Virus record (IMG/VR): IMGVR_UViG_3300048110_000198
Span: 1-62,605 of that record
Reading direction: 5' to 3' (one strand)
From: a virus
Length of the DNA stretch: 62,605 nucleotides
Below, in pieces: positions 1-62,605 of the stretch. The translations under genes were made by a program, and so were the position numbers. Below the pieces are notes generated by a model. That model made no database searches and was not told the DNA's origin. It was given only the letters and a program-made list of their open reading frames with translations. Within the stretch, counting starts at the first letter, position 1, and every line of letters begins with the position of its first letter.

Positions 1-715
1 GTTCAAACTTTTTCCATAACTCTATCACATCTTTCGATTTATATTTTAACTTTGAAAGATTTGTATTATACGATATATTAATATCAGTTCTACCTATTTC
101 TATCAAGTGTTCTAATATCTTGTAATGTTCATCCATAATAAGTGGTTCGCCACCAGCAAAGTATATTTGTTCAACAGTATCTATCCATTGGTTCATATCA
201 TCCCACAATTCAGTGATCGTATCTTTCACACGAAAGATTTTTGATTCTTTAGATGACCATCTACCTTGTGCAATTGCATCATCATACCACAATGAACTAA
301 ATTCTGGACCACATGACCTACATTTAAAGTTACAAATATTCGAAAACCTAATATCCATATAAGACATAAACACATCGTCTACACTACCATCTCTATTAGT
401 CAACTCTTTACGTTCGATATGATGCGAAAATGACTTGTTTGTATTCATCCGCATAGAAACTCCATTATTCTCTTCTATATCGTAACACTTTTTACAACCT
501 TCTGTTGGTTTATCATCTAGCATATTCTTACGCATGGTGCACATTTTTTCAGAGTTCCAAAGCTCTTTGAAACTCTTTTCATTTGTGTTACCTACTTTAT
601 ATTCATATGTCGATAGACAACACGGATAGGTATTACCATTCGCCCATACATGCATATGGATCCACGGTAATACACAGAAATGTTTTCCTGTATCGAATTT
701 TTGTTGCTTACTCAT
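1..715 (-). CDS. Radical SAM protein with N-terminal twitch domain (partial, 3' end outside window)
   Basis: The gene enters from the left edge; only its first 238 codons are here. The N-terminus has the twitch-type cysteines seen in its four neighbours: C14 in FCVLPW, C32-C33 in YPCC, then a CKKC pair. The radical SAM core follows, with the cluster motif CNFKCRSC near residue 128 and GGEP near residue 188. Radical SAM enzymes bind a 4Fe-4S cluster through CxxxCxxC and make a 5'-deoxyadenosyl radical; the substrate here is unknown. The start ATG at 715 overlaps the stop of the upstream radical SAM gene by 8 bases (ATGAGTAA), so the two are translationally coupled. It is the last visible gene of a 9.5-kb minus-strand operon. 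The family call is firm; the function is not. Confidence 0.88.
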   Translation of the reverse strand, partial: MSKQQKFDTGKHFCVLPWIHMHVWANGNTYPCCLSTYEYKVGNTNEKSFKELWNSEKMCTMRKNMLDDKPTEGCKKCYDIEENNGVSMRMNTNKSFSHHIERKELTNRDGSVDDVFMSYMDIRFSNICNFKCRSCGPEFSSLWYDDAIAQGRWSSKESKIFRVKDTITELWDDMNQWIDTVEQIYFAGGEPLIMDEHYKILEHLIEIGRTDINISYNTNLSKLKYKSKDVIELWKKFE

Positions 716-1958
716 TCTCAATCCAGTGAGGTTTGAATATTTCCCATAGTTCTGGGAATGTCTCACTGAAATTCTCACGTCTATATTTGTCAGCCCTATT
801 TGTTTCACGGACAAACGCATTCCAATCAGTGTCTTTTGATCTCGTCTTAACTTGATTTACTAATGGAGAAATCTCTTCATTGAATGTTTTTTCATCCCAT
901 TTAGGAAGTCCATATTTTTCTGGATTGATTATCTTGTCCAGGTACTGTTGCTTGATAGATTCTGGCATACAATTACTACTATAGAAGCTAGGGTAATGTA
1001 CTACATTATTGAATATCTTAAATTCTTTTCCTTTTGACTTAGATTCTGGATAAGTATCTCTGATTATTTGATGCATCTCTCTTATGTAATACATATTAAT
1101 TTGACTTAATGTAACTGTTATTCCCATAATGAATCTAGGATTTGAAATCATCAATTCAAAGAATTTATTTAAATTTTGTTCGACATTCGCCCAATTATTA
1201 CCATGACGCAAATAATCAAAATGTTCTCCGAATCCATCAATACTAAACTGTATTCCCAAGAAGTTAAAATTATCAAGAATTTTGTTTATTAATTTTTCGT
1301 TAAATATAGTACCATTTGAACTCATAGATATACTAATGTTCTTACTACTACCATTTGCAATTAATCGATCAATGAGAACTTCAAACTCTTTCATAAAGAA
1401 TGGTTCACCTCCCATGATTTCTAATCTAGCTACAGTCTTGCTCCACTCTTCGAAATCTTCCCAGAACTTACTGCCTATTTGTTGTTTATTAGTTGTTATG
1501 TTATTGAACGTTGCAGAATCTTCTCCAGTACTATCTTTATATTCTTTGATCCATTTTGTACTACAATACGGACTACATGTTCTACATTTTAGATTACATA
1601 TGTTACCAACGCCCAGTTGAATATCTTTCAAGAAGGTAGGTTCTGAATCATAATCAATTTTACCATGTAACTTTTCTGCTAATGTATTTTCATACATACG
1701 CTTACTATTTTTTCCGTTATTCTCATCGATCCAACATGTCTGACAATTTTTAGGCTGTTTACCCATTCTCATTTGCGCTCGTATATCACGCATACTTGAA
1801 CTGTTCATAATTGTAGTGAAACTATGATTCATTACATCAAGAAATTCACCATTGTCATCAATTTCATCTTTAGCAATACAACAACTGCGTACTCTACCAG
1901 TGGTATGTATACTAGTATGGATCCATGGCAATGAACATTTCACATCTTTTTGCATCAT
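708..1958 (-). CDS. Twitch-domain radical SAM protein
   Basis: A 416-residue member of the tandem radical SAM set. Twitch-type cysteines are C8 (CSLPW), C26-C27, C72 and C75. The radical SAM cluster motif is CNLKCRTC (C121, C125, C128), followed by MGGEPFF at about 182-188. A C-terminal NFSETFPE motif is shared with two neighbours. The N-terminal cysteine set probably holds a second iron-sulfur cluster, as in proteins annotated as twitch-domain radical SAM. Those twitch clusters often contact the substrate, which is commonly a peptide in SPASM/twitch enzymes, but nothing here identifies it. The ATG at 1958 overlaps the previous gene's TGA by 4 bases; a second ATG follows directly. Confidence 0.9.
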   Translation of the reverse strand: MMQKDVKCSLPWIHTSIHTTGRVRSCCIAKDEIDDNGEFLDVMNHSFTTIMNSSSMRDIRAQMRMGKQPKNCQTCWIDENNGKNSKRMYENTLAEKLHGKIDYDSEPTFLKDIQLGVGNICNLKCRTCSPYCSTKWIKEYKDSTGEDSATFNNITTNKQQIGSKFWEDFEEWSKTVARLEIMGGEPFFMKEFEVLIDRLIANGSSKNISISMSSNGTIFNEKLINKILDNFNFLGIQFSIDGFGEHFDYLRHGNNWANVEQNLNKFFELMISNPRFIMGITVTLSQINMYYIREMHQIIRDTYPESKSKGKEFKIFNNVVHYPSFYSSNCMPESIKQQYLDKIINPEKYGLPKWDEKTFNEEISPLVNQVKTRSKDTDWNAFVRETNRADKYRRENFSETFPELWEIFKPHWIENE

Positions 1959-3364
1959 ACTTCTCCTACTACTCTATCAAATCGTGTCCACCAAAGCCAT
2001 AGTTCAAAATCTAACTTATAGATATCTTCTAAGCGATATTGGTCTTGTCTAATTCTATCAAGTTGGTCTTGGTAACCTTTACCATGCTTAAACTTTTCTA
2101 TATATGTGTCTGGCCATTGTTCTGCAAATGTAGGACGCTTTTTCATTTCACGTAATGTATTGATTAGTGATGCCTGTTTACCAGTTGCAATAGGTTCCAT
2201 ATACTCTAGTAACTCATTAATCTTTCTGTCTAAGATTTTTCTAGGCCATGCAAATGGTGACATAACAATATCAGGATGAAACGCAAACATAATCTTTGTT
2301 TCCATACGTACATCTAGCTCTAGTGATAAGTCAAATAAATCTTTTAGTGAGAACATACCCGGACCAGTGATAGTCAAGTCAAATAACATTTTGTGTTTAC
2401 CGCCAGGTGCTGCTAGTCCAGTCTTGAAGTTCTCTAACCACTCTTCCCATACTATACCTTTGCGGATGAACTCTACAATATCACCAGTGCCATCGATTGA
2501 TGCACACATAAGCCAGTCTTTAAACTGCGGAAGATAATCGAATAGATGTTTTCCCTTGAAATCGATACGTGATAGATTAGAGTTATAGCGCAAATGACAA
2601 TTCTTTGCAGAACCGTTATTGACCATTTCTTCTAATGCCCACCAATGCATATCGTACATTAGCGGCTCGCCGCCCACCCAATAAATTTCTTCCACGATAC
2701 CATCAGAGATTGCTTTCTTAAATTCTGGTTCAGCAACATCTCTCTGGAACTTTTGCATCTTCTGTTTAACAGTTGGTTGCATAAAAGGTTGATTCTCAAC
2801 TGACCATAGACCATGTTTTTTCTTTTCAGCTTCCCACGCACTTGATAATTGCTCTCCGCACATGCGACACTTAAAGTTACATAAGTTTGAATAACGATAA
2901 TCAAACGAGATCGTAGGCATAGTTGTATGCCCATCATCATCTGTCTTATCAAACGCTTCTTGGATCTTATCTTTAAATAGAACACCAGTAAACCATTTGC
3001 GATATGAACTTAGAGATAGAGTGTCATCATTACATACATCACATTGTGGGATACGTTCTCCAGCCATTAACTTCTTACGAATGTCTTTCATATAAGGAGA
3101 GTTCCAATGTTCTTCTAGTGTCATCGGATTGAAGTCATCAGCATCAGTTTTAGAATCAGTTACCTCGCCGTAACGTTCATCATTTGATGCATCAATGTAC
3201 TGTTTCTGAAATGAATGTTCTTCACGTGATGCGCAACATAGTCTACGTTCACCTTGCGGTGAGATATAAGTATGTGACCAAGGTGCCATACAGAAGACTT
3301 TGTTTTCACTTTCTTCTGCACAACTTGCATCATCTTTCCATATCGGAATAATTTTATTTGTCAT
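1955..3364 (-). CDS. Twitch-domain radical SAM protein
   Basis: 469 residues. N-terminal cysteines are C25 (FCMAPW), C43-C44, C108 and C111. The radical SAM motif is CNFKCRMC (C162, C166, C169) and GGEPLMYD lies at 231-238. The CMAPW/CC/CDVC pattern puts it in the same subgroup as the two genes downstream of it, not with the two upstream, which have CHHPP or CYHPP in place of CC. It has a longer acidic insert (residues 55-80) between the CC pair and the WNS..M..IR segment. It is separated from the upstream gene by 23 bases and overlaps the downstream one by 4. Substrate unknown. Confidence 0.9.
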   Translation of the reverse strand: MTNKIIPIWKDDASCAEESENKVFCMAPWSHTYISPQGERRLCCASREEHSFQKQYIDASNDERYGEVTDSKTDADDFNPMTLEEHWNSPYMKDIRKKLMAGERIPQCDVCNDDTLSLSSYRKWFTGVLFKDKIQEAFDKTDDDGHTTMPTISFDYRYSNLCNFKCRMCGEQLSSAWEAEKKKHGLWSVENQPFMQPTVKQKMQKFQRDVAEPEFKKAISDGIVEEIYWVGGEPLMYDMHWWALEEMVNNGSAKNCHLRYNSNLSRIDFKGKHLFDYLPQFKDWLMCASIDGTGDIVEFIRKGIVWEEWLENFKTGLAAPGGKHKMLFDLTITGPGMFSLKDLFDLSLELDVRMETKIMFAFHPDIVMSPFAWPRKILDRKINELLEYMEPIATGKQASLINTLREMKKRPTFAEQWPDTYIEKFKHGKGYQDQLDRIRQDQYRLEDIYKLDFELWLWWTRFDRVVGEV

Positions 3365-3387
3365 ATTATAGATGCCTACTCATAAGT

Positions 3388-4962
3388 TTAATCTACTTTT
3401 ACACCACCAAGAGCATCATTTTCTGTATCCCAGCCGCCTACTTTTATCTTCTGTTCATGTTCATCATCACCAGTACTATATGCATCAGTTGTTGCAGGAT
3501 CGCCGCCTCGTAAAAGGTCTCCTTCAACTGCTAAGTTTGCACTAGACAAAACAAATGTTTTAGACTTAATTTCGTCTGCTGATGGAACGTCTGCTTCAAG
3601 CGTTTTATACCATTCTGCGATGGGTCCAGGGAATGTTTCAACAAAGTTCTTATTGCGTCTTACATCGAACTGTGTAAAGAATGCTTTGAAATCATGATAC
3701 AATTTATCTTGATCTGCTGTATTCTTATGTGGAGTTTTAACAATATCAAGATAGTCTATTAGTCTTTGTAAACTTGCTCTTTCACCTTCGTTAAGTTTGC
3801 CACCGTTGAGGAAGTGCCATGCTGATAACTTATTTTTATAATATGTTTTTACTTTCTCAGGTAGTATTGCCGCACTCTGGAATGATGGGAAGCGTAAAAT
3901 GTTTAGAGTCATAGTTGGCGCTCGTTCTCCATATTCTTTTCTAAGTTGTAACATCTCGTCCATGAACTCTGTAATAGTAGTCAAGCATAATGAATTAATT
4001 GTCATCATCATATGTAACTTCTGTACATTAGATTCTTTAAGAACACGGTGAATACTATTCATCCATAGATCATAATCTAGTCCATCACGTATATACTCAG
4101 CTTGTGTTTTTGCTGCTTCCATCGATGTGTAAATTTCAAAGTTCGGAACGTGCCAAGACTTTTCAATTAGCTTGTCTAATACTTTAGGAGTTTGTGGTGA
4201 TAAGTTACTATTAATAGCAAATCTCATATCACGGGCACGATCTGGATTCTTTTCAAACCAATCAAACAACTTCCAAGTTCCTGTATGCATGATAGGTTCA
4301 CCACCAGTAATACGAATTTCTTCTAAGTTGTCGGCAAGATCACTTTCCCACCATTCATGGAATGCTTTGATGAATGGATTGTCTTCTGCTTTTCTTGCTG
4401 CTGGTTCTGCCCATGGAGCTGTATCGACAAAGTGGCCTCTACCATCTGACTTGATATTTTGATAAGCGCCATAGTCATTGATATCTTTGACCCATGCAGT
4501 TGAGAATGCTGGGTTACAGTAAGTACATTTTAGATTACATGCTCTATCAAATGAAATTTCAAGTGTACGTAGTTGTACATTTTCATCCCATGGCATTTCC
4601 ATACTAGCATCTAAGTCTTCATCTTTGAAGATTTCAGTTTTGAATACACGGTCAGAGATATGATCTTTTCCCATGTCTTCAACTTTCCAACAATATTCAC
4701 ATTCTGCTGGACGCTTACCTTCCTGCATTTGCTTACGCATAAGTTTCTTATGCTTTGTGTTGTGAATTGCAGTTGGATTATCTTTCAATTCTTCAAGTGG
4801 AATCCAATGTCCTGGCGGGTGGTGACAACTGGCAGTTTGACCATGCCCTAACCAGATAGTAGCATTAAACCATTTTGCACCACAATAACTTTCGCTCTTA
4901 TTATCAATCATACGTGCTTTATACGCATGAAGAGTTTCAGCTTCCCAATGTTTACGACCCAT
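3388..4962 (-). CDS. Twitch-type radical SAM protein, CHHPP subtype
   Basis: 524 residues from the start chosen here. The reading frame is open back to an ATG at 4992, but the ATG at 4962 has an AAGAGG ribosome site about 8 bases upstream and leaves only an 11-base overlap with the previous gene. From this start the N-terminal cysteines are C27, C46 (in SCHHPP), C88 and C91; the radical SAM cysteines are C142, C146 and C149 (CNLKCTYC), with GGEP downstream. The C-terminal NFVETFPG motif matches its neighbours. Beyond it is a roughly 70-residue acidic, glycine-containing tail that the paralogs lack. The CHHPPxHxIPLxEL segment defines a subtype shared with the gene upstream. Confidence 0.88.
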   Translation of the reverse strand: MGRKHWEAETLHAYKARMIDNKSESYCGAKWFNATIWLGHGQTASCHHPPGHWIPLEELKDNPTAIHNTKHKKLMRKQMQEGKRPAECEYCWKVEDMGKDHISDRVFKTEIFKDEDLDASMEMPWDENVQLRTLEISFDRACNLKCTYCNPAFSTAWVKDINDYGAYQNIKSDGRGHFVDTAPWAEPAARKAEDNPFIKAFHEWWESDLADNLEEIRITGGEPIMHTGTWKLFDWFEKNPDRARDMRFAINSNLSPQTPKVLDKLIEKSWHVPNFEIYTSMEAAKTQAEYIRDGLDYDLWMNSIHRVLKESNVQKLHMMMTINSLCLTTITEFMDEMLQLRKEYGERAPTMTLNILRFPSFQSAAILPEKVKTYYKNKLSAWHFLNGGKLNEGERASLQRLIDYLDIVKTPHKNTADQDKLYHDFKAFFTQFDVRRNKNFVETFPGPIAEWYKTLEADVPSADEIKSKTFVLSSANLAVEGDLLRGGDPATTDAYSTGDDEHEQKIKVGGWDTENDALGGVKVD

Positions 4963-6520
4963 ATTTTGCCTCTTTTTCTTCTTTTGCTTCATTCCAGAAG
5001 TCTGTCATTTCAGGAAATGTTTCTAAGAAATTTAGTCCTCTGCGCTTATCATACTCAGTGAAATAATCATAGAAACGAATTAACCTGTCACTTAATTCAT
5101 TGTCACTCATATTTAGTCCTTCTTTAGCCCATGCTAAATCTCTTTCGAGTTTTAGAACTTCATAATTCTTAAAGCCTGTATACTTGCGACCATACAAATC
5201 ATTTGGTAATACATTTGCTTTCATGTAGTCAATATTCTGTTGAATAGTATCAAGCATAATAGGGTCTGCTAACTGAATAGTCATCCAGTCTGGATAACGA
5301 AGGTATGGAATATCAAACCATACACGCTGTCGTTTTTTTCTTACAAACTCAGGATGCTTAAATCCATTTCGGTCGGGAGGCTGAATAACTTTGTCTTCTT
5401 GATTCTCATAGCCAAACTCTTCACGTAGCTTTAGAATCATATCCAAGAAACCACGTAAGTTTGGTATACTTAGGAGAGTAAAAGTGTTAATAAATGAAAT
5501 CTCTGTACCATCTGTTTCAGATAATACTCGACGGCAATTTTCATACATCGTATCAAAATCAAGACCATCACGCAGATATTCAGCCTGTTTCCCAACACTG
5601 TCTACACTTACATATAAACTAAAATGTTTACATGCTGGTGCAACATACCAGTGATTGCCGCTATCAGGATTGAAACGTTCTGGATCTTCCCAAACACGGA
5701 CTTCTTCTAACTTCTTAATCTTATCAATGAACTTATCCATCAACGCAGGTTGTGGCGGTGCCATGTTAGACGTAATACTCAAGTCTAAGAATGCATTTGG
5801 ATTTTCATTGACGTAATCTAATACTTTGAACGTATTCTTATCCATGAGAGGTTCACCGCCTGTCATACGAAATACTTTCAAGTCTTTATATGTTTCTGGA
5901 AACCACTTCCAGAATGCTTCGATATATGGATTATCTTTACGTGCAACTTCAAGTGGCATCATGCCAGTCTTACGTAAGTAATCAATATCATTATGTCCAG
6001 TACCATTTGAGAAGCGGAAGCCACCATGCTTCTTAATATCATCTTCCCATGCTGTACTAAGATGCGGAGAACAATAAGAACACTTTAAGTTACACGCTTG
6101 ATTGAAGTTTACTTCAACATAACGTGGCTTGATATCGTGATCCCATGGTTGAGTTACTACTTCGTCCCATGCTTCTTTAACCCACCATTCACTTGAACGA
6201 TAGTGTCTGTCACTCAGTCTTCCTTCTTTAGGAGCATTGGGTGCGTCTTCTACGTTCCAGCAGTATTGACAACCTTCAGGTCGTTGTCCCTCTTTCATCT
6301 GCTTGCGTTCTTGTAGTTTGAACTGTGTGTTATGAAGAGCGTTAGGGTTCTTCTTTAGTTCATCTAGTGGAATAGCATGTGTAGGTGGGTGATAACAACT
6401 ATGTGTACGACCTTGAGGCAGATGCAAACTTACTTGCAACCACTTCGCCATACACATTGAAGGTGATAGTGCGTTTAATTTCTGACGTGTAGCTTGCGCA
6501 TCATCATCGTAGTTCGACAT
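4952..6520 (-). CDS. Twitch-type radical SAM protein, CYHPP subtype
   Basis: 522 residues, first of the five radical SAM genes in the operon. N-terminal cysteines are C23 (MCMAKW), C42 (SCYHPP), C84 and C87; the radical SAM motif is CNLKCSYC (C143, C147, C150), followed by MTGGEPLM. The C-terminus has NFLETFPE. It is the closest paralog of the next gene: both have HxIPLxELKxNPxAxHNT after the CxHPP motif. The start overlaps the glycosyltransferase stop as TAATG, so translation is coupled. A shared polypeptide substrate with the glycosyltransferases is an attractive guess, but no candidate precursor is obvious. Confidence 0.9.
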   Translation of the reverse strand: MSNYDDDAQATRQKLNALSPSMCMAKWLQVSLHLPQGRTHSCYHPPTHAIPLDELKKNPNALHNTQFKLQERKQMKEGQRPEGCQYCWNVEDAPNAPKEGRLSDRHYRSSEWWVKEAWDEVVTQPWDHDIKPRYVEVNFNQACNLKCSYCSPHLSTAWEDDIKKHGGFRFSNGTGHNDIDYLRKTGMMPLEVARKDNPYIEAFWKWFPETYKDLKVFRMTGGEPLMDKNTFKVLDYVNENPNAFLDLSITSNMAPPQPALMDKFIDKIKKLEEVRVWEDPERFNPDSGNHWYVAPACKHFSLYVSVDSVGKQAEYLRDGLDFDTMYENCRRVLSETDGTEISFINTFTLLSIPNLRGFLDMILKLREEFGYENQEDKVIQPPDRNGFKHPEFVRKKRQRVWFDIPYLRYPDWMTIQLADPIMLDTIQQNIDYMKANVLPNDLYGRKYTGFKNYEVLKLERDLAWAKEGLNMSDNELSDRLIRFYDYFTEYDKRRGLNFLETFPEMTDFWNEAKEEKEAKYGS

Positions 6521-7494
6521 TACTTATCCCAACCAGTTTGTTTCTCTGATGCTAGTGGATTCTTTACTCTTGGTGGATTTGTATAAACACGTTTAAAGAA
6601 TGCTGCTACTTCTGGTGTAGGATCACAAAGTTCCATACCAATCTTGTCAACTAAGATATCACCAATACGCAAACATTCATCAAACAGTTTGTCATAATCC
6701 CATGTTACTTTTGTACTTTCGCATTTCATATCCCCACCTTCGAATTGTGGGAATACTTCGTTCTCAAAATACTCTTTGAACCAATCATAACTAGAAATAT
6801 TCTCTAGTACAAAATCATCGTTCAAGTTCATATCATAACAGCCTAAACGTGCGCCGAATAATGCCCAGATACCATTCTCTACATCTGACCCAATATTACA
6901 CCATGTGATTAAACGCTCATAATTCTTAGGCCAGATACGCTTCTTAAAGTCTTCTACCGGAACTTTCTTGCCTTCATCAAGTGACATCTTAGCGCCTTCA
7001 CGGTATCCAGCACGAAATGCTTGAAACGGTGAACCTGCATTATACACAAGTGAGTACACATTGTTCATCTGAATATAGTTCAAATCCCAACAGAAGTCAA
7101 CCTTTTTTGTTTCGTCTTCCGCATTTTCATGTGTTCTCATATCTAACACAAGTTGCACAGGCCAACATTTAATGCCGCCATTACCATATACTAATCCGTT
7201 TACAACATTCTTTGCTGACCACGAAATAACAGAATTAGCTAAGTCTGTGTCTTCTGGGAATGTTATTTCTAAATCAAAGAACTTTTCGTCTACGATATTA
7301 TCACCATCGATTGTGATAAATCTATCAGTGTCGCTTTGTCTTGCACATTCTTTGTGTGCGTTGTCAAATCCTTTGACTCCATCTACACGTTTTGCAAACG
7401 GAAACTTCTGTAAGATATCTGCCCAATGCTTTTCTTTATTCGGTTCATCATAACTTAGATAAAATACATCTAAATCGCCAATTTGTAGTTTCAT
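6520..7494 (-). CDS. Probable glycosyltransferase (GT-A type)
   Basis: 324 residues. The N-terminus FYLSYDEP followed by a predicted Rossmann-like region and ITIDGDN (D63-G-D65) fits a GT-A fold, where the DxD acidic pair binds a metal and a nucleotide sugar. The middle has the segments MNNVYS and SPFQAFRAGYREG, which I associate with phage glycosyltransferases. No signal peptide or membrane segment is visible, so it should act in the cytoplasm. It is coupled to the first radical SAM gene by a TAATG overlap and lies 4 bases from the upstream unknown gene. Donor and acceptor are unknown; surface sugars, DNA or virion proteins are all possible. Confidence 0.65.
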   Translation of the reverse strand: MKLQIGDLDVFYLSYDEPNKEKHWADILQKFPFAKRVDGVKGFDNAHKECARQSDTDRFITIDGDNIVDEKFFDLEITFPEDTDLANSVISWSAKNVVNGLVYGNGGIKCWPVQLVLDMRTHENAEDETKKVDFCWDLNYIQMNNVYSLVYNAGSPFQAFRAGYREGAKMSLDEGKKVPVEDFKKRIWPKNYERLITWCNIGSDVENGIWALFGARLGCYDMNLNDDFVLENISSYDWFKEYFENEVFPQFEGGDMKCESTKVTWDYDKLFDECLRIGDILVDKIGMELCDPTPEVAAFFKRVYTNPPRVKNPLASEKQTGWDK

Positions 7495-7498
7495 TATA

Positions 7499-8077
7499 TT
7501 AATCTCTCCTTAAAGTATAACTATCAAAGTACTTACGAGTGTAAACACTTATATCGTATTTATAGTCGTAGTTAATAGTCACTTTCTCGCCACTCAATAA
7601 ATCGCTAAATTTAACTAATTGTGTACTGATTATAAACTCCGGTCTGTCTTTATGTGTGATAAAGAAAGGGTGCATGTCTGTTCCAGCAACAATTACGTTT
7701 TGATTCTTATCTATATTTGATTTTAGTACTAATTCATCACTCGCACTTATGATTATTGCATCATCTGTTAGTTCAACGATAATATCACCATAGATTGAAG
7801 GGGAAATTCTTGTTATTTGACTTTCAGCACTGCGCTGTTTTAAATTTACTTTTCTCTTTACAATATCATATACCAATGGGTTATCAGAACGTTTCACAGT
7901 AAAGTCTGTAAATTTTTCAGTACCCTCTACTAATGGTAGAACATCTTGTAGTTCAAAGTAAGCAAACATATCACTGTCTTCTTCTGATCTTCTATTGGTG
8001 ATAGTAGTAATCATACCATTATTATCAAAATATACAAAACGTGCAGTGTTTGTTTTCTCTATTACACTTGTAATCAT
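7499..8077 (-). CDS. Unknown protein in the glycosyltransferase / radical SAM operon
   Basis: 192 residues with no family I recognise. It is beta-rich in appearance, with many alternating hydrophobic and polar residues (for example EFIISTQL, VTINYDYKYDISVY) and no cysteines, so it is not an iron-sulfur protein. No signal peptide or membrane segment is visible. It overlaps the upstream glycosyltransferase by 4 bases and lies 4 bases before the next. Its fixed place between glycosyltransferases suggests an accessory or target-binding role, but that is inference only. Confidence 0.75.
   Translation of the reverse strand: MITSVIEKTNTARFVYFDNNGMITTITNRRSEEDSDMFAYFELQDVLPLVEGTEKFTDFTVKRSDNPLVYDIVKRKVNLKQRSAESQITRISPSIYGDIIVELTDDAIIISASDELVLKSNIDKNQNVIVAGTDMHPFFITHKDRPEFIISTQLVKFSDLLSGEKVTINYDYKYDISVYTRKYFDSYTLRRD
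7557..7564 (-). promoter_or_regulatory. Possible internal T4-type late octamer (TATAAATA)
   Basis: A perfect TATAAATA reads on the minus strand inside the unknown gene. It would start RNA near 7551, about 57 bases before the third glycosyltransferase. This could add late expression of that gene and the radical SAM genes. It lies in coding sequence of AT-rich DNA, so chance is a real alternative. Confidence 0.3.
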
Positions 8078-8931
8078 AGTACTGCCCTTTCATATGTTGC
8101 GATCTTTTCTTGTGTCATCCATTCTTTCTGTACATAATGCACTGGTACACTTTGAATAAAGTTACCGATGCGTACTTCTAAGTTGTCTGACATTTCACTT
8201 GGAATACTCTTAGTCCAAATGTTATCGATCTTTGTCTTCTCAATGTTCTGAACATGCGACTTCATATGCACGAATGTAGGAACATCCTTAATATCATAAT
8301 CGCACGTTTCTTCTTCAATGTCAAGTAGTTTTACAGCTAATGCAAATGCAACATCTGCGCTCATCCAGTTCTGACCGATCCCTTTAAGGAACTTATCATA
8401 ATATACATTCCAATGTGTCATAATAAGTTCAACCATCTTAAAAAACTCGAATGCTGGTCCTGTCTTCTTAAAATATGTAAAGTTGCTATACACATCTGGT
8501 AAGTCCAACTCTGTGAACTTCTTACGATAGAAGTCACTCGTTACATCTTCGCCTCTGAATGTCTTAACGTTTGTACAACACCATACATCTTTCTTTGATA
8601 GATAGTCCCACCAGTGATCTACTGATGATGTGAACACCATATCGCTATCTAAGATAATACTTTCATCAAACGGAGACATGTGTATGTATTTCCACTTATT
8701 ATGTATCTTCCATTTGTCAGTTCCAGCATCATCGTTCCATGGGATATCAACGATATGATCAAAGACCTTACGATGCTTGTCTTGTACAAGTGACTTAGTA
8801 TATTCATCTAAGCATACACAAATAGCATTTTCCTTCTGTGTAGCTTTAAGAGATAATGCTAATGCGTATGTCATTTCTAAGTAATCATGCTCTTCATTAT
8901 TCTGAGCAATTACAATGTAACCTTTACTCAT
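8074..8931 (-). CDS. Probable glycosyltransferase (GT8-like)
   Basis: 285 residues. The start GYIVIAQNNEEHDYLEM and the segment DESIILDSDMVF (D95-S-D97) fit the glycosyltransferase family 8 type, where DxD follows a beta strand and binds metal and sugar nucleotide. A conserved FVHMKSH segment near residue 220 may supply the C-terminal metal-binding histidine of such enzymes. It is paralogous to the gene upstream (shared N-terminal layout and DxD position). It overlaps both neighbours by 4 bases. Substrate unknown. Confidence 0.65.
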   Translation of the reverse strand: MSKGYIVIAQNNEEHDYLEMTYALALSLKATQKENAICVCLDEYTKSLVQDKHRKVFDHIVDIPWNDDAGTDKWKIHNKWKYIHMSPFDESIILDSDMVFTSSVDHWWDYLSKKDVWCCTNVKTFRGEDVTSDFYRKKFTELDLPDVYSNFTYFKKTGPAFEFFKMVELIMTHWNVYYDKFLKGIGQNWMSADVAFALAVKLLDIEEETCDYDIKDVPTFVHMKSHVQNIEKTKIDNIWTKSIPSEMSDNLEVRIGNFIQSVPVHYVQKEWMTQEKIATYERAVL

Positions 8932-9797
8932 AGTGTTTCTCCTAATTCTAACATGGTGTCTACATTGCGCTCAATTGCACGTTTATTCATAATATGTAAA
9001 TCTGTGTTAGTAAAGCGGGAAAGTAAATGATCTTCAACTGATTCTGCTTTTGCGCAATACATGATTACATCTGTTGCATCATTAATTCTAAAGATATCAT
9101 CTAAGTCAAATGAGTTGTTTAGATAATCAATAGGAAGTGATGGCGCTTTGAATGGGACATTACCATTTAAGATATGCAAAGCCATTGCAAATGCAAAATC
9201 ATTTCTGAATAGACTACCAGAACAATTATACAAAGCATAATAGTATTTGTAATTGAATTTGATATGTGTGATTAAGTTAAATAGGTTCTCTGCGAAATCA
9301 CTCTTTCTAAAGAAGAACACAGTTGCCCAACACATTGGAATAGTGAAATCATCAATATAGGAAATATTGCCGCCATGTCTACCAGCGATATCCCTATATT
9401 GATAATTGATCATGAAGTCGTTTTCACTTCCCCACACTTGATCCAGTGTATCACTCATTATAAAGTAATCACAGTCAATGACTAGAGTTTCTTCATAAGG
9501 AGAAAGTTCATACACTTCACTGCGTCCCATGTTTTTGAAAGACGCATATTCAGGACTATTCGCAGTATCTTTGAATAGTCTTGTATTTTCTGGTTGAAAG
9601 TTATCAGAAATAATAGTTCTGTCGAAATACTTTTCAATAAAATCTTCTTGTCCGTCTACTGATTCACTATCTGTTATTAGACAGATTTCATCAAACCCAT
9701 TAAGATTTTTTCTAGCGTATCCTGCACTCGCACAAGCAATCTTTATATAATCAACATATCCATTATTTCTTGCAAAAATAATAATTCCACGTTTCAT
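8928..9797 (-). CDS. Probable glycosyltransferase (GT8-like paralog)
   Basis: 289 residues. MKRGIIIFARNNGYVDYIKIA resembles the start of the next gene, and YEETLVIDCDYF (D108-C-D110) is the DxD site. The central part has hydrophobic strands but no clear membrane segment. It is coupled to the upstream small gene by a 1-base stop/start overlap and to the downstream paralog by 4 bases. As with its paralog, the glycosyltransferase call rests on the N-terminal fold pattern and DxD, not on a recognised subfamily. Confidence 0.6.
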   Translation of the reverse strand: MKRGIIIFARNNGYVDYIKIACASAGYARKNLNGFDEICLITDSESVDGQEDFIEKYFDRTIISDNFQPENTRLFKDTANSPEYASFKNMGRSEVYELSPYEETLVIDCDYFIMSDTLDQVWGSENDFMINYQYRDIAGRHGGNISYIDDFTIPMCWATVFFFRKSDFAENLFNLITHIKFNYKYYYALYNCSGSLFRNDFAFAMALHILNGNVPFKAPSLPIDYLNNSFDLDDIFRINDATDVIMYCAKAESVEDHLLSRFTNTDLHIMNKRAIERNVDTMLELGETL

Positions 9798-10177
9798 TAT
9801 ATCTCTAATACCTTTTCAATCTTACGTGAACTACGTAACTTCTGATAGTCATTATAATATTCGTTGATCACTTCAAAGTATAGGCTTGAGATTTCTTCTA
9901 CAAACTTTTGTGTGTCATCAATCTGAATTGGAATATCGTTCTTATCTAACAAGATAAGACTTGTCTTTCCAGAAACTAATGCCATATTAGCAAACGCAAT
10001 CAATTCTTGTGATACACGAAATGTACCACCATTGATGCTGTAAGACAATAGGTTTTGTGTCTTGACTTTAAGATTGTTCTTAGCCAAGTTAAATGTTTGC
10101 ATTGTGTTTGAAAAATCTAGTGCTTTAGCAAGACGTTCTTGCTCTTCGCTAGATGCGGTTATTGTTTCGTTTGACAT
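9797..10177 (-). CDS. Small conserved-looking protein, first gene of the cassette
   Basis: 126 residues, no recognised domain. The N-terminal third is helical and polar; the middle carries a hydrophobic stretch (ELIAFANMALVSGKTSLILL) that is too broken for a secure membrane helix; the end is helical and charged. A good AGGAGAAT ribosome site precedes the ATG. It is the first gene after the sigma70-type promoter, so it is likely expressed early with the glycosyltransferases and radical SAM genes. Function unknown. Confidence 0.8.
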   Translation of the reverse strand: MSNETITASSEEQERLAKALDFSNTMQTFNLAKNNLKVKTQNLLSYSINGGTFRVSQELIAFANMALVSGKTSLILLDKNDIPIQIDDTQKFVEEISSLYFEVINEYYNDYQKLRSSRKIEKVLEI

Positions 10178-10201
10178 GGTTATTCTCCTAATATTACTTC
10201 T

Positions 10202-10230
10202 ATTATATAGAATTATTAGAGAAATGTCAA
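10202..10230 (-). promoter_or_regulatory. Sigma70-type promoter of the glycosyltransferase / radical SAM operon
   Basis: On the minus strand TTGACA (10230-10225) is followed by exactly 17 bases and TATAAT (10207-10202), both boxes perfect. An inverted repeat TTCTAT-TAT-ATAGAA (10198-10212) surrounds the -10 box and may be an operator. Host RNA polymerase should use this promoter early in infection, unlike the late promoters of the adjacent structural genes. Confidence 0.88.
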
Positions 10231-10233
10231 GTA

Positions 10234-11208
10234 TTAAAGTTCAGAAATATGTGAATAAGTTGGTGTAGGAGATACAACGCCATCGCCCGATGCATCATTA
10301 TCATCTGCACGTTGCTGATCAATCGTTACAGTAAGTGTGCCTTCTGTGTAGTCAGAGCCTGTCCATGATCCACCGCCATCATTTGTCCATGTACCTGTAT
10401 CAGATACGTGACCATCTTGATATTCTACTTTAATGTCAATTGCCGAACCATTTGTTTTAGCATAAATGTTAACTGTGTTACTTACATAATCACCAGTGCC
10501 ACCTTTAGTATACACTAATGCATATGTTGTCGTAAGACTTGAAAAGCCCACGCCCGGAGTACCAACATTTGCTGAACTTTCAGTAAGGTTGTTTGACATT
10601 TTTACAATCGAAATTAAAGAAAGTAAGTCTGCCCATGAATCACTCTGTGCATGTGATACATCGTAGCCAGTCAATTCACTTGAAATACGAATTTCGCCGC
10701 CCGCATTGAAGAAATTTCTCATTGCATTTGCATCAGCAAAAGAAGTCTTAAACTCATATGTCTGTGGATTATCATTATTATCCCAATGATTGCCTGTTGC
10801 AGTTGGGTCAACAAACGTCTTTGATGAAGAGATTTTGTTTGTGTCTGTTGTCATTAAAGAAACATCATAGTTCAATTTATTAGAACGAACACTTGCAATA
10901 TCTGCTTCAAGTGTAGGAATGATTTCAATGATCTTATTAGGTGCAGGAAAATCTGCATCGCTTGTACTAGTAGGAATAGTAATAGTTGTATTTTGGTGTT
11001 GTGCAGCAAACTTTATGGATGTTAATAACGCATCCCAGTCTGCTGCACGAACTTTTGAACCGGCAGTCACAAGTGTTACTACTAATTGGTTTTGGCCATA
11101 ACCTGAATCACCTGCCCCTAATCCAACAATTTCATTGATATCGTTTGCGAAACCGTTGAAATCAGATGCTCTGATTTTGCCTCCAAGATAGTAACTTTGC
11201 GGTGCCAT
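10234..11208 (-). CDS. Virion structural protein, AGGEIRIS family
   Basis: 324 residues, rich in T, S, N, G and D with few charged clusters, typical of tail-associated beta proteins. It shares with the gene upstream the segment MRNFFNAGGEIRISS (about 164-178), a late WTGSD motif and the overall order, so the two are diverged paralogs. Two N-terminal segments (KIRASDFNGF and KVRAADWDALL) repeat an R-A-x-D-[FW] motif. A GAGGA ribosome site precedes the ATG. It lies at the end of the late structural block. Whether it is a fibre, a fibre connector or a decoration cannot be told. Confidence 0.7.
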   Translation of the reverse strand: MAPQSYYLGGKIRASDFNGFANDINEIVGLGAGDSGYGQNQLVVTLVTAGSKVRAADWDALLTSIKFAAQHQNTTITIPTSTSDADFPAPNKIIEIIPTLEADIASVRSNKLNYDVSLMTTDTNKISSSKTFVDPTATGNHWDNNDNPQTYEFKTSFADANAMRNFFNAGGEIRISSELTGYDVSHAQSDSWADLLSLISIVKMSNNLTESSANVGTPGVGFSSLTTTYALVYTKGGTGDYVSNTVNIYAKTNGSAIDIKVEYQDGHVSDTGTWTNDGGGSWTGSDYTEGTLTVTIDQQRADDNDASGDGVVSPTPTYSHISEL

Positions 11209-11224
11209 TTAATCGTCCTCTTTA

Positions 11225-12142
11225 TTACAGTGTATTTGTTACACTGAATGTTGGGTTAGTTAAAGAAACTGAACCTGATGCATTTGAAAGTTTCAATGAA
11301 GAAACGTTCACAGTTGATGTACCTGGTACGGTATCTGAACCAGTCCACGACCATGCGCCACCATAACCAGAACCTGAACCAGAACGTGCTACGTGTGCGT
11401 CTACCAGACGTGTAGTAACATAGATATCTGAGCCAGATTTGTAAGCAGAAATGTCTGCGTAGTTAGATGAGTAATCACCATCGTTAGCATATTCACGTTT
11501 GATATATGCGTTTGATGTTGTTAAATCTGAATATTTTTTACGTGTTGATGCATCAAGTGTAGTTGAATCTGTTGCACGTAGTGAAATACGATATGTTCCC
11601 ATTTCACCAGTTAGTTGTTCCCAAGAATCACCCTGCGAATTACCTGATGTGTCATTGTGTGACATTGAAATACGAATTTCACCACCAGCTGCGAACCATG
11701 CATTCATGTTTGCAGTTGAACCGAAAGATACTTTCGTTACTGTGTCACGTGTGCCATTCCAGTTAGAAACAGTCTGTGATGTTTCTGTTGAAGTTGACAT
11801 GTCCCAACCCGAAGAATAACTCCACGGTGAATTGAAACGTGTATCAATATCAGTTTCGAATGCCGATGCATCTTCAGCATAGTGAGACCATGCAACCACT
11901 GTACCAGCATTTACTGCTGTGAATGGGTTTGTAATATTGTAATAGTTTGAAATTTTTGCTGCTGCCGAGTAAAGTGAATCGAAGTATGCATCATCGATTA
12001 AGTCACCTGTACTTGGATTTCCAGCAATTGAATGTCCTTGATTGTACCCGCCTGCAACACCTGTTCCGTTGAGAATAGTGTTCATCTTGGTACGTAGGCT
12101 TGCAAATGGGTCATTTGCATTGATAATAGATCCTACAGCCAT
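11225..12142 (-). CDS. Virion structural protein, AGGEIRIS family paralog
   Basis: 305 residues, Ser/Thr/Asn/Gly-rich. Contains MNAWFAAGGEIRISMS and, near the end, WSWTGSD, both matching the downstream gene. No signal peptide or membrane segment. An AGGAG ribosome site lies 9 bases before the ATG. The gene is 16 bases from its paralog and 79 from the upstream structural gene. A tail or fibre-associated role is inferred from composition and position. Confidence 0.7.
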   Translation of the reverse strand: MAVGSIINANDPFASLRTKMNTILNGTGVAGGYNQGHSIAGNPSTGDLIDDAYFDSLYSAAAKISNYYNITNPFTAVNAGTVVAWSHYAEDASAFETDIDTRFNSPWSYSSGWDMSTSTETSQTVSNWNGTRDTVTKVSFGSTANMNAWFAAGGEIRISMSHNDTSGNSQGDSWEQLTGEMGTYRISLRATDSTTLDASTRKKYSDLTTSNAYIKREYANDGDYSSNYADISAYKSGSDIYVTTRLVDAHVARSGSGSGYGGAWSWTGSDTVPGTSTVNVSSLKLSNASGSVSLTNPTFSVTNTL

Positions 12143-12185
12143 TGTTTTTGCTCCTAAGTTGACTAGTCATTTAGTTTGGCTTACG

Positions 12186-12213
12186 CCGTTAAAAATCAAG
12201 AAAGATTTTCCGG
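12186..12213. terminator. Inverted repeat after the 222-residue gene, weak terminator candidate
   Basis: AAAATC and GATTTT pair around a 6-base loop, with outer CCG and CGG arms. It lies 9 bases past the stop of the minus-strand gene. The T-run lies inside the outer arm, so termination would be inefficient. Seen directly; function inferred. Confidence 0.35.
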
Positions 12214-12221
12214 ATTCTTCC

Positions 12222-12890
12222 TTAATTAATTTGTATTGTAACCGTGTAATCGATTACGATTGTTCTATTCGCCGATAGTAACACTGGATGGAAAGTCACG
12301 TGTGTTAGCATCAATGTTTTGTCTTCGTCTAATGTATCATTTTCAGTCACACCAGAAAGTAATGCAATCTCATCAAAAGTGAATGCTGTTACAGCAGGCT
12401 CATCAAGTGAGCTATCTGTTTCTGGAGTTGTTTCACCAACCATTGTTGCATATGCATCATGGTCCATCTCTACTGAAAATACTATTTTAGATGTGTTATC
12501 TGCTACAGTCTCAGTATTATTATTTGTATCCATTTCTTCGCCTGGAAAGTATACTGTATTATTTGTTTGTTGCTGATAAGTCTTCGCATATAGTCTTGAA
12601 TTACTTGAAGTGATCGGAAGTTCATCATAGACACCGAAAACTCTAGGCGAACGGTATGATAAAGTTGTAGTAGAGTTACTACCTCCATTACCAAAAGCCA
12701 TCCAGTTAATATAAGGAGCAGCACCATCTTGGTTAATATTAGTTGGTTTACCAGCTAATGCACTCGCAATAACATACGCCATGTTACCAGGATGAATGGC
12801 GTTTCTCTTTTGTACAAGTACTTCACCAGAATCTTTATCTGAGATTTTAAGAGTACCTATAACTTGTGATTTTATATTGTCGTTAAACAT
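12222..12890 (-). CDS. Probable virion structural protein
   Basis: 222 residues. The order is an N-terminal beta segment (GTLKISDKDSGEVLVQKRN), a GNGG-containing loop, and a C-terminal segment AFTFDEIALLSG followed by an alternating beta stretch. The TFDEIALLSG segment is familiar to me from small structural proteins near fibre genes in marine T4-like phages, but I cannot name the family. It sits directly downstream of a late-type octamer and an AAAGGACG ribosome site, which supports late expression. Confidence 0.65.
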   Translation of the reverse strand: MFNDNIKSQVIGTLKISDKDSGEVLVQKRNAIHPGNMAYVIASALAGKPTNINQDGAAPYINWMAFGNGGSNSTTTLSYRSPRVFGVYDELPITSSNSRLYAKTYQQQTNNTVYFPGEEMDTNNNTETVADNTSKIVFSVEMDHDAYATMVGETTPETDSSLDEPAVTAFTFDEIALLSGVTENDTLDEDKTLMLTHVTFHPVLLSANRTIVIDYTVTIQIN

Positions 12891-12918
12891 CCATTCGTCC
12901 TTTTCTTAATTCTAAGTA

Positions 12919-12926
12919 TATTTATC
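12919..12926 (-). promoter_or_regulatory. T4-type late promoter (GATAAATA)
   Basis: GATAAATA on the minus strand, in the 58-base gap between the giant baseplate gene and the 222-residue gene. The predicted start leaves a leader of about 23 bases carrying AAAGGACG before the ATG at 12890. Confidence 0.7.
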
Positions 12927-12948
12927 ATTTTGCTCAATTGTCCTTTTC

Positions 12949-15900
12949 TTATTCATCCAAATGATTGTAAATCATATCTGGCACTCCAAGAACATGAACA
13001 CTATCGCCATTTTCAAACTTAGATGATATGCCGTTATACACGGATCTTTCTGAGACTGTTAGATTACTAGAAGACTTTTTGTCATATAAAATGAATTCAA
13101 CGTCACCATTATCATTTTCTAATGCAATCAATCTCTTTGTTTTGGATTTTGCAGATTGGAATTCGGATGCTTGATCAACCACAACGGTTGAACCATCAAA
13201 GTTTGATATCGTACCAGTGAATTTTACAGGAATATGATATCCCCTTCCAAATCTATCATACACGTAAAACTCCTTTTTGTCAAGTGTTGTGCGTGTTGAA
13301 TCTGTGAATGTATCAACGGTAACAATAGCTGAATCTCTTGCTTGTGCATTGAATGGTCCTGTATCAAATCCATCTGCACTTGATGTATATTCTATATCAT
13401 TACGTAGGAACTTACCGCCTTCATAAGTACCATCTGCTAATTCTTCATATTCTGATAAATCAGATTGTGTAGTTTCTGATAGTTGATCTTCATCTGTCCA
13501 TGTAGTAGCATAAATCGGTGTTGTATTACCTGCATCAATACCACTAAGTTCAAATCTGCTATGATTACCAAAGTATTTTGTAATATGCATATGATGCAAT
13601 GCTTCAACATCAGTTGACAATGTTTCTTCTTTTGGATAAATGCGTTCTGTTTTTCTTATCTTAGCATGATAAGGTTTAGTCTCTGTTACATAGTCAATAG
13701 TATCCTGATATGAGTCACGTTGGTATATAGCATACTGTCGTAATGGTTTATTATACATAATCAAATCGATATAACTTGTTTTGTAAATCCAGTCTGGGTG
13801 TGTACGTTCTGTATACATATATTCAATCATATCAAAGAACATTGTTTTTATTTCATCAATATCTGCATATCTATATAGCATGTTTATAAACTCATGCAAC
13901 TGAACATTTACTTGATTTTGTGTTAATCTCAGTGAATCCTGTACTGTTATTTCAGATGCACTAAAGTCCAAGTCTAATACCGTATTCTCTTTGTGTACTA
14001 ATCTAATTTCATTATTTACTGGGAAGTAGTATTCATCACCTTCATCATTGAATTCAATTTTGAAAGAAGATACCCCATCTTTGTGTAATTGTATCATGTC
14101 TATATCACGTGTATTAGATAGATAACCATATCTTTCGATATTAGAATACTCATCATCTAAAGACCAATTAGAAGTTGCAAAAATTCCATAATCTAATTCT
14201 ATAAAATCTTTGTATTCTGGGAATTTAGTCATTATCATTCGTTTTGCTAACACAGATGATATAACACTTTTAAAGTTACTTCTAGCAGAAATTATATCAC
14301 TGAACCAACTATCGTATGATTCAACATGATATATTCTAACAACATCACCGCTAGAAATATCATCAATTGATATTACTACTTGATTGCCGTCTGTGTAAAT
14401 GTTATCAATAAATCTATTATTGACACTGACTACAATATGTTCCTGGCTTACTGAATCTGCAACTACCCAATCACATACGAATCTTCCATCTGTAGGTGTT
14501 TCTAATAATTCAAATTGTGAATAGTTTTTAATCTCACTATCAGATATAGACTTTTTAAAGTCTTCTAGTAGGTCTGTATACAATGCTACAGGTGATGTAC
14601 GAGATATTAGTTCCCAATCATTATGTTGTATTTCTCTGTTCTTTGTAATACGGTATTCTAAAGAATAAGAAATTGCATCATTTGATAAGATATTATTATT
14701 GTTAGATATAATAACACTATTACCATCGATTGGGAAGAACTTATTAATAGTAGTAGGTGCTGCAATCATCATTCTGATTTCGTCAATAGAATACTCTTTA
14801 GTATATCTAGGTTCATCGCCTACTTCTGTCCAGTAGTAATAGCGTGTTACCTTTTTGTTTCTAACGTTATCAAAATATACCTCTGTATTATATGTTAGTG
14901 TGTTATCAGGTAGTGTCTCACTAGTAACCCATTGCTTGATTACAATTTCAGAACCTGGTACTAATTTACCCCAAAAACGTTTAGCATAGTTAATGTCAAT
15001 ATTTCCATTTGCATCACCGTAGTCATCATATCTATAATATCTAGCAGAATTTGTATCCCACCATATTTTACCTAGATTTTGTTCTAACCATAAACCGCTA
15101 TTCACTGCAACATCATATAATGCAGGATCGCCCCAAGTAACATAGTCTATATCTTTAGATATAGAGCCTGCAATCTTAAAGTTTAACGGATCAAATAATT
15201 GATAGTGATAAAAACTCTCACCAGCTTTAGCAATAATTCTATCAACAAAACTTGTATCAACTGGTGTTGCAGCTCTATTAATTATTGTAACTGCGCCAAC
15301 TTCATTACGTTGTAGCACTGCCCATCCTAAGGACTGATAATCATCTGCCCATATTTTAGCTGGTTCGTTTAGTCCTAAATTTATATAAAATTCATCAAAT
15401 GTTTCACCATTAAAGTTCGGTGTATATCTCATTGATTTCCAGCGCATAACTTTGAAATCTGCATTACTCGTAACACTAGTGTATAATCTATATAGTCCGA
15501 CTTTTGCAAGAATAGTATCTAACGTCCCTGAAAATGTCATTTCATTATCATCACTAGTAAATATCATTCTGCCATCAGATGAAATACTTACAACTATATT
15601 AGATTGTGTATCATTTATTTGATTTTGAAATTCAACTGCGGTTGAACTTGTAGTAGATGTATTATTATAAGTTCCAGTTGCTATCCCAATATCACTCCAA
15701 GCGTTACCTGAAATGTTGCTAAGTGTGATAGCATTTTGATCACTTATAATTTTTACACGTCTATCAAGCACTTGTGCTTGCGTACCTGTCAGGTCAGCTA
15801 ATGCTGTATTTAAATCAGCAACAACACTGCTGATTGATGTAACTTCTATTAACGTACTAGAATATCCTAATCTTCCCATTGCTCCTGCTGTTACTTCTTC

Positions 15901-18900
15901 TATCTCTAGAATAGTACTCGTAGATTTAATTCTTATTCTGCCAGATGTTACGTCTGCTGATACACCTGGTATATTAAGTGCTAGTATCTGCGTTACGATA
16001 CTTGAAGAAGTAGGAGATGATGTAGCATTATATGTATTTGAAGGGAAGCCGATCTCATTAAATGCTGAACCGCTTAACGTTAATGTTGGTTCTGTCGTAG
16101 ATATAACTAATTTATCGCCTGACATTGTTGCAGACATATATGATAATGCATCAATGTCTTGTGCTAAAGTATTTAATTTAGATGCATCAATTGCGTTGCT
16201 AGTAGACATTCCAAAGTCAGATACTAATGCTGAACCTGTAATTCTTATTTCTGAATCTGTAGTACTGAATACTAGATGATCATTGGAGTCTAAAGATGCA
16301 CTGATTGAAAGTCCACTATCATTAACAGTGTCAATAATTTCTTGTGTAGTTAAACTTTGTGGTACCGGTTGAGCTATAAGCTGTACTGTGATATCTACAA
16401 GACCATCTTGATCTTGCGCTACATCTGGAGTTGCAGGATCAGCATCATCGTCTACCATAACTTGTCCATCAGCAATCGGAGTATCAAATGTAATCACATC
16501 GTTTGAATAACTATAATCACTTGTTGTTAATACATAAGGTGTATCTACTCCGTTGTCAACTGTTATATTTCCTGGTAAGAAGTCAGTCATATCAGTAGCA
16601 AGAGTTATACTACTAACATCTGTTGCAACACCTGTTTGTGTTTCTGTGCTATCTGCACCAGTAATCGGTGCAGGAGTAATAAATTCTATCTCAATCCCGT
16701 TAACTCTAATCTTTTTATTCTCTGATATTATAGGATTAGCAACATTACCTACTATCTCAATATCTGCTATCGTAACAGAATCAGCATTTGTTCCTGATGA
16801 TATAGAAAGCGTACTACCAGTTGTTAAGTTGTTTGCTGTAGTAGCAGTACTCTCTGCTTGTATACTTTGTGTTGCACTGTAATCAATGATCAGAGAAGAA
16901 CCATTAATAGTTATCTCATCGTCTTTTTCACTTGTTACTGTTGTGTCTGCATGTGCATTTGTTCCACTGAATGTTACGAGAGTATTAGAGTTAGCAATTA
17001 ATCCATTGCTATCATATACTACAATTCTTACTTGTTCGTCCGGTGATACAATAGGGTCTGGTGTTGCTGTATCACCGCCGATAGTTATCCCACCTGGAGT
17101 TACTCCTGAACCTGGAGTATACTCAAATATTTCACCATTTATAACAAGCGTATCACCAGCATCAAATGTAGGGTTAGAAATGTAACCAATAGCTTCAACA
17201 CCTATTGCTGATGCTGTAGGAACATATACTGAGTTATCAGTAGTTGAATCTATCTCTACGATTAACGGCTCAAAAGATAAGTCAAAAACAATGTATTCAT
17301 ATAGTGTAAGCCCATTTGATTCTATTTCTTCTTCGAAAACAAAGTAGTAATTACCTTCAATCTCTGGATCAACATTACTATTAACAATCTTCAAATATGC
17401 TGTATCTGATGTTGTTATTTGTTGATTCATCGTAACTTTTAGTTGACCATCTTCTGTCTCTGAAATATACTGAATTTCTGCAATTTCACTTAGTCGCTGT
17501 ACATCCCAGTCACGTTCTTCGTCAAATCTAACCCATGCAGTATCACCCTCAAAATATGGAGTAGCTGATGAAGTTAAAACTGATTTAGTTTCAACAGTAT
17601 AGTTTACATCTTTTGGATCTACGTATCCTGAATCTTTAATATCTACTGCTTTATAATTTTTTAAGTCAGGTAAATGATTGCTTATATCAAAGTTTACAAT
17701 ATGTGGATCACTAACAATATCAATTGTATTGATATTTGCAGTTGCAGTGAAGTTGCTATCAATTTTACCATAGTCTGCTAATTTAACAGCCCATATGTCA
17801 CGCTTTGTCAAATCTTCAAAGTTTGAATTGAAGTTAATAATTCTATTAATACTTGATACTGTAGACTTACCAGCTAAGAATCCTTTATAGAACTCAAGTT
17901 GTGATTCTCTTTCTACTCCGTGATTACGTAAATAATCTCTTGGAGAGTAACCAATCTGATTTGCTTTTAAACTATTAAGATTATTAAGACTTTGATCTAC
18001 AAGTGTATCTCTGTAGTATTGTGTTTCATCTACCATAGTTTCTAAGTTAGGGATTAGTTTATCTTTAGAAACAATGTAACCATCTGCCGCTAACGTCCCG
18101 TCCCAATCTGTTGTTCTGTTACAATCAACTAACATTCTCAAGTTTCTATTGTGTAAGAATGGATCATAAATTGTATCTCCATAACTATCTACACGATCTA
18201 CTACGAATGCTTGCTCAATATCAGCAACATCTAGTTTGATACCATATATAGGAAGTGTGCTTTCCCATGTTATCTTTCCGTTATCTGAATTGAATTTAAT
18301 TTCTGTCGTTGGAATTTGTCTTCCTGATTCGTCAACTACACGATAAAAGTTTTTATTTGTTTCTCTACCTATAGTTGCAACACCATAAGGAGTTTCAAAT
18401 GAACCACTGAATAGAACTGGAGTTAATGTTATGAAGTCTCCTGGTTGATGTACTTCGGCACTCCAGTCTAAGAATTTTTCTAATAGCTTTTCAAAATCTA
18501 CTACTTGGTTATCTTCATCTGTGTCTGTAAAATCCCAACCTATTGCTTTTAGATATGCTTGATATCCAATCATTAGATGTGCTACTTCATCACGTGACGA
18601 TAATATATCTCCGTAATTATATGTTTTAATTTGATCTTCTAATGTTTTCTTATAACCATATGCATCAGTTTGATTTATTCTAGGCCACTCTGGAAGTATT
18701 TTCCAATTATCAACATCACCGTCGAATAATGTACTTGCTGTATGATTCGCTAATGAAACATAAGGAATATTATTATATACAATATAAGAATCTTGTCTGT
18801 AATATTCACCACTAGTCCAAGGTTTTAAATTAGCTTCATCGCCATCAGTAGACCAAACTTTTTCTCCTGATGTTTTATCCCAATCCATAGCAAAAAATAC

Positions 18901-21900
18901 AGTATTAAAATCATCATAGCCATGAACTCTATATCCGAACTCACGTGTCTTAGGTTGTGAAATTAGTGTCCAGTTAGAGTAATCAAACCTAATTGAATTA
19001 TTAGCTTCTTTAGTAGTCTCTTCTGATGATTTACGTTTGTAGTGTTTATTATCTTCTGTATTAAGAATTATATCGCCTGCTTTATAAGTTGCAGTGTCGT
19101 TCTGATTATAAGTTGGATATGATTTATCTAGTGATACTTTCTCAATTACAATTGCACTAAAACTTTCACTACGATTTGGCTCACCAGCGTGAACAAATAA
19201 GTCATAGTTGTCACGTGGGATATCAGTATATCTACTATTAGATAGGCCTGAATTCTCTGAAAGTAGTCTAAAGTTATTAACAAATCCACCTAGCTTAGAT
19301 CCTAGCTTGAACTCATATTGATTGCGCTGACTTGTGATACTATTTGTAAGATAACCTTCTCGTTGATTATGTATTGCTATAATATTATCAACTTCATCTG
19401 CATAATTATCTAATACTTCAAAAGGTTTTGTTAGTATCATTGACAAGAATTCAACAAATGCATATTCACTACTGCGTCTCCATGCCATCTCAACTGGTGA
19501 TCCGTCTCCGAATTCCCAATCTTGATCCATATATGATATATCAGAATTAGATATAGAACTATTAAAGAATAGTTCATTCATTGTTTTTATTTCACCGTTA
19601 CTATCAATTGGAACTGGCCAGTCTTTATTGTATGACGATTTCAAGTTATCCCAAAAACTTGGATTTGTATATTGTATTCCGTTCACATCAAAGTCTTGTG
19701 GTTTACTAGAAAATCCAACTGTTACCCAAGGTTCTACAACAGGATTATCTGTTCCGTATACATATTTCATTATGCCACGCCAGTGACCCGGACTAAGTTC
19801 ATTTACTGCACGATAATTCCAAGTCTTCCAATCGTCTGCATCATAGCTATCATTATATATGTTATCAATATTATTTCTAATCATCCATTTCTTAAAAAAC
19901 GGATATTGAATATACTTCTTTTCAGCAAAAGAATAGTCATCATTTGCATCTTTATACATCCCATATTGTTGTGCTACAATCTGATTATCAGTTGTCGTGC
20001 TTACAAGTCTGTTGTATATAAGAGTTTCAAATTCTAGTAGAATATCATCTGTTTTATCACCCCATGCAGGAGTTAAAGAACCATCATGTCCTCGTATCAT
20101 TTCTAAATCAGGATAATATTCTCTGTCAATTACAATCCCAGGATTATATAACTGATTAATTTTTAATTTCGTTGAACTTGGCGGGATAAAACTTTCTGAT
20201 AATGTTGTATAATATCTATACTCAATAACATCACCTGCTTGACCTGCATAATTATTAAAGTTAACCTGAGATCCGAATGATACGATATAATCTTGGATAT
20301 GTTTTTGTAATTTACCATTTATGTACACAGACAAATTATCGTTAATAAATTCATCTACTGGACTCAAATTTAATTCTGATAATGGGATCTCCTGATCTGC
20401 GAAATTTAAATCAAAATCTTTTGTAGCAGAAGTATAATGGCTTATCTCTTCTCCAAAGTTTATCATTGATAAACCATCAAACACACTTATACTAGAACGT
20501 TTTGCTAAAGCTACTTCGCTAACTGCCTGTTCTAATATTTCTGTAGTAGTCTTAGTTTCACTTCCCGAATCATCTAGTATATCTCTGATAACTGTAACTA
20601 GTTTATTCTTATAGTTACTATACGATGTAGATAAAAATTCTACAGACTTGATAGGATCATAATCATCACGTGTTATAGAGAAATATGCTTTCTTAATATC
20701 AATAGAATTACGAACCATGATACTACCTAAGTTATTAAACCTTAACTTGTCTGTATTGTCTCCGATGTTTCTAAAGTTGTTAACACCGTTCGGCTCACCT
20801 GTCAATCCATCTGTAGTTTCAATCATTCTAACAAGATGCTCATATACAACTGAGTAACTAAGCTCTCTATTGTTGAAGCTCTCATTGTCAACATTATACT
20901 CGACTGCTGGATTTATTCGCTGCCAAACATTATCGCCATCTACTACAACATTATCATCTGTTGTGTAATCTACATAAAGTTCACCTTCAATTGGATTAGT
21001 AAATTCAATTACAAGATCAGCGTATGAATAGTTTCCAATCTGTTTGATCCCATCTACATAAACATCGATATCATTTTGTGATTTAGCATCTTGTGTTAGC
21101 TCTACACTTTCAAATGTACCGTTTCCAAATTCATGTCTTAGATTTCTATAATTAAAGTTGCATGGTATATAAAAAGACGTTTCATTATTATCAACTATAA
21201 GATTAACTCCTGTAGGAAGATCAATCTTAAATGAGTATTCACTATTATAATCTTTAGATACAAGTTTAGGACTTAGTCCAAGTTCGTTATCATAAGGATG
21301 AAAATTACTTGTTATATATTTAAATATATTATATGCATTTCCATCTGAACATGTGAATAACGGTAGTTCCCATTCAGTCACATTGTTTGCAATACTAAGT
21401 CTACTATCAAATTCAATGATAGGACGTTTAGCTTGTTCAATTAAATGTTTGTTCTCTGATGTTATCTTATCTGAAATATCTTCATAATAATACCAAGCAT
21501 TATTTTCTCCCCACCAGTTACCTGACGATTTGTCTACTGTAATATAATGTTTGTTATCAGATTCTTGGCTGTTGTCATCATTTGCAAAGAAGCCAGTCGA
21601 AACCCAATAGTACATACTCCAGTTCACAAACTTATCTGCATCTATGGGTAGATTAACTGTCGTTGAATCTGATTTAAATAAACGTCTGTGATCATTTGTT
21701 AACATACCTTTATTAAACATCGCATTAAGCAAGTCTTCATAGAATATGTTATCGCCTATTGCAGTATTAGAGAATACTGGTTCTAATCCGTAATTGTCTC
21801 TTTGAAACAAATGTTCTGGGAATGAAAGATATACATCTTTTTCATTGTATATACCTTTCTCTCTTCTACCTATAAATGCTTTTTCTTTTCGCATTGATCC

Positions 21901-21996
21901 TTTAGAGAACGCACGTTCTAGTGTAGCATCAAATATGCTTTCTAATTCACTATTGCGTAAGTGTGCTGGGAGAAAGTTATATATTTTATTCGCCAT
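12949..21996 (-). CDS. Giant baseplate wedge protein in the gp7 position
   Basis: 3,015 residues, directly after gp6 with a 2-base gap. T4 has gp7 after gp6, so it is the positional equivalent of gp7, but T4 gp7 has about 1,030 residues. The N-terminus (NKIYNFLPAHLRNSELESIF) and the C-terminal ETKPYHAKIR motif are ones I associate with large structural proteins of marine T4-like phages. Roughly residues 1,580-2,180 (plus positions 15,450-17,250) form a Ser/Thr-rich insert. It contains several units of the type 'LVISTTEPTLTLSGSAFNEIG', which recall flagellin/hook-IN modules. The rest is a mosaic of beta-rich segments. Confidence is high that it is one real virion gene and moderate that it is the gp7 equivalent. 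Confidence 0.75.
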   Translation of the reverse strand: MANKIYNFLPAHLRNSELESIFDATLERAFSKGSMRKEKAFIGRREKGIYNEKDVYLSFPEHLFQRDNYGLEPVFSNTAIGDNIFYEDLLNAMFNKGMLTNDHRRLFKSDSTTVNLPIDADKFVNWSMYYWVSTGFFANDDNSQESDNKHYITVDKSSGNWWGENNAWYYYEDISDKITSENKHLIEQAKRPIIEFDSRLSIANNVTEWELPLFTCSDGNAYNIFKYITSNFHPYDNELGLSPKLVSKDYNSEYSFKIDLPTGVNLIVDNNETSFYIPCNFNYRNLRHEFGNGTFESVELTQDAKSQNDIDVYVDGIKQIGNYSYADLVIEFTNPIEGELYVDYTTDDNVVVDGDNVWQRINPAVEYNVDNESFNNRELSYSVVYEHLVRMIETTDGLTGEPNGVNNFRNIGDNTDKLRFNNLGSIMVRNSIDIKKAYFSITRDDYDPIKSVEFLSTSYSNYKNKLVTVIRDILDDSGSETKTTTEILEQAVSEVALAKRSSISVFDGLSMINFGEEISHYTSATKDFDLNFADQEIPLSELNLSPVDEFINDNLSVYINGKLQKHIQDYIVSFGSQVNFNNYAGQAGDVIEYRYYTTLSESFIPPSSTKLKINQLYNPGIVIDREYYPDLEMIRGHDGSLTPAWGDKTDDILLEFETLIYNRLVSTTTDNQIVAQQYGMYKDANDDYSFAEKKYIQYPFFKKWMIRNNIDNIYNDSYDADDWKTWNYRAVNELSPGHWRGIMKYVYGTDNPVVEPWVTVGFSSKPQDFDVNGIQYTNPSFWDNLKSSYNKDWPVPIDSNGEIKTMNELFFNSSISNSDISYMDQDWEFGDGSPVEMAWRRSSEYAFVEFLSMILTKPFEVLDNYADEVDNIIAIHNQREGYLTNSITSQRNQYEFKLGSKLGGFVNNFRLLSENSGLSNSRYTDIPRDNYDLFVHAGEPNRSESFSAIVIEKVSLDKSYPTYNQNDTATYKAGDIILNTEDNKHYKRKSSEETTKEANNSIRFDYSNWTLISQPKTREFGYRVHGYDDFNTVFFAMDWDKTSGEKVWSTDGDEANLKPWTSGEYYRQDSYIVYNNIPYVSLANHTASTLFDGDVDNWKILPEWPRINQTDAYGYKKTLEDQIKTYNYGDILSSRDEVAHLMIGYQAYLKAIGWDFTDTDEDNQVVDFEKLLEKFLDWSAEVHQPGDFITLTPVLFSGSFETPYGVATIGRETNKNFYRVVDESGRQIPTTEIKFNSDNGKITWESTLPIYGIKLDVADIEQAFVVDRVDSYGDTIYDPFLHNRNLRMLVDCNRTTDWDGTLAADGYIVSKDKLIPNLETMVDETQYYRDTLVDQSLNNLNSLKANQIGYSPRDYLRNHGVERESQLEFYKGFLAGKSTVSSINRIINFNSNFEDLTKRDIWAVKLADYGKIDSNFTATANINTIDIVSDPHIVNFDISNHLPDLKNYKAVDIKDSGYVDPKDVNYTVETKSVLTSSATPYFEGDTAWVRFDEERDWDVQRLSEIAEIQYISETEDGQLKVTMNQQITTSDTAYLKIVNSNVDPEIEGNYYFVFEEEIESNGLTLYEYIVFDLSFEPLIVEIDSTTDNSVYVPTASAIGVEAIGYISNPTFDAGDTLVINGEIFEYTPGSGVTPGGITIGGDTATPDPIVSPDEQVRIVVYDSNGLIANSNTLVTFSGTNAHADTTVTSEKDDEITINGSSLIIDYSATQSIQAESTATTANNLTTGSTLSISSGTNADSVTIADIEIVGNVANPIISENKKIRVNGIEIEFITPAPITGADSTETQTGVATDVSSITLATDMTDFLPGNITVDNGVDTPYVLTTSDYSYSNDVITFDTPIADGQVMVDDDADPATPDVAQDQDGLVDITVQLIAQPVPQSLTTQEIIDTVNDSGLSISASLDSNDHLVFSTTDSEIRITGSALVSDFGMSTSNAIDASKLNTLAQDIDALSYMSATMSGDKLVISTTEPTLTLSGSAFNEIGFPSNTYNATSSPTSSSIVTQILALNIPGVSADVTSGRIRIKSTSTILEIEEVTAGAMGRLGYSSTLIEVTSISSVVADLNTALADLTGTQAQVLDRRVKIISDQNAITLSNISGNAWSDIGIATGTYNNTSTTSSTAVEFQNQINDTQSNIVVSISSDGRMIFTSDDNEMTFSGTLDTILAKVGLYRLYTSVTSNADFKVMRWKSMRYTPNFNGETFDEFYINLGLNEPAKIWADDYQSLGWAVLQRNEVGAVTIINRAATPVDTSFVDRIIAKAGESFYHYQLFDPLNFKIAGSISKDIDYVTWGDPALYDVAVNSGLWLEQNLGKIWWDTNSARYYRYDDYGDANGNIDINYAKRFWGKLVPGSEIVIKQWVTSETLPDNTLTYNTEVYFDNVRNKKVTRYYYWTEVGDEPRYTKEYSIDEIRMMIAAPTTINKFFPIDGNSVIISNNNNILSNDAISYSLEYRITKNREIQHNDWELISRTSPVALYTDLLEDFKKSISDSEIKNYSQFELLETPTDGRFVCDWVVADSVSQEHIVVSVNNRFIDNIYTDGNQVVISIDDISSGDVVRIYHVESYDSWFSDIISARSNFKSVISSVLAKRMIMTKFPEYKDFIELDYGIFATSNWSLDDEYSNIERYGYLSNTRDIDMIQLHKDGVSSFKIEFNDEGDEYYFPVNNEIRLVHKENTVLDLDFSASEITVQDSLRLTQNQVNVQLHEFINMLYRYADIDEIKTMFFDMIEYMYTERTHPDWIYKTSYIDLIMYNKPLRQYAIYQRDSYQDTIDYVTETKPYHAKIRKTERIYPKEETLSTDVEALHHMHITKYFGNHSRFELSGIDAGNTTPIYATTWTDEDQLSETTQSDLSEYEELADGTYEGGKFLRNDIEYTSSADGFDTGPFNAQARDSAIVTVDTFTDSTRTTLDKKEFYVYDRFGRGYHIPVKFTGTISNFDGSTVVVDQASEFQSAKSKTKRLIALENDNGDVEFILYDKKSSSNLTVSERSVYNGISSKFENGDSVHVLGVPDMIYNHLDE

Positions 21997-21998
21997 TA

Positions 21999-24900
21999 TT
22001 ATTCACCTGTTAATTCATTGTCTGCGATTGATGAAATGATTTTTACATCTTTTGATGTTACTACGCTCAAGAAAATCTCATTCGGTTCACAACTAATACT
22101 TAGCAAGTTCTTAAAATCATTACCTGAGAATTTAGGAGTGATAATAACACTTGAAATATAATCTGCTAGTTCTTGGTGCAAATATGATGCTAATTCTGAG
22201 AAATAGAATTGATCTCCGAAGTCCCAGTTTTCTAGTTTAAAATATTCATTTACTTTAGCTGATACTGTGCTTTTAATTTCACTATCAGTATAAGTAGTTC
22301 CTAATTTAGAAATTACTTTGAACACTGCTTGATTTTCTGCTTCAGCATAAGAACCGAATAGCATTTTAAACTTGACTGGAATGTAACTAACATGATCTGC
22401 GATTGCAGTTTTATCTTCTAATGGTTCCATAATTTTTCTTAACTCAAAGTTATTAGGAGGGGTAGGGATAACATCACCGAAGCCACCTAGAATCCATTCA
22501 TCAATATTTCTCACATAGTCTTCTGTAAGTACATACATATCAATAATATTACTTGTGCTTGGATCAATACGTTTATCTGCATCTGCAAAATGATCCCATC
22601 TGAAGCTCATAAATTTATCTTCAACATAGCTTCTTCCTTCTACCACACGATAGCTTACATAACCGTATCTGATATTTTTAACACCGTCTATTTCATCATA
22701 TACTGCTTCGACCCAATTACTTGATCCGTCTTCACTAATAACATTCGATCTTCTATACCATTTTCCTGTGTCTAAGTTAAAAACAAGAGTAGTAGTATCA
22801 GATAGCTCATCGAAATTTTCTAGTACCACTCCATTTGTACCACCGTATACCGCTGATGCAATTTCTGATACTCTTTCAAATTTCTTATCACCTAAGGTGT
22901 ATTCTTCTAATACGATTGACCCTGGATTATCACCAGAGTATATATTAGTGATACCATACGGATCTTTTTCTGAATCCATATGTAATAGTTTTACTTTTGT
23001 ATTATCTACGTATCCAGCTTTAGTAATAAAATCATCGTACACAAAACTAGATATGTCATCGTATGTTTGTATTACGGTTTCTTTTTTATATTTTACTTCA
23101 ACTGCTGACTCTACTCTAACTGTAAATGTAGATAAATCTACACTCTCGCCTGTTCCAGTAAGAACATCTATAAGAGAACCAATTTGTGGGTCATATGTCC
23201 AGAAAGTTATAGTATACTGATTTCCATTTACTGTCATTTCCCAATGATCAGATGAAATAAAATTACCATCACTTTCTCTTAATAATAAAGATTCGGCAGA
23301 TAATGTATCTGTACTACTGAATACTATTTTACTATATGCAAACTGTTTCCATCTTACATCAGCGGCTAATCCGTTGCCTTCTGCGTTTTCATTATCTAAA
23401 TAATTTATACGCCAGCCATCTTGTGGAGCAAATTGAAATTCAAACACATTATTTGAATATATAACACCTGCTTTTTGTGTACCTCTCTGAGGATACTCGG
23501 CAGTTTCATTCGTAACACCGCTCGGTAATTCGTTTTCATCAATCCATATAAAATGTTCTTCTGCCTCATTAAAGTAATCCATACTAGGAGTACCTTTAAG
23601 TCCGGTCTCTTTTAAAGTATTAAAACTTAACGAACTTGTAGAAATAGTTGTACTTTGTGATGAACTTGCATTACCAGTATCACCTGTTTCTATGCTAACA
23701 CCTAGTGCAGGTAGTACATATAAGTCACTATCAGATACTTCTGAATCTGTTTCTATAGTATTAGTTTCACCTACTAGACCAGTTGTATCTGCAATGTTAA
23801 AAGATAGTCTATAGTCTGGAGCTGATCCTATTATAGGAATATCACCATTTGCATCTAGTTCAGGTGTAGTTGGGTATTCGACACCAACTGGTGATACTAG
23901 ATAATGTGAAGTTGAGTTTGTTGGCTTTAAAATTACACCAGTAGGATTTGGATCATCTTGTAAGAACTCTAAATTTTGGTCTGCACCAGTATATTTAAAA
24001 AGTGCATCAAATTCTGCGCTGTCACCAACTTGATTGTAAGATTCTGAATCTATAGGAGCTGATCCTATCGTCATATATTTTGTTATAGTGTCATTGATTA
24101 TTGTTTCAGTTCTATCACCATTGTAGTAATTTATCAATAGTTTATCACGTTCAGCAAGATTTGTTTCATTATCTACTACTAGGTCTTCATTACCATAATA
24201 GAATTTAATTTGTTCTGTACTTGAAAATACAATTTTTCTACCTGTAAATTTAATTTTATATTCTGCTTCTGATTCTCTTATACCAGAATTATAAGATAGT
24301 GTTACAAATACATCTTGACCTTCAACTAGTGGAGCATCATTTTCTGCATCATGTATCTTCCATATATATGGTCCGATTGCTGGAGCAGTATATGTAGCAT
24401 CATCATTCACTACATATTTTAATACTATATCATCATCACTTTCAGCAATTTTATTTTTTATTGCAGTAATCTCTTGTACTTCAAGTCTAGTTCTATAACC
24501 CCTAACGATAGTGTCAATAGTACCCGAAATCTTTTTAACACTTGATGTAACTTGAAACTTACTATTAGCAACTGGAGCAGACTCACCATAATACACAGAT
24601 GTCCATTGATAATCATCAGCTCCTAATTCTAGCTTTACAAAATCGCCTGGCCAAACTGATTCATCCATCGTAGTTCCAGTATCAATAAATTTTTTATTTG
24701 CAGGGTCTACTGTAAAGTCAACTGCTGGGACTAATTCTATTTTAGCATCATCTTTGTTAATCTCATAGAAAAGATTAATTAAACTAGGGTGTCTAAGTGC
24801 TTTAGTAATCTCATTTCTAACAAAATCAGTTGTGTTTCCGTTCTGTCTATTAAAACTTAACTTCATTGTGATATCATCTGCATCACTATAAACTGCACCG

Positions 24901-26348
24901 TCTGTGCCAGTAATACTAATATTAGAATGGTGTCCAGTAACATCATCCATTTCAAAGTAGCGTGACTTACCTGCGAAAGTTGTATTAACTGCTTTTACTT
25001 TAGAAATGATATTAGAACCAAGTGAGAGTGGAAGCACATTATAGTCTTGTGCGTTAACCATTCTATCTTGTGAGTAATATGAACGAGGAGCAATGCGTCT
25101 TACACTTGTGTATGACTCTGCCGCAAAGTTCTCAGAAAAATCTCTTGTAGATGATAATGTAAGAACTAATCTATAATTCTTTTTATCAGCACCTGTATAT
25201 GGAATTGATATAACTTTTTCGTTTACATCATTTCTATCAACTCTATAGTTTTCGTTATCTGTAGTACGGAACCAAACACGATAGTTGCCGCTTGCCGCGT
25301 TGCCGAATACACCGTCACCATAATGTAATTCAACTGCGTTGTTGTCAATTGTGTTTACACTTACAATATCACCGTTGCCGTTACGAAGTGAGTTATAGAT
25401 TGCTGTTTCTCTTGTGTCGTTATCTACTTTTGTCACACTTGATGAATATGTATTAGTTGTATCTACACGTTGAACCCACACATCTGTATTTGAAATGTTT
25501 GCACTTGCAATTGTTTCAATCACGTTAGAAACTTTAGTATTGTATGTAAAGTTTTCAAAGTTTAACTTACCTGTCTTTGCATATACAAAGAAGCCAGTTC
25601 TATCTGAAGCTGGGCCTAAGTTATCATTTCTGTTTATGATTGTAAATTTCTTTGTTTCAATCGGTTCTGCTTCTATAATCTTGTCATCTTTAAATTCTGT
25701 ACGCACTGCTTCGAATCTTCTATTTGCACCTGATACAGGAGCTTCGAAAGAAAATGATACTGCACGTGACGCATCTGATTGATTAATTTCATATAGGTAG
25801 TTTTCAATTCCAGAAAGTACCATACTAGCCATTGGATCTTGTATCTTAGATGTGCTAGTAAGTGAAGCATTAATAATGTCAATAAAATTTTCATACCAGT
25901 CAGCGTTATTTGAATCATTCCAGTTGATTGTACGATTGGCGAGAGAGTTACCTTCGTTATCAGCTATTGGTTGATTCGTTGTTACACTTGTGATCTTTAA
26001 GAACCCACGTGCGTTTGTAGGACGTGTCTTGTTATACCCTAACGTCTTAGCCATTCTAAGAACACTTTCACGGCGTTCTGCTGTATCTAAGAAGTTTTCA
26101 CGTGTGTTCATGTCAAGTCTGAATGATAGCGAGTGACCTAAGTATGCTACTAGGTCGAGTACTGCAACAAATTCTGAACTTGAAATAAAGTCATTAAACT
26201 TATCTGGATATGTAATAGATACATAATCTATTAATGCTTCTCTGATAGTGTCAAAGTCATATGCTTTTAGACTAACGTTTGTAAATGCTGTGTAAACTGC
26301 TGTCCAGCTTTCACTTGCAAATAAATTGTCAACTCTTTCTTGACTCAT
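21999..26348 (-). CDS. 6: Baseplate wedge protein gp6
   Basis: 1,449 residues, more than twice T4 gp6 (about 660). The N-terminal region is typical: LIDYVSITYPDKFNDFISSSEF, then DLVAYLGHSLSFRLDMN and RESVLRMAKTLGYN, the pattern of the gp6/baseplate J family. In T4, gp6 dimers form the inner iris of the baseplate. The C-terminal part (from about residue 1,330) looks like a second conserved gp6 segment, while the middle is a long beta-rich insertion that explains the extra length. It is one base from gp25 upstream and two bases from the giant gene downstream, so the three form one operon under the late promoter at 26741-26748. Confidence 0.9.
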   Translation of the reverse strand: MSQERVDNLFASESWTAVYTAFTNVSLKAYDFDTIREALIDYVSITYPDKFNDFISSSEFVAVLDLVAYLGHSLSFRLDMNTRENFLDTAERRESVLRMAKTLGYNKTRPTNARGFLKITSVTTNQPIADNEGNSLANRTINWNDSNNADWYENFIDIINASLTSTSKIQDPMASMVLSGIENYLYEINQSDASRAVSFSFEAPVSGANRRFEAVRTEFKDDKIIEAEPIETKKFTIINRNDNLGPASDRTGFFVYAKTGKLNFENFTYNTKVSNVIETIASANISNTDVWVQRVDTTNTYSSSVTKVDNDTRETAIYNSLRNGNGDIVSVNTIDNNAVELHYGDGVFGNAASGNYRVWFRTTDNENYRVDRNDVNEKVISIPYTGADKKNYRLVLTLSSTRDFSENFAAESYTSVRRIAPRSYYSQDRMVNAQDYNVLPLSLGSNIISKVKAVNTTFAGKSRYFEMDDVTGHHSNISITGTDGAVYSDADDITMKLSFNRQNGNTTDFVRNEITKALRHPSLINLFYEINKDDAKIELVPAVDFTVDPANKKFIDTGTTMDESVWPGDFVKLELGADDYQWTSVYYGESAPVANSKFQVTSSVKKISGTIDTIVRGYRTRLEVQEITAIKNKIAESDDDIVLKYVVNDDATYTAPAIGPYIWKIHDAENDAPLVEGQDVFVTLSYNSGIRESEAEYKIKFTGRKIVFSSTEQIKFYYGNEDLVVDNETNLAERDKLLINYYNGDRTETIINDTITKYMTIGSAPIDSESYNQVGDSAEFDALFKYTGADQNLEFLQDDPNPTGVILKPTNSTSHYLVSPVGVEYPTTPELDANGDIPIIGSAPDYRLSFNIADTTGLVGETNTIETDSEVSDSDLYVLPALGVSIETGDTGNASSSQSTTISTSSLSFNTLKETGLKGTPSMDYFNEAEEHFIWIDENELPSGVTNETAEYPQRGTQKAGVIYSNNVFEFQFAPQDGWRINYLDNENAEGNGLAADVRWKQFAYSKIVFSSTDTLSAESLLLRESDGNFISSDHWEMTVNGNQYTITFWTYDPQIGSLIDVLTGTGESVDLSTFTVRVESAVEVKYKKETVIQTYDDISSFVYDDFITKAGYVDNTKVKLLHMDSEKDPYGITNIYSGDNPGSIVLEEYTLGDKKFERVSEIASAVYGGTNGVVLENFDELSDTTTLVFNLDTGKWYRRSNVISEDGSSNWVEAVYDEIDGVKNIRYGYVSYRVVEGRSYVEDKFMSFRWDHFADADKRIDPSTSNIIDMYVLTEDYVRNIDEWILGGFGDVIPTPPNNFELRKIMEPLEDKTAIADHVSYIPVKFKMLFGSYAEAENQAVFKVISKLGTTYTDSEIKSTVSAKVNEYFKLENWDFGDQFYFSELASYLHQELADYISSVIITPKFSGNDFKNLLSISCEPNEIFLSVVTSKDVKIISSIADNELTGE

Positions 26349-26349
26349 G

Positions 26350-26709
26350 TTATTCTCTCTCTAAATCTATTTCTAGTGTTACAGGCTCATCTTCGTTTAC
26401 TATCGATACTGTAACGCTAACTGTTAATGTGTGGTCTGTGTCAGACACTTTTATGAAATCTAATGTTACTCTTGGTTCTTGTTCTATAATTGATCTTATA
26501 TCTTCTTCAATTATAGATTTAACTTCTGGAGTTAGTGGCTCAAAGATCATTTCATGTACGATGCTTCCAAATGTTGGCATCATTACACGCTCACCTTTGC
26601 GAGTCATAATATGATTCATCAAGTCTTCAATGATAAGATCCTTACCAGTTAAGATATGATTGATAGCACTTTTGTTTTTTGTGCTGAAACCTGTAAATCT
26701 AATAGCCAT
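26350..26709 (-). CDS. 25: Baseplate wedge protein gp25
   Basis: 119 residues from the ATG at 26709, which gives MAIRFTGFSTKN and has an AGAGAG ribosome site upstream; the frame is open to a TTG at 26733, but that start is unlikely. The segment ILTGKDLIIEDLMNHIMTRKGERVMMPTFGS is the gp25/GPW lysozyme-like baseplate family core, with the MMPxFGS signature. T4 gp25 (132 residues) joins the sheath to the wedge. It is first in the gp25-gp6-giant operon. Confidence 0.93.
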   Translation of the reverse strand: MAIRFTGFSTKNKSAINHILTGKDLIIEDLMNHIMTRKGERVMMPTFGSIVHEMIFEPLTPEVKSIIEEDIRSIIEQEPRVTLDFIKVSDTDHTLTVSVTVSIVNEDEPVTLEIDLERE

Positions 26710-26740
26710 AATATTCTCTCTGTAGTTATTCAATTAAGAG

Positions 26741-26748
26741 TATTTATC
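26741..26748 (-). promoter_or_regulatory. T4-type late promoter (GATAAATA) for gp25-gp6
   Basis: GATAAATAC on the minus strand, 32 bases before the gp25 ATG. It is half of a divergent pair with the plus-strand octamer at 26766-26773. Confidence 0.75.
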
Positions 26749-26765
26749 ATCGTATAAACTTCGTA

Positions 26766-26773
26766 TATAAATA
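26766..26773 (+). promoter_or_regulatory. T4-type late promoter (TATAAATA), predicted leaderless
   Basis: TATAAATACTATT matches the extended T4 late consensus. The ATG of the SGNH gene follows the octamer after 5 bases, so transcription would begin at about the A of ATG. No Shine-Dalgarno can fit between. Confidence 0.75.
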
Positions 26774-26778
26774 CTATT

Positions 26779-27477
26779 ATGAAACGAGTAGGTATATTAG
26801 GATCAAGTTTTTCAGTAGGATGCCATCATAATTCAAACACAAAGCAAAATGATTTAGCACTACCATTCGAAACTTGGCTTTACAAGCACACAACAGATAT
26901 AGAATTTTATAATTCAGCATGTTCTGGAAAGGGCACTGAACTATATCTAAACAAGATTGTTTACTTAAAAAAGAAATATAATATTGATACTATTTTGATG
27001 GAGCTTGTTAACAACCGTTCTATGCTTAACATGAAAACACAAGATTACGACTTAGATAATATCACTGATGATCTATATGAGAATAGTGCATCTATCTGGA
27101 ACTACATAAGAGCTATAACACAAGACATTAACTATGAAAAGTTTGCAACCAAACGTGATTTTAACACTTGGAAATCGGTACAAGAAAGCATAGCATATAA
27201 CTTCAATGCATTTGAGTATTGGGGAGTGTTAGATTGTAAGCAATCTATCGAATTATGCGAGTTGTTAGATATAAAAGTTGTTACATGGCAGAAAAGTTTT
27301 GATTTCAGAGAACATATAACACAAACTGTTAAATTTTCAGATTTTGCTAATGCACACGAATATTACGTTGACAAGTATGATGAAAAGTCAATACTATGCG
27401 ACCATGTACACTTCAATGATAAGATAAACGAAGAAATGATTAGAGATTTTATCGTCCCTGCACTAATTAATACTTGA
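26779..27477 (+). CDS. SGNH/GDSL-like hydrolase
   Basis: 232 residues. GILGSSFSVG at the N-terminus is the block I GDS(L)-type nucleophile site with serine 10, and CDHVHFND near residue 212 is the block V D-x-x-H pair. The strand ILMELVNNRS may supply block III. Enzymes of this type hydrolyse esters, including O-acetyl groups on polysaccharides; in a phage this could serve receptor or capsule deacetylation, but there is no signal peptide or fibre domain. It stands alone between divergent late operons and has no ribosome site, in line with a leaderless mRNA. Confidence 0.7.
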   Translation: MKRVGILGSSFSVGCHHNSNTKQNDLALPFETWLYKHTTDIEFYNSACSGKGTELYLNKIVYLKKKYNIDTILMELVNNRSMLNMKTQDYDLDNITDDLYENSASIWNYIRAITQDINYEKFATKRDFNTWKSVQESIAYNFNAFEYWGVLDCKQSIELCELLDIKVVTWQKSFDFREHITQTVKFSDFANAHEYYVDKYDEKSILCDHVHFNDKINEEMIRDFIVPALINT

Positions 27478-27502
27478 CAAACCTATTTCTTCTATGTATA
27501 AT
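27474..27502 (+). promoter_or_regulatory. Sigma70-type promoter for the coiled-coil / ClpP pair
   Basis: TTGACA (27474-27479), 17 bases, TATAAT (27497-27502), all consensus. The -35 box overlaps the TGA of the SGNH gene. The next gene starts 27 bases after the -10 box with an AAAGGAG ribosome site. Confidence 0.88.
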
Positions 27503-27528
27503 GAATATAACGATAAAGGAGATTTACA

Positions 27529-27765
27529 TTGACAGATGATGAGAATGTAATAAATTTATCTGAGTTTTTAAAGGAAGATATTCCAATAGAATTCAGTATG
27601 AGCTATCCTGCGTTTAGAATAGACCAGGACTTACATGCAGAAAGTGAAATTGCACTGTTGAAAAAAGCGGTTGCATCTTTACAGAAACAAGTGTATGATG
27701 GGTATAAGCGAATCATGGAACTTAATGAAGAGCTAGAAAAACTTAAAAATGAAAATGAGGAATAA
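27529..27765 (+). CDS. Small coiled-coil protein upstream of ClpP
   Basis: 78 residues from a TTG start supported by AAAGGAGAT 7-10 bases upstream; no in-frame ATG fits. The N-terminal half is acidic; the C-terminal half is a heptad-like helix ([16 protein letters not shown] through [11 protein letters not shown]) that should form a coiled coil. It is two bases from the clpP start, so it is co-expressed with it. It could be an adaptor or substrate-delivery partner for the protease, but small coiled-coil proteins with other roles are common in these phages. Confidence 0.8.
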
Positions 27766-27767
27766 TA

Positions 27768-28394
27768 ATGCCTAATCTAGTACCAATGGTCGTAGACCAA
27801 TCAGCAAACGGAGAGCGAAGTTATGATATCTTTTCACGTCTTCTAAAAGAACGTGTGGTGTTTCTAACTGGTGAAGTCAATGATTATCAAGCAGACTTGC
27901 TTTGCGCACAATTGCTGTTCTTGGAAGCCGAAAACCCAGACAAAGATATTCACTTTTATATCAACTCACCTGGTGGTGCAGTGACATCAGGTCTTGCTAT
28001 CTATGATACAATGCAGTTTATCAAACCCGATGTTTCTACTACTGTTATCGGGCAAGCATGTTCAATGGGATCATTCTTGGCGATGGCTGGATCAGCGGGA
28101 AAACGTTATGTTCTACCTAACTCTCGTACAATGGTTCACCGTGTATCAAGTGGTACACGTGGTACTGGTGGTTCTGTGTATGTACAAGAACTTGAGATGG
28201 AAGATAATATTCGTCACTTTGAGGAATCAAAGAACATCAACAAACGTTTGACTGAATTATATGTTCAACACAATTCTAAAGGTAAAACATTCGAAGAGTT
28301 AGAAGCCACAATGAAGTTTGACACATTTATGACTGCGGACGATGCAGTTGAATATGGTCTTGCTGATATGATGATTTCAGAACGTCCAGCTTAA
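27768..28394 (+). CDS. clpP: ClpP-like serine protease
   Basis: 208 residues. Catalytic residues are visible: S99 in GQACSMGS, H124 in RTMVHR, and D185 in [23 protein letters not shown] (65-70) is the oxyanion strand. Compared with E. coli ClpP, there are about 12 extra residues between the histidine and aspartate, mostly in the handle-helix region after H124. ClpP forms a double-heptamer chamber and needs an AAA+ unfoldase, which is not in the window; it may borrow the host ClpA/ClpX or mix with host ClpP. A separate prohead protease (gp21) is present, so ClpP is unlikely to do capsid maturation. Expression is from a sigma70-type promoter. The gene runs 4 bases into the convergent lysozyme-like gene. 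Confidence 0.93.
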
Positions 28395-29023
28395 AAGCCA
28401 GGTACGTAACTCCACATTTTAGCAGTTCTAATCTTAATAGCGGCGAGGTGTTCATCCACTTTTCCGCTATTTCTTTTTATGTTATTTTGAATTTCATCTG
28501 TAATACGATACCAACGTTTCATGTTTATAAGTTCAATGATTGGACTAGTTTCGATCTTATCAACTCCTATATTATAAAAGTAATAAAGTAACGCATCGAA
28601 TTGACTTTGTGATAGTGGTTCTTTAACAAACTGTTCTAAAACATTTCCTATACTTCTAAGTTGTTTTTCTAAAAGAAATATAGCGGCATCTTTAGTTATT
28701 TTACTTTGTGTTATATCAATTCTATTAGATGCAACAGTGATATAACCATACCTACGTTCTACATCTGTAATAGTATAGTCATACCCTATCTTATCACCTG
28801 TTATCTCTAGGATAGGCTCAAAGTTTTCAATAACAGCGTTCTTACTGATACTAGAAAATACAATATCATTTACTGCAAATGTTTTAACTTTCACATGTGA
28901 TAGAATATGTTTAGGAATATTAGAGTCGTAGCTCAAACCTATATATGTACCATTAGGTGTAACAACATTTAATGGACGTTGTATGTAATTTAGTAATGAG
29001 CCTGGTTTCTTATCATATATCAT
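28391..29023 (-). CDS. Lysozyme-fold (GH24-like) baseplate-operon protein, probably degenerate
   Basis: 210 residues. The C-terminal half ([11 protein letters not shown] through [18 protein letters not shown]) matches the helical lobe of GH24 phage lysozymes. The N-terminal lobe, where the catalytic Glu and the D/T pair should sit in E-x8-D-x5-T form, is replaced by [19 protein letters not shown] and is hard to align, so activity is doubtful. It is last in the late operon gp48-gp53-hub-spike and overlaps the spike gene by 4 bases. A structural or peptidoglycan-binding role is more likely than cutting. Confidence 0.6.
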
Positions 29024-30795
29024 GCCATAATTGTCCTAATCCATGTAGGTGCGTTTGCCGCTCTGCCGCCTTGACCCCAAAATTTAGCTGATCCTGCTGA
29101 TACTGTTGCACCAGGTGCGATATCAACATGCATACCGACACCGTCCATATAACCAGAGCCTGCACCGATTGAAATAGCACCTGCAGATTTTGCAGCTTGT
29201 GCAAATTGACTTGCGATTTGAGTGTCACGTACCATACTTAGCCGTGTTCCATCTTTGTATATCCATATATCTGCTGCATATCCATGATCATGTCTATTCG
29301 AACCAACAGTACCAGTAGTATGGTCTTGTCCACCTGAGAATATAACAACATCTGTGTTTGTTGCATTAGCCGCAGATAATAAAATTCTCTCAAGTGCAGG
29401 AACAACTTTAAGTCTACGTGTTGCACCTTGGTTTCTGTATGTTACCGTTCCACCTTGACCATCATCGATTGCTTCTTCTGTAGATGCTTCATCTAGTTGA
29501 CCTTCTGCACTGTCTGGATTCGGTGCTATTTCAGACGCTGGACTACTAGGAGTAGCACCAGAGTTAGGTGGGACATTGCTTCTTGACATTGGTTCATGTG
29601 ATGGCATATTAGAAACAATACTTTCATCTACTTGAGTACTTTCAAGATTTTGAATATCTGCATGTGATACAGTTGATATACCAACTGACATTGCCGCTTG
29701 TGGTCCATTAAGATGTAATAGGCTACCAGTAGAAACATACATGTTCGTAGCAACTTTCGTGTGATTGCTACCTCCACTATCGTAAAATTGCGATCCATCA
29801 CTTTTTAAGTGTACTTGATTTTTAGCATTAAGTTTATAATTATTTCCTGCTTTTAGATTTATATCTTGTCCTGCTTCCATGTTTATATTTTTATCAGCAC
29901 GTATGTTGAAATCTTTTTCGGCTCGCATGGAAATAGAACCACTTGCATATGCCATAATCTCGCCCTGCGCTCCAATCTCTACCCAACCAGAACCAGTAGA
30001 GTTTATCATATATATCGTATCGTTTGTTCCGTCAAGTATTATACTAGCACCTGAACCTGTTTGAAGCCTAATCTGATTAGGGTGAATTGTTCCGTCTGGA
30101 CCTACACTACCGTCATCCATTGTTAGTGCATTACTACCCGGTGACTTTAATCCATACACCGTAGAATGCTGTGGGGTTTCATAACTTGCATCACGCACCG
30201 GTGATGCTGTAGTTTGTCCTCTTACTGAATCAGTATACACACCTTGACTTGCTGTGTTTGCATTTCTAGGGTGATTAGGTATTTGATTTTGTCCTCTTGG
30301 ATCATTTACATCTGGGTTTTGATGTTCAGTCAAGTTAGTAGCATTTGATTTTGCTGCTGGCTGATCAGAAAATACACCTTCGCCTTGTCCTGTTCCGTCT
30401 ACAGCTGGTGGTCCCGAAGCCCCACCCGATGCTACATCGGGTACTTCTTGTGCAACTGCAAACCAATAACCACGAGATATATCTCCATTATTTGCAAAGA
30501 ATACCATAACTGTAACACCTGCGTCAGGCGGAGCTGCAAACATACCGTAACTACCACTTCCATTACTGCCTCCAAATGGAGATGCATATTGAAAGAACAT
30601 TGGTTCTTCTGGTGTCCCACCAAATTTTGGGACATAAGCACTAAGTCTTCCTCTACCTTCTGGGTCAGGTTGTCCTGTAGAGATAGCCATGTATATACCA
30701 CTTTCGATATTTGAAAGTATAGGCGACTGTCTATGTTTTCGCTCTCTATTAATAGAGCTTGCTAATCCACCAGTTCCTTGATTATTAATTGACAT
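29020..30795 (-). CDS. 5: gp5-like baseplate spike with C-terminal M15-type peptidase
   Basis: 591 residues. The N-terminal part (ESGIYMAIST through GVTVMVFFANNGDISRGYW) is a gp5/VgrG-type OB fold. The middle (about 230-390) has short repeats such as GQDINLKAGNN and NQVHLKSDG that fit the triple beta-helix needle. The C-terminus (about 460-591) resembles D-Ala-D-Ala carboxypeptidase/M15 enzymes: RHDHGYAAD gives H502, D509, and GMHVDI gives H556, the three zinc ligands. T4 gp5 carries a muramidase in the middle; here that activity sits in the upstream gene and a peptidase tops the spike. It abuts the upstream gene without a gap. Confidence 0.82.
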   Translation of the reverse strand: MSINNQGTGGLASSINRERKHRQSPILSNIESGIYMAISTGQPDPEGRGRLSAYVPKFGGTPEEPMFFQYASPFGGSNGSGSYGMFAAPPDAGVTVMVFFANNGDISRGYWFAVAQEVPDVASGGASGPPAVDGTGQGEGVFSDQPAAKSNATNLTEHQNPDVNDPRGQNQIPNHPRNANTASQGVYTDSVRGQTTASPVRDASYETPQHSTVYGLKSPGSNALTMDDGSVGPDGTIHPNQIRLQTGSGASIILDGTNDTIYMINSTGSGWVEIGAQGEIMAYASGSISMRAEKDFNIRADKNINMEAGQDINLKAGNNYKLNAKNQVHLKSDGSQFYDSGGSNHTKVATNMYVSTGSLLHLNGPQAAMSVGISTVSHADIQNLESTQVDESIVSNMPSHEPMSRSNVPPNSGATPSSPASEIAPNPDSAEGQLDEASTEEAIDDGQGGTVTYRNQGATRRLKVVPALERILLSAANATNTDVVIFSGGQDHTTGTVGSNRHDHGYAADIWIYKDGTRLSMVRDTQIASQFAQAAKSAGAISIGAGSGYMDGVGMHVDIAPGATVSAGSAKFWGQGGRAANAPTWIRTIMA

Positions 30796-33700
30796 TTATT
30801 CTAATTCCTCTTTAACTTGTATCCTTGCAGATCCTATTTCAATTTCAAGTGTGCCACTGCCATCGGTTTCATCTCTTGGTACCCCAATTTCAAGTAAATC
30901 ATAATTACTAACTACTGTATTTCTAATAGTATCAAATCCCCCTGCCGTTCTACTTCTTATTTCTGGGTCAGCAAAGCTATAGACTCTATTTGGATCTATT
31001 GGATCAAAAGTTATTGTCGTCCCATCAGTCAATTCAATTCCATTGCTTAACCCTATAAATGTTTCTGTGTAAACTGATCCGTCATAATCTAACATTTTGA
31101 CTTCCACTAAATCATTTGTATCATTCCATGCACGTCTAACAGAATCCATATCTGATTGTGCATTGGTGTATTGGTTAATTTGTTCTTCAGTCAATACAAT
31201 ATCAGAACTTGCTTTTGCAACATTCTGTAAATCAATAGGTATTGGATTTTTAACAACAGTTCCATAAGTTACTACTTCTTCTTCGTTAGTATCTGGGTTA
31301 ACAGCAATTGTAGATTTAGTATCAATTGCATCTGATGTTGAAAAATCTTCTTCTGTTACTGTATTCTCTAACTCTTGCATTTCAGACAATCTTTTTTGTT
31401 GATCTTTTTTAGTCCAATCATATGGAACTGCATCTAGTTCTTGATATTCTTCAATCGTAACATCTAAGTCTTCAATAAGTTTTTGTTCTGCTAACAAGAA
31501 TCGTGACGGATCATTCTTAGCTAAATTTTCTATTTCAGTTTGTTTATCAACGAGACTATCATAATAGTTCTGGTCTTCTTCACTCATCATTGACCAACTA
31601 CCGTAATTTTCGTCTAGTAGTCTGACTTGCTCATTTCCTATCTTAGCAAGTATAACTGCTTCTTTGCCTGTAACTAAGGAATTAAATGTTTTTTCACCTT
31701 CAATTCTACTTAGCGCATATTGCTTGTGTGCAGCTACAACTTTTGGATCTACTCTAGGTGATACTTTAAGCTCTCCAGTTCTAATAGATTCAGCACGTGC
31801 TGTTGCAATCGGATTAGATGACATTGTTTCTACTGTTATAGCAGGATTTTCAAGCTGATAATTACTGATAATCTCATCCATACTCATGTAATTTACTGCA
31901 TCCATTTGTACAATCTCATCCGTAACAGCCGTTCTGTCAACATCAATATCTAACGGTTCGCCGTATACTTTATCAAGTAGACCTAGAAATTCCGGTGAAA
32001 CAACAGTTCCATTTTCTATTTCTTCATTGATGATAGTAGCCGCCTCTTCTGGTGTTCCATAAAAGTCAGTAAATTGTTGTTTTAATGCATCTACATCAGC
32101 TTGTGCTTGAGTACTACCATTTGCCGCTAACATTTCTGCCTCAGACAACATAGCGGCATATGCGGCAGAGTCTTTTGCTGTACCTATACCATCATCTAAT
32201 ATTTTATCTGCTTTTGTTATAAGAGAACCTCTAAATCCTTTATACTCTTCGTTTGCAAGTCGTGAAGTATCAGTTAATCCACCTCCGACAGTATCTTGTG
32301 GGGTATAAAATAGGCCAGGTGCTATCACTGGTGCTGCCGAGTCTCCACTACCGCCGGTGCCGCCTCCTCTGCCGAATAGATCACCGAAGTCACGTGGATC
32401 GCCTCGTTCTCCTGAGCCAATGCCGGCTGTATTGTCACCAAAACCTGCAAACTCTCCTGCAGGATCATTTCCGTACCCAAAGCCGTCTCCAATTATTGTA
32501 CTAAAGAATGGGTTAACAGGTAAGAAACTATCTGGTACTGGTATTCTAATCATTTCTAATTGTTGAGTGAACTGACCGCCGCTAAATGAACTTGTTACAT
32601 TTTTTACTGCATACAACATAGTAGCTAATTGTGCAATCTTAGTATTATCGTTATCATCTACGCCAGCAGATTTATTTACAACTACAGTAACAAAATTAGA
32701 TCCATTAATATTAGTAGGGTGACTGCGTTTATCATCTACTGTGTTGTTCAGTCCGTAAATTTCTTTAGCTGTTTTAGGAGTCAAGTATGTATCAATCCAA
32801 TATGGGTCTCCCTTGATAGTCAACTTCATAGTTTCCATACTGATATCCATGTTAACTGCTTCATAAAATTTAGCTTTCGCTAAAGTTATTTCACTTTCAT
32901 CAGATGATGAGAATATAGAAATATTTTGTTTATCACTTAGATAAGGTAACACAGCACGTTTGAATATAACAGGATTTACTAGCATAGCTTCTATAATGTC
33001 TTCTAGCTGTTGTGTAGTCAATCTTGATATCAGATCATCTCCCAACTCTTCCATTATTATTTGATTACTGCTACCCGTAATATTAGTCCAATCACTTCCA
33101 CTAAAGTTGTCTGAAATATTAGATACTTGTCCGTTAACAAAATTAGAAAAGTTTGCTCCCATTGCTTGTGCAACTATTTCATCTCTTCGGTTTGAAATTC
33201 TGCTATTTTCTCTTGCACCTTCAGAAAGTGCAGTATTAGCTGATGTTGCTCTATCAATTAAATCATTGTACTTTTGTCTCTGTTCATTAAAAGCAGCAGA
33301 ATTAACAATATCAGGATCATACTGTTTTGCAATTTCAATTTGTTCAGCTATTGACTTACCTGCCATCTCATCTAATATTTGATTTCTAAAAGCAGAATCA
33401 ACTCCCTGATCTGCCAATGCATTTCTTGAATTTTCTCGTAATGTTGATGATATACCTTCTGCTGAATTTTCTATTTCACTTCTTATACTATCCAAGTTCT
33501 CGACACCTGCATCTCTATCTACTTGTAATGAATTAAGTTGAGTTTCTAGTTGTTCTAATGCTTGCTGCGCCCTTGGATTTAAATCATTGACTATTGCATC
33601 AGTTCCATTTATAAAACTATCTGCGAATGCTGCATCTTCTGGTAAATTATATGCTTTTACTAATTGCCTGTTAAAACTTAAAGACAAATCTAAGATTTGA

Positions 33701-35469
33701 TCATTAAGTCCAGTAAACTGATGATAGTATACCTTTTTACATTTACCTGAATCAAATATTTCTTTAATCATCGTGGCTGAATTTTTTACTTTATTTGCAT
33801 TATCATAATTATTCTGTGTTATAATCTGTGGCTTTGTACATATAAAATAAGTTACTTTATGTCCAGCAACACCAGTCAACACATTAAGCCCACCTGGTTT
33901 TGGCGATGCTGATGGTATTACTGAAACAACTTGATTGAATGTATCCTCTTCAGATGTTAATGCATTTCTAATATCTAAAGATTGAATACAAATATCATAT
34001 ATTGCATCTATAATACTTAAACCAGGAGTTATAGTTCCTATTTGTTCAGAAACATTTACCCCACCTCTACGGACACCTACTGTATTATTTGCAGATCCCG
34101 GTTGAGCGGTTTCATCATTCATTTTAGATTCGCCGTATTCAGTTAAAAAGTCATTGTCAAATTCAATCACATATTCATGTATGAACGCATTTGATGCCGC
34201 AGTACCACTACTGAAATCCTTCTCTCTGATAGTTTCGTTAAGTTTATCTAAGAATGATTGTAATGTTTCTTGTAATGTTTCTTTAATAACAAATTCAAAA
34301 TTATGGTCTATCAAATTTATACTTGAACTAGTAGCATAATCTTGTGCAATCGTACCTTCAATAGTAGTTATAGTACCACGTGTATCAGTTCCAGTTGCCA
34401 CATCACCGATGTTACTAATAACAAAAGGGAAGACTTTAGTAAGATTTTGACCTTCACTGACTTGCGTAACACCTTCATCTGTATATCCTTTAAAGTTTAA
34501 CTTTAGAAAGAATTTTGCTTCTGCAATACTTGAGTATCCAGATAGTAAGGACGCATTCATTAAATTATCATTTAGACTTGTGTTACCAACTTGTACTATC
34601 GAAAACGACATCGAAGTAGCAGTACCTGCTAATTTAGAAGTGCTACTTGACCCAGCACCCAATGATGTTATTTCTAAATCTTGTATATTAAATTCTGTAG
34701 TTACTGCTGTTTCAGCAACAGTAATATATCTCATGTCACTGCTAGGCCAACCATTTGAAATGATAGTATCTATATTAGAAGTTTCGTTAAACATAAAGTC
34801 AAATGCATCTGCTTGATTGACAATGAACAATTCGATGTTATATGTAAAGTTTAGGTATTCATCTAATGCATTGATCCACCATTCATCATTGTTTTCCATC
34901 TGAGTAACAATTTCACTTAAACTTTCAGCATTAGAAAAATTCGTACTTGGTGAAGACGTTGCAGTATTGTCAGATGACGTTATTTCTCCATCACCGCCCG
35001 ATATCGGAGAGTTAGATGGTGTTACTGTTTCATTTCCCGGTCCGGGAGCAGTACCGCCAGTAAAGATGGCAGTTTCTGCTGCTCGTCTACGTACCAACCC
35101 TGGTACTACTTGCTGACTTGCTTTATTATAAAGTGGCATAGCTGCCGCAATTTCTTCTCTTGATCTTCTACCATTATCAGTTAATTGGTCAATACTACCT
35201 ACATTGTACGCAAAACTAGTTAATGCTTGCCTTTCAGCAGGAGTCCAGTTATACGTACTATCATAACTGTCAACATTTGATTCATATCTTCCGAGCTGTC
35301 CTTGTAACATAGTTCTTGCTTCTGCTTCACTAACTCTTATGTTAGGTGGCGAATTTCTATTCCTACTACCGGCATATGATCCATACCCAATAGACCATTG
35401 ACTATGATCCCAGTATGGAGTTGCGCTAAACCCTTCGTATTGTGCAATTAAATCAACAGTGTTTGTCAT
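30796..35469 (-). CDS. Lysozyme-baseplate hub fusion protein
   Basis: 1,557 residues. Residues 1-135 are a GH24 T4-type lysozyme: E12 in QYEGF, D21 in WDHS, and S26 in the place of the usual Thr, then SIGYG. A Ser/Thr/Gly linker follows. Residues about 190-700 look like a gp27/hub module (YHQFTGLNDQILDLSLSFN), then a coiled coil (about 690-780). The segment TIKGDPYWID near 920 is common in structural proteins of these phages. After a Gly-rich stretch near 1,060-1,110 the C-terminal 450 residues are mainly helical and acidic. Position between gp53-like and the spike supports a hub role. The gp27 match is from local pattern only. Confidence 0.72.
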   Translation of the reverse strand: MTNTVDLIAQYEGFSATPYWDHSQWSIGYGSYAGSRNRNSPPNIRVSEAEARTMLQGQLGRYESNVDSYDSTYNWTPAERQALTSFAYNVGSIDQLTDNGRRSREEIAAAMPLYNKASQQVVPGLVRRRAAETAIFTGGTAPGPGNETVTPSNSPISGGDGEITSSDNTATSSPSTNFSNAESLSEIVTQMENNDEWWINALDEYLNFTYNIELFIVNQADAFDFMFNETSNIDTIISNGWPSSDMRYITVAETAVTTEFNIQDLEITSLGAGSSSTSKLAGTATSMSFSIVQVGNTSLNDNLMNASLLSGYSSIAEAKFFLKLNFKGYTDEGVTQVSEGQNLTKVFPFVISNIGDVATGTDTRGTITTIEGTIAQDYATSSSINLIDHNFEFVIKETLQETLQSFLDKLNETIREKDFSSGTAASNAFIHEYVIEFDNDFLTEYGESKMNDETAQPGSANNTVGVRRGGVNVSEQIGTITPGLSIIDAIYDICIQSLDIRNALTSEEDTFNQVVSVIPSASPKPGGLNVLTGVAGHKVTYFICTKPQIITQNNYDNANKVKNSATMIKEIFDSGKCKKVYYHQFTGLNDQILDLSLSFNRQLVKAYNLPEDAAFADSFINGTDAIVNDLNPRAQQALEQLETQLNSLQVDRDAGVENLDSIRSEIENSAEGISSTLRENSRNALADQGVDSAFRNQILDEMAGKSIAEQIEIAKQYDPDIVNSAAFNEQRQKYNDLIDRATSANTALSEGARENSRISNRRDEIVAQAMGANFSNFVNGQVSNISDNFSGSDWTNITGSSNQIIMEELGDDLISRLTTQQLEDIIEAMLVNPVIFKRAVLPYLSDKQNISIFSSSDESEITLAKAKFYEAVNMDISMETMKLTIKGDPYWIDTYLTPKTAKEIYGLNNTVDDKRSHPTNINGSNFVTVVVNKSAGVDDNDNTKIAQLATMLYAVKNVTSSFSGGQFTQQLEMIRIPVPDSFLPVNPFFSTIIGDGFGYGNDPAGEFAGFGDNTAGIGSGERGDPRDFGDLFGRGGGTGGSGDSAAPVIAPGLFYTPQDTVGGGLTDTSRLANEEYKGFRGSLITKADKILDDGIGTAKDSAAYAAMLSEAEMLAANGSTQAQADVDALKQQFTDFYGTPEEAATIINEEIENGTVVSPEFLGLLDKVYGEPLDIDVDRTAVTDEIVQMDAVNYMSMDEIISNYQLENPAITVETMSSNPIATARAESIRTGELKVSPRVDPKVVAAHKQYALSRIEGEKTFNSLVTGKEAVILAKIGNEQVRLLDENYGSWSMMSEEDQNYYDSLVDKQTEIENLAKNDPSRFLLAEQKLIEDLDVTIEEYQELDAVPYDWTKKDQQKRLSEMQELENTVTEEDFSTSDAIDTKSTIAVNPDTNEEEVVTYGTVVKNPIPIDLQNVAKASSDIVLTEEQINQYTNAQSDMDSVRRAWNDTNDLVEVKMLDYDGSVYTETFIGLSNGIELTDGTTITFDPIDPNRVYSFADPEIRSRTAGGFDTIRNTVVSNYDLLEIGVPRDETDGSGTLEIEIGSARIQVKEELE

Positions 35470-35470
35470 A

Positions 35471-35761
35471 TTACTTCATCTTATCTATGTTTGTGCGTTT
35501 AGGTACATATATTTTTTTACCTGCTACAAAATCATTTATTGGATCTAGTATAGCATCAGGGTTTCTTTTTGCAAATATCCACCAATACTTAGCAGTGCCA
35601 TATTTTTCAAAACTATATAAGTCAGGTCTTTGATCAAACTCTTGTGGTATGGCGACATACTCATCTAGTGGATCTCTGAAAAGTACTCTAGGTTTTTGAA
35701 TATCTAAAACTCTACTGAATAGGACACTAGTCTTACTCCATGGGGAATGTGATTTATACAT
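35471..35761 (-). CDS. 53: Baseplate wedge protein gp53-like
   Basis: 96 residues from the ATG at 35761; an upstream in-frame ATG at 35767 abuts the GGAG ribosome site, whereas 35761 has 6-base spacing. The core YGTAKYWWIFAKRNPDAI, then DPINDFVAGKKIYVPKR is the LysM-like domain pattern of gp53 and tail protein X relatives. T4 gp53 is longer (about 196 residues) with the LysM-like part at its end. It overlaps the gp48-like gene by 8 bases. Confidence 0.68.
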   Translation of the reverse strand: MYKSHSPWSKTSVLFSRVLDIQKPRVLFRDPLDEYVAIPQEFDQRPDLYSFEKYGTAKYWWIFAKRNPDAILDPINDFVAGKKIYVPKRTNIDKMK

Positions 35762-36320
35762 AACCATCTCCTTTCATTGAGCCACTTAAATATCTATCAA
35801 GTGTAAATTTTTCTCTTACACTCTTGGGAGAATATGTTGTAGTCAAACTCATAACAAAGTTACTGATTACAGGCAATCTGAAATCGTCTACTTCGATATA
35901 ATCAACATCTGCATCCAAGTTATATGTAAAGTCACGTACTAATACAGGAACGTTTGTATATACACCATGTGCTGTAAATCTTAGTACAGGCGGTGGGAGT
36001 CCTTTGTTGGGATCGTTCTTACCGAAATTCATTTTCATCGAACCACGAAAGAAATTCATACCTTTCATAATATGTCTTGCTTGCTCTTCATTCTCAATAA
36101 CAATAGGTGCCGCAATAGTTAGTTCAGCATTCGCTGCCATATCAAATGCTCGTTGTTGAAAGTTAGAATGTGTCAAATCATATGAACTATAGTTAGAACT
36201 TGCGATACTAGTCACAGTAGGCGTGTATGGGAAATTGAATTCTCTCATACCGCTAGGTGCTAATCTACCGCTCGGATCCGTAATGAATACGTTTTGTCTT
36301 GTTGCATATGGATTATTCAT
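35754..36320 (-). CDS. 48: Baseplate / tail-tube junction protein gp48-like
   Basis: 188 residues from the second of two adjacent ATGs (36320 gives 6-base spacing from GGAG; 36323 is the alternative). The segments PPPVLRFTAHGVY and VPVLVRDFTYNLDADVDYIEV, then LPVISNFVMSLTTTYSP resemble T4-type gp48/gp54 tail-tube cap proteins, although T4 gp48 has about 364 residues. It is the first gene of the late operon running to 28391. Confidence 0.6.
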   Translation of the reverse strand: MNNPYATRQNVFITDPSGRLAPSGMREFNFPYTPTVTSIASSNYSSYDLTHSNFQQRAFDMAANAELTIAAPIVIENEEQARHIMKGMNFFRGSMKMNFGKNDPNKGLPPPVLRFTAHGVYTNVPVLVRDFTYNLDADVDYIEVDDFRLPVISNFVMSLTTTYSPKSVREKFTLDRYLSGSMKGDGYV

Positions 36321-36346
36321 CATAATCTCCTAGTTTGTGTTATCAG

Positions 36347-36354
36347 TATTTATC
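36347..36354 (-). promoter_or_regulatory. T4-type late promoter (GATAAATA) for the gp48-spike operon
   Basis: GATAAATACTGATAAC on the minus strand, 27 bases before the gp48-like start. It is divergent from the sigma70-type promoter of gp55. Confidence 0.75.
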
Positions 36355-36384
36355 GTTGTATAATATACGAATATAATAAAGTAC

Positions 36385-36413
36385 TTGACATTGATAATTT
36401 TAAGTAGTATAAT
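36385..36413 (+). promoter_or_regulatory. Sigma70-type promoter for the gp55-gp47-gp46 operon
   Basis: TTGACA (36385-36390), 17 bases, TATAAT (36408-36413). An ATTAGGAG ribosome site and the gp55 ATG follow within 25 bases. Use of the host-type promoter fits a gene that must be made before late transcription. Confidence 0.9.
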
Positions 36414-36437
36414 AGTAGTAATTATTAGGAGATTACC

Positions 36438-37331
36438 ATGGCCCGTAGAGGACAAAATTATTTAAACAACAGAGATATGCTCAAGCAGATTCATATTTCT
36501 AAGTCAAATTTCTCATGGTTTGAAGACCGTGACAAGCATCATCAGTTTGATGTTATTATTGATAACGTTGCTGGAGAACTAGACGTTGCGGCTGAAATCC
36601 GTGAACTAGAAGCAACAGCACGTGAAAACCGTGCAAATCGTATTCAAAAAGAAGCATGGGATTTGAATACAGATAAAAAAATGAAACAAGCAAACTTTGC
36701 AGTTGATCATGATTCATTTGAACAAAATGAACTAGTGTTTCGTGTTATGACTTTTGAACACATTCCAGATGAACCTGGACGTAAAGCAAATCCAAAGACA
36801 GTAGCAGATCACAAAGTTAAACTTCCGTTTCCTCCATTCAAACAATACATTATTGATGGAAATGATATCCGCGAAGTTGGTATCTCACATCACAACAAAG
36901 ATAAAGAGTTTGATATCGTTACTGGTCGTGTAACAGCAACACTTGCAAACATGTACATCAAACTAGTAGAACGTTATTCACAACGTGCTAACTGGCGTGG
37001 TTACACATACATTGATGAAATGCGTGGACAAGCATTGTTACAATTGACACAGATTGGTTTGCAGTTCAACGAAGCTAAGTCAGACAATCCGTTTGCTTAT
37101 TATACTGCCGCAGTTAATAACTCATTCACTAGAGTACTAAACATTGAAAAGAAAAATCAAGGTATTCGTGATGATTTGTTAGAGAATAGCGGACAAGCTC
37201 CATCATGGACACGTCAACTTGAGCATGAAATGAAATCAAGTGAACGTTGGCAGAAAGTTATTAAGACTAAGATCACAGACGAAGCAATTCCAACTGAAAC
37301 AATCAAAGAGATTTATGCAGACAATGACTAA
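36438..37331 (+). CDS. 55: Late-transcription sigma factor gp55
   Basis: 297 residues. The C-terminal two thirds carry the gp55 core: GYTYIDEMRGQALLQLTQIG (region 2-like helix), then NPFAYYTAAVNNSFTRVLNIEKKNQ and the PSWTRQLEHE segment. gp55 directs host RNA polymerase to NATAAATA late promoters together with the sliding clamp. T4 gp55 is 185 residues, so this one has about 100 extra N-terminal residues, which is usual among marine relatives. The many late octamers in the window fit its presence. It overlaps gp47 by 8 bases. Confidence 0.93.
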   Translation: MARRGQNYLNNRDMLKQIHISKSNFSWFEDRDKHHQFDVIIDNVAGELDVAAEIRELEATARENRANRIQKEAWDLNTDKKMKQANFAVDHDSFEQNELVFRVMTFEHIPDEPGRKANPKTVADHKVKLPFPPFKQYIIDGNDIREVGISHHNKDKEFDIVTGRVTATLANMYIKLVERYSQRANWRGYTYIDEMRGQALLQLTQIGLQFNEAKSDNPFAYYTAAVNNSFTRVLNIEKKNQGIRDDLLENSGQAPSWTRQLEHEMKSSERWQKVIKTKITDEAIPTETIKEIYADND

Positions 37332-38334
37332 TCTATTTAATAAACTTGCATTTTTTACAGACATTCATTACGGCATGCGTAACAACGCACGTCAACACAA
37401 TGAAGACTGTAGTGACTTTGTAGAATGGTTTATCCAAGAAGCAAAAGCAAAAGGGTGCGAAACATGTATCTTTGGTGGTGATTGGCATCACAACCGTGCA
37501 AGTTTAAATATTTCTACGATGAAGTATAGCATCGATGGTTTGCGCAAACTAAGCAAAGCATTCGATAAAGTGTATATGATTAAGGGAAATCACGATTTGT
37601 TTTATCGTGAAAGCCGTGAGATTAGCAGTATCGAATTTGCTAAAGAGTTTGATAACATTATCATAGTAGAAGATACAATGATTGAAGGTGATGTTGCACT
37701 TGTGAGTTGGCTTGTAGGTGATGAATGGAAGAAAGTTCCTAAGATTAAAGCAAAGTATATGTTTGGTCATTATGAACTTCCTACATTCAAACTCAATGCG
37801 ATGGTAGAAATGCCAGATCATGGTGGTCTTAAAATGGATATGTTCAAGAATCAAGATTATGTATTCACTGGACACTTCCATAAAAGACAAGTAAAAGGAA
37901 ATGTTATCTATACGGGTAACGCATTCCCACATAACTTTTCTGATGCGTGGGATGATGATAGAGGTTGGATGTTCTTAGAGTGGGACAAAGAACCTGAATT
38001 CTTTGCATGGAAAGATGCCCCTAAATATAAGAATATCAAACTATCACAATTACTAGATAATCCTTCTAAGTTCTTGCTACCGAAAACGACAGCAAGAATT
38101 TCATTGGATATTGATATATCTTATGAGGAAGCAAACTTCATCAAAGATACATTTATCGAAACATATGATTTAAGAGATTTATCATTAGTTCCAGTAAAGT
38201 CTACACAACACGAAGAAGACGTAGGTGCTGAAATTCACTTTGAAACTATTGATCAAATTGTTGTTGCGCAACTGTCCGCAGTTGAAGGAACATACAACAA
38301 AAATGTCTTAATCGAAATTTACAACAACCTATAA
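37324..38334 (+). CDS. 47: Recombination endonuclease subunit gp47 (Mre11/SbcD type)
   Basis: 336 residues from the ATG at 37324, close to T4 gp47 (339). Metallophosphoesterase motifs are in order: TDIHYG (D13, H15), GGDWHHN, KGNHD, FGHYE and TGHFHKRQ. With gp46 it forms the nuclease complex that resects ends in recombination-dependent replication. The open frame extends upstream into gp55, but the 8-base ATGACTAA overlap with the gp55 stop and the family start point to 37324. Confidence 0.93.
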   Translation: MTNLFNKLAFFTDIHYGMRNNARQHNEDCSDFVEWFIQEAKAKGCETCIFGGDWHHNRASLNISTMKYSIDGLRKLSKAFDKVYMIKGNHDLFYRESREISSIEFAKEFDNIIIVEDTMIEGDVALVSWLVGDEWKKVPKIKAKYMFGHYELPTFKLNAMVEMPDHGGLKMDMFKNQDYVFTGHFHKRQVKGNVIYTGNAFPHNFSDAWDDDRGWMFLEWDKEPEFFAWKDAPKYKNIKLSQLLDNPSKFLLPKTTARISLDIDISYEEANFIKDTFIETYDLRDLSLVPVKSTQHEEDVGAEIHFETIDQIVVAQLSAVEGTYNKNVLIEIYNNL

Positions 38335-38345
38335 CGGAGAAAAAG

Positions 38346-38939
38346 ATGAAGAAGATTCTTATTACGGGCAACCGTGATTATGGTTTATGCCAAGCATTAT
38401 GCGACATGTTCGAAGAAAATAGTTTCGAATATGAATGTGCAAGTAGAGCAACTGGATGGCAATTAGATACATACTTAGAACAAGTACGTTTAGGAAATCA
38501 TTTCGTAGAAAATGAATTCAATGTGTTTATAAACAACTCTGCTATGTGGAAATTTCACCAAGTTATGATTGCAGAAAATGTATACAACCGTGCCAATGAT
38601 GCAGACGTACATGCGCATTTCATTCATATGGGATCGACTGCGGATACAGGTGTTAAAGGTAGAACATGGAGATACCCAACAGAAAAGAAAGCATTGCGGG
38701 ATTATAACCGTGATCTAACTTATATGACTGCTGGAGGATCTAATGTTAAGTCAACTCTTTTATCTCCTGGTAGTTTGACTACTGAAAATGTTATGAAAAA
38801 ACACCCAGATAGACAACTAATTGATGTAGAATATATCGCAGATGTTGTTTTATGGTTGCTTAATCAACCAGAATATGTTAATATTAATGAAATTTCATTA
38901 GATCCTATTCAACATGGGACATACGCAAGAGAGAGGTAG
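38346..38939 (+). CDS. Short-chain dehydrogenase/reductase-like protein
   Basis: 197 residues. KKILITGNRDYGLCQALCDMF is a Rossmann dinucleotide-binding start, FINNSAM resembles the NNAG strand, GSTAD the catalytic serine strand, and YPTEKKALRDYN the Y-x-x-x-K active-site pair. It is shorter than a usual SDR (about 250). Substrate unknown. It is placed between gp47 and gp46 in the same operon, with 11 bases to gp47 and 7 to gp46. A metabolic or regulatory link with nuclease genes is not obvious. Confidence 0.65.
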   Translation: MKKILITGNRDYGLCQALCDMFEENSFEYECASRATGWQLDTYLEQVRLGNHFVENEFNVFINNSAMWKFHQVMIAENVYNRANDADVHAHFIHMGSTADTGVKGRTWRYPTEKKALRDYNRDLTYMTAGGSNVKSTLLSPGSLTTENVMKKHPDRQLIDVEYIADVVLWLLNQPEYVNINEISLDPIQHGTYARER

Positions 38940-38946
38940 ATTACTT

Positions 38947-40743
38947 TTGCTAAAATTAAAGAACATTACGATCCGAAACTTTATGAGTGTCGGAAACGTT
39001 ACACAAGGAATCGATCTAGAACGTGATGCATTGTCACTCGTTCTGGGAAACAACATAGACTTAGGTGGTGATGGTTCACGTAACGGTACAGGTAAGACAA
39101 CTCTTATCAATGCACTATCATATGGATTATATGGCAACGCATTAACAAACATCAAAAAGAATAACTTAATCAATAAGACTAACGGCAAAGGCATGTTAGT
39201 CACAGTTGATTTTGAATATAACGGAAGCGAGTACCGCATTGAGCGTGGTCGTTCTCCTAATGTATTCAAGTTAAAACGTGATGGCGTTGATATGAATGAT
39301 ATGCAAGATGAAGCACAAGGCGAAATGCGACAAACGCAAATCGAAGTTGATTCCATTATTGGTATTTCACACAACATGTTCAAACACATCGTTGCATTGA
39401 ATACATATACTGATCCATTTTTATCGATGCGTCCTAATGATCAACGTGAAATCATTGAAGAACTATTAGGTATTACTGAACTTTCTCGCAAAGCAGATAG
39501 CTTAAAGGATGAAATAAAGTCTACTAAAGAGCAAATCAAAGATGAAGAGTATCGCTTAAAAGCTATCGAAGATGCAAACGGACGTATTCTAAAGTCTATC
39601 AAAGACATTGAACGTAGACAACGTATCTGGACAGACAAACATACAAAAGATGTAGCAGATTTAGAAACAGGTCTAGATGCACTGACACATATCGATATCG
39701 ATGCAGAGATTAAGAACCACACATTCATTGCAGAATATAACGAAAAGAAAACTCGTTTAGATGAAGCTACCCGTTGGATAAGTAGTATCAATGCAGATGA
39801 TGCAAAGCAAGAGAAAGTTATTTCTAAACTAAAAAACGAAATCAAGTTGCTAAAAGAACATACTTGCTATGCTTGTGGACAAGAAATGCATGATGATAAA
39901 CAAGAAAGCATCCTTGCATCAAAAGAAGAACAAAAGCAAGAAGCTACTATGCAATTACTTGCAAACAACACGCAACTACAAGAACATGAAACTGTTGTTA
40001 CAGAAATCGGTGAACTTGGTAGTAAGCCAACAGTATTCTATGATTCACTAAATGATGCATACGAACATCAGAATTCAGTTCGTATGTTAACAGAACAGAT
40101 AGAACAAAAGAAATTAACTGAAGATCCTTACGCAGATCAAATCAAAGAAATGCGTGAAAGTTCATTAGAAGAACTAGATTATTCACACATGAATACGCTA
40201 GTTTCATTTAGAGAACATCAGGACTTCTTAATGAAACTTCTTACTAATAAAGATTCCTTCATTCGTAAGAAAATTATTGATCAAAACTTATCATTCCTAA
40301 ACAAACGTTTAGAATCATACCTAGATAAGTTAGGTCTACCACACGAAGTTAGATTCCAAAGTGATCTAACTGTAGAAATCACTGAACTAGGAAGAGACCT
40401 AGACTTTGATAATTTATCACGTGGTGAACGCAATCGCTTAATCTTAGGACTAAGCTGGGCATTCCGTGATATATTTGAATCACTATATAGTACAATCAAT
40501 GTTATGTTTATAGACGAATTAATTGATTCGGGTATGGATACTAATGGTGTAGAAGCATCACTTGCTGTATTGAAGAAAATGGTTAGAGACAGTGGACGTT
40601 CAGTCTTCTTAGTTTCACACCGTGATGAACTTCAAGGAAGAGTTAGTGATGTGCTGAATGTAGTAAAAGAAAACGGGTTCACTACGTTTGCACAAGAAAC
40701 AGAAACACTAGAACCTGGTGTTGAATTAGATACAGTCATATAG
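38947..40743 (+). CDS. 46: Recombination endonuclease subunit gp46 (Rad50/SbcC type)
   Basis: 598 residues from a TTG at 38947, chosen because GAGAGAGGT lies about 10 bases upstream and the protein then begins LKLKNITIRNFMSVGN, the usual family start; an in-frame ATG at 38914 inside the previous gene is the alternative. Walker A is GSRNGTGKTT (43-52). Long coiled-coil arms flank a zinc hook CYACG near 307. The ABC signature LSRGERNRL and Walker B NVMFIDELID lie near the C-terminus. It works with gp47 in end resection. Confidence 0.93.
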   Translation: MLKLKNITIRNFMSVGNVTQGIDLERDALSLVLGNNIDLGGDGSRNGTGKTTLINALSYGLYGNALTNIKKNNLINKTNGKGMLVTVDFEYNGSEYRIERGRSPNVFKLKRDGVDMNDMQDEAQGEMRQTQIEVDSIIGISHNMFKHIVALNTYTDPFLSMRPNDQREIIEELLGITELSRKADSLKDEIKSTKEQIKDEEYRLKAIEDANGRILKSIKDIERRQRIWTDKHTKDVADLETGLDALTHIDIDAEIKNHTFIAEYNEKKTRLDEATRWISSINADDAKQEKVISKLKNEIKLLKEHTCYACGQEMHDDKQESILASKEEQKQEATMQLLANNTQLQEHETVVTEIGELGSKPTVFYDSLNDAYEHQNSVRMLTEQIEQKKLTEDPYADQIKEMRESSLEELDYSHMNTLVSFREHQDFLMKLLTNKDSFIRKKIIDQNLSFLNKRLESYLDKLGLPHEVRFQSDLTVEITELGRDLDFDNLSRGERNRLILGLSWAFRDIFESLYSTINVMFIDELIDSGMDTNGVEASLAVLKKMVRDSGRSVFLVSHRDELQGRVSDVLNVVKENGFTTFAQETETLEPGVELDTVI

Positions 40744-40752
40744 GAGAAAACA

Positions 40753-40929
40753 ATGACAAATCATGAACAAATCGTAGAAAGTTACGAAACTTACCTAAAA
40801 GAACATGCTGCTTGGGAAGAAAAAGGCGTAAAAGCTGCGGCGGCACGTGCAAGAAAAGCACTTGGTGATATTGGTAAACTAACCAAAGAGCGCCGTAAAG
40901 AAATTCAAGATAAAAAGAATAGCATGTAA
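40753..40929 (+). CDS. Small histone-like basic protein
   Basis: 58 residues, MTNHEQIVESYETYLKEH at the start, then AAAARARKALGDIGKLTKERR. The alanine/arginine/lysine helix suggests DNA or RNA binding and resembles short histone-like proteins seen in marine T4-like phages. TAGGAGAA lies 6 bases before the ATG, and it is 9 bases after gp46, so it closes the gp55 operon. Function inferred from composition only. Confidence 0.8.
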   Translation: MTNHEQIVESYETYLKEHAAWEEKGVKAAAARARKALGDIGKLTKERRKEIQDKKNSM

Positions 40930-40937
40930 AAAAAGTG

Positions 40938-40966
40938 TTGACACATAGTAGATTATCTGCTATACT
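40938..40966 (+). promoter_or_regulatory. Sigma70-type promoter of the 41-kb leader
   Basis: TTGACA (40938-40943), 17 bases, TATACT (40961-40966). A near-perfect inverted repeat (TAGxAGAT / ATCTxCTA, 40947-40963) fills the spacer, a possible operator. RNA would start near 40973. Confidence 0.85.
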
Positions 40967-40986
40967 GATAACAATAAGGAAGTTAA

Positions 40987-41109
40987 GTGTCTCCTCTCAA
41001 CCTCTCTCAAAATGCTTACTTCTTTATTGTTTCAACACAGAGCATGAAACAAAACCCAATGCATCTGATTGCATTGGGTTTTTTCATTATTGAAAGGATA
41101 AAAGTATAA
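40987..41109 (+). CDS. Possible 40-residue leader peptide spanning a terminator
   Basis: A GTG-start frame with AAGGAAG 5-10 bases upstream runs through the terminator at 41053-41084 and stops as TAATG on the next gene's ATG. The peptide (SPLNLSQNAYFFIVSTQS at the start, LIALGFFII near the end) is hydrophobic with no family match. The coupling geometry is suggestive, but a 40-codon open frame can be chance; the segment may instead be a short RNA of about 110 bases. Confidence 0.35.
   Translation: MSPLNLSQNAYFFIVSTQSMKQNPMHLIALGFFIIERIKV
41053..41084 (+). terminator. Strong intrinsic terminator in the 41-kb leader
   Basis: AACCCAATGCA pairs perfectly with TGCATTGGGTT (11 bp) around a 6-base loop, followed by a run of six T. 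It lies between the promoter at 40938 and the gene at 41109, so it either ends a short RNA or works as an attenuator. Confidence 0.9.
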
Positions 41110-41297
41110 TGAGTAAATTTATAGGTAAGGCCGAAGAACGTGAAATGATGCGTGAAGAATCTGAAAAAGCAGTCAAAGAGTTTTTGAAGAATGGCGGCAA
41201 AGTAAAAAAGATTGCTGAAGGTGAACACACTGAAGCAAAAGACATGAAGTATAAATTTCGTAAACCAGCATTCGGTGGTAAGAAAAAAACTGAATAA
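41109..41297 (+). CDS. Small charged protein of unknown function
   Basis: 62 residues, highly charged: an amphipathic helix (EEREMMREESEKAVKEFLKN) followed by a lysine-rich tail ending in GGKKKTE. GAAAGGAT lies 11 bases before the ATG. No domain recognised. The basic tail could contact nucleic acid. It is downstream of the terminator in the leader. Confidence 0.75.
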   Translation: MSKFIGKAEEREMMREESEKAVKEFLKNGGKVKKIAEGEHTEAKDMKYKFRKPAFGGKKKTE

Positions 41298-41300
41298 ATA
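41293..41300 (+). promoter_or_regulatory. T4-type late octamer (AATAAATA), predicted leaderless
   Basis: AATAAATA overlaps the stop of the previous gene; five bases later (CTCTC) comes the ATG at 41306. No Shine-Dalgarno is present. The geometry equals that at 26766 and 48378. Confidence 0.55.
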
Positions 41301-41305
41301 CTCTC

Positions 41306-41638
41306 ATGGAATTCTTATTAAAAGCAATCATTGGCGGTATAATAATTGCCAGTGTAGTTACAATCGCCCAACGTGGCAATCCAACAATGGGAGCCTTAAT
41401 ATTAGGTATCCCATTAAGTAGTATTGTTAGCATCATATTCATGTATTACGCAGGAGTAGATGTTTCAGTATATACACAATTAGCAATAGAAACTGTATAT
41501 TTTGTACTAATCAGTTTAGCATTCTTTCCAATATTTGCATATATGGTATATGTTATGCCATTCTGGCCAGCACTAATTATATCAACTAGTATTTCTATGT
41601 CAGGATTATATGTACTAAAACTATTCTTAGAAAGATAA
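41306..41638 (+). CDS. Small integral membrane protein (DUF3147-like)
   Basis: 110 residues with three to four hydrophobic segments: about 4-20, 27-48, 60-85 and 88-107. The pattern RGNPTMGALILGIPLSSIVSI recalls DUF3147 membrane proteins. No signal for a holin role other than size and membrane segments, and no lysis gene adjoins it. An inner-membrane location is likely. Start fixed by the late octamer spacing. Confidence 0.7.
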   Translation: MEFLLKAIIGGIIIASVVTIAQRGNPTMGALILGIPLSSIVSIIFMYYAGVDVSVYTQLAIETVYFVLISLAFFPIFAYMVYVMPFWPALIISTSISMSGLYVLKLFLER

Positions 41639-41642
41639 TGAC

Positions 41643-41891
41643 TTGAACTGGATACAAATAGATAAACAAATTATCAGTATGATGCGGGTAATCAACGATA
41701 AAGATAAACTCTACGAAGATGTAAAGCATGTATTCAAGTGGAATGACTCACAAGTCGAAGCCGCTGTAAGACCATTGATTGAACGATGGGACTGGTACGG
41801 CATGCACAAAGATGAAAAGCCAGTAAAGAAAAAACGTGCAACAAAAAAAGCCCCTGCTAAAAAAGCAAAGGCTACTAAGAAGAAATCATAA
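41643..41891 (+). CDS. Small protein with lysine/alanine-rich histone-H1-like tail
   Basis: 82 residues from a TTG at 41643 (an ATG at 41679 is possible). The first 60 residues form a small, probably helical domain with RWDWYGMH; the last 22 are made almost only of Lys, Ala, Thr and Pro (KKKRATKKAPAKKAKATKKK). Such tails occur in bacterial H1-like DNA-binding proteins. It ends 6 bases inside the convergent GIY-YIG gene. Confidence 0.75.
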   Translation: MNWIQIDKQIISMMRVINDKDKLYEDVKHVFKWNDSQVEAAVRPLIERWDWYGMHKDEKPVKKKRATKKAPAKKAKATKKKS

Positions 41892-42323
41892 TCTATCTTT
41901 AAAATTTTCTAAATATTCTGTAAGAACTTTCGAACTGCCTATTCGAACATTGATGATACCGTTATAGTATTCATCAGTTTCTAATACACGGCGTTCGAAT
42001 TGTTCCCGTGCCTCCATATAACTTAAAGCACCACGACTCGGACAGTAGTGAAGTATTTCTCTTGTAAACTTGTCTTCACCTAGTTCTGCTACATCTGCAT
42101 TAAGATGATCAGAAGAACCCCAATATGTACGCCAATCGCTTTCTTTATATCCACGTCTTTTGTTCTTTCGCCCTTTTAAAGGTGGCTTCGTGGTTTTAAA
42201 CTTAGCTAACTTCTTACCTACATATTTTCTATTATTAGTGGTATTAGTAATAAGATAAACAAATCCCTCAACATCATCAGGTAATTCATTAACTATCTTA
42301 TTATCATATTTCCAATCACTCAT
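41886..42323 (-). CDS. GIY-YIG family endonuclease, probably homing type
   Basis: 145 residues. FVYLITNTTNNRKYVGKK is the GIY-YIG core (here V-Y-L and Y-V-G), followed by R near WRTYWGSS and the glutamate in YMEAREQFERRVLE. GIY-YIG nucleases of this size in T4-like phages are usually free-standing homing endonucleases (Seg-like). The gene stands alone on the minus strand, downstream of a 620-base noncoding segment, which could be its home site or a relic intron. Confidence 0.85.
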   Translation of the reverse strand: MSDWKYDNKIVNELPDDVEGFVYLITNTTNNRKYVGKKLAKFKTTKPPLKGRKNKRRGYKESDWRTYWGSSDHLNADVAELGEDKFTREILHYCPSRGALSYMEAREQFERRVLETDEYYNGIINVRIGSSKVLTEYLENFKDRL

Positions 42324-42430
42324 TAGTAAATCATTTCATCTTATAAGGTCTAAAGACCTAATCCTTCATAAATCTCATATCGCTTTCGCTCAATCGATTT
42401 AATCAGTCTTTATGGTTTATATTATAATTG

Positions 42431-42438
42431 TATTTATA
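42431..42438 (-). promoter_or_regulatory. T4-type late octamer (TATAAATA) upstream of the GIY-YIG gene
   Basis: A perfect TATAAATA on the minus strand. The predicted RNA start near 42425 leaves a leader of about 100 bases before the ATG at 42323. Confidence 0.55.
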
Positions 42439-42484
42439 TATGCCTGCGGCTAAGCCACAATTGCCCTACTGCTAGAGCAACTGC

Positions 42485-42509
42485 AAAAAAATTATGGATA
42501 CATGCCATA
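42485..42509 (-). terminator. Terminator-like hairpin in the noncoding segment
   Basis: On the minus strand TATGG and CCATA pair around a 7-base loop, followed by A and seven T. The stem is short, so the confidence is moderate. It would end a minus-strand RNA begun at the octamer at 42931-42938. Confidence 0.5.
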
Positions 42510-42925
42510 GCTTCATCGCCTCTGTTTATGAGCTAGTAGCCAGAAACTACGGGGTCGGTTGGCGATTCCCCCTTCACTCAGTACTGCGTCTTTCGACCCA
42601 ACGGCATCACAATAAGTCCAAACAGACGGAGTATATTGTAATCGATAGTGCTATAGTAGCCTATCATCGGTTATATTATTAAACTGGTCAACCACGCACC
42701 TTTAGAGCCGTGGCTGTTGTAATTAGAATACTTGTATATGTGGTTACGAGAAGATTGTAGGAATTCATCCCTACTAGTCCAACGGCAACAGTTTTTACAC
42801 TGGCAGATTCAATCCCGAGTTGGCTACCCAACTAACAGATCCACTATGTTGTGATATATTAGCCTGTTTCATTATATTAGCCTTGTGTTCTTTATATTAG
42901 ATTTATATTAGTTTTCAATAGAGCC
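42485..42925 (-). ncRNA. Candidate structured noncoding RNA (about 440 nt)
   Basis: No protein of more than about 60 residues with a plausible start is found on either strand. Several local stems are visible: AGTTGG/CCAACT with a tetraloop (42818-42833), GTAGG/CCTAC (42757-42774), an 8-bp stem with one mismatch (42689-42716), and GGGTCG/CGACCC enclosing 36 bases (42552-42599). The G+C of the segment looks higher than the surroundings. A late octamer and a terminator-like hairpin bound it on the minus strand. It does not fold into a standard tRNA or tmRNA by eye. The strand is inferred from these bounding signals only. Confidence 0.4.
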
Positions 42926-42945
42926 TGATTTATTTATGTTAGCCT
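42855..42945. repeat. Five imperfect direct repeats TAT[A/G]TTAG(CCT)
   Basis: Copies start at 42855, 42873, 42893, 42904 and 42935. Three are full TAT[A/G]TTAGCCT, two lack CCT. The last ends at the stop of the -1 frame of the hub gene. They could be protein-binding iterons or part of the RNA above. Confidence 0.6.
42931..42938 (-). promoter_or_regulatory. T4-type late octamer (CATAAATA) before the noncoding segment
   Basis: CATAAATA on the minus strand, 7 bases after the stop of the frameshift ORF; the octamer proposed for the gp26-like gene is also CATAAATA. RNA would start near 42925. Confidence 0.45.
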
Positions 42946-44005
42946 TAGAGTATTGGCGTTCCAGCCTGTTTACTCATTTCATAGTTTTCTTTTATAATTT
43001 CGTTGATATGATCGATGTGAGATACTGGCATATCATGTAATTCAGATATGCTTACCCCACCTCTCATATACCAAGTTAACTTTAACATATTTTTATGCAG
43101 CTTGTCAAGCTCTTTTTCAAACTTTTTTGTTTTTTCTTCAATTTCTTTGTTACTGGCTGTTATGAGCCAGTGCCGAAAAAATTTACAGGGTTGACCTCCA
43201 AGACAACCTTATCTTTCGCTTCGCATTCTGGGCATGAGAATTCAAACGTAGTTGCATCCTCAGGCTTCTTAGACAGAAATTCAATCTTTTTATTAATCTC
43301 ATTTACAACCTTAGTTGGAATGTTTTCTAAGAATTCACTGATAGTATCATAATCAGTGACATCTCCATCTGGTGTCTCTATGTAATTTATAGTATTTGCC
43401 AAAAGTTCAACATTGTGTTCTGCGATTGTTCTAAAACTAGAATAGAAACGTCTTGCTAGTTCATCTTCCTTCATTACTTCATCGCCGTATGTATCTTGTA
43501 TAGAACGTACAATACGTTGTTGTTCTAAATCAATTAACGCTAGTCTAGTAATTGCTTCTACTGTGGGAGGTTGAAGATGTATTTTAAGACTATCGAATTC
43601 TACTGGTTCAACTTCTTCAATATCCGGGAAACGATTTAAGATAACATTGATATCAATATTAAAATCACTTTGTTCTTCGCATGACTTACATGTATGTGTA
43701 TGTGTTAATTCACTGCCATAAGTTGCATATTGAATTGCAAGAAACAATGCTTCAACATCTATATTACACATACCTCTTGGATTAGGAATATCAGGACAGC
43801 AACTAGCAACTAAACTAATCAATGCTTCTCCATTTAATAGTGCGTCTGGATTCTTTAGAGTTATCTCATCAATTGCAGTCATAGGCAATACACCGATCTC
43901 ATCTAATTGTGATGTACTGATTTCTGGATTAAATTTACCGCCTGTGGGCAGTTTTATATAAATTGATGGTTTTCTAAAGTATTTTTGTAGTGGGTTATTT
44001 GTCAT
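42945..44005 (-). CDS. Predicted -1 frameshift product of the gp26-like gene (353 residues)
   Basis: Ribosomes that slip at TTTTTTC (43181-43175) join the first 277 residues of the gp26-like protein to 76 more, RHWLITASNKEIEEKTKKF and onward. The added part has a charged coiled-coil helix, then KLTWYMRGGVSISELHDMPV and a helix ending in PIL. This resembles the short proteins annotated as gp51 or tail chaperone in marine T4-like phages (from memory). The second frame has no ATG, GTG or TTG before the internal ATG of KNMLKLTWYM, so frameshifting is the natural way to make it whole. The product would parallel lambda gpGT. The neighbouring tape measure gene fits this. Confidence 0.72.
43152..43181 (-). 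promoter_or_regulatory. Programmed -1 ribosomal frameshift site
   Basis: Minus strand: slippery heptamer T TTT TTC in the zero frame (43181-43175), three-base spacer, then a perfect 7-bp hairpin ACTGGCT / AGCCAGT (43171-43165 and 43158-43152) with a 6-base loop that contains the zero-frame TAA. The -1 frame stays open for 76 codons after the slip. Confidence 0.78.
43160..44005 (-). CDS. 26: Baseplate hub / tail assembly chaperone gp26-like
   Basis: 281 residues. Conserved parts are IYIKLPTGGKF near the start, MTAIDEITLKNPDALLNGEA (50-70) and a zinc-ribbon-like four-cysteine set, CKSC near 105 and CPEC near 260. This is the T4_baseplate (gp26) pattern, related to myophage tail assembly chaperones that act before the tape measure. 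T4 gp26 has 208 residues. The gene ends in a slippery run that would fuse it to a downstream ORF (see the 353-residue product). A CATAAATA late octamer lies 36 bases upstream, divergent from the tape measure promoter. Confidence 0.82.
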   Translation of the reverse strand: MTNNPLQKYFRKPSIYIKLPTGGKFNPEISTSQLDEIGVLPMTAIDEITLKNPDALLNGEALISLVASCCPDIPNPRGMCNIDVEALFLAIQYATYGSELTHTHTCKSCEEQSDFNIDINVILNRFPDIEEVEPVEFDSLKIHLQPPTVEAITRLALIDLEQQRIVRSIQDTYGDEVMKEDELARRFYSSFRTIAEHNVELLANTINYIETPDGDVTDYDTISEFLENIPTKVVNEINKKIEFLSKKPEDATTFEFSCPECEAKDKVVLEVNPVNFFGTGS

Positions 44006-44019
44006 TTATTTCGCCTCTT

Positions 44020-44027
44020 GATAAATA
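44020..44027 (+). promoter_or_regulatory. T4-type late promoter (GATAAATA) for the tape measure gene
   Basis: GATAAATAC on the plus strand, 79 bases before the ATG at 44106. It lies inside the leader of the divergent gp26-like transcript. Confidence 0.6.
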
Positions 44028-44040
44028 CAACGATACATTA

Positions 44041-44048
44041 TATTTATG
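44041..44048 (-). promoter_or_regulatory. T4-type late promoter (CATAAATA) for the gp26-like gene
   Basis: CATAAATA on the minus strand, 36 bases before the ATG at 44005. The two octamers of this divergent pair face across each other, so the two transcripts would overlap at their 5' ends. Confidence 0.6.
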
Positions 44049-44105
44049 TCTATAGTTATTTAATCAATTATAAACTACGAATATAATCAAAAAGTGAGAG
44101 AGTTT

Positions 44106-46637
44106 ATGGCAGAAGACGTAATTATTAGAGGTTTTGGAGATGATAGAGATTTTCCTGACTTTGCTACTGAAAAAACTATTAAGACAGTGGAGGCAGCTTT
44201 AAAGCAAGCTAACGTATTTAATAGTGAGTCCACCAAGTATCTAGCACAGGTTGCATTAGGTGAAAAGCGTGGTCAGATGGCTATGAATAAACTTATGCAA
44301 TCTATGAACAATGTTGCATCAGAAATTAAAAAAGGTGCAAAAGATGGTAGTGATGCCGCAGATTCTGCCGATCAAGCAAGTAAAAAGCAATTAGGTGCAT
44401 TTACTAAATTACTAACATTAGGAAAAGACACCATCAAATTGAGAAAAGAACAATTTGCAAAAGAGTTAAAAAATGATGACGAGATAAAGCGCCTTATGAA
44501 ACAAGGTATGGCTGAAGATAGTGCAGGTCTTATGGCTGGGTTATCAAGTCTATCTGGTATTGCAGGTAAACTTGCTGCAGGTGTTGTTGCAGTTGCAGGA
44601 GTAGTTAAAGGTGCAAACAACTATCTATTACAACAAGGAACTGATAGATTCAACTTCGCACAAGAATTAAGACAGAGTGGTCTAGCCGCAGGACTTTCTG
44701 AATCAGGTGCAAGTCTAACAGCATTTGCAGATAAGGTTCGAGTGAATAACTTTACTCTAGGAGAAGCCGCAGAGTTTACACAGCGTTTCTCAAAAGCAGT
44801 TGGTGTTACTGGTGTTAATGGTGCATTAGATTTTGTAAACACATTAGCATATAGTGGAGATAACGGCGGCGATATGATGCGTAGGTTTGGTATGGAGTTT
44901 GGTGAAGTTGCAAATGTATCAGGTGAATACTTAGAATCTGTACGTGCATTAGGTATGTTAGACAAAATGTCAAATAATGAACTTAGACTTGGTATGGACA
45001 ATTTTATGTCAACCGTTGTTGCAACATCTAATATTATGAAGATTAATATGGAAGATGCAGCACAAATGATTAAAGATACATTAAAACGTGATGATATTAC
45101 ATCATTGCTTGCTACTATGGATCCAGATAGAGCCGCACAAGTACAAGATGTAGTAGGACTTGCAGGAGGTATGCAAACTGAGCTAGGCGAAGCCCTTGCA
45201 CAAAGATTAGCAGCAGGTTCACAACAAGAATTTATGATGTCCGATGCATATAGACAATTACAATCAAGTCCTATAGCAATGGAACTTCTTCCAGTAATTG
45301 AAAGATTAGCATCAGCATCAGAACAAGGAGGAACTGAAGGGTTCCAAAATGCATTTGCTAATCTAAGTGGTGATATTGAAAGAATAAGAGGTATAGCATC
45401 TGATAACAGAGTTCTATTTACATCTGGCTCAGATGATACAGGCATGAAAGTACTAGCACAATTGATGAGACAATCACAAACAGCAGAAGATGCAAATGCT
45501 GGATTTGTTAAATTGGGAGAAGATGACCAAGCAGTAATAGGTGCAGTTGAAGTCCAGCGACAGTTTACAGTTGCTATGGAAGGTGTAAATAATGAGCTAA
45601 TAAAATCTGGTAACTTTGGTGAGAATGTAGCAAAACTTAATAGAGCAAATCTAGCATTAATTGAAACTTTAGAAGCAGAAGCAACCGGTGTTGCAAATCA
45701 AGTATCTGGTATTATATTTGATACTACATTTGCTGCGCAAGCAGGTGTGACATCAATTATTAATAGATTTGTAGGAAGTGTGGCAGATATAGCACGTGGT
45801 GTCGGACTACTGGATAGTGAGGCAGGAAAAGCCGCAGATGCAGTAAGAGCAATGAGACAATCTATTAATGCTACCTTTGGCGGCGCAGCAGCGTTTGATG
45901 CAAATGGTGAATTAGCTTCTGGTCCTATCGGTGACTTAGTTAATAAAATTAATAGTACTGAAACAGAAATATCAAACTTAGGTCCGGATGCAAATCCATA
46001 TACGCAAGGTGGTTTAACTGCATCATTACAACGTGATAGAGCAGAATTAGAAGAATTAATTTCTGAAATCGAAGTAGCAAATCCACAAGCGGCTAATCTA
46101 CTTAGAATTGAAGCAGGATTAAATAATCTAGTACAAGCAGATGAAACTGTGCAATATGACCCAGAACGATTAGCATTAGAACAACAAATGATGTTGACAT
46201 CACATGGTGGTTTTATTGGACAAAAGGATTCTGAAGGTTATGTACTTCAAGGCGGCGGTCGCATGGAAACTAGTGAACAGGCGTCTGAGCGTGTATTAGC
46301 ATCATTAGAAGCTAGTTTAGGAACAACTTTGAATAGAAAGGCATTCAATGCGATAAGTTCTGGCGATAGTACTGATTTATTAGACACACTTGGTTTTGAC
46401 GATGCAGATAACAATATAACTGCCGAAGAAACTAGAATGGTTGGAGATATGATAATAGCTATGAACGAAAACAATATGCTAAGCCAAGAAAAAGTACAAG
46501 AATTAATAGAAGCGATGAAAAATACAACAGGATCTGAAGGAGCTTTAGACTTCAGTGTAGCATCAGCAGAAGAAAAGGCAGAACGTGACAGACTAATATC
46601 TTCAATTGATATATTAGTAACACAACTAAGACAATAA
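44106..46637 (+). CDS. 29: Tail tape measure protein
   Basis: 843 residues from the ATG at 44106 with a GAGAG ribosome site; the frame is open to a GTG at 44094. It is almost entirely helical, Ala/Gln/Asn-rich, with a hydrophobic segment (about 138-168, GLMAGLSSLSGIAGKLAAGV) as in tape measure proteins. T4 gp29 has 590 residues; length follows tail length, so a longer protein fits a longer tail. The call rests on composition and position: it is divergent from the gp26-like chaperone and upstream of the portal. The gp29 label is by role, not by visible homology. Confidence 0.65.
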   Translation: MAEDVIIRGFGDDRDFPDFATEKTIKTVEAALKQANVFNSESTKYLAQVALGEKRGQMAMNKLMQSMNNVASEIKKGAKDGSDAADSADQASKKQLGAFTKLLTLGKDTIKLRKEQFAKELKNDDEIKRLMKQGMAEDSAGLMAGLSSLSGIAGKLAAGVVAVAGVVKGANNYLLQQGTDRFNFAQELRQSGLAAGLSESGASLTAFADKVRVNNFTLGEAAEFTQRFSKAVGVTGVNGALDFVNTLAYSGDNGGDMMRRFGMEFGEVANVSGEYLESVRALGMLDKMSNNELRLGMDNFMSTVVATSNIMKINMEDAAQMIKDTLKRDDITSLLATMDPDRAAQVQDVVGLAGGMQTELGEALAQRLAAGSQQEFMMSDAYRQLQSSPIAMELLPVIERLASASEQGGTEGFQNAFANLSGDIERIRGIASDNRVLFTSGSDDTGMKVLAQLMRQSQTAEDANAGFVKLGEDDQAVIGAVEVQRQFTVAMEGVNNELIKSGNFGENVAKLNRANLALIETLEAEATGVANQVSGIIFDTTFAAQAGVTSIINRFVGSVADIARGVGLLDSEAGKAADAVRAMRQSINATFGGAAAFDANGELASGPIGDLVNKINSTETEISNLGPDANPYTQGGLTASLQRDRAELEELISEIEVANPQAANLLRIEAGLNNLVQADETVQYDPERLALEQQMMLTSHGGFIGQKDSEGYVLQGGGRMETSEQASERVLASLEASLGTTLNRKAFNAISSGDSTDLLDTLGFDDADNNITAEETRMVGDMIIAMNENNMLSQEKVQELIEAMKNTTGSEGALDFSVASAEEKAERDRLISSIDILVTQLRQ

Positions 46638-46642
46638 AACAT

Positions 46643-46671
46643 TTGACACACTGATAAAAGTGTGTTATTAT
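46643..46671 (+). promoter_or_regulatory. Sigma70-type promoter for the portal gene, with internal inverted repeat
   Basis: TTGACA (46643-46648), 17 bases, TATTAT (46666-46671). A perfect 7-bp inverted repeat ACACACT-GATAAA-AGTGTGT (46646-46665) fills the spacer. It could be an operator, or a stem that ends tape-measure RNA. Confidence 0.78.
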
Positions 46672-46696
46672 ACGTAAAGATACAGGATTATATATA

Positions 46697-48382
46697 ATGG
46701 CAACTTGGAAAAAATACTTTAAAACATATGATGGTATGCCCGAAAGGCAAACATCAAATCAAAGCGGCAGTGAAGCGTCTAATAAACGTTATAGCTCTTG
46801 GCTACCTGAAGTTTATCAGGGACAACCGAACCGTGTTCAGCGTTATGGTCAGTATGACCAGATGGATATGGATTCAGAAGTAAACGCCGCACTAGATATT
46901 ATTGCTGAATTCTCGACTCTTCAAGATGAACAATCAAAATTGCCATTTAAGTTTGACTTTCCAGAAGATCCAACAGAGTCAGAGAACGATGTTTTACAAA
47001 GAACGCTACGCCAATGGTGTTCTGTTAATGAAATGCATAAGCGTATCTTCCGTATCTTTAGAAACGCTATCAAGTATGGCGATCAAGTATTTGTCCGTGA
47101 TCCAGAAACATATAAACTATTTTGGGTTAATCCTGCCAAAGTAGACAAGGTTATTGTTAATGAAGGTAAAGGTAAAAAAGTAGAAGCATATTATGTTCAG
47201 GATATGGATATTAATATTGAAGGAATGAATGTTACCGCTGATACTAAAAAGCTAACACAAACTTCAGGTCAAGGCATGGGAATGCCTAATATGAATTCTA
47301 ATACTACACAAGGTTATACAGCAGGTAGTGCAGGCGGTTCTAGATTTGCAAATGACCAAACAACAACACCAATTGATGCACAACATATTGTACACATTTC
47401 ACTAAGTGAAGGTGTTGATGGTTTCTGGCCTTTCGGTACATCTATCTTAGAACCTATCTTTAAAGTTTATAAACAAAAAGAACTACTAGAAGATGCTATT
47501 CTGATTTATCGTGTACAACGTGCGCCAGAACGTAGAGTATTCTATATTGATGTGGGTAACATGCCGACACACAAAGCACGTCAGCACCTAGAACGTATTA
47601 AGAATGAAATTCATCAAAGACGTATTCCAAGTAAGACTGGTGGTGGACAAAACATTACTGATAGTGCATATAATCCACTATCTATTATGGAAGATTACTT
47701 CTTTGCATCAACGGCTGAAGGCAGAGGATCTAAAGTTGAGACACTACCAGGTGGTGAGAACTTAGGACAGATTGATGATTTAAAATACTTTAACGACAAA
47801 CTATTGCGTGGCTTACGTGTTCCAGCTTCATACTTAGGTGGTATGGACGATGGCGGTGCTACAGTGAATGATGGTCGTGTCGGCACAGCAATGATTGCTG
47901 AATTTAGATTTACTAAGTTCTGTGAACGACTACAAGCACTTATCGTTGAACAACTAGACAACGAGTTTAAGATGTTCTGCAAAAATCGTGGTGTACAAGT
48001 AGAGAGTTCACGTTTCTCATTACAATTCAATACTCCTCAGAACTTCGGTAAGTTCCGTCAAGCAGAAGTAGATCAAGTTGCAATGAATGTATTCTCAAGT
48101 ATTGAGGGTGCAGATTATATTAGTAAGCGTTTTGCAATGACTCGTTTCTTAGGTCTAACAGAAGACGAAATTCTACAGAACGAAAAGATGTGGCGTGAAG
48201 AAAACGGAGATACTGATGAATTAGCAGGATCTAGCGATACACTTAAAGGTGTAGGTGCATCTCCTGCTCCAGCAGATGCGGGCGGAGACGATTTTGACTT
48301 CGATGAAACAGATGTAGACGATACAGAAGACGGTTCAGTAATTGATGGATCGGAAAACGCAGAAACAGACGAAGAAGTATAA
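46697..48382 (+). CDS. 20: Portal vertex protein gp20
   Basis: 561 residues, close to T4 gp20 (524). The core NAALDIIAEFST, then FRIFRNAIKYGDQVFVRD, FWPFGTSILEPIFKVYKQ and RAPERRVFYIDVGNMP is the gp20 signature, followed by LPGGENLGQIDDLKYFNDKL. The acidic C-terminal tail (about 510-561) is extended. The dodecamer forms the DNA gate of the head and the prohead initiator. It is followed by the small head gene with 8 bases between. Confidence 0.95.
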   Translation: MATWKKYFKTYDGMPERQTSNQSGSEASNKRYSSWLPEVYQGQPNRVQRYGQYDQMDMDSEVNAALDIIAEFSTLQDEQSKLPFKFDFPEDPTESENDVLQRTLRQWCSVNEMHKRIFRIFRNAIKYGDQVFVRDPETYKLFWVNPAKVDKVIVNEGKGKKVEAYYVQDMDINIEGMNVTADTKKLTQTSGQGMGMPNMNSNTTQGYTAGSAGGSRFANDQTTTPIDAQHIVHISLSEGVDGFWPFGTSILEPIFKVYKQKELLEDAILIYRVQRAPERRVFYIDVGNMPTHKARQHLERIKNEIHQRRIPSKTGGGQNITDSAYNPLSIMEDYFFASTAEGRGSKVETLPGGENLGQIDDLKYFNDKLLRGLRVPASYLGGMDDGGATVNDGRVGTAMIAEFRFTKFCERLQALIVEQLDNEFKMFCKNRGVQVESSRFSLQFNTPQNFGKFRQAEVDQVAMNVFSSIEGADYISKRFAMTRFLGLTEDEILQNEKMWREENGDTDELAGSSDTLKGVGASPAPADAGGDDFDFDETDVDDTEDGSVIDGSENAETDEEV

Positions 48383-48385
48383 ATA
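48378..48385 (+). promoter_or_regulatory. T4-type late promoter (TATAAATA), predicted leaderless
   Basis: TATAAATACTACT overlaps the portal stop codon; the ATG at 48391 follows the octamer by five bases with no Shine-Dalgarno. Confidence 0.65.
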
Positions 48386-48390
48386 CTACT

Positions 48391-48612
48391 ATGAGATATT
48401 CAGATTTAAAAGAAAACTATTCTCCAGACGAGGATAAACACAACAGTATAGAGCTAGGCGATACTCGTAAAGACCGTCTAACTCTAGTACACCTATCAAA
48501 GTTGCGTAAGATACGTGAGTATCGTAAGTATCAAGAAGGTGTTAAGTCACAACAAGTACAGCGTCAATATAAAGGCTCTGGCGGTGAAGGTGGTGGCGAT
48601 ATGGAGCTTTAA
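48391..48612 (+). CDS. Small head-cluster protein
   Basis: 73 residues: acidic N-terminus, a basic helix (LSKLRKIREYRKYQEG) and a Gly-rich end. It takes the place of T4 gene 67 between portal and prohead core, and similar small KLRKxRE proteins sit there in marine relatives, but T4 gp67 is acidic, so homology is unsure. A role in prohead core formation is inferred from place. Confidence 0.65.
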   Translation: MRYSDLKENYSPDEDKHNSIELGDTRKDRLTLVHLSKLRKIREYRKYQEGVKSQQVQRQYKGSGGEGGGDMEL

Positions 48613-48672
48613 GCTCTATTAAGTAGTAAGTTTTACTATTTACGTCACATACTAAATATCTCTACGACAATG

Positions 48673-48699
48673 AAACGGCTCAAAAGAAGCCGTTTTTTT
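48673..48699 (+). terminator. Intrinsic terminator after the portal cluster
   Basis: AACGGCT and AGCCGTT (7 bp) with a 7-base loop, followed by a run of seven T. Confidence 0.85.
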
Positions 48700-48728
48700 G
48701 CATTTTCATAACATACACTATAATAACT

Positions 48729-48736
48729 TATAAATA
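48729..48736 (+). promoter_or_regulatory. T4-type late promoter (TATAAATA) for the prohead genes
   Basis: TATAAATAC 72 bases before the ATG at 48808. It lies 30 bases after the terminator and should drive the prohead core, protease, scaffold and capsid genes up to the terminator at 52645. Confidence 0.78.
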
Positions 48737-48741
48737 CTTTT

Positions 48742-48789
48742 GAAACAAAGAGTGTTTCTACACCCGCCACAAATAAGCAGTGGCTTTTT
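48742..48789 (+). other. Two tandem hairpins in the prohead leader
   Basis: GAAAC/GTTTC (48742-48758) and GCCAC/GTGGC (48766-48784), the second followed by five T. The second has the form of a weak terminator, 20 bases before the ribosome site AAGGAG. It may attenuate or protect the most abundant late mRNA. Confidence 0.45.
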
Positions 48790-48807
48790 AGATAAGGAGA
48801 CATAATA

Positions 48808-49650
48808 ATGTCAAGCAAACTAGAACAAGTACTAGAACTTCTTATCAACGAGGAGCGTGAAGCAGCGGAAGAGCTACTGCACGATTTTATCGTAGAAAAT
48901 GCACGTCAAATTCACGAAGACCTTCTAAACGAAAGTGATGAAGTAGTTGAAGAAGAATTAGAAGAATTAGACGAAGCAGACGATATCCTTAGTGATGAAG
49001 AAGAAGCATCAGACGAACTAGAGTCAGATGCATCAGAAATCGAAAACGAAGAATTCTATGACGAAGACGAAATGGAAGACGATGAAGCATTAGACGACCT
49101 AGAAATGGGCGACGAAGCAGAATCAGAAGACGGCGTTGAAGCACGTGTAGATGATCTAGAATCAGCACTAGCTGAACTAGAAGCAGAATTCGAAAAAATC
49201 ATGTCAGGTGAAGACGATGCAGACGAAATGGATGCAGAAGACGAAGCTGAAGATGATATGGAAGAGTCATTCGAACTAGAACTAGACGAGTCAGAAGACG
49301 AAGACCTAGAAGAAGGTGAAGAATTAGACTTAGAAGAATCAGAAGATGACGCAGAAGAAGATGACGAAGAGTTAAACGAATATGTAACTCCAGTGTCAGC
49401 ATCAGAAGGCGACAACGGCGATAACACAGCATCAACTGTAAACGCAAATGCAAAGCGTCCAGGCGATGACTCAAATGCAGCACCAGTAAAAGCGAATGAT
49501 GGTAACACATCAGGCGGTTCAGGTGATGCGCCAAAAGATATGGGTACAAAGAATGTAAATGTATCAGGCAACTCAAAAGCACCAGCAATGTCAAATCAAG
49601 CGGCAAAGCCAGGTGATAATGGTGTGAATAACAAGTCAATCACATCATAA
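48808..49650 (+). CDS. Acidic prohead core protein (gp67/gp68-like)
   Basis: 280 residues. The N-terminal 50 residues (LEQVLELLINEEREAAEELL) form a helix typical of prohead core proteins in this position. Residues about 50-195 are almost only Glu, Asp, Ser, Leu and Ala. The last 85 are a neutral Gly/Asn/Ser/Pro tail. Strong acidity is a property of T4 gp67 and internal core proteins that are later cleaved by gp21. It lies just before the protease gene, as in the T4 head cluster. Confidence 0.75.
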   Translation: MSSKLEQVLELLINEEREAAEELLHDFIVENARQIHEDLLNESDEVVEEELEELDEADDILSDEEEASDELESDASEIENEEFYDEDEMEDDEALDDLEMGDEAESEDGVEARVDDLESALAELEAEFEKIMSGEDDADEMDAEDEAEDDMEESFELELDESEDEDLEEGEELDLEESEDDAEEDDEELNEYVTPVSASEGDNGDNTASTVNANAKRPGDDSNAAPVKANDGNTSGGSGDAPKDMGTKNVNVSGNSKAPAMSNQAAKPGDNGVNNKSITS

Positions 49651-49673
49651 TTTAATTCTATTTGGAGAAACCA

Positions 49674-50303
49674 ATGACCGTTCTTATTGAAAGATTTTCA
49701 CACAGTCAAGCAGGTGTTAAAACTCGCATTGTCGAAGGTGAAGACGGTGGAAAAAACATGTTTATGGAAGGTATTTTCGTCCAAGGTGGCGTTAAGAATG
49801 CTAACCAGCGTGTTTACCCGGTTTCAGAAATCTCAAGAGCAGTAGAAAGCGTTCAGAAAAAAATCTCTGAAGGCTTCCCTGTTCTAGGTGAATGTGATCA
49901 TCCACCGGAATTAACAGTAAACGTTGACCGTGTGTCACATATTATTGAAAATATGTGGATGGACGGACCAAACGGCTATGGTAAACTTAAAATTGTTCCT
50001 ACACCAATGGGTAACATCATCAGAACACTAATCGAATCAGGCGCTACTTTAGGTGTCTCATCTCGTGGTTCAGGCGAAGTTGGTAATGATGGTAACGTGA
50101 GTAACTTTGAGATTGTAACTGTAGATATCGTAGCTCAACCGAGTGCGCCAGAAGCGTACCCAAAAGCGATCTACGAAGGATTAATGAACATGAAAGGCGG
50201 CTATCAAACTTGGCAGCTTGCTCAAAGTGTTCAAAACGACAAGTCGGCACAAAAGTACTTGTCAGAAGAAATAGTAAAGTTCATTCGTGAACTTAAACTG
50301 TAA
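49674..50303 (+). CDS. 21: Prohead core protease gp21
   Basis: 209 residues from the ATG at 49674, which has TTTGGAG 7-10 bases upstream; the frame is open to a TTG at 49662. It is about the length of T4 gp21 (212). FPVLGECDHP carries the catalytic histidine and TLGVSSRGSGEV the serine of the herpesvirus-like S77 protease fold. gp21 cleaves scaffold and capsid proteins during head maturation. It sits between the core and scaffold genes, in T4 order. Confidence 0.93.
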   Translation: MTVLIERFSHSQAGVKTRIVEGEDGGKNMFMEGIFVQGGVKNANQRVYPVSEISRAVESVQKKISEGFPVLGECDHPPELTVNVDRVSHIIENMWMDGPNGYGKLKIVPTPMGNIIRTLIESGATLGVSSRGSGEVGNDGNVSNFEIVTVDIVAQPSAPEAYPKAIYEGLMNMKGGYQTWQLAQSVQNDKSAQKYLSEEIVKFIRELKL

Positions 50304-50319
50304 AACAGGAGAAGCAACA

Positions 50320-51432
50320 ATGGCAAACGAAATTCTTGCAAATCTTTTAGAGTCTGGCGCACTAAGCGAAGAAGCTGGTGCAGCTATCAAAGAGGCTATG
50401 GAAGTAAAACTTAATGAAGCAAGAGAGGAAATTACAGCCGAGTTGCGTGAAGAGTTCGCACAAAAGTTTGAACATGACAAAGGTGTCATCGTTGAAGCAA
50501 TGGATAATATGCTAAATGAAGCAATCCGTGCTGAAATGACAGAGTTCAAAACGGATCGTGAAGCTCTAATCGCAGAACGAGTTGCGTATAAGAAAGCAAT
50601 TTCTGAACACGCAAAGATCCTCGAAAAATTCATTACTTCTCATCTTGCAGCAGAAGTTAAGGAACTACAAGCAGACCGTGCAAAAGTAGCTGAAAATCTA
50701 GAAACGACAAAATCGTTTGTAGTGAAGCAACTATCACGTGAACTTGCAGAATTCCACAACGACAAGCGTGAATTAGTAGAAACTAAAGTACGCATGGTAG
50801 CAGAGGGTAAAGAACTTCTTACGAAAACTAAGGAATCTTTTATCAAACGTTCAGCAGAGTTAGTAGAGAACACAATCTCTAACGCTCTACGTTCAGAAAT
50901 CGTAACGCTTAAAGAAGACATTCAATCGGCTAAAGAAAATGAATTTGGTCGTAAATTGTTTGAAGCATTCGCAGGCGAATTCATGTCATCACAACTAAAT
51001 GAAGGCACAGAAGTAGCTAAAATGAATACTAAGCTAGACGAATCTGCTAATAAAGTTGCAGAACTAGAAGCAATGATTACTGCTAAAGAAGCAGATATTG
51101 CTACAGCGCAAAAAGCAAATCGTGTAATGGAAGATCGTATTAATCGCAAAGCGAAACTAGACGAACTACTATCACCACTTGCTGGTCAAAAGCGTGAAGT
51201 AATGTCTGATTTACTTGAAACAGTAAAAACAACTAATTTAAAAACTGCATTTAAGAAATATCTACCAGCAGTTTTAAATGAATCAGTTTCAGCGAAAGCA
51301 GAAACAAAAACATTAACAGAAAGCAAAGTCACAGAACAAACTGGTGATCGTGGAGCAAAACAGGAAACTCCAACATCAACAGACGGCGATGCTGATATAG
51401 TCGTGCTAAGAAAACTAGCCGGTCTAAAGTAA
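50320..51432 (+). CDS. 22: Scaffolding (prohead core) protein gp22
   Basis: 370 residues from the ATG at 50320 with an AGGAGAAG ribosome site; an in-frame GTG at 50287 is not supported. Nearly all alpha-helical and charged with long heptad stretches (LREEFAQKFEHDKGVIVEAM, for example). The C-terminal RKLAGLK is a short tail common in this family. T4 gp22 is 269 residues. It forms the core around which the capsid assembles and is cleaved by gp21. Position between gp21 and gp23 is diagnostic. Confidence 0.9.
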   Translation: MANEILANLLESGALSEEAGAAIKEAMEVKLNEAREEITAELREEFAQKFEHDKGVIVEAMDNMLNEAIRAEMTEFKTDREALIAERVAYKKAISEHAKILEKFITSHLAAEVKELQADRAKVAENLETTKSFVVKQLSRELAEFHNDKRELVETKVRMVAEGKELLTKTKESFIKRSAELVENTISNALRSEIVTLKEDIQSAKENEFGRKLFEAFAGEFMSSQLNEGTEVAKMNTKLDESANKVAELEAMITAKEADIATAQKANRVMEDRINRKAKLDELLSPLAGQKREVMSDLLETVKTTNLKTAFKKYLPAVLNESVSAKAETKTLTESKVTEQTGDRGAKQETPTSTDGDADIVVLRKLAGLK

Positions 51433-51460
51433 TTAACCAGAACACAGGAGAATCAAACAG

Positions 51461-52618
51461 ATGGAAAATCTTTTTGAAGGAAACAACTGGGACAACACAC
51501 GTGATGCGTTACTAGAAGGTCTAGAAGGCACCAAACGTGACGTAATGTCATCAGTACTAAACAACACAAAAGTAGCTCTTGCAGAATCAGCAACAGCAGG
51601 CGCAACACAAGCAGGTAACATTGCGACACTAAACAAAGTGATCCTACCAGTTATCCGTCGTGTAATGCCAACAGTTATCGCAAACGAAATCATCGGCGTA
51701 CAGCCAATGACTGGTCCAGTAGGTCAGATTCATACACTACGTGTACGTTATGCAGATAACGCAGCAGGCGTAACAGCAGGCCAAGAAGCACTATCACCAT
51801 TCGATATTGCTAAATCATACTCAGGCGCAGATGGTACAGCACCAGCGGCGACAGCAGCTATGGAAGGTACAGCAGGTAACAGAATGTCAATCCAAGTGAT
51901 GAAACAAACTGTTGAAGCGAAAACACGTAAGCTATCAGCACGTTGGACATTCGAAGCGGCACAAGACGCTAACGCAATGCACGGCCTAGACGTTGAAGCA
52001 GAGATCATGGCAGCACTTGCTATGGAAATCACAGCAGAAATCGACCAAGAAGTTCTAGGTTCACTAGAAAATCTAGCGACAACTGGTGCGACTTTCGACA
52101 TGAACGCAGCATTCACAGGCACACCAACATTCGTAGGTGATCGTCACGCAGTTCTAGCAACTCTAATCAACCAACAAGCTAACCTAGTAGCACAGCGCAC
52201 AAGACGTGGCGCAGCTAACTGGGCAGTTGTATCACCAGCGGCGCTAACAGTGCTACAGTCAGCTACAACATCAGCATTCGCACGTACAACAGAAGGTACA
52301 TTCGAAGCACCAACAAATACAAAATTCGTTGGTACACTAAACGGTACAATGCGTGTATATGTAAACACATATGCAAATGACGCAGCACCAGTTCTACTAG
52401 GCTATAAAGGCTCAGGCGAAATTGATGCAGCAGCATTCTATTGCCCATACGTACCACTAATGTCATCAGGCGTTGTTGTGGACCCAGCATCATTCGAACC
52501 AGTAGTGTCATTCATGACTCGTTACGGTTACGTTGAGCTAACAAACACAGCATCATCACTAGGTAACGCAGCAGATTACGTTTCAAAAATCGACGTTGCA
52601 AACCTAGCATTCGTATAA
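51461..52618 (+). CDS. 23: Major capsid protein gp23
   Basis: 385 residues, shorter than T4 gp23 (521). Recognisable segments are VILPVIRRVMPTVIANEIIG, VQPMTGPVGQIHTLRVRY, KLSARWTFEAAQDANAMHG and MTRYGYVELT near the end. The N-terminal 65 residues contain the likely gp21-cleaved prodomain. Codons are strongly biased (frequent CTA, GCA, CGT), fitting very high expression. CAGGAG precedes the ATG and an intrinsic terminator follows. Confidence 0.96.
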   Translation: MENLFEGNNWDNTRDALLEGLEGTKRDVMSSVLNNTKVALAESATAGATQAGNIATLNKVILPVIRRVMPTVIANEIIGVQPMTGPVGQIHTLRVRYADNAAGVTAGQEALSPFDIAKSYSGADGTAPAATAAMEGTAGNRMSIQVMKQTVEAKTRKLSARWTFEAAQDANAMHGLDVEAEIMAALAMEITAEIDQEVLGSLENLATTGATFDMNAAFTGTPTFVGDRHAVLATLINQQANLVAQRTRRGAANWAVVSPAALTVLQSATTSAFARTTEGTFEAPTNTKFVGTLNGTMRVYVNTYANDAAPVLLGYKGSGEIDAAAFYCPYVPLMSSGVVVDPASFEPVVSFMTRYGYVELTNTASSLGNAADYVSKIDVANLAFV

Positions 52619-52644
52619 GTTTTACTTAAACGATTAATAATATT

Positions 52645-52672
52645 AACCCGGGAGGAAACTCCCGGGTTTTTT
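52645..52672 (+). terminator. Strong intrinsic terminator after gp23
   Basis: AACCCGGGAG and CTCCCGGGTT (10 bp) around a GAAA tetraloop, then six T. Confidence 0.95.
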
Positions 52673-52700
52673 ATTGGCTCCAGCTTTAATTCGATAAACT

Positions 52701-52708
52701 GATAAATA
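52701..52708 (+). promoter_or_regulatory. T4-type late promoter (GATAAATA) for the fibre genes
   Basis: GATAAATAG 33 bases before the ATG at 52741, with a GGAAG ribosome site between. Confidence 0.7.
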
Positions 52709-52740
52709 GACTTGTATAATTAAGTTTGGAAGAACATATC

Positions 52741-54537
52741 ATGGCAGAACAATTAAAATTTGGTGACCGACTATTCCTTAAAGGTGAAAAAGTTCTCTTC
52801 GATAATGGCACAGATGCTGCAATTATTGAATCGAGAAATAATACACTTATAATCGGAGATACTGATGGCACAGAACACAACGTTATAATCAACGGTAATC
52901 TTACAGTAGAAGGAACTACAACAACTGTAAATACTCAACAAACAACAGTAGCAGATCCATTCATGTTGATAACTTCATTGGATGTAGATAAAGCGGGTAT
53001 TGAAGTTGATAGAGATGGCGAAACAAATGCACAGTTTGGTTGGAACGAAACAGATGACAGGTGGGAAGCATTTCATACGTCATCTTTATTTTCATCAATT
53101 ATGGAAAGTACAACTTTAACAACTAGTGATTTAACTGCAACTGGTACTTCTATATTGAGTGATTTAGAGTCTCCTCTTGTAACTATTACAGGTGGTAATA
53201 TTGATGACACCGTTATCGGTGCAACAACTAGAGCATCGGGTAAATTTACATTTTTAGAAGCAAGCGAAAACGTTACATTCTCAAAAGATTTATCAGTAGC
53301 TGGTGATGTAGACATTCAAGGGTCGTTTACTACTATAACTACAGATGGACTAACTGAAGGCACAACTAATTTATACTTCACTGATGAACGTGTTGATGAT
53401 AGAATTAGTAATCTATTCAATGCATCATATGGTATTTCAGCTTTATACACTGATCCTGCTAATACATTCGAAATCAGTTTTGATGCAACTAATATAGGTA
53501 CAGGCGAAGAGGTTCTTAATACTGCAAATACTACACAAGCAGCATTCAGAACAATAAGAGAAGGTCGAACAGCTTCCGGTGGTAACGGTGATTTAGTAGT
53601 TTCTCTTTCTACTGATAGTAATGAGATTGTTATTGATACCGCAGAAAAAATTAATAAACTTGAGTTCAATACATTTACTGGTAATGGTACTACAACCCAG
53701 TATAGTCTTCCATATTCTGTGTCACAGGATTGGCAAGTTCTTGTTTACATTGATGGTGTAGTACAGGAACCAACAACTTCATACACAATGTCTGGTACAA
53801 CGCTTACATTATCGACAGCACTAGGTAATGGTAGTGTGATGAATGTAATTAAAATGGCTACGAATACATCAGCATCAGCTATAATTGATGCAGATACATT
53901 AAATGCACAACCGGGAAGCTATTATCTAGATTATACAAATTTTACAAATACTCCAACAATTCCGACAACCGTATCATCATTTACAAATGATAGTGGTTAC
54001 ATTACTAATGCAGACCTTCCAACGAATTACATGGTTAATGATGCAAACAATACAGTTGCAGGAAGTATTAATCCATCAGTAGATGCGACACATGATTTAG
54101 GAACAGCAACAGAACAATGGAATACAATTTACGGAAATACAGTTGAAGCAACTTATGCAGATTTAGCAGAACGCTATGCATCAGATGCTCCTTATGAACC
54201 GGGAACAGTATTAGTATTAGGTGGCGAAGCAGAAGTCACAACTACAACAATGTTAGCAAGTACAAAAGTTGTTGGTATTGTTTCTACAGACCCAGCACTT
54301 AAAATGAATTCTGCGGCAGGTAACTCTGATACTCATCCGTATATTGCTCTTAAAGGACGTGTACCATGTAAAGTAATCGGTGAGATTAATAGGGGTGATT
54401 TATTAGTAACCTCAGACAAAGCAGGATATGCAAAAAGATCACTCGGTGTACCAATGATTGGTACTGTAATCGGTAAAGCAATCGGTAACAATGAGAGTGG
54501 CGAAGGGATAATCGAAGTGTTTGTGAGTATGATGTAA
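52741..54537 (+). CDS. Fibre-like virion protein with YADLAERY C-terminal domain
   Basis: 598 residues from the ATG at 52741 (a TTG at 52726 is not used). Order: a small N-terminal part (FGDRLFLKGEKVLF); a module with NLTVEGTTTTVN and ADPFMLIT (about 55-110) shared with two later genes; a repeat-rich middle with LTEGTTNLYFTDERVDDR; a PTTVSSFTNDSGYITN unit; and a C-terminal domain from about 475, YADLAERY through PALKMNS and ALKGRVPCKVIG. That last domain occurs in the next two genes and may be an attached assembly domain. Overlaps the next gene as TAATG. Confidence 0.72.
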   Translation: MAEQLKFGDRLFLKGEKVLFDNGTDAAIIESRNNTLIIGDTDGTEHNVIINGNLTVEGTTTTVNTQQTTVADPFMLITSLDVDKAGIEVDRDGETNAQFGWNETDDRWEAFHTSSLFSSIMESTTLTTSDLTATGTSILSDLESPLVTITGGNIDDTVIGATTRASGKFTFLEASENVTFSKDLSVAGDVDIQGSFTTITTDGLTEGTTNLYFTDERVDDRISNLFNASYGISALYTDPANTFEISFDATNIGTGEEVLNTANTTQAAFRTIREGRTASGGNGDLVVSLSTDSNEIVIDTAEKINKLEFNTFTGNGTTTQYSLPYSVSQDWQVLVYIDGVVQEPTTSYTMSGTTLTLSTALGNGSVMNVIKMATNTSASAIIDADTLNAQPGSYYLDYTNFTNTPTIPTTVSSFTNDSGYITNADLPTNYMVNDANNTVAGSINPSVDATHDLGTATEQWNTIYGNTVEATYADLAERYASDAPYEPGTVLVLGGEAEVTTTTMLASTKVVGIVSTDPALKMNSAAGNSDTHPYIALKGRVPCKVIGEINRGDLLVTSDKAGYAKRSLGVPMIGTVIGKAIGNNESGEGIIEVFVSMM

Positions 54538-56207
54538 TGACTACAAATATTAATTCATATATTCTAGGAAGTTCTACAGTTCAGAATACTAATCTGCACG
54601 ATAATGTATTTGGTAGTTCAGTAGGCACAGCAGTTGAAGGTCATACTACAATAACTATTAATACTAGTGGTGATTTGTCAGGCGGTGGAACTATTACGTT
54701 AGGTTCTGGAGGAACTCTTGAGGTGAGTTATACTGGTCCTACTATACCAACTAATGTATCAGAATTTACAAACGATAGTGCATATATTACATCTGCATCT
54801 ATACCAACTAATGTATCAGAATTTACAAATGATAGTGCATATATTACATCTGCATCTATACCAACTGCCATAAGTTCATTTACAAATGATAGTGCATACA
54901 TCACAGCTTCAGCTATACCAAGTAATATAAGTTCATTCACAAACGATAGTGCATATATTACATCCGCATCTATACCAACTGCCATAAGTTCATTTACAAA
55001 CGATAGTGCATATATTACATCTGCATCTATACCAACTAATGTAAGTTCATTCACAAATGATAGTGGATACTTGACAGCACATCAAGACCTATCATCATAT
55101 GCATTAACTACTCAACTATTTTCTGGGTCTTATAATGACTTAACAAATACGCCAACTATTCCAACAGTGCCAACAAATGTAAGTGCATTTACAAACGATA
55201 GTGGATATCTTACTAGTTATACTGATACGACATATTCAACTGCCACATCAAGTACGTTAGGATTAGTTAAAATTGGATATAGTGAGAATGGTAAAAACTA
55301 TCCAGTTGAATTGTCAAGTGGAAAAATGTTTGTAAACGTTCCTTGGACTGATACAGATACTAATAGTGACACAACATATACTGCTGGAACTGGATTAACA
55401 TTGACCAGCACAGAATTTTCAGTAGACTCTACGATTGCACCTAAAACATATGTAGATACTGCTATCAGTAATTTAGTTAACGGTGCAAATTCTTCTTTTG
55501 ATACGTTGAAAGAAATACAAGATGCAATGGCTACTGATACAGAACTTGCTACTGCAATAGGAAATTTAAGTATACCATCTAATGTTAGTGAATTGACAAA
55601 CGATAGTGGGTATATCACTAGCTATACAGATACAAATACAGTATTATCCAGTGCATCATTTAGTACAGCAAACGGGGTTCTTACATTAACAAAGAGTGAT
55701 GCAAGCACCGTTACAGTTGATTTAGATGGTAGATATACTGATAATGCAAATGCAGATAATATGAATCAAGGAGTTGCAACTACTGACTCTCCTAGTTTTG
55801 TTGATGTAACAGCGACTAACTTTCATGGTACATCAACATATGCTAAGTATGCTGACCTTGCAGAAAAATATACAACAAATGAAGAACATGCTGTTGGTAC
55901 TGTAATGATGGTATCATATAATGAAAATTATGAGGCTTCTCCTGCAACATCGGGTAGTTTCCCGATCGGTGTAGTTTCAGAGAACCCAGCATTTTTAATG
56001 AATGAAAGTATAACAGGACAAGCATTAGCTCTTAAAGGTCGAGTACCTGTGAGAGTATATGGTTCAATACGAAAAGGCGAGGCAGTTTATGTTTATGAAA
56101 ACGGCGTTGCGAGTAATAATTACAATGGAGCAGCTTTAGTAGGAATTGCTTTAGAAACTAATACATCTGAGAATGAAAAACTTGTAGAATGTGTTATCAA
56201 AATATAA
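54537..56207 (+). CDS. Fibre-like virion protein with FTNDSAY tandem repeats
   Basis: 556 residues, coupled to the previous gene by TAATG. After a Gly-rich start, residues 71-184 are six tandem 19-residue repeats of the type PTNVSEFTNDSAYITSASI, with two more separate copies later. A ribbon-like fibre segment is likely. The C-terminus (from about 438) is the YADLAEKY domain found in the genes on either side, here with FPIGVVSENPAFLMN and ALKGRVPVRVYG. Fibre, receptor-binding or side-fibre role is inferred from the repeats and position. Confidence 0.72.
   Translation: MTTNINSYILGSSTVQNTNLHDNVFGSSVGTAVEGHTTITINTSGDLSGGGTITLGSGGTLEVSYTGPTIPTNVSEFTNDSAYITSASIPTNVSEFTNDSAYITSASIPTAISSFTNDSAYITASAIPSNISSFTNDSAYITSASIPTAISSFTNDSAYITSASIPTNVSSFTNDSGYLTAHQDLSSYALTTQLFSGSYNDLTNTPTIPTVPTNVSAFTNDSGYLTSYTDTTYSTATSSTLGLVKIGYSENGKNYPVELSSGKMFVNVPWTDTDTNSDTTYTAGTGLTLTSTEFSVDSTIAPKTYVDTAISNLVNGANSSFDTLKEIQDAMATDTELATAIGNLSIPSNVSELTNDSGYITSYTDTNTVLSSASFSTANGVLTLTKSDASTVTVDLDGRYTDNANADNMNQGVATTDSPSFVDVTATNFHGTSTYAKYADLAEKYTTNEEHAVGTVMMVSYNENYEASPATSGSFPIGVVSENPAFLMNESITGQALALKGRVPVRVYGSIRKGEAVYVYENGVASNNYNGAALVGIALETNTSENEKLVECVIKI
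54747..55088 (+). repeat. Six tandem 57-bp repeats in a fibre gene
   Basis: Units start at 54747, 54804, 54861, 54918, 54975 and 55032 and encode the 19-residue FTNDSAY module. DNA identity between units is high enough for recombination to change the copy number. Confidence 0.9.
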
Positions 56208-56220
56208 AGGTTGAGAAAAA

Positions 56221-58716
56221 ATGAGTATAACAAAAGTAAGTAAGTTTGTTTTAGAAGATAACAGTGTATCTTTATTAAAACTAGACACTACTGGTGGATT
56301 TGAAGGACAAATATTGTCTATTGGTTCAGGTGGTATTATAGAATTTGAGGATAAATTAGTCACAGAGGATGTTGAAGACATTGTTGCTGGTTTACTAGTA
56401 AGAGGAAACCATACTAATATAGCTGTTACCTATGCTGATGGATCGAACCAATTAAACTTATCTGCTACTGGCGCAGTTACAAGTGTCAATGGACAAACAG
56501 GAGTTATAGTACTAGGAACAGATGATGTTGCTGAAGGTTCAACAAATTTATATTATACAGATGCTAGAGCGGACGCAAGAGCGCAATTAAAGATTGATGC
56601 ACTTGTAGATACAGCTCCAGGAACATTAGATACTCTAAACGAATTAGCTGCGGCTCTGGGTGATGACGCAGATTTCAGTACAACAATTACTACTAGTATT
56701 GCTACAAAACTTTCAACCGCTGATTTTAATACTACTTTTGATACACAACTTGCAACAAAAGATACGGATAACCTTTCTGAAGGATCAACAAATCTATATT
56801 ATACAGATGCAAGAGCAAGAGGCGCAATTAGTGCAACAGGTTCATTAAGTTATGACAATTCAACCGGTGTCATTTCTTTCACTATGCCTGCACAAACTAC
56901 TACAGCAATCACTGAAGGTACAAATTTATACTATACTGATGAGCGTGTAGATGATAGAGTGTCAAGTCTTTTAGTAGCTGGTACTAACACAAACATAACA
57001 TATGATGATAACGCAAATACTCTTACTATCTCCGCTACCTCAACTGGCGGCTTTGACTTATCATCAAATGATACAGATGATTTAGCAGAAGGCACGACAA
57101 ATTTATATTATACAGATACAAGAGCAAGAGCATCAATATCAGTAACAGATAATGGCGGCGATGGTTCTGTATCATATGATTCATCAACTGGTGTTATTTC
57201 TTATACTGGTCCAAGTGCTGCTGAAGTTAGAACACATATCTCTGGTGGAACTGGTGTAACTGTAACTAATGGTGAAATTGCTATAGGACAATCTGTAGCT
57301 ACAACAGATGATGTAGAATTTGCAGACTTAGTTCTAACTGGTGATCTAACAGTACAAGGTACTACAACTACAATCAACACTGAAACAATAAATCTTGCTG
57401 ATAATATTCTTCTATTAAATTCAAATGAAACTGGATCCCCAACACAATCTGGTGGTTTAGAAATTGAACGTGGTACAGCATTAAATGTACAATTCGTATG
57501 GGATGAAAATTTAGATCGTTGGTCGTTAGGCGCTGAAGATTTATACACAAGTGGCACGTTCTTGGGCGATGTGACTGGTGATGTAACTGGTACTGTTTCA
57601 TCGATTGCAAATCATGACACAGACGATTTAGCAGAAGGTACAAACTTATATTATACACAATCTAGAGTCGATGCAAGAGTTGCAGCAGGTTTTGCTATTA
57701 GATCAACAACAGATTTAAGTGAAGGTGCAAATTTATATTATACAGATGCAAGAGCAAGATCAGCAATCTCAGTATCAGGTGACTTAACATATAATTCATC
57801 TACTGGTGTTATATCAACACAAGGTTTAGCTTCATCAACTACTGATGATTTAGCAGAAGGTACTACAAATCTTTATTATACAGAATCAAGAACTGATACA
57901 CGTGTTAATATTTTAAGAACAGACCTTGGTGTATCAGGTGATGCAAATGTGCATTTTGATAATATTTCAAATATTCCAGCAGTTACTAAAGATGTATTAA
58001 CAGGTGATGGTACGAATTCTGCTTTTACTATGAGTGTAACACCAGGTAATGCAGATGCAGTGATCGTAACAATGAACGGTGTTACTCAAATGCCAGGATC
58101 TGACTATACAGTAAGTGGTACAACAATTACATTCACAACTACTCCACCATCAGGACAAGTTATTCTTGTTCGTCATGTTGGTTATCAGATTGTAGGATCT
58201 GTAGCAGATAATGACTTATCAATAACAGGCGGAACAATGACTGGATCAATTCTAGTAGGTACTGATGATGCATACGATCTTGGTAGTTCAACAAAACAGT
58301 GGCGTACTATTTATGGTCATGAAGTTGAATCTACATATGCTGACCTTGCAGAAAGATACGAAGCTGATAAAAAACTAGCAGTAGGTACAGTAGTAGTGTT
58401 TGGCGGAGATAAAGAAGTAACAGAATGTTTAGAAGAAATAGACGTATCTGTTGCTGGTATTATATCTGGAAAGCCTGCTCTTAAAATGAATTCAGATGCA
58501 GGATCAGATGATACACATCCATACATCGCTCTTAAAGGACGTGTGCCATGTCAAGTTATTGGTCCAGTATCTAAAGGCGATTTACTTGTAACTTCATCAA
58601 CTCCGGGCTTTGCTAAATCAGTTGGTAAGCGTGATATGGGCTGTGCAGTATTTGCAAAAGCAATTGAAACTAATTTAGAAAACGGCAGAAAACTAGTTGA
58701 AGTTGTAGTCATTTAA
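56221..58716 (+). CDS. Fibre-like virion protein with LAEGTTNLYYTDARA repeats
   Basis: 831 residues, 13 bases after the previous gene. It contains at least seven copies of the motif [LI][AS]EGTTNLYYTDxRA, usually followed by a short beta segment such as GSLSYDNSTGVISF. A segment near 370-450 (LADNILLLNSNETG, then VWDENLDRWSLGAEDL) matches parts of two other fibre genes. The C-terminus (from about 700) is the shared YADLAERY domain with ALKGRVPCQVIG. Likely a long tail or side fibre. Confidence 0.72.
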   Translation: MSITKVSKFVLEDNSVSLLKLDTTGGFEGQILSIGSGGIIEFEDKLVTEDVEDIVAGLLVRGNHTNIAVTYADGSNQLNLSATGAVTSVNGQTGVIVLGTDDVAEGSTNLYYTDARADARAQLKIDALVDTAPGTLDTLNELAAALGDDADFSTTITTSIATKLSTADFNTTFDTQLATKDTDNLSEGSTNLYYTDARARGAISATGSLSYDNSTGVISFTMPAQTTTAITEGTNLYYTDERVDDRVSSLLVAGTNTNITYDDNANTLTISATSTGGFDLSSNDTDDLAEGTTNLYYTDTRARASISVTDNGGDGSVSYDSSTGVISYTGPSAAEVRTHISGGTGVTVTNGEIAIGQSVATTDDVEFADLVLTGDLTVQGTTTTINTETINLADNILLLNSNETGSPTQSGGLEIERGTALNVQFVWDENLDRWSLGAEDLYTSGTFLGDVTGDVTGTVSSIANHDTDDLAEGTNLYYTQSRVDARVAAGFAIRSTTDLSEGANLYYTDARARSAISVSGDLTYNSSTGVISTQGLASSTTDDLAEGTTNLYYTESRTDTRVNILRTDLGVSGDANVHFDNISNIPAVTKDVLTGDGTNSAFTMSVTPGNADAVIVTMNGVTQMPGSDYTVSGTTITFTTTPPSGQVILVRHVGYQIVGSVADNDLSITGGTMTGSILVGTDDAYDLGSSTKQWRTIYGHEVESTYADLAERYEADKKLAVGTVVVFGGDKEVTECLEEIDVSVAGIISGKPALKMNSDAGSDDTHPYIALKGRVPCQVIGPVSKGDLLVTSSTPGFAKSVGKRDMGCAVFAKAIETNLENGRKLVEVVVI

Positions 58717-58770
58717 TGCTATAATAAACTTTCAATAATTAACTATAAATTAAATTGTTTCAGTATTTGC

Positions 58771-58778
58771 GATAAATA
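58771..58778 (+). promoter_or_regulatory. T4-type late promoter (GATAAATA) inside an inverted repeat
   Basis: GATAAATA 75 bases before the ATG at 58853. It overlaps the right arm of a perfect 8-bp inverted repeat CAGTATTT-GCGAT-AAATACTG (58761-58781). Confidence 0.65.
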
Positions 58779-58852
58779 CTGTTAGACGATGCTGATCCCC
58801 TATTCCAGTATTGTTTATAACAAATCGATTTTTATAGACGGGAGAATATAAT

Positions 58853-61174
58853 ATGGCTGCATATGCAATCCAATTCCGACGTGGTAATACTACTCAACAT
58901 AACTCTTTCACAGGTCTTCTGGGTGAGGTTACAGTTGATACAGACAAGAAAACTCTTGTCGTACACGACGGTTCAACAACAGGTGGTTTTCCACTAGCAC
59001 GTGAAGGTGCGGCATCGAACGCTTCGTCCGGTTCCTTTACTTCAAACGTGACTATCGGTGGTACACTTGATGTAACATCAACGGCATCTTTTTCAGATGA
59101 CGTAACAATCGCAGGTGACCTAGGTATGACAGGTCACATCATTCCATCAGCTAACATCACATATGACTTAGGTTCATTAACTCACATGTGGCGTGACGTA
59201 TACGTTGGTCCTGGCTCACTTTATGTTAACGGTAAGAAAGTTATCGAAGACAATGCGGGTACGATCAACATTACAACTGATGTAAACCAAAATCTAAAAG
59301 TAGAAACAACCGGTACAGGTTCTCTACAACTTTCATCAGCAGCAGGTATTTCTGTAAATGGTGAAGTGAATGCACTAACAGGCGATCTACAGTTTGGCGA
59401 TCACCTAGATATGAATTCAAATCGTATCAAAGAAGTTTCTGCTCCAGTAGACGGTGCGGATGCTGCAAACAAAACATATGTTGACTCAACAATTTCATCA
59501 CAACTTTCAGGTGGTTCACTAGCAGTTGATGCAACAACAGGTGACTTCTCGGGCGATGTTGCAGTTGGTGGTTCACTAACAGTAACAGGCACAGTGACAA
59601 CAGTTAACTCAGAAACAATTGAACTAGCAGATAACATTCTTCTACTAAATTCAAATGCTCTAGGTAACGCATCACAAAATGCTGGTCTTGAAGTTGAACG
59701 TGGTGACGACTTAAATGTTCAGTTACTATGGGACGAAACAAACAATCGTTGGTCAGTAGGCGCAGAAGATTTTAAAGCGGATACATTCATCGGTGATCTA
59801 ACAGGTGACGTAACTGGTACAGTTTCATCTCTTGCAAACCATGATTCTGATGATGTATCAGAAGGCACAGCGAATCGTTTCTATACGGCAGCACGCCAAA
59901 CAGCTATAGAAGCATATGCAGATTCAGCAGAAGCAGATGCAAAAATCTACACAGATAACCGTGAAACTGCAATCACAACAGCATACCAATCATATGCAGA
60001 TCAAGCAGAAACAGATGCGAGAGCATATACTGATACACGTGAAACTGCAATTACAACTGCATATCAATCATATGCAGACCAAGCAGAATCAGATGCAGAA
60101 GCAACAGCAGAAGCAAAAGATGCAGCACGTGCAACAGCGGCAAACGCATATGCAGATCAAGCAGAAGTAGACGCTAAAGCGTATACAGACACACGTGAAA
60201 CAGCTATCACAACTGCATACCAAACATATGCAGATACAGCACAGTCAGATGCAGAAGCAACAGCAGAAGCAAAAGATGCAGCACGTGCAACAGCTATCAC
60301 AACTGCATACGAAGCATACGCAGACCAAGCAGAAGTAGATGCGAAAGCATATACAGACACACGTGAAACTGCAATTACAACTGCATATCAATCATATGCA
60401 GATCAATCAGAAGTAGACGCTAAAGCGTATACAGACACACGTGAAACAGCTATCACAACTGCATACGAAGCATACGCAGATACAGTAGAAGTAGACGCTA
60501 AAGCGTATACGGATACACGTGAAACTGCAATCACTTCAGCATACGAAGCATACGCAGATACAGCAGAAGTAGACGCTAAAGCGTATACAGACACACGTGA
60601 GGCAGCTATCGAAACTGCTTATGAAGCATACGCAGACCAAGCAGAAGTAGACGCTAAAGCGTATACGGATACACGTGAAACTGCAATCACTTCAGCATAC
60701 ACATCAGCAATCTCAACAGCGGTAGCTGGAAAAGATAACACTGATGAAATTACTGAAGGCTCAACAAATCTGTACTTTACAGATGCAAGAGCAGATGCAC
60801 GTGTAGCTAATGCAACTGGTGTAAATCTAAGTATCGCTTCAAGAGATACAGATGATCTTTCAGAAGGTACATCAAATCTTTACTTTACAGATGCAAGAGC
60901 GGTAGCGGCAGTTAAATCAGCACTATCAATGACGCATTCAGGTGTATATGTTGTAACAGCAGCAGATGAAACAAATAACACTGGTTCATCACGTGCGATT
61001 TCAGCATCGGATCTAGGTTTCAATGTTGCAGGCACAGAAATTTATCAAGTATATCTAAACAGACAACTACTACGTCCAACAGAATATACTGTTAATACAT
61101 CTAACGGTACGCTTACTTTCGATGCGGATCTTCTAGCGGAGAACGATGAAATCGAAGCAGTAATCTACAGTTAA
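58853..61174 (+). CDS. Coiled-coil tail fibre protein
   Basis: 773 residues with a GGGAG ribosome site. The N-terminus (QFRRGNTTQHNSFTG, then LGEVTVDTDKKTLVVHDG) is the RGT-type fibre start common in phage fibres. A Thr/Gly-rich beta region and the LADNILLLNSN module follow. Residues about 350-620 are some ten 26-residue repeats built on YADQAEVDAKAYTDTRETAI, predicted to form a long alanine-rich helical shaft. Two TEGSTNLYFTDARA units and a small beta domain finish it. It lacks the YADLAERY domain of the three genes before it. Confidence 0.78.
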   Translation: MAAYAIQFRRGNTTQHNSFTGLLGEVTVDTDKKTLVVHDGSTTGGFPLAREGAASNASSGSFTSNVTIGGTLDVTSTASFSDDVTIAGDLGMTGHIIPSANITYDLGSLTHMWRDVYVGPGSLYVNGKKVIEDNAGTINITTDVNQNLKVETTGTGSLQLSSAAGISVNGEVNALTGDLQFGDHLDMNSNRIKEVSAPVDGADAANKTYVDSTISSQLSGGSLAVDATTGDFSGDVAVGGSLTVTGTVTTVNSETIELADNILLLNSNALGNASQNAGLEVERGDDLNVQLLWDETNNRWSVGAEDFKADTFIGDLTGDVTGTVSSLANHDSDDVSEGTANRFYTAARQTAIEAYADSAEADAKIYTDNRETAITTAYQSYADQAETDARAYTDTRETAITTAYQSYADQAESDAEATAEAKDAARATAANAYADQAEVDAKAYTDTRETAITTAYQTYADTAQSDAEATAEAKDAARATAITTAYEAYADQAEVDAKAYTDTRETAITTAYQSYADQSEVDAKAYTDTRETAITTAYEAYADTVEVDAKAYTDTRETAITSAYEAYADTAEVDAKAYTDTREAAIETAYEAYADQAEVDAKAYTDTRETAITSAYTSAISTAVAGKDNTDEITEGSTNLYFTDARADARVANATGVNLSIASRDTDDLSEGTSNLYFTDARAVAAVKSALSMTHSGVYVVTAADETNNTGSSRAISASDLGFNVAGTEIYQVYLNRQLLRPTEYTVNTSNGTLTFDADLLAENDEIEAVIYS
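59916..60710 (+). repeat. About ten tandem 78-bp repeats in the coiled-coil fibre gene
   Basis: Each unit encodes 26 residues of the type AYTDTRETAITTAYQSYADQ. Two units carry the variant SDAEATAEAKDAARATA. Between some units, 78-bp blocks are nearly identical. Confidence 0.85.
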
Positions 61175-61192
61175 TAACTTAACTTAGTCAAG

Positions 61193-61216
61193 GTCGGGGG
61201 AAGCCATTCCCCCGAC
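61193..61216 (+). terminator. Strong hairpin after the coiled-coil fibre gene
   Basis: GTCGGGGGAA and TTCCCCCGAC (10 bp) with a 4-base loop. There is only a weak U tract (TATTG) after it, so it may end RNA poorly or protect a 3' end. Confidence 0.7.
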
Positions 61217-61284
61217 TATTGCATACATATCATTCAGATAGAGTATAGCTCGTACTAAGTAACTCACAATTTAAGGAGAGAAAA

Positions 61285-62605
61285 ATGGCATCAAGAAAAT
61301 TTAGAATTGGCGGTGTTATCCAATCATGGGGTCAATACATCCAATCACAAAAAGACAACAATCACAGCGATTTCACAAGCATCACAGATGAACGTGACGT
61401 TGTACTAAAAGTTGGTAAAGATGGTTCAATGGAACCAATCACAGGTGAGCCGGGCGCAGACGATATCGTATTCTCTGGTTCAAAATCAAACCTTCGTCGT
61501 ATTGCTGATATTGAACGTAACGTTTCAATTCTAGCAGCAAAACTTACAACAACAGACGGTGAAGCAACAGACACGAATGATGATGACTTTGATACAGTTG
61601 TTAACAAAGACACTAAGTTCAAAAAAGATGTTCAACTAGGTAACAGTTCAAGTGATGATATTACTGTTGGTGGTGCTCTATCAATTGACTCTACTCTAAC
61701 TCTTGGCACATCAGCAAAAGAAACGTTACAAGACTTAATCGGTGGAATGGTTACAGGTAACACTGAATCAGGTATCACAGTAACATATGATGATTCGTCA
61801 AATGAATTTGATTTTGATATCACATCAGCACCAAAATGGGAAACAGCACGTACTATTACACTTGGTGGCGATGCATCAGGTTCAGTATCAATTGACGGTA
61901 CAGCAAATGTTTCACTATCAGTTGCAATTGGTAACGATTCTCACACACACGATACTCGTTATTATACAAAAACTCAAGTGGATACAGAAATTGATAATCA
62001 TATCAATGCAGTAGTAGATGCTGCTCCAGGTACGTTAAACACACTTAACGAACTAGCTGCGGCTCTGGGCGACGATGCAAACTTTGCATCTACAACAACT
62101 GCTAACATTGCTGCAAAAGTTGATAAAACATCAGCACAAGCAATGAGAGCAACAGATGCACTAACAGTATCAAACGATACGATCACAATCCATAAAGGTG
62201 ACGGTACATCAGAATCAGTATCAATTTCAGATGCTAACACATGGCGCGGTATCTCAGATACACCAGGTGACGACTCAACAGTTTCAATCTCACGTAAGTG
62301 GGCAATGGACGCATTCGTTGGTGCATCAGTATCAAATGATACAATCACTTTTACAAAAGGTGACGGCACAACAACAGCAGTTACAACATCAGATGCAAAC
62401 TCAAATACGTATCTAACTGGTGCTTCATTCAGCACTTCAAATGGTGTTCTAACACTAACTAAAAACTCAGGTTCAGTGACAGTTGATCTAGACGGTCGTT
62501 TCACAGATAACGGTTATGCAGATACAATGAATCAGCATGTTCGCACAACTGATTCACCAACATTCGCAAACGTAACAGCAACAGCGTTTAACGGTACAGC
62601 AACAT
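61285..62605 (+). CDS. Fibre-like virion protein (partial, 3' end outside window)
   Basis: At least 440 residues, frame open to the window end. The start follows AAGGAGAG by 5 bases. The N-terminus (RKFRIGGVIQSWGQYIQSQ, then VFSGSKSNLRRIADIERNVS) is not shared with the other fibre genes. Then come Thr/Asn-rich modules also found in them: APGTLNTLNELAAALGDDA and TYLTGASFSTSNGVLTLTK. This mosaic suggests shuffling of fibre modules. Role inferred. Confidence 0.7.
   Translation, partial: MASRKFRIGGVIQSWGQYIQSQKDNNHSDFTSITDERDVVLKVGKDGSMEPITGEPGADDIVFSGSKSNLRRIADIERNVSILAAKLTTTDGEATDTNDDDFDTVVNKDTKFKKDVQLGNSSSDDITVGGALSIDSTLTLGTSAKETLQDLIGGMVTGNTESGITVTYDDSSNEFDFDITSAPKWETARTITLGGDASGSVSIDGTANVSLSVAIGNDSHTHDTRYYTKTQVDTEIDNHINAVVDAAPGTLNTLNELAAALGDDANFASTTTANIAAKVDKTSAQAMRATDALTVSNDTITIHKGDGTSESVSISDANTWRGISDTPGDDSTVSISRKWAMDAFVGASVSNDTITFTKGDGTTTAVTTSDANSNTYLTGASFSTSNGVLTLTKNSGSVTVDLDGRFTDNGYADTMNQHVRTTDSPTFANVTATAFNGTAT

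Follow-up and report, generated by a model that had tools for sequence, protein, structure and literature searches.

Proteolytic Clp components are known from several phages: ClpP, ClpX, ClpA and ClpS have been described in jumbo phages, as far as the available text of two reports goes (PMC6102473, PMC7824862), and Agrobacterium phage Atu_ph07 carries a ClpP together with ClpX, ClpA and ClpS in the same manner (available text of PMC6102473). For a freshwater phage, the accessible part of PMC5964084 discusses ClpP as a possible prohead protease. Within ClpP itself, the available text of PMC9035409 assigns the sensor residues, the QXT motif and the glutamine of the HQP motif to a common network, on which both the cohesion of the two rings and the active state depend.

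Here we describe a ClpP from the virus record IMGVR_UViG_3300048110_000198, which is 62.6 kb long and may be a fragment; this whole stretch of 62,605 nucleotides is called the window. The protein has the fold, the triad, the axial loop and most docking-cleft residues in common with bacterial ClpP (E. coli, Francisella, Rhodanobacter). The best bacterial match, among the best 80 matches listed, reaches 63%, and the best PDB matches are ClpPs. The phage form differs from the bacterial one by 12 additional residues between the catalytic His and Asp, by HRV instead of HQP, by KF instead of the D/E-R sensor, and by the lack of a propeptide. Pseudomonas phage PA5oct and its kin (Arenbergviridae), the only relatives with the insert found in the phages collection, have a ClpP of 60% identity with the insert, HRA and KF, but in another gene context and with no abutting coiled-coil gene in the annotation. 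The ClpP of Atu_ph07, in contrast, shows the usual HQP and ER and no insert in the handle. In some cyanobacterial and plastid ClpR proteins an insert occurs at a comparable position. ClpR is without the triad (available text of PMC9319218), whereas the triad is complete here, which rules out that the protein is a ClpR.

By its PHROG matches the phage is of the T4 type: the window encodes baseplate wedge and hub proteins, a gp55-type late sigma factor, SbcC/SbcD-type proteins (gp46/47), a portal, a gp21-type head protease and a major head protein. The clpP region lies on the plus strand, and the baseplate genes on either side run on the opposite strand. Its features are, in order:

26779-27477, plus strand: gene of a 232-aa upstream neighbour, without Pfam or PHROG match at E <0.05
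27474-27502, plus strand: sigma70-type promoter, -35 TTGACA, 17-nt spacer, -10 TATAAT, zero mismatches; the arrangement recurs in relatives
27515-27521, plus strand: Shine-Dalgarno sequence AAAGGAG of the coiled-coil gene, from the sequence
27529-27765, plus strand: 78-aa coiled-coil protein with a TTG start, identified by ORF, AlphaFold, purifying selection and homologues
27757-27762, plus strand: Shine-Dalgarno sequence GAGGAA for clpP, lying within the final part of the coiled-coil gene, from the sequence
27768-28394, plus strand: insert-type ClpP, 208 aa, starting at the mature N-terminus (MPNLVPMV) without propeptide; Pfam Clp_protease (PF00574), E 1.1e-63
28391-29023, minus strand: phage lysozyme-domain protein (domain match), a convergent neighbour that serves as marker of the locus

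The initial annotation had described a full-triad ClpP with about 12 extra residues near the handle, paired with a TTG-start coiled-coil ORF, equipped with its own sigma70-type promoter and placed among tail genes; all of this is borne out. Elsewhere in the window, at 708-6520 (minus strand), three radical-SAM-type ORFs lie near one another, and in one relative (L016) clpP is flanked by ORFs that look radical-SAM-like by eye.

Within clpP the following positions are of interest:

28062-28064, plus strand: catalytic Ser99 of the triad S99/H124/D185
28137-28145, plus strand: catalytic His124, followed by RV where QP is usual, from sequence comparison
28188-28217, plus strand: ten extra handle residues, 141-150, conserved, placed by MAFFT
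28272-28277, plus strand: two extra residues past the long handle helix, placed by MAFFT
28314-28322, plus strand: KF where the oligomerization sensor would be, followed by catalytic Asp185, from sequence comparison

Both the PF00574 profile match and the fold identify the protein as a ClpP, and the Ser-His-Asp triad is present; absent are the HQP motif and the D/E-R oligomerization sensor, which a ClpP usually has without being defined by them. The AlphaFold monomer model has a long handle helix at 137-168, with a weak start of the handle (pLDDT 62-77). Its best match among solved ClpPs is 5g1r (Z 29.4, rmsd 1.5 Å over 192 residues), and a structure search with the insert piece found no matching solved structure. 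L23, Y62, F82, L114, R22, D78 and R15 are kept at positions of the AAA+ docking cleft, as we presume them to be, and of the axial loop, and the cleft differs by Y60 to H, I90 to T, M92 to I, F112 to Y and L189 to I. As viral ClpPs mostly begin at the mature N-terminus, a propeptide does not seem to be needed.

The separation of the catalytic His and Asp is 60 residues in the window and 48 in bacterial ClpPs, ten of the additional residues falling in the handle and two after the long helix. A spacing of 60 is found in 105 viral loci (repeat copies of contigs included; 75 unique sequences) and in PA5oct. The best 80 bacterial ClpPs have 48; four further phages-collection entries and one viral relative, L022, have 48 or 50. 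The spacing does not change alone. The handle insert, HR[VA] and K[FYH] occur together in 106/106 insert-type proteins (the 105 viral loci and PA5oct), while HQP and [DENQ]R are the motifs of 85/85 proteins without the insert; both sets were chosen by similarity to the query, and proteins below 38% identity to it were removed before counting. Since every insert-type protein has the altered motifs and all others the usual ones, the handle insert and the ring-ring network appear to have changed as a block.

Across the 75 unique viral sequences R125, V126, S127, S128, G129, T130, Q140, E145, D146, R149 and E153 are 100% conserved. None of the best 80 matches in a whole-protein scan of bacterial genome contigs has the insert, nor did a search for it in 299 genomes of one phylum, a set without a positive control, return anything at E 1e-8. 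We found no description of an insert-type viral ClpP with a coupled interface change in the literature searched. Judged by these alignments, the ring-interface block has been exchanged, while the triad and the axial loop have remained unchanged, as has the docking cleft for the most part.

The block can be traced separately from the upstream gene. The ClpP of L022 is identical to that of the window at 115/122 positions over residues 1-122 and then at only 37/74; it is without the insert, has HQP and ER, and is still preceded by the partner gene. Likewise, the non-insert ClpP of L225/L226 adjoins a partner of the L014 type. Because non-insert ClpPs are paired with a coiled-coil gene in these cases, the interface block moves independently of the partner, and the insert is not needed at the clpP locus, as L022 and L226 do without it. 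In another relative, L003, ClpP is 99% identical to that of the window and its neighbours only 52% and 64%, reflecting either strong constraint or recent transfer.

The promoter is a perfect one. TTGACA-N17-TATAAT occurs three times in the window, where 0.06 sites are expected, and 0/100 shuffles reach three. The two other perfect sites are at 10202-10230 (minus strand) and 36385-36413 (plus strand), and the latter precedes the sigma factor and the gp46/47-type genes. The T4-type late promoter TATAAATA is not enriched in the window (5 found, 8.6 expected). When 17 loci, including that of the window, were checked against a control of shuffled two-base blocks, 11 had, before clpP or before the pair, a promoter with a 17-nt spacer and at least 11/12 matches; those without were L003, L007-L009, L014 and L015. 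As the perfect site at 36385-36413 precedes the sigma factor and gp46/47-type genes, it is a fair inference from promoter type that expression of the clpP unit is of early or middle type.

The coiled-coil ORF is a real gene, as indicated by dN/dS of 0.06-0.25 in 6/7 pairs (0.47 in the closest pair); for clpP the values are 0.015 to 0.14 in the 6/7 pairs that could be computed. AlphaFold gives the 78-aa protein one confident helix at 37-77 and a loose N-terminus. Its homologues have 60-146 aa, with the coil as the main common part and N-terminal parts that differ widely. The longer ones have, by eye, a QxxMF motif near the N-terminus that is presumably clamp-binding-like and that is absent from the protein of the window.

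How tightly is this gene tied to clpP? The 53 lysozyme-marked loci reduce to 21 distinct ClpP-partner combinations, of which 20 are assessable (in L181, which was excluded, the ClpP ORF is short, seemingly cut by the contig end). The coiled-coil gene abuts clpP in 18/20 of them, or in 17/19 if L011/L222, a cut copy of L010, is merged with it. At two loci, L052 and L067, clpP stands at the same place without the coiled-coil gene, and the promoter lies 71 nt before clpP. The initial annotation proposed a functional pair, an idea that relatives keeping clpP alone would make unlikely. It is partly supported: the frequent adjacency holds, but L052 and L067 are such relatives, though the coiled-coil protein may still act as an adaptor in the phages that have it.

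Members of the wider ClpP family at other loci are preceded by different genes. A blast of the partner against 80 wider loci gave 13 matches at E ≤0.1, all at the lysozyme-marked locus; the homologues in L003 and L006 were recognised by position. A similar coil is encoded on L227, a contig of 4.2 kb with no ClpP on it. With 18/20 pairs on one side and L052, L067 and L227 on the other, the linkage is strong but not obligatory. The coiled-coil protein is thus an accessory of the locus, a frequent neighbour and not a fixed or needed partner.

Other arrangements upstream of clpP were seen as well. Another phage group (L018, L019, L034, L060, L062, L079) shares a small ORF of a different kind directly before clpP, in which GPF and RE motifs can be made out by eye. 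In L024 (3954-4783) a ClpS and an ORF that looks small heat-shock-like by eye are directly upstream of it. L171 (CAKLQH020000005.1), whose label is Acinetobacter phage, has a tig-clpP-clpX region of bacterial type and is probably a mislabelled contig.

An explanation that we take seriously, without favouring it, is that the coiled-coil gene serves as a leader cistron or is a bystander, whose stop-codon region holds the ribosome site of clpP and would couple translation of the two. The AAGGA of that site lies within the last codons and partly accounts for the shared C-terminal NTR[KT][FY], while protein sizes of 60-146 aa and highly variable N-terminal parts would also suit a leader. Against it, a dN/dS below 0.25 in 6/7 pairs indicates that the protein sequence matters. 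We had considered NTR[KT][FY] as a docking tail resembling that of proteasome activators; this was dropped, as the ribosome site occupies those codons and the tail is absent in the window and in the L005 and L014 types.

Which ATPase would serve this ClpP? As the initial annotation had noted, the window encodes no Clp ATPase: no AAA_2 domain was found in its 62.6 kb, which may be a fragment. Nor was a Clp ATPase found in the 137 kb relative G007. The 39 records of the wider family include a ClpB_D2-small domain in 16/39 and ClpS in 18/39. Ten of the 39, from the clpP locus and up to 137 kb long, all of them possible fragments, have no ClpB_D2-small, ClpS or AAA_2. Two long records, one of 342 kb and one of 246 kb, carry the pair of the L010 type. 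Each encodes a ClpS and a ClpX of 412 aa whose N-terminus is of the zinc-binding type and which has an IGF loop; on the 342 kb record there is in addition a ClpA-type protein of 741 aa, likewise with an IGF loop. The earlier suggestion that the partner replaces the ATPase is ruled out by these two members, G045 and G046, in which the partner is found together with a ClpX-type AAA+ of the phage's own. For the virus of the window, these other members suggest a phage ATPase.

The same data bear on whether phage ClpP takes the place of host ClpP, or competes with it, on the ClpX or ClpA of the host, redirecting host proteolysis. In favour, the docking residues are mostly kept and no ATPase is found in the window or in the 137 kb G007; but G045 and G046 carry their own ATPases, and absence in fragments weighs little. 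We regard this as rather unlikely.

Still less probable is a dedicated adaptor or tether, feeding substrates to phage or host ClpXP or ClpAP, which was the first idea of the initial annotation. A phage model for such a role is SPO1 Gp53, an adaptor-like protein acting on host ClpC; it differs in being 25 kDa, and the coiled-coil protein is likened to it by description (available text of PMC6873191). The adjacency in 18/20 pairs, the often overlapping TAATG between the two genes, and purifying selection on a gene that evolves faster than clpP are what an adaptor might show. It is nevertheless missing in L052 and L067, its coil recurs in L227 without ClpP, the wider ClpP relatives have other upstream genes, and the protein is unrelated to ClpS, with no match to PF02617 at E up to 1.

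Finally, ClpP as a head maturation protease, the label of its best PHROG, is very improbable and was rejected, since a gp21-type protease (phrog_207, E 3.3e-61) at 49662-50303, between portal and major head protein, fills that place in the head block, and clpP is a separate unit on the strand opposite to the baseplate genes.

The reading that we somewhat prefer is that of an early-type unit in a T4-type phage, with a ClpP whose ring interface has been exchanged and which would be driven by an AAA+ protein, the coiled coil being an accessory. A strong host-type promoter would drive the small coiled-coil gene and the ClpP peptidase, antisense to the baseplate genes. As the triad, the axial loop and most docking-cleft residues are kept, ClpP should form the peptidase barrel and accept substrates from an AAA+ unfoldase with an IGF loop, which may be a phage ClpX or ClpA encoded beyond the fragment or that of the host. 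The ring-ring contact, made up of handle, HQP motif and oligomerization sensor, would have been replaced as one block, and the exchanged interface should let phage rings pair among themselves rather than with the ClpP of the host, or alter the on/off control by the sensor. The purpose would be early turnover of host or phage proteins. In all, the insert-type ClpP reads as a virus class with an altered ring interface, whose synthesis is probably early and whose ATPase would be a ClpX or ClpA of phage or host; the best explanation is a ClpP that would work with IGF-loop ATPases but assemble on its own terms.

Some records encode a second ClpP-like protein without axial-loop motif and without insert. 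It is present in L035, L040, L050, L065, L078, L080 and L081, with the S, H and D triad positions kept in all seven, and also in G045 (C1:213393-213911) and G046 (C1:46270-46788). Its gene adjoins clpP in L078 and L081; in the remaining five L loci it is found some 2 kb upstream. A two-component phage ClpP is possible.

More tentatively, the rebuilt interface may let phage rings pair only together, or with the second phage ClpP of some records, and so escape sensor-based host control; large T4-type and jumbo aquatic phages would then possess a Clp machine of their own, with the fast-evolving coil as a regulator peculiar to one lineage. How ClpP rings pair and are controlled allosterically is a core question of Clp biology and matters for drugs directed at ClpP. 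A natural class in which handle, HQP motif and sensor are exchanged together would offer a direct test of the contacts that make and switch the double ring, and it indicates that a large, mostly uncultured set of phages may carry its own regulated proteolysis.
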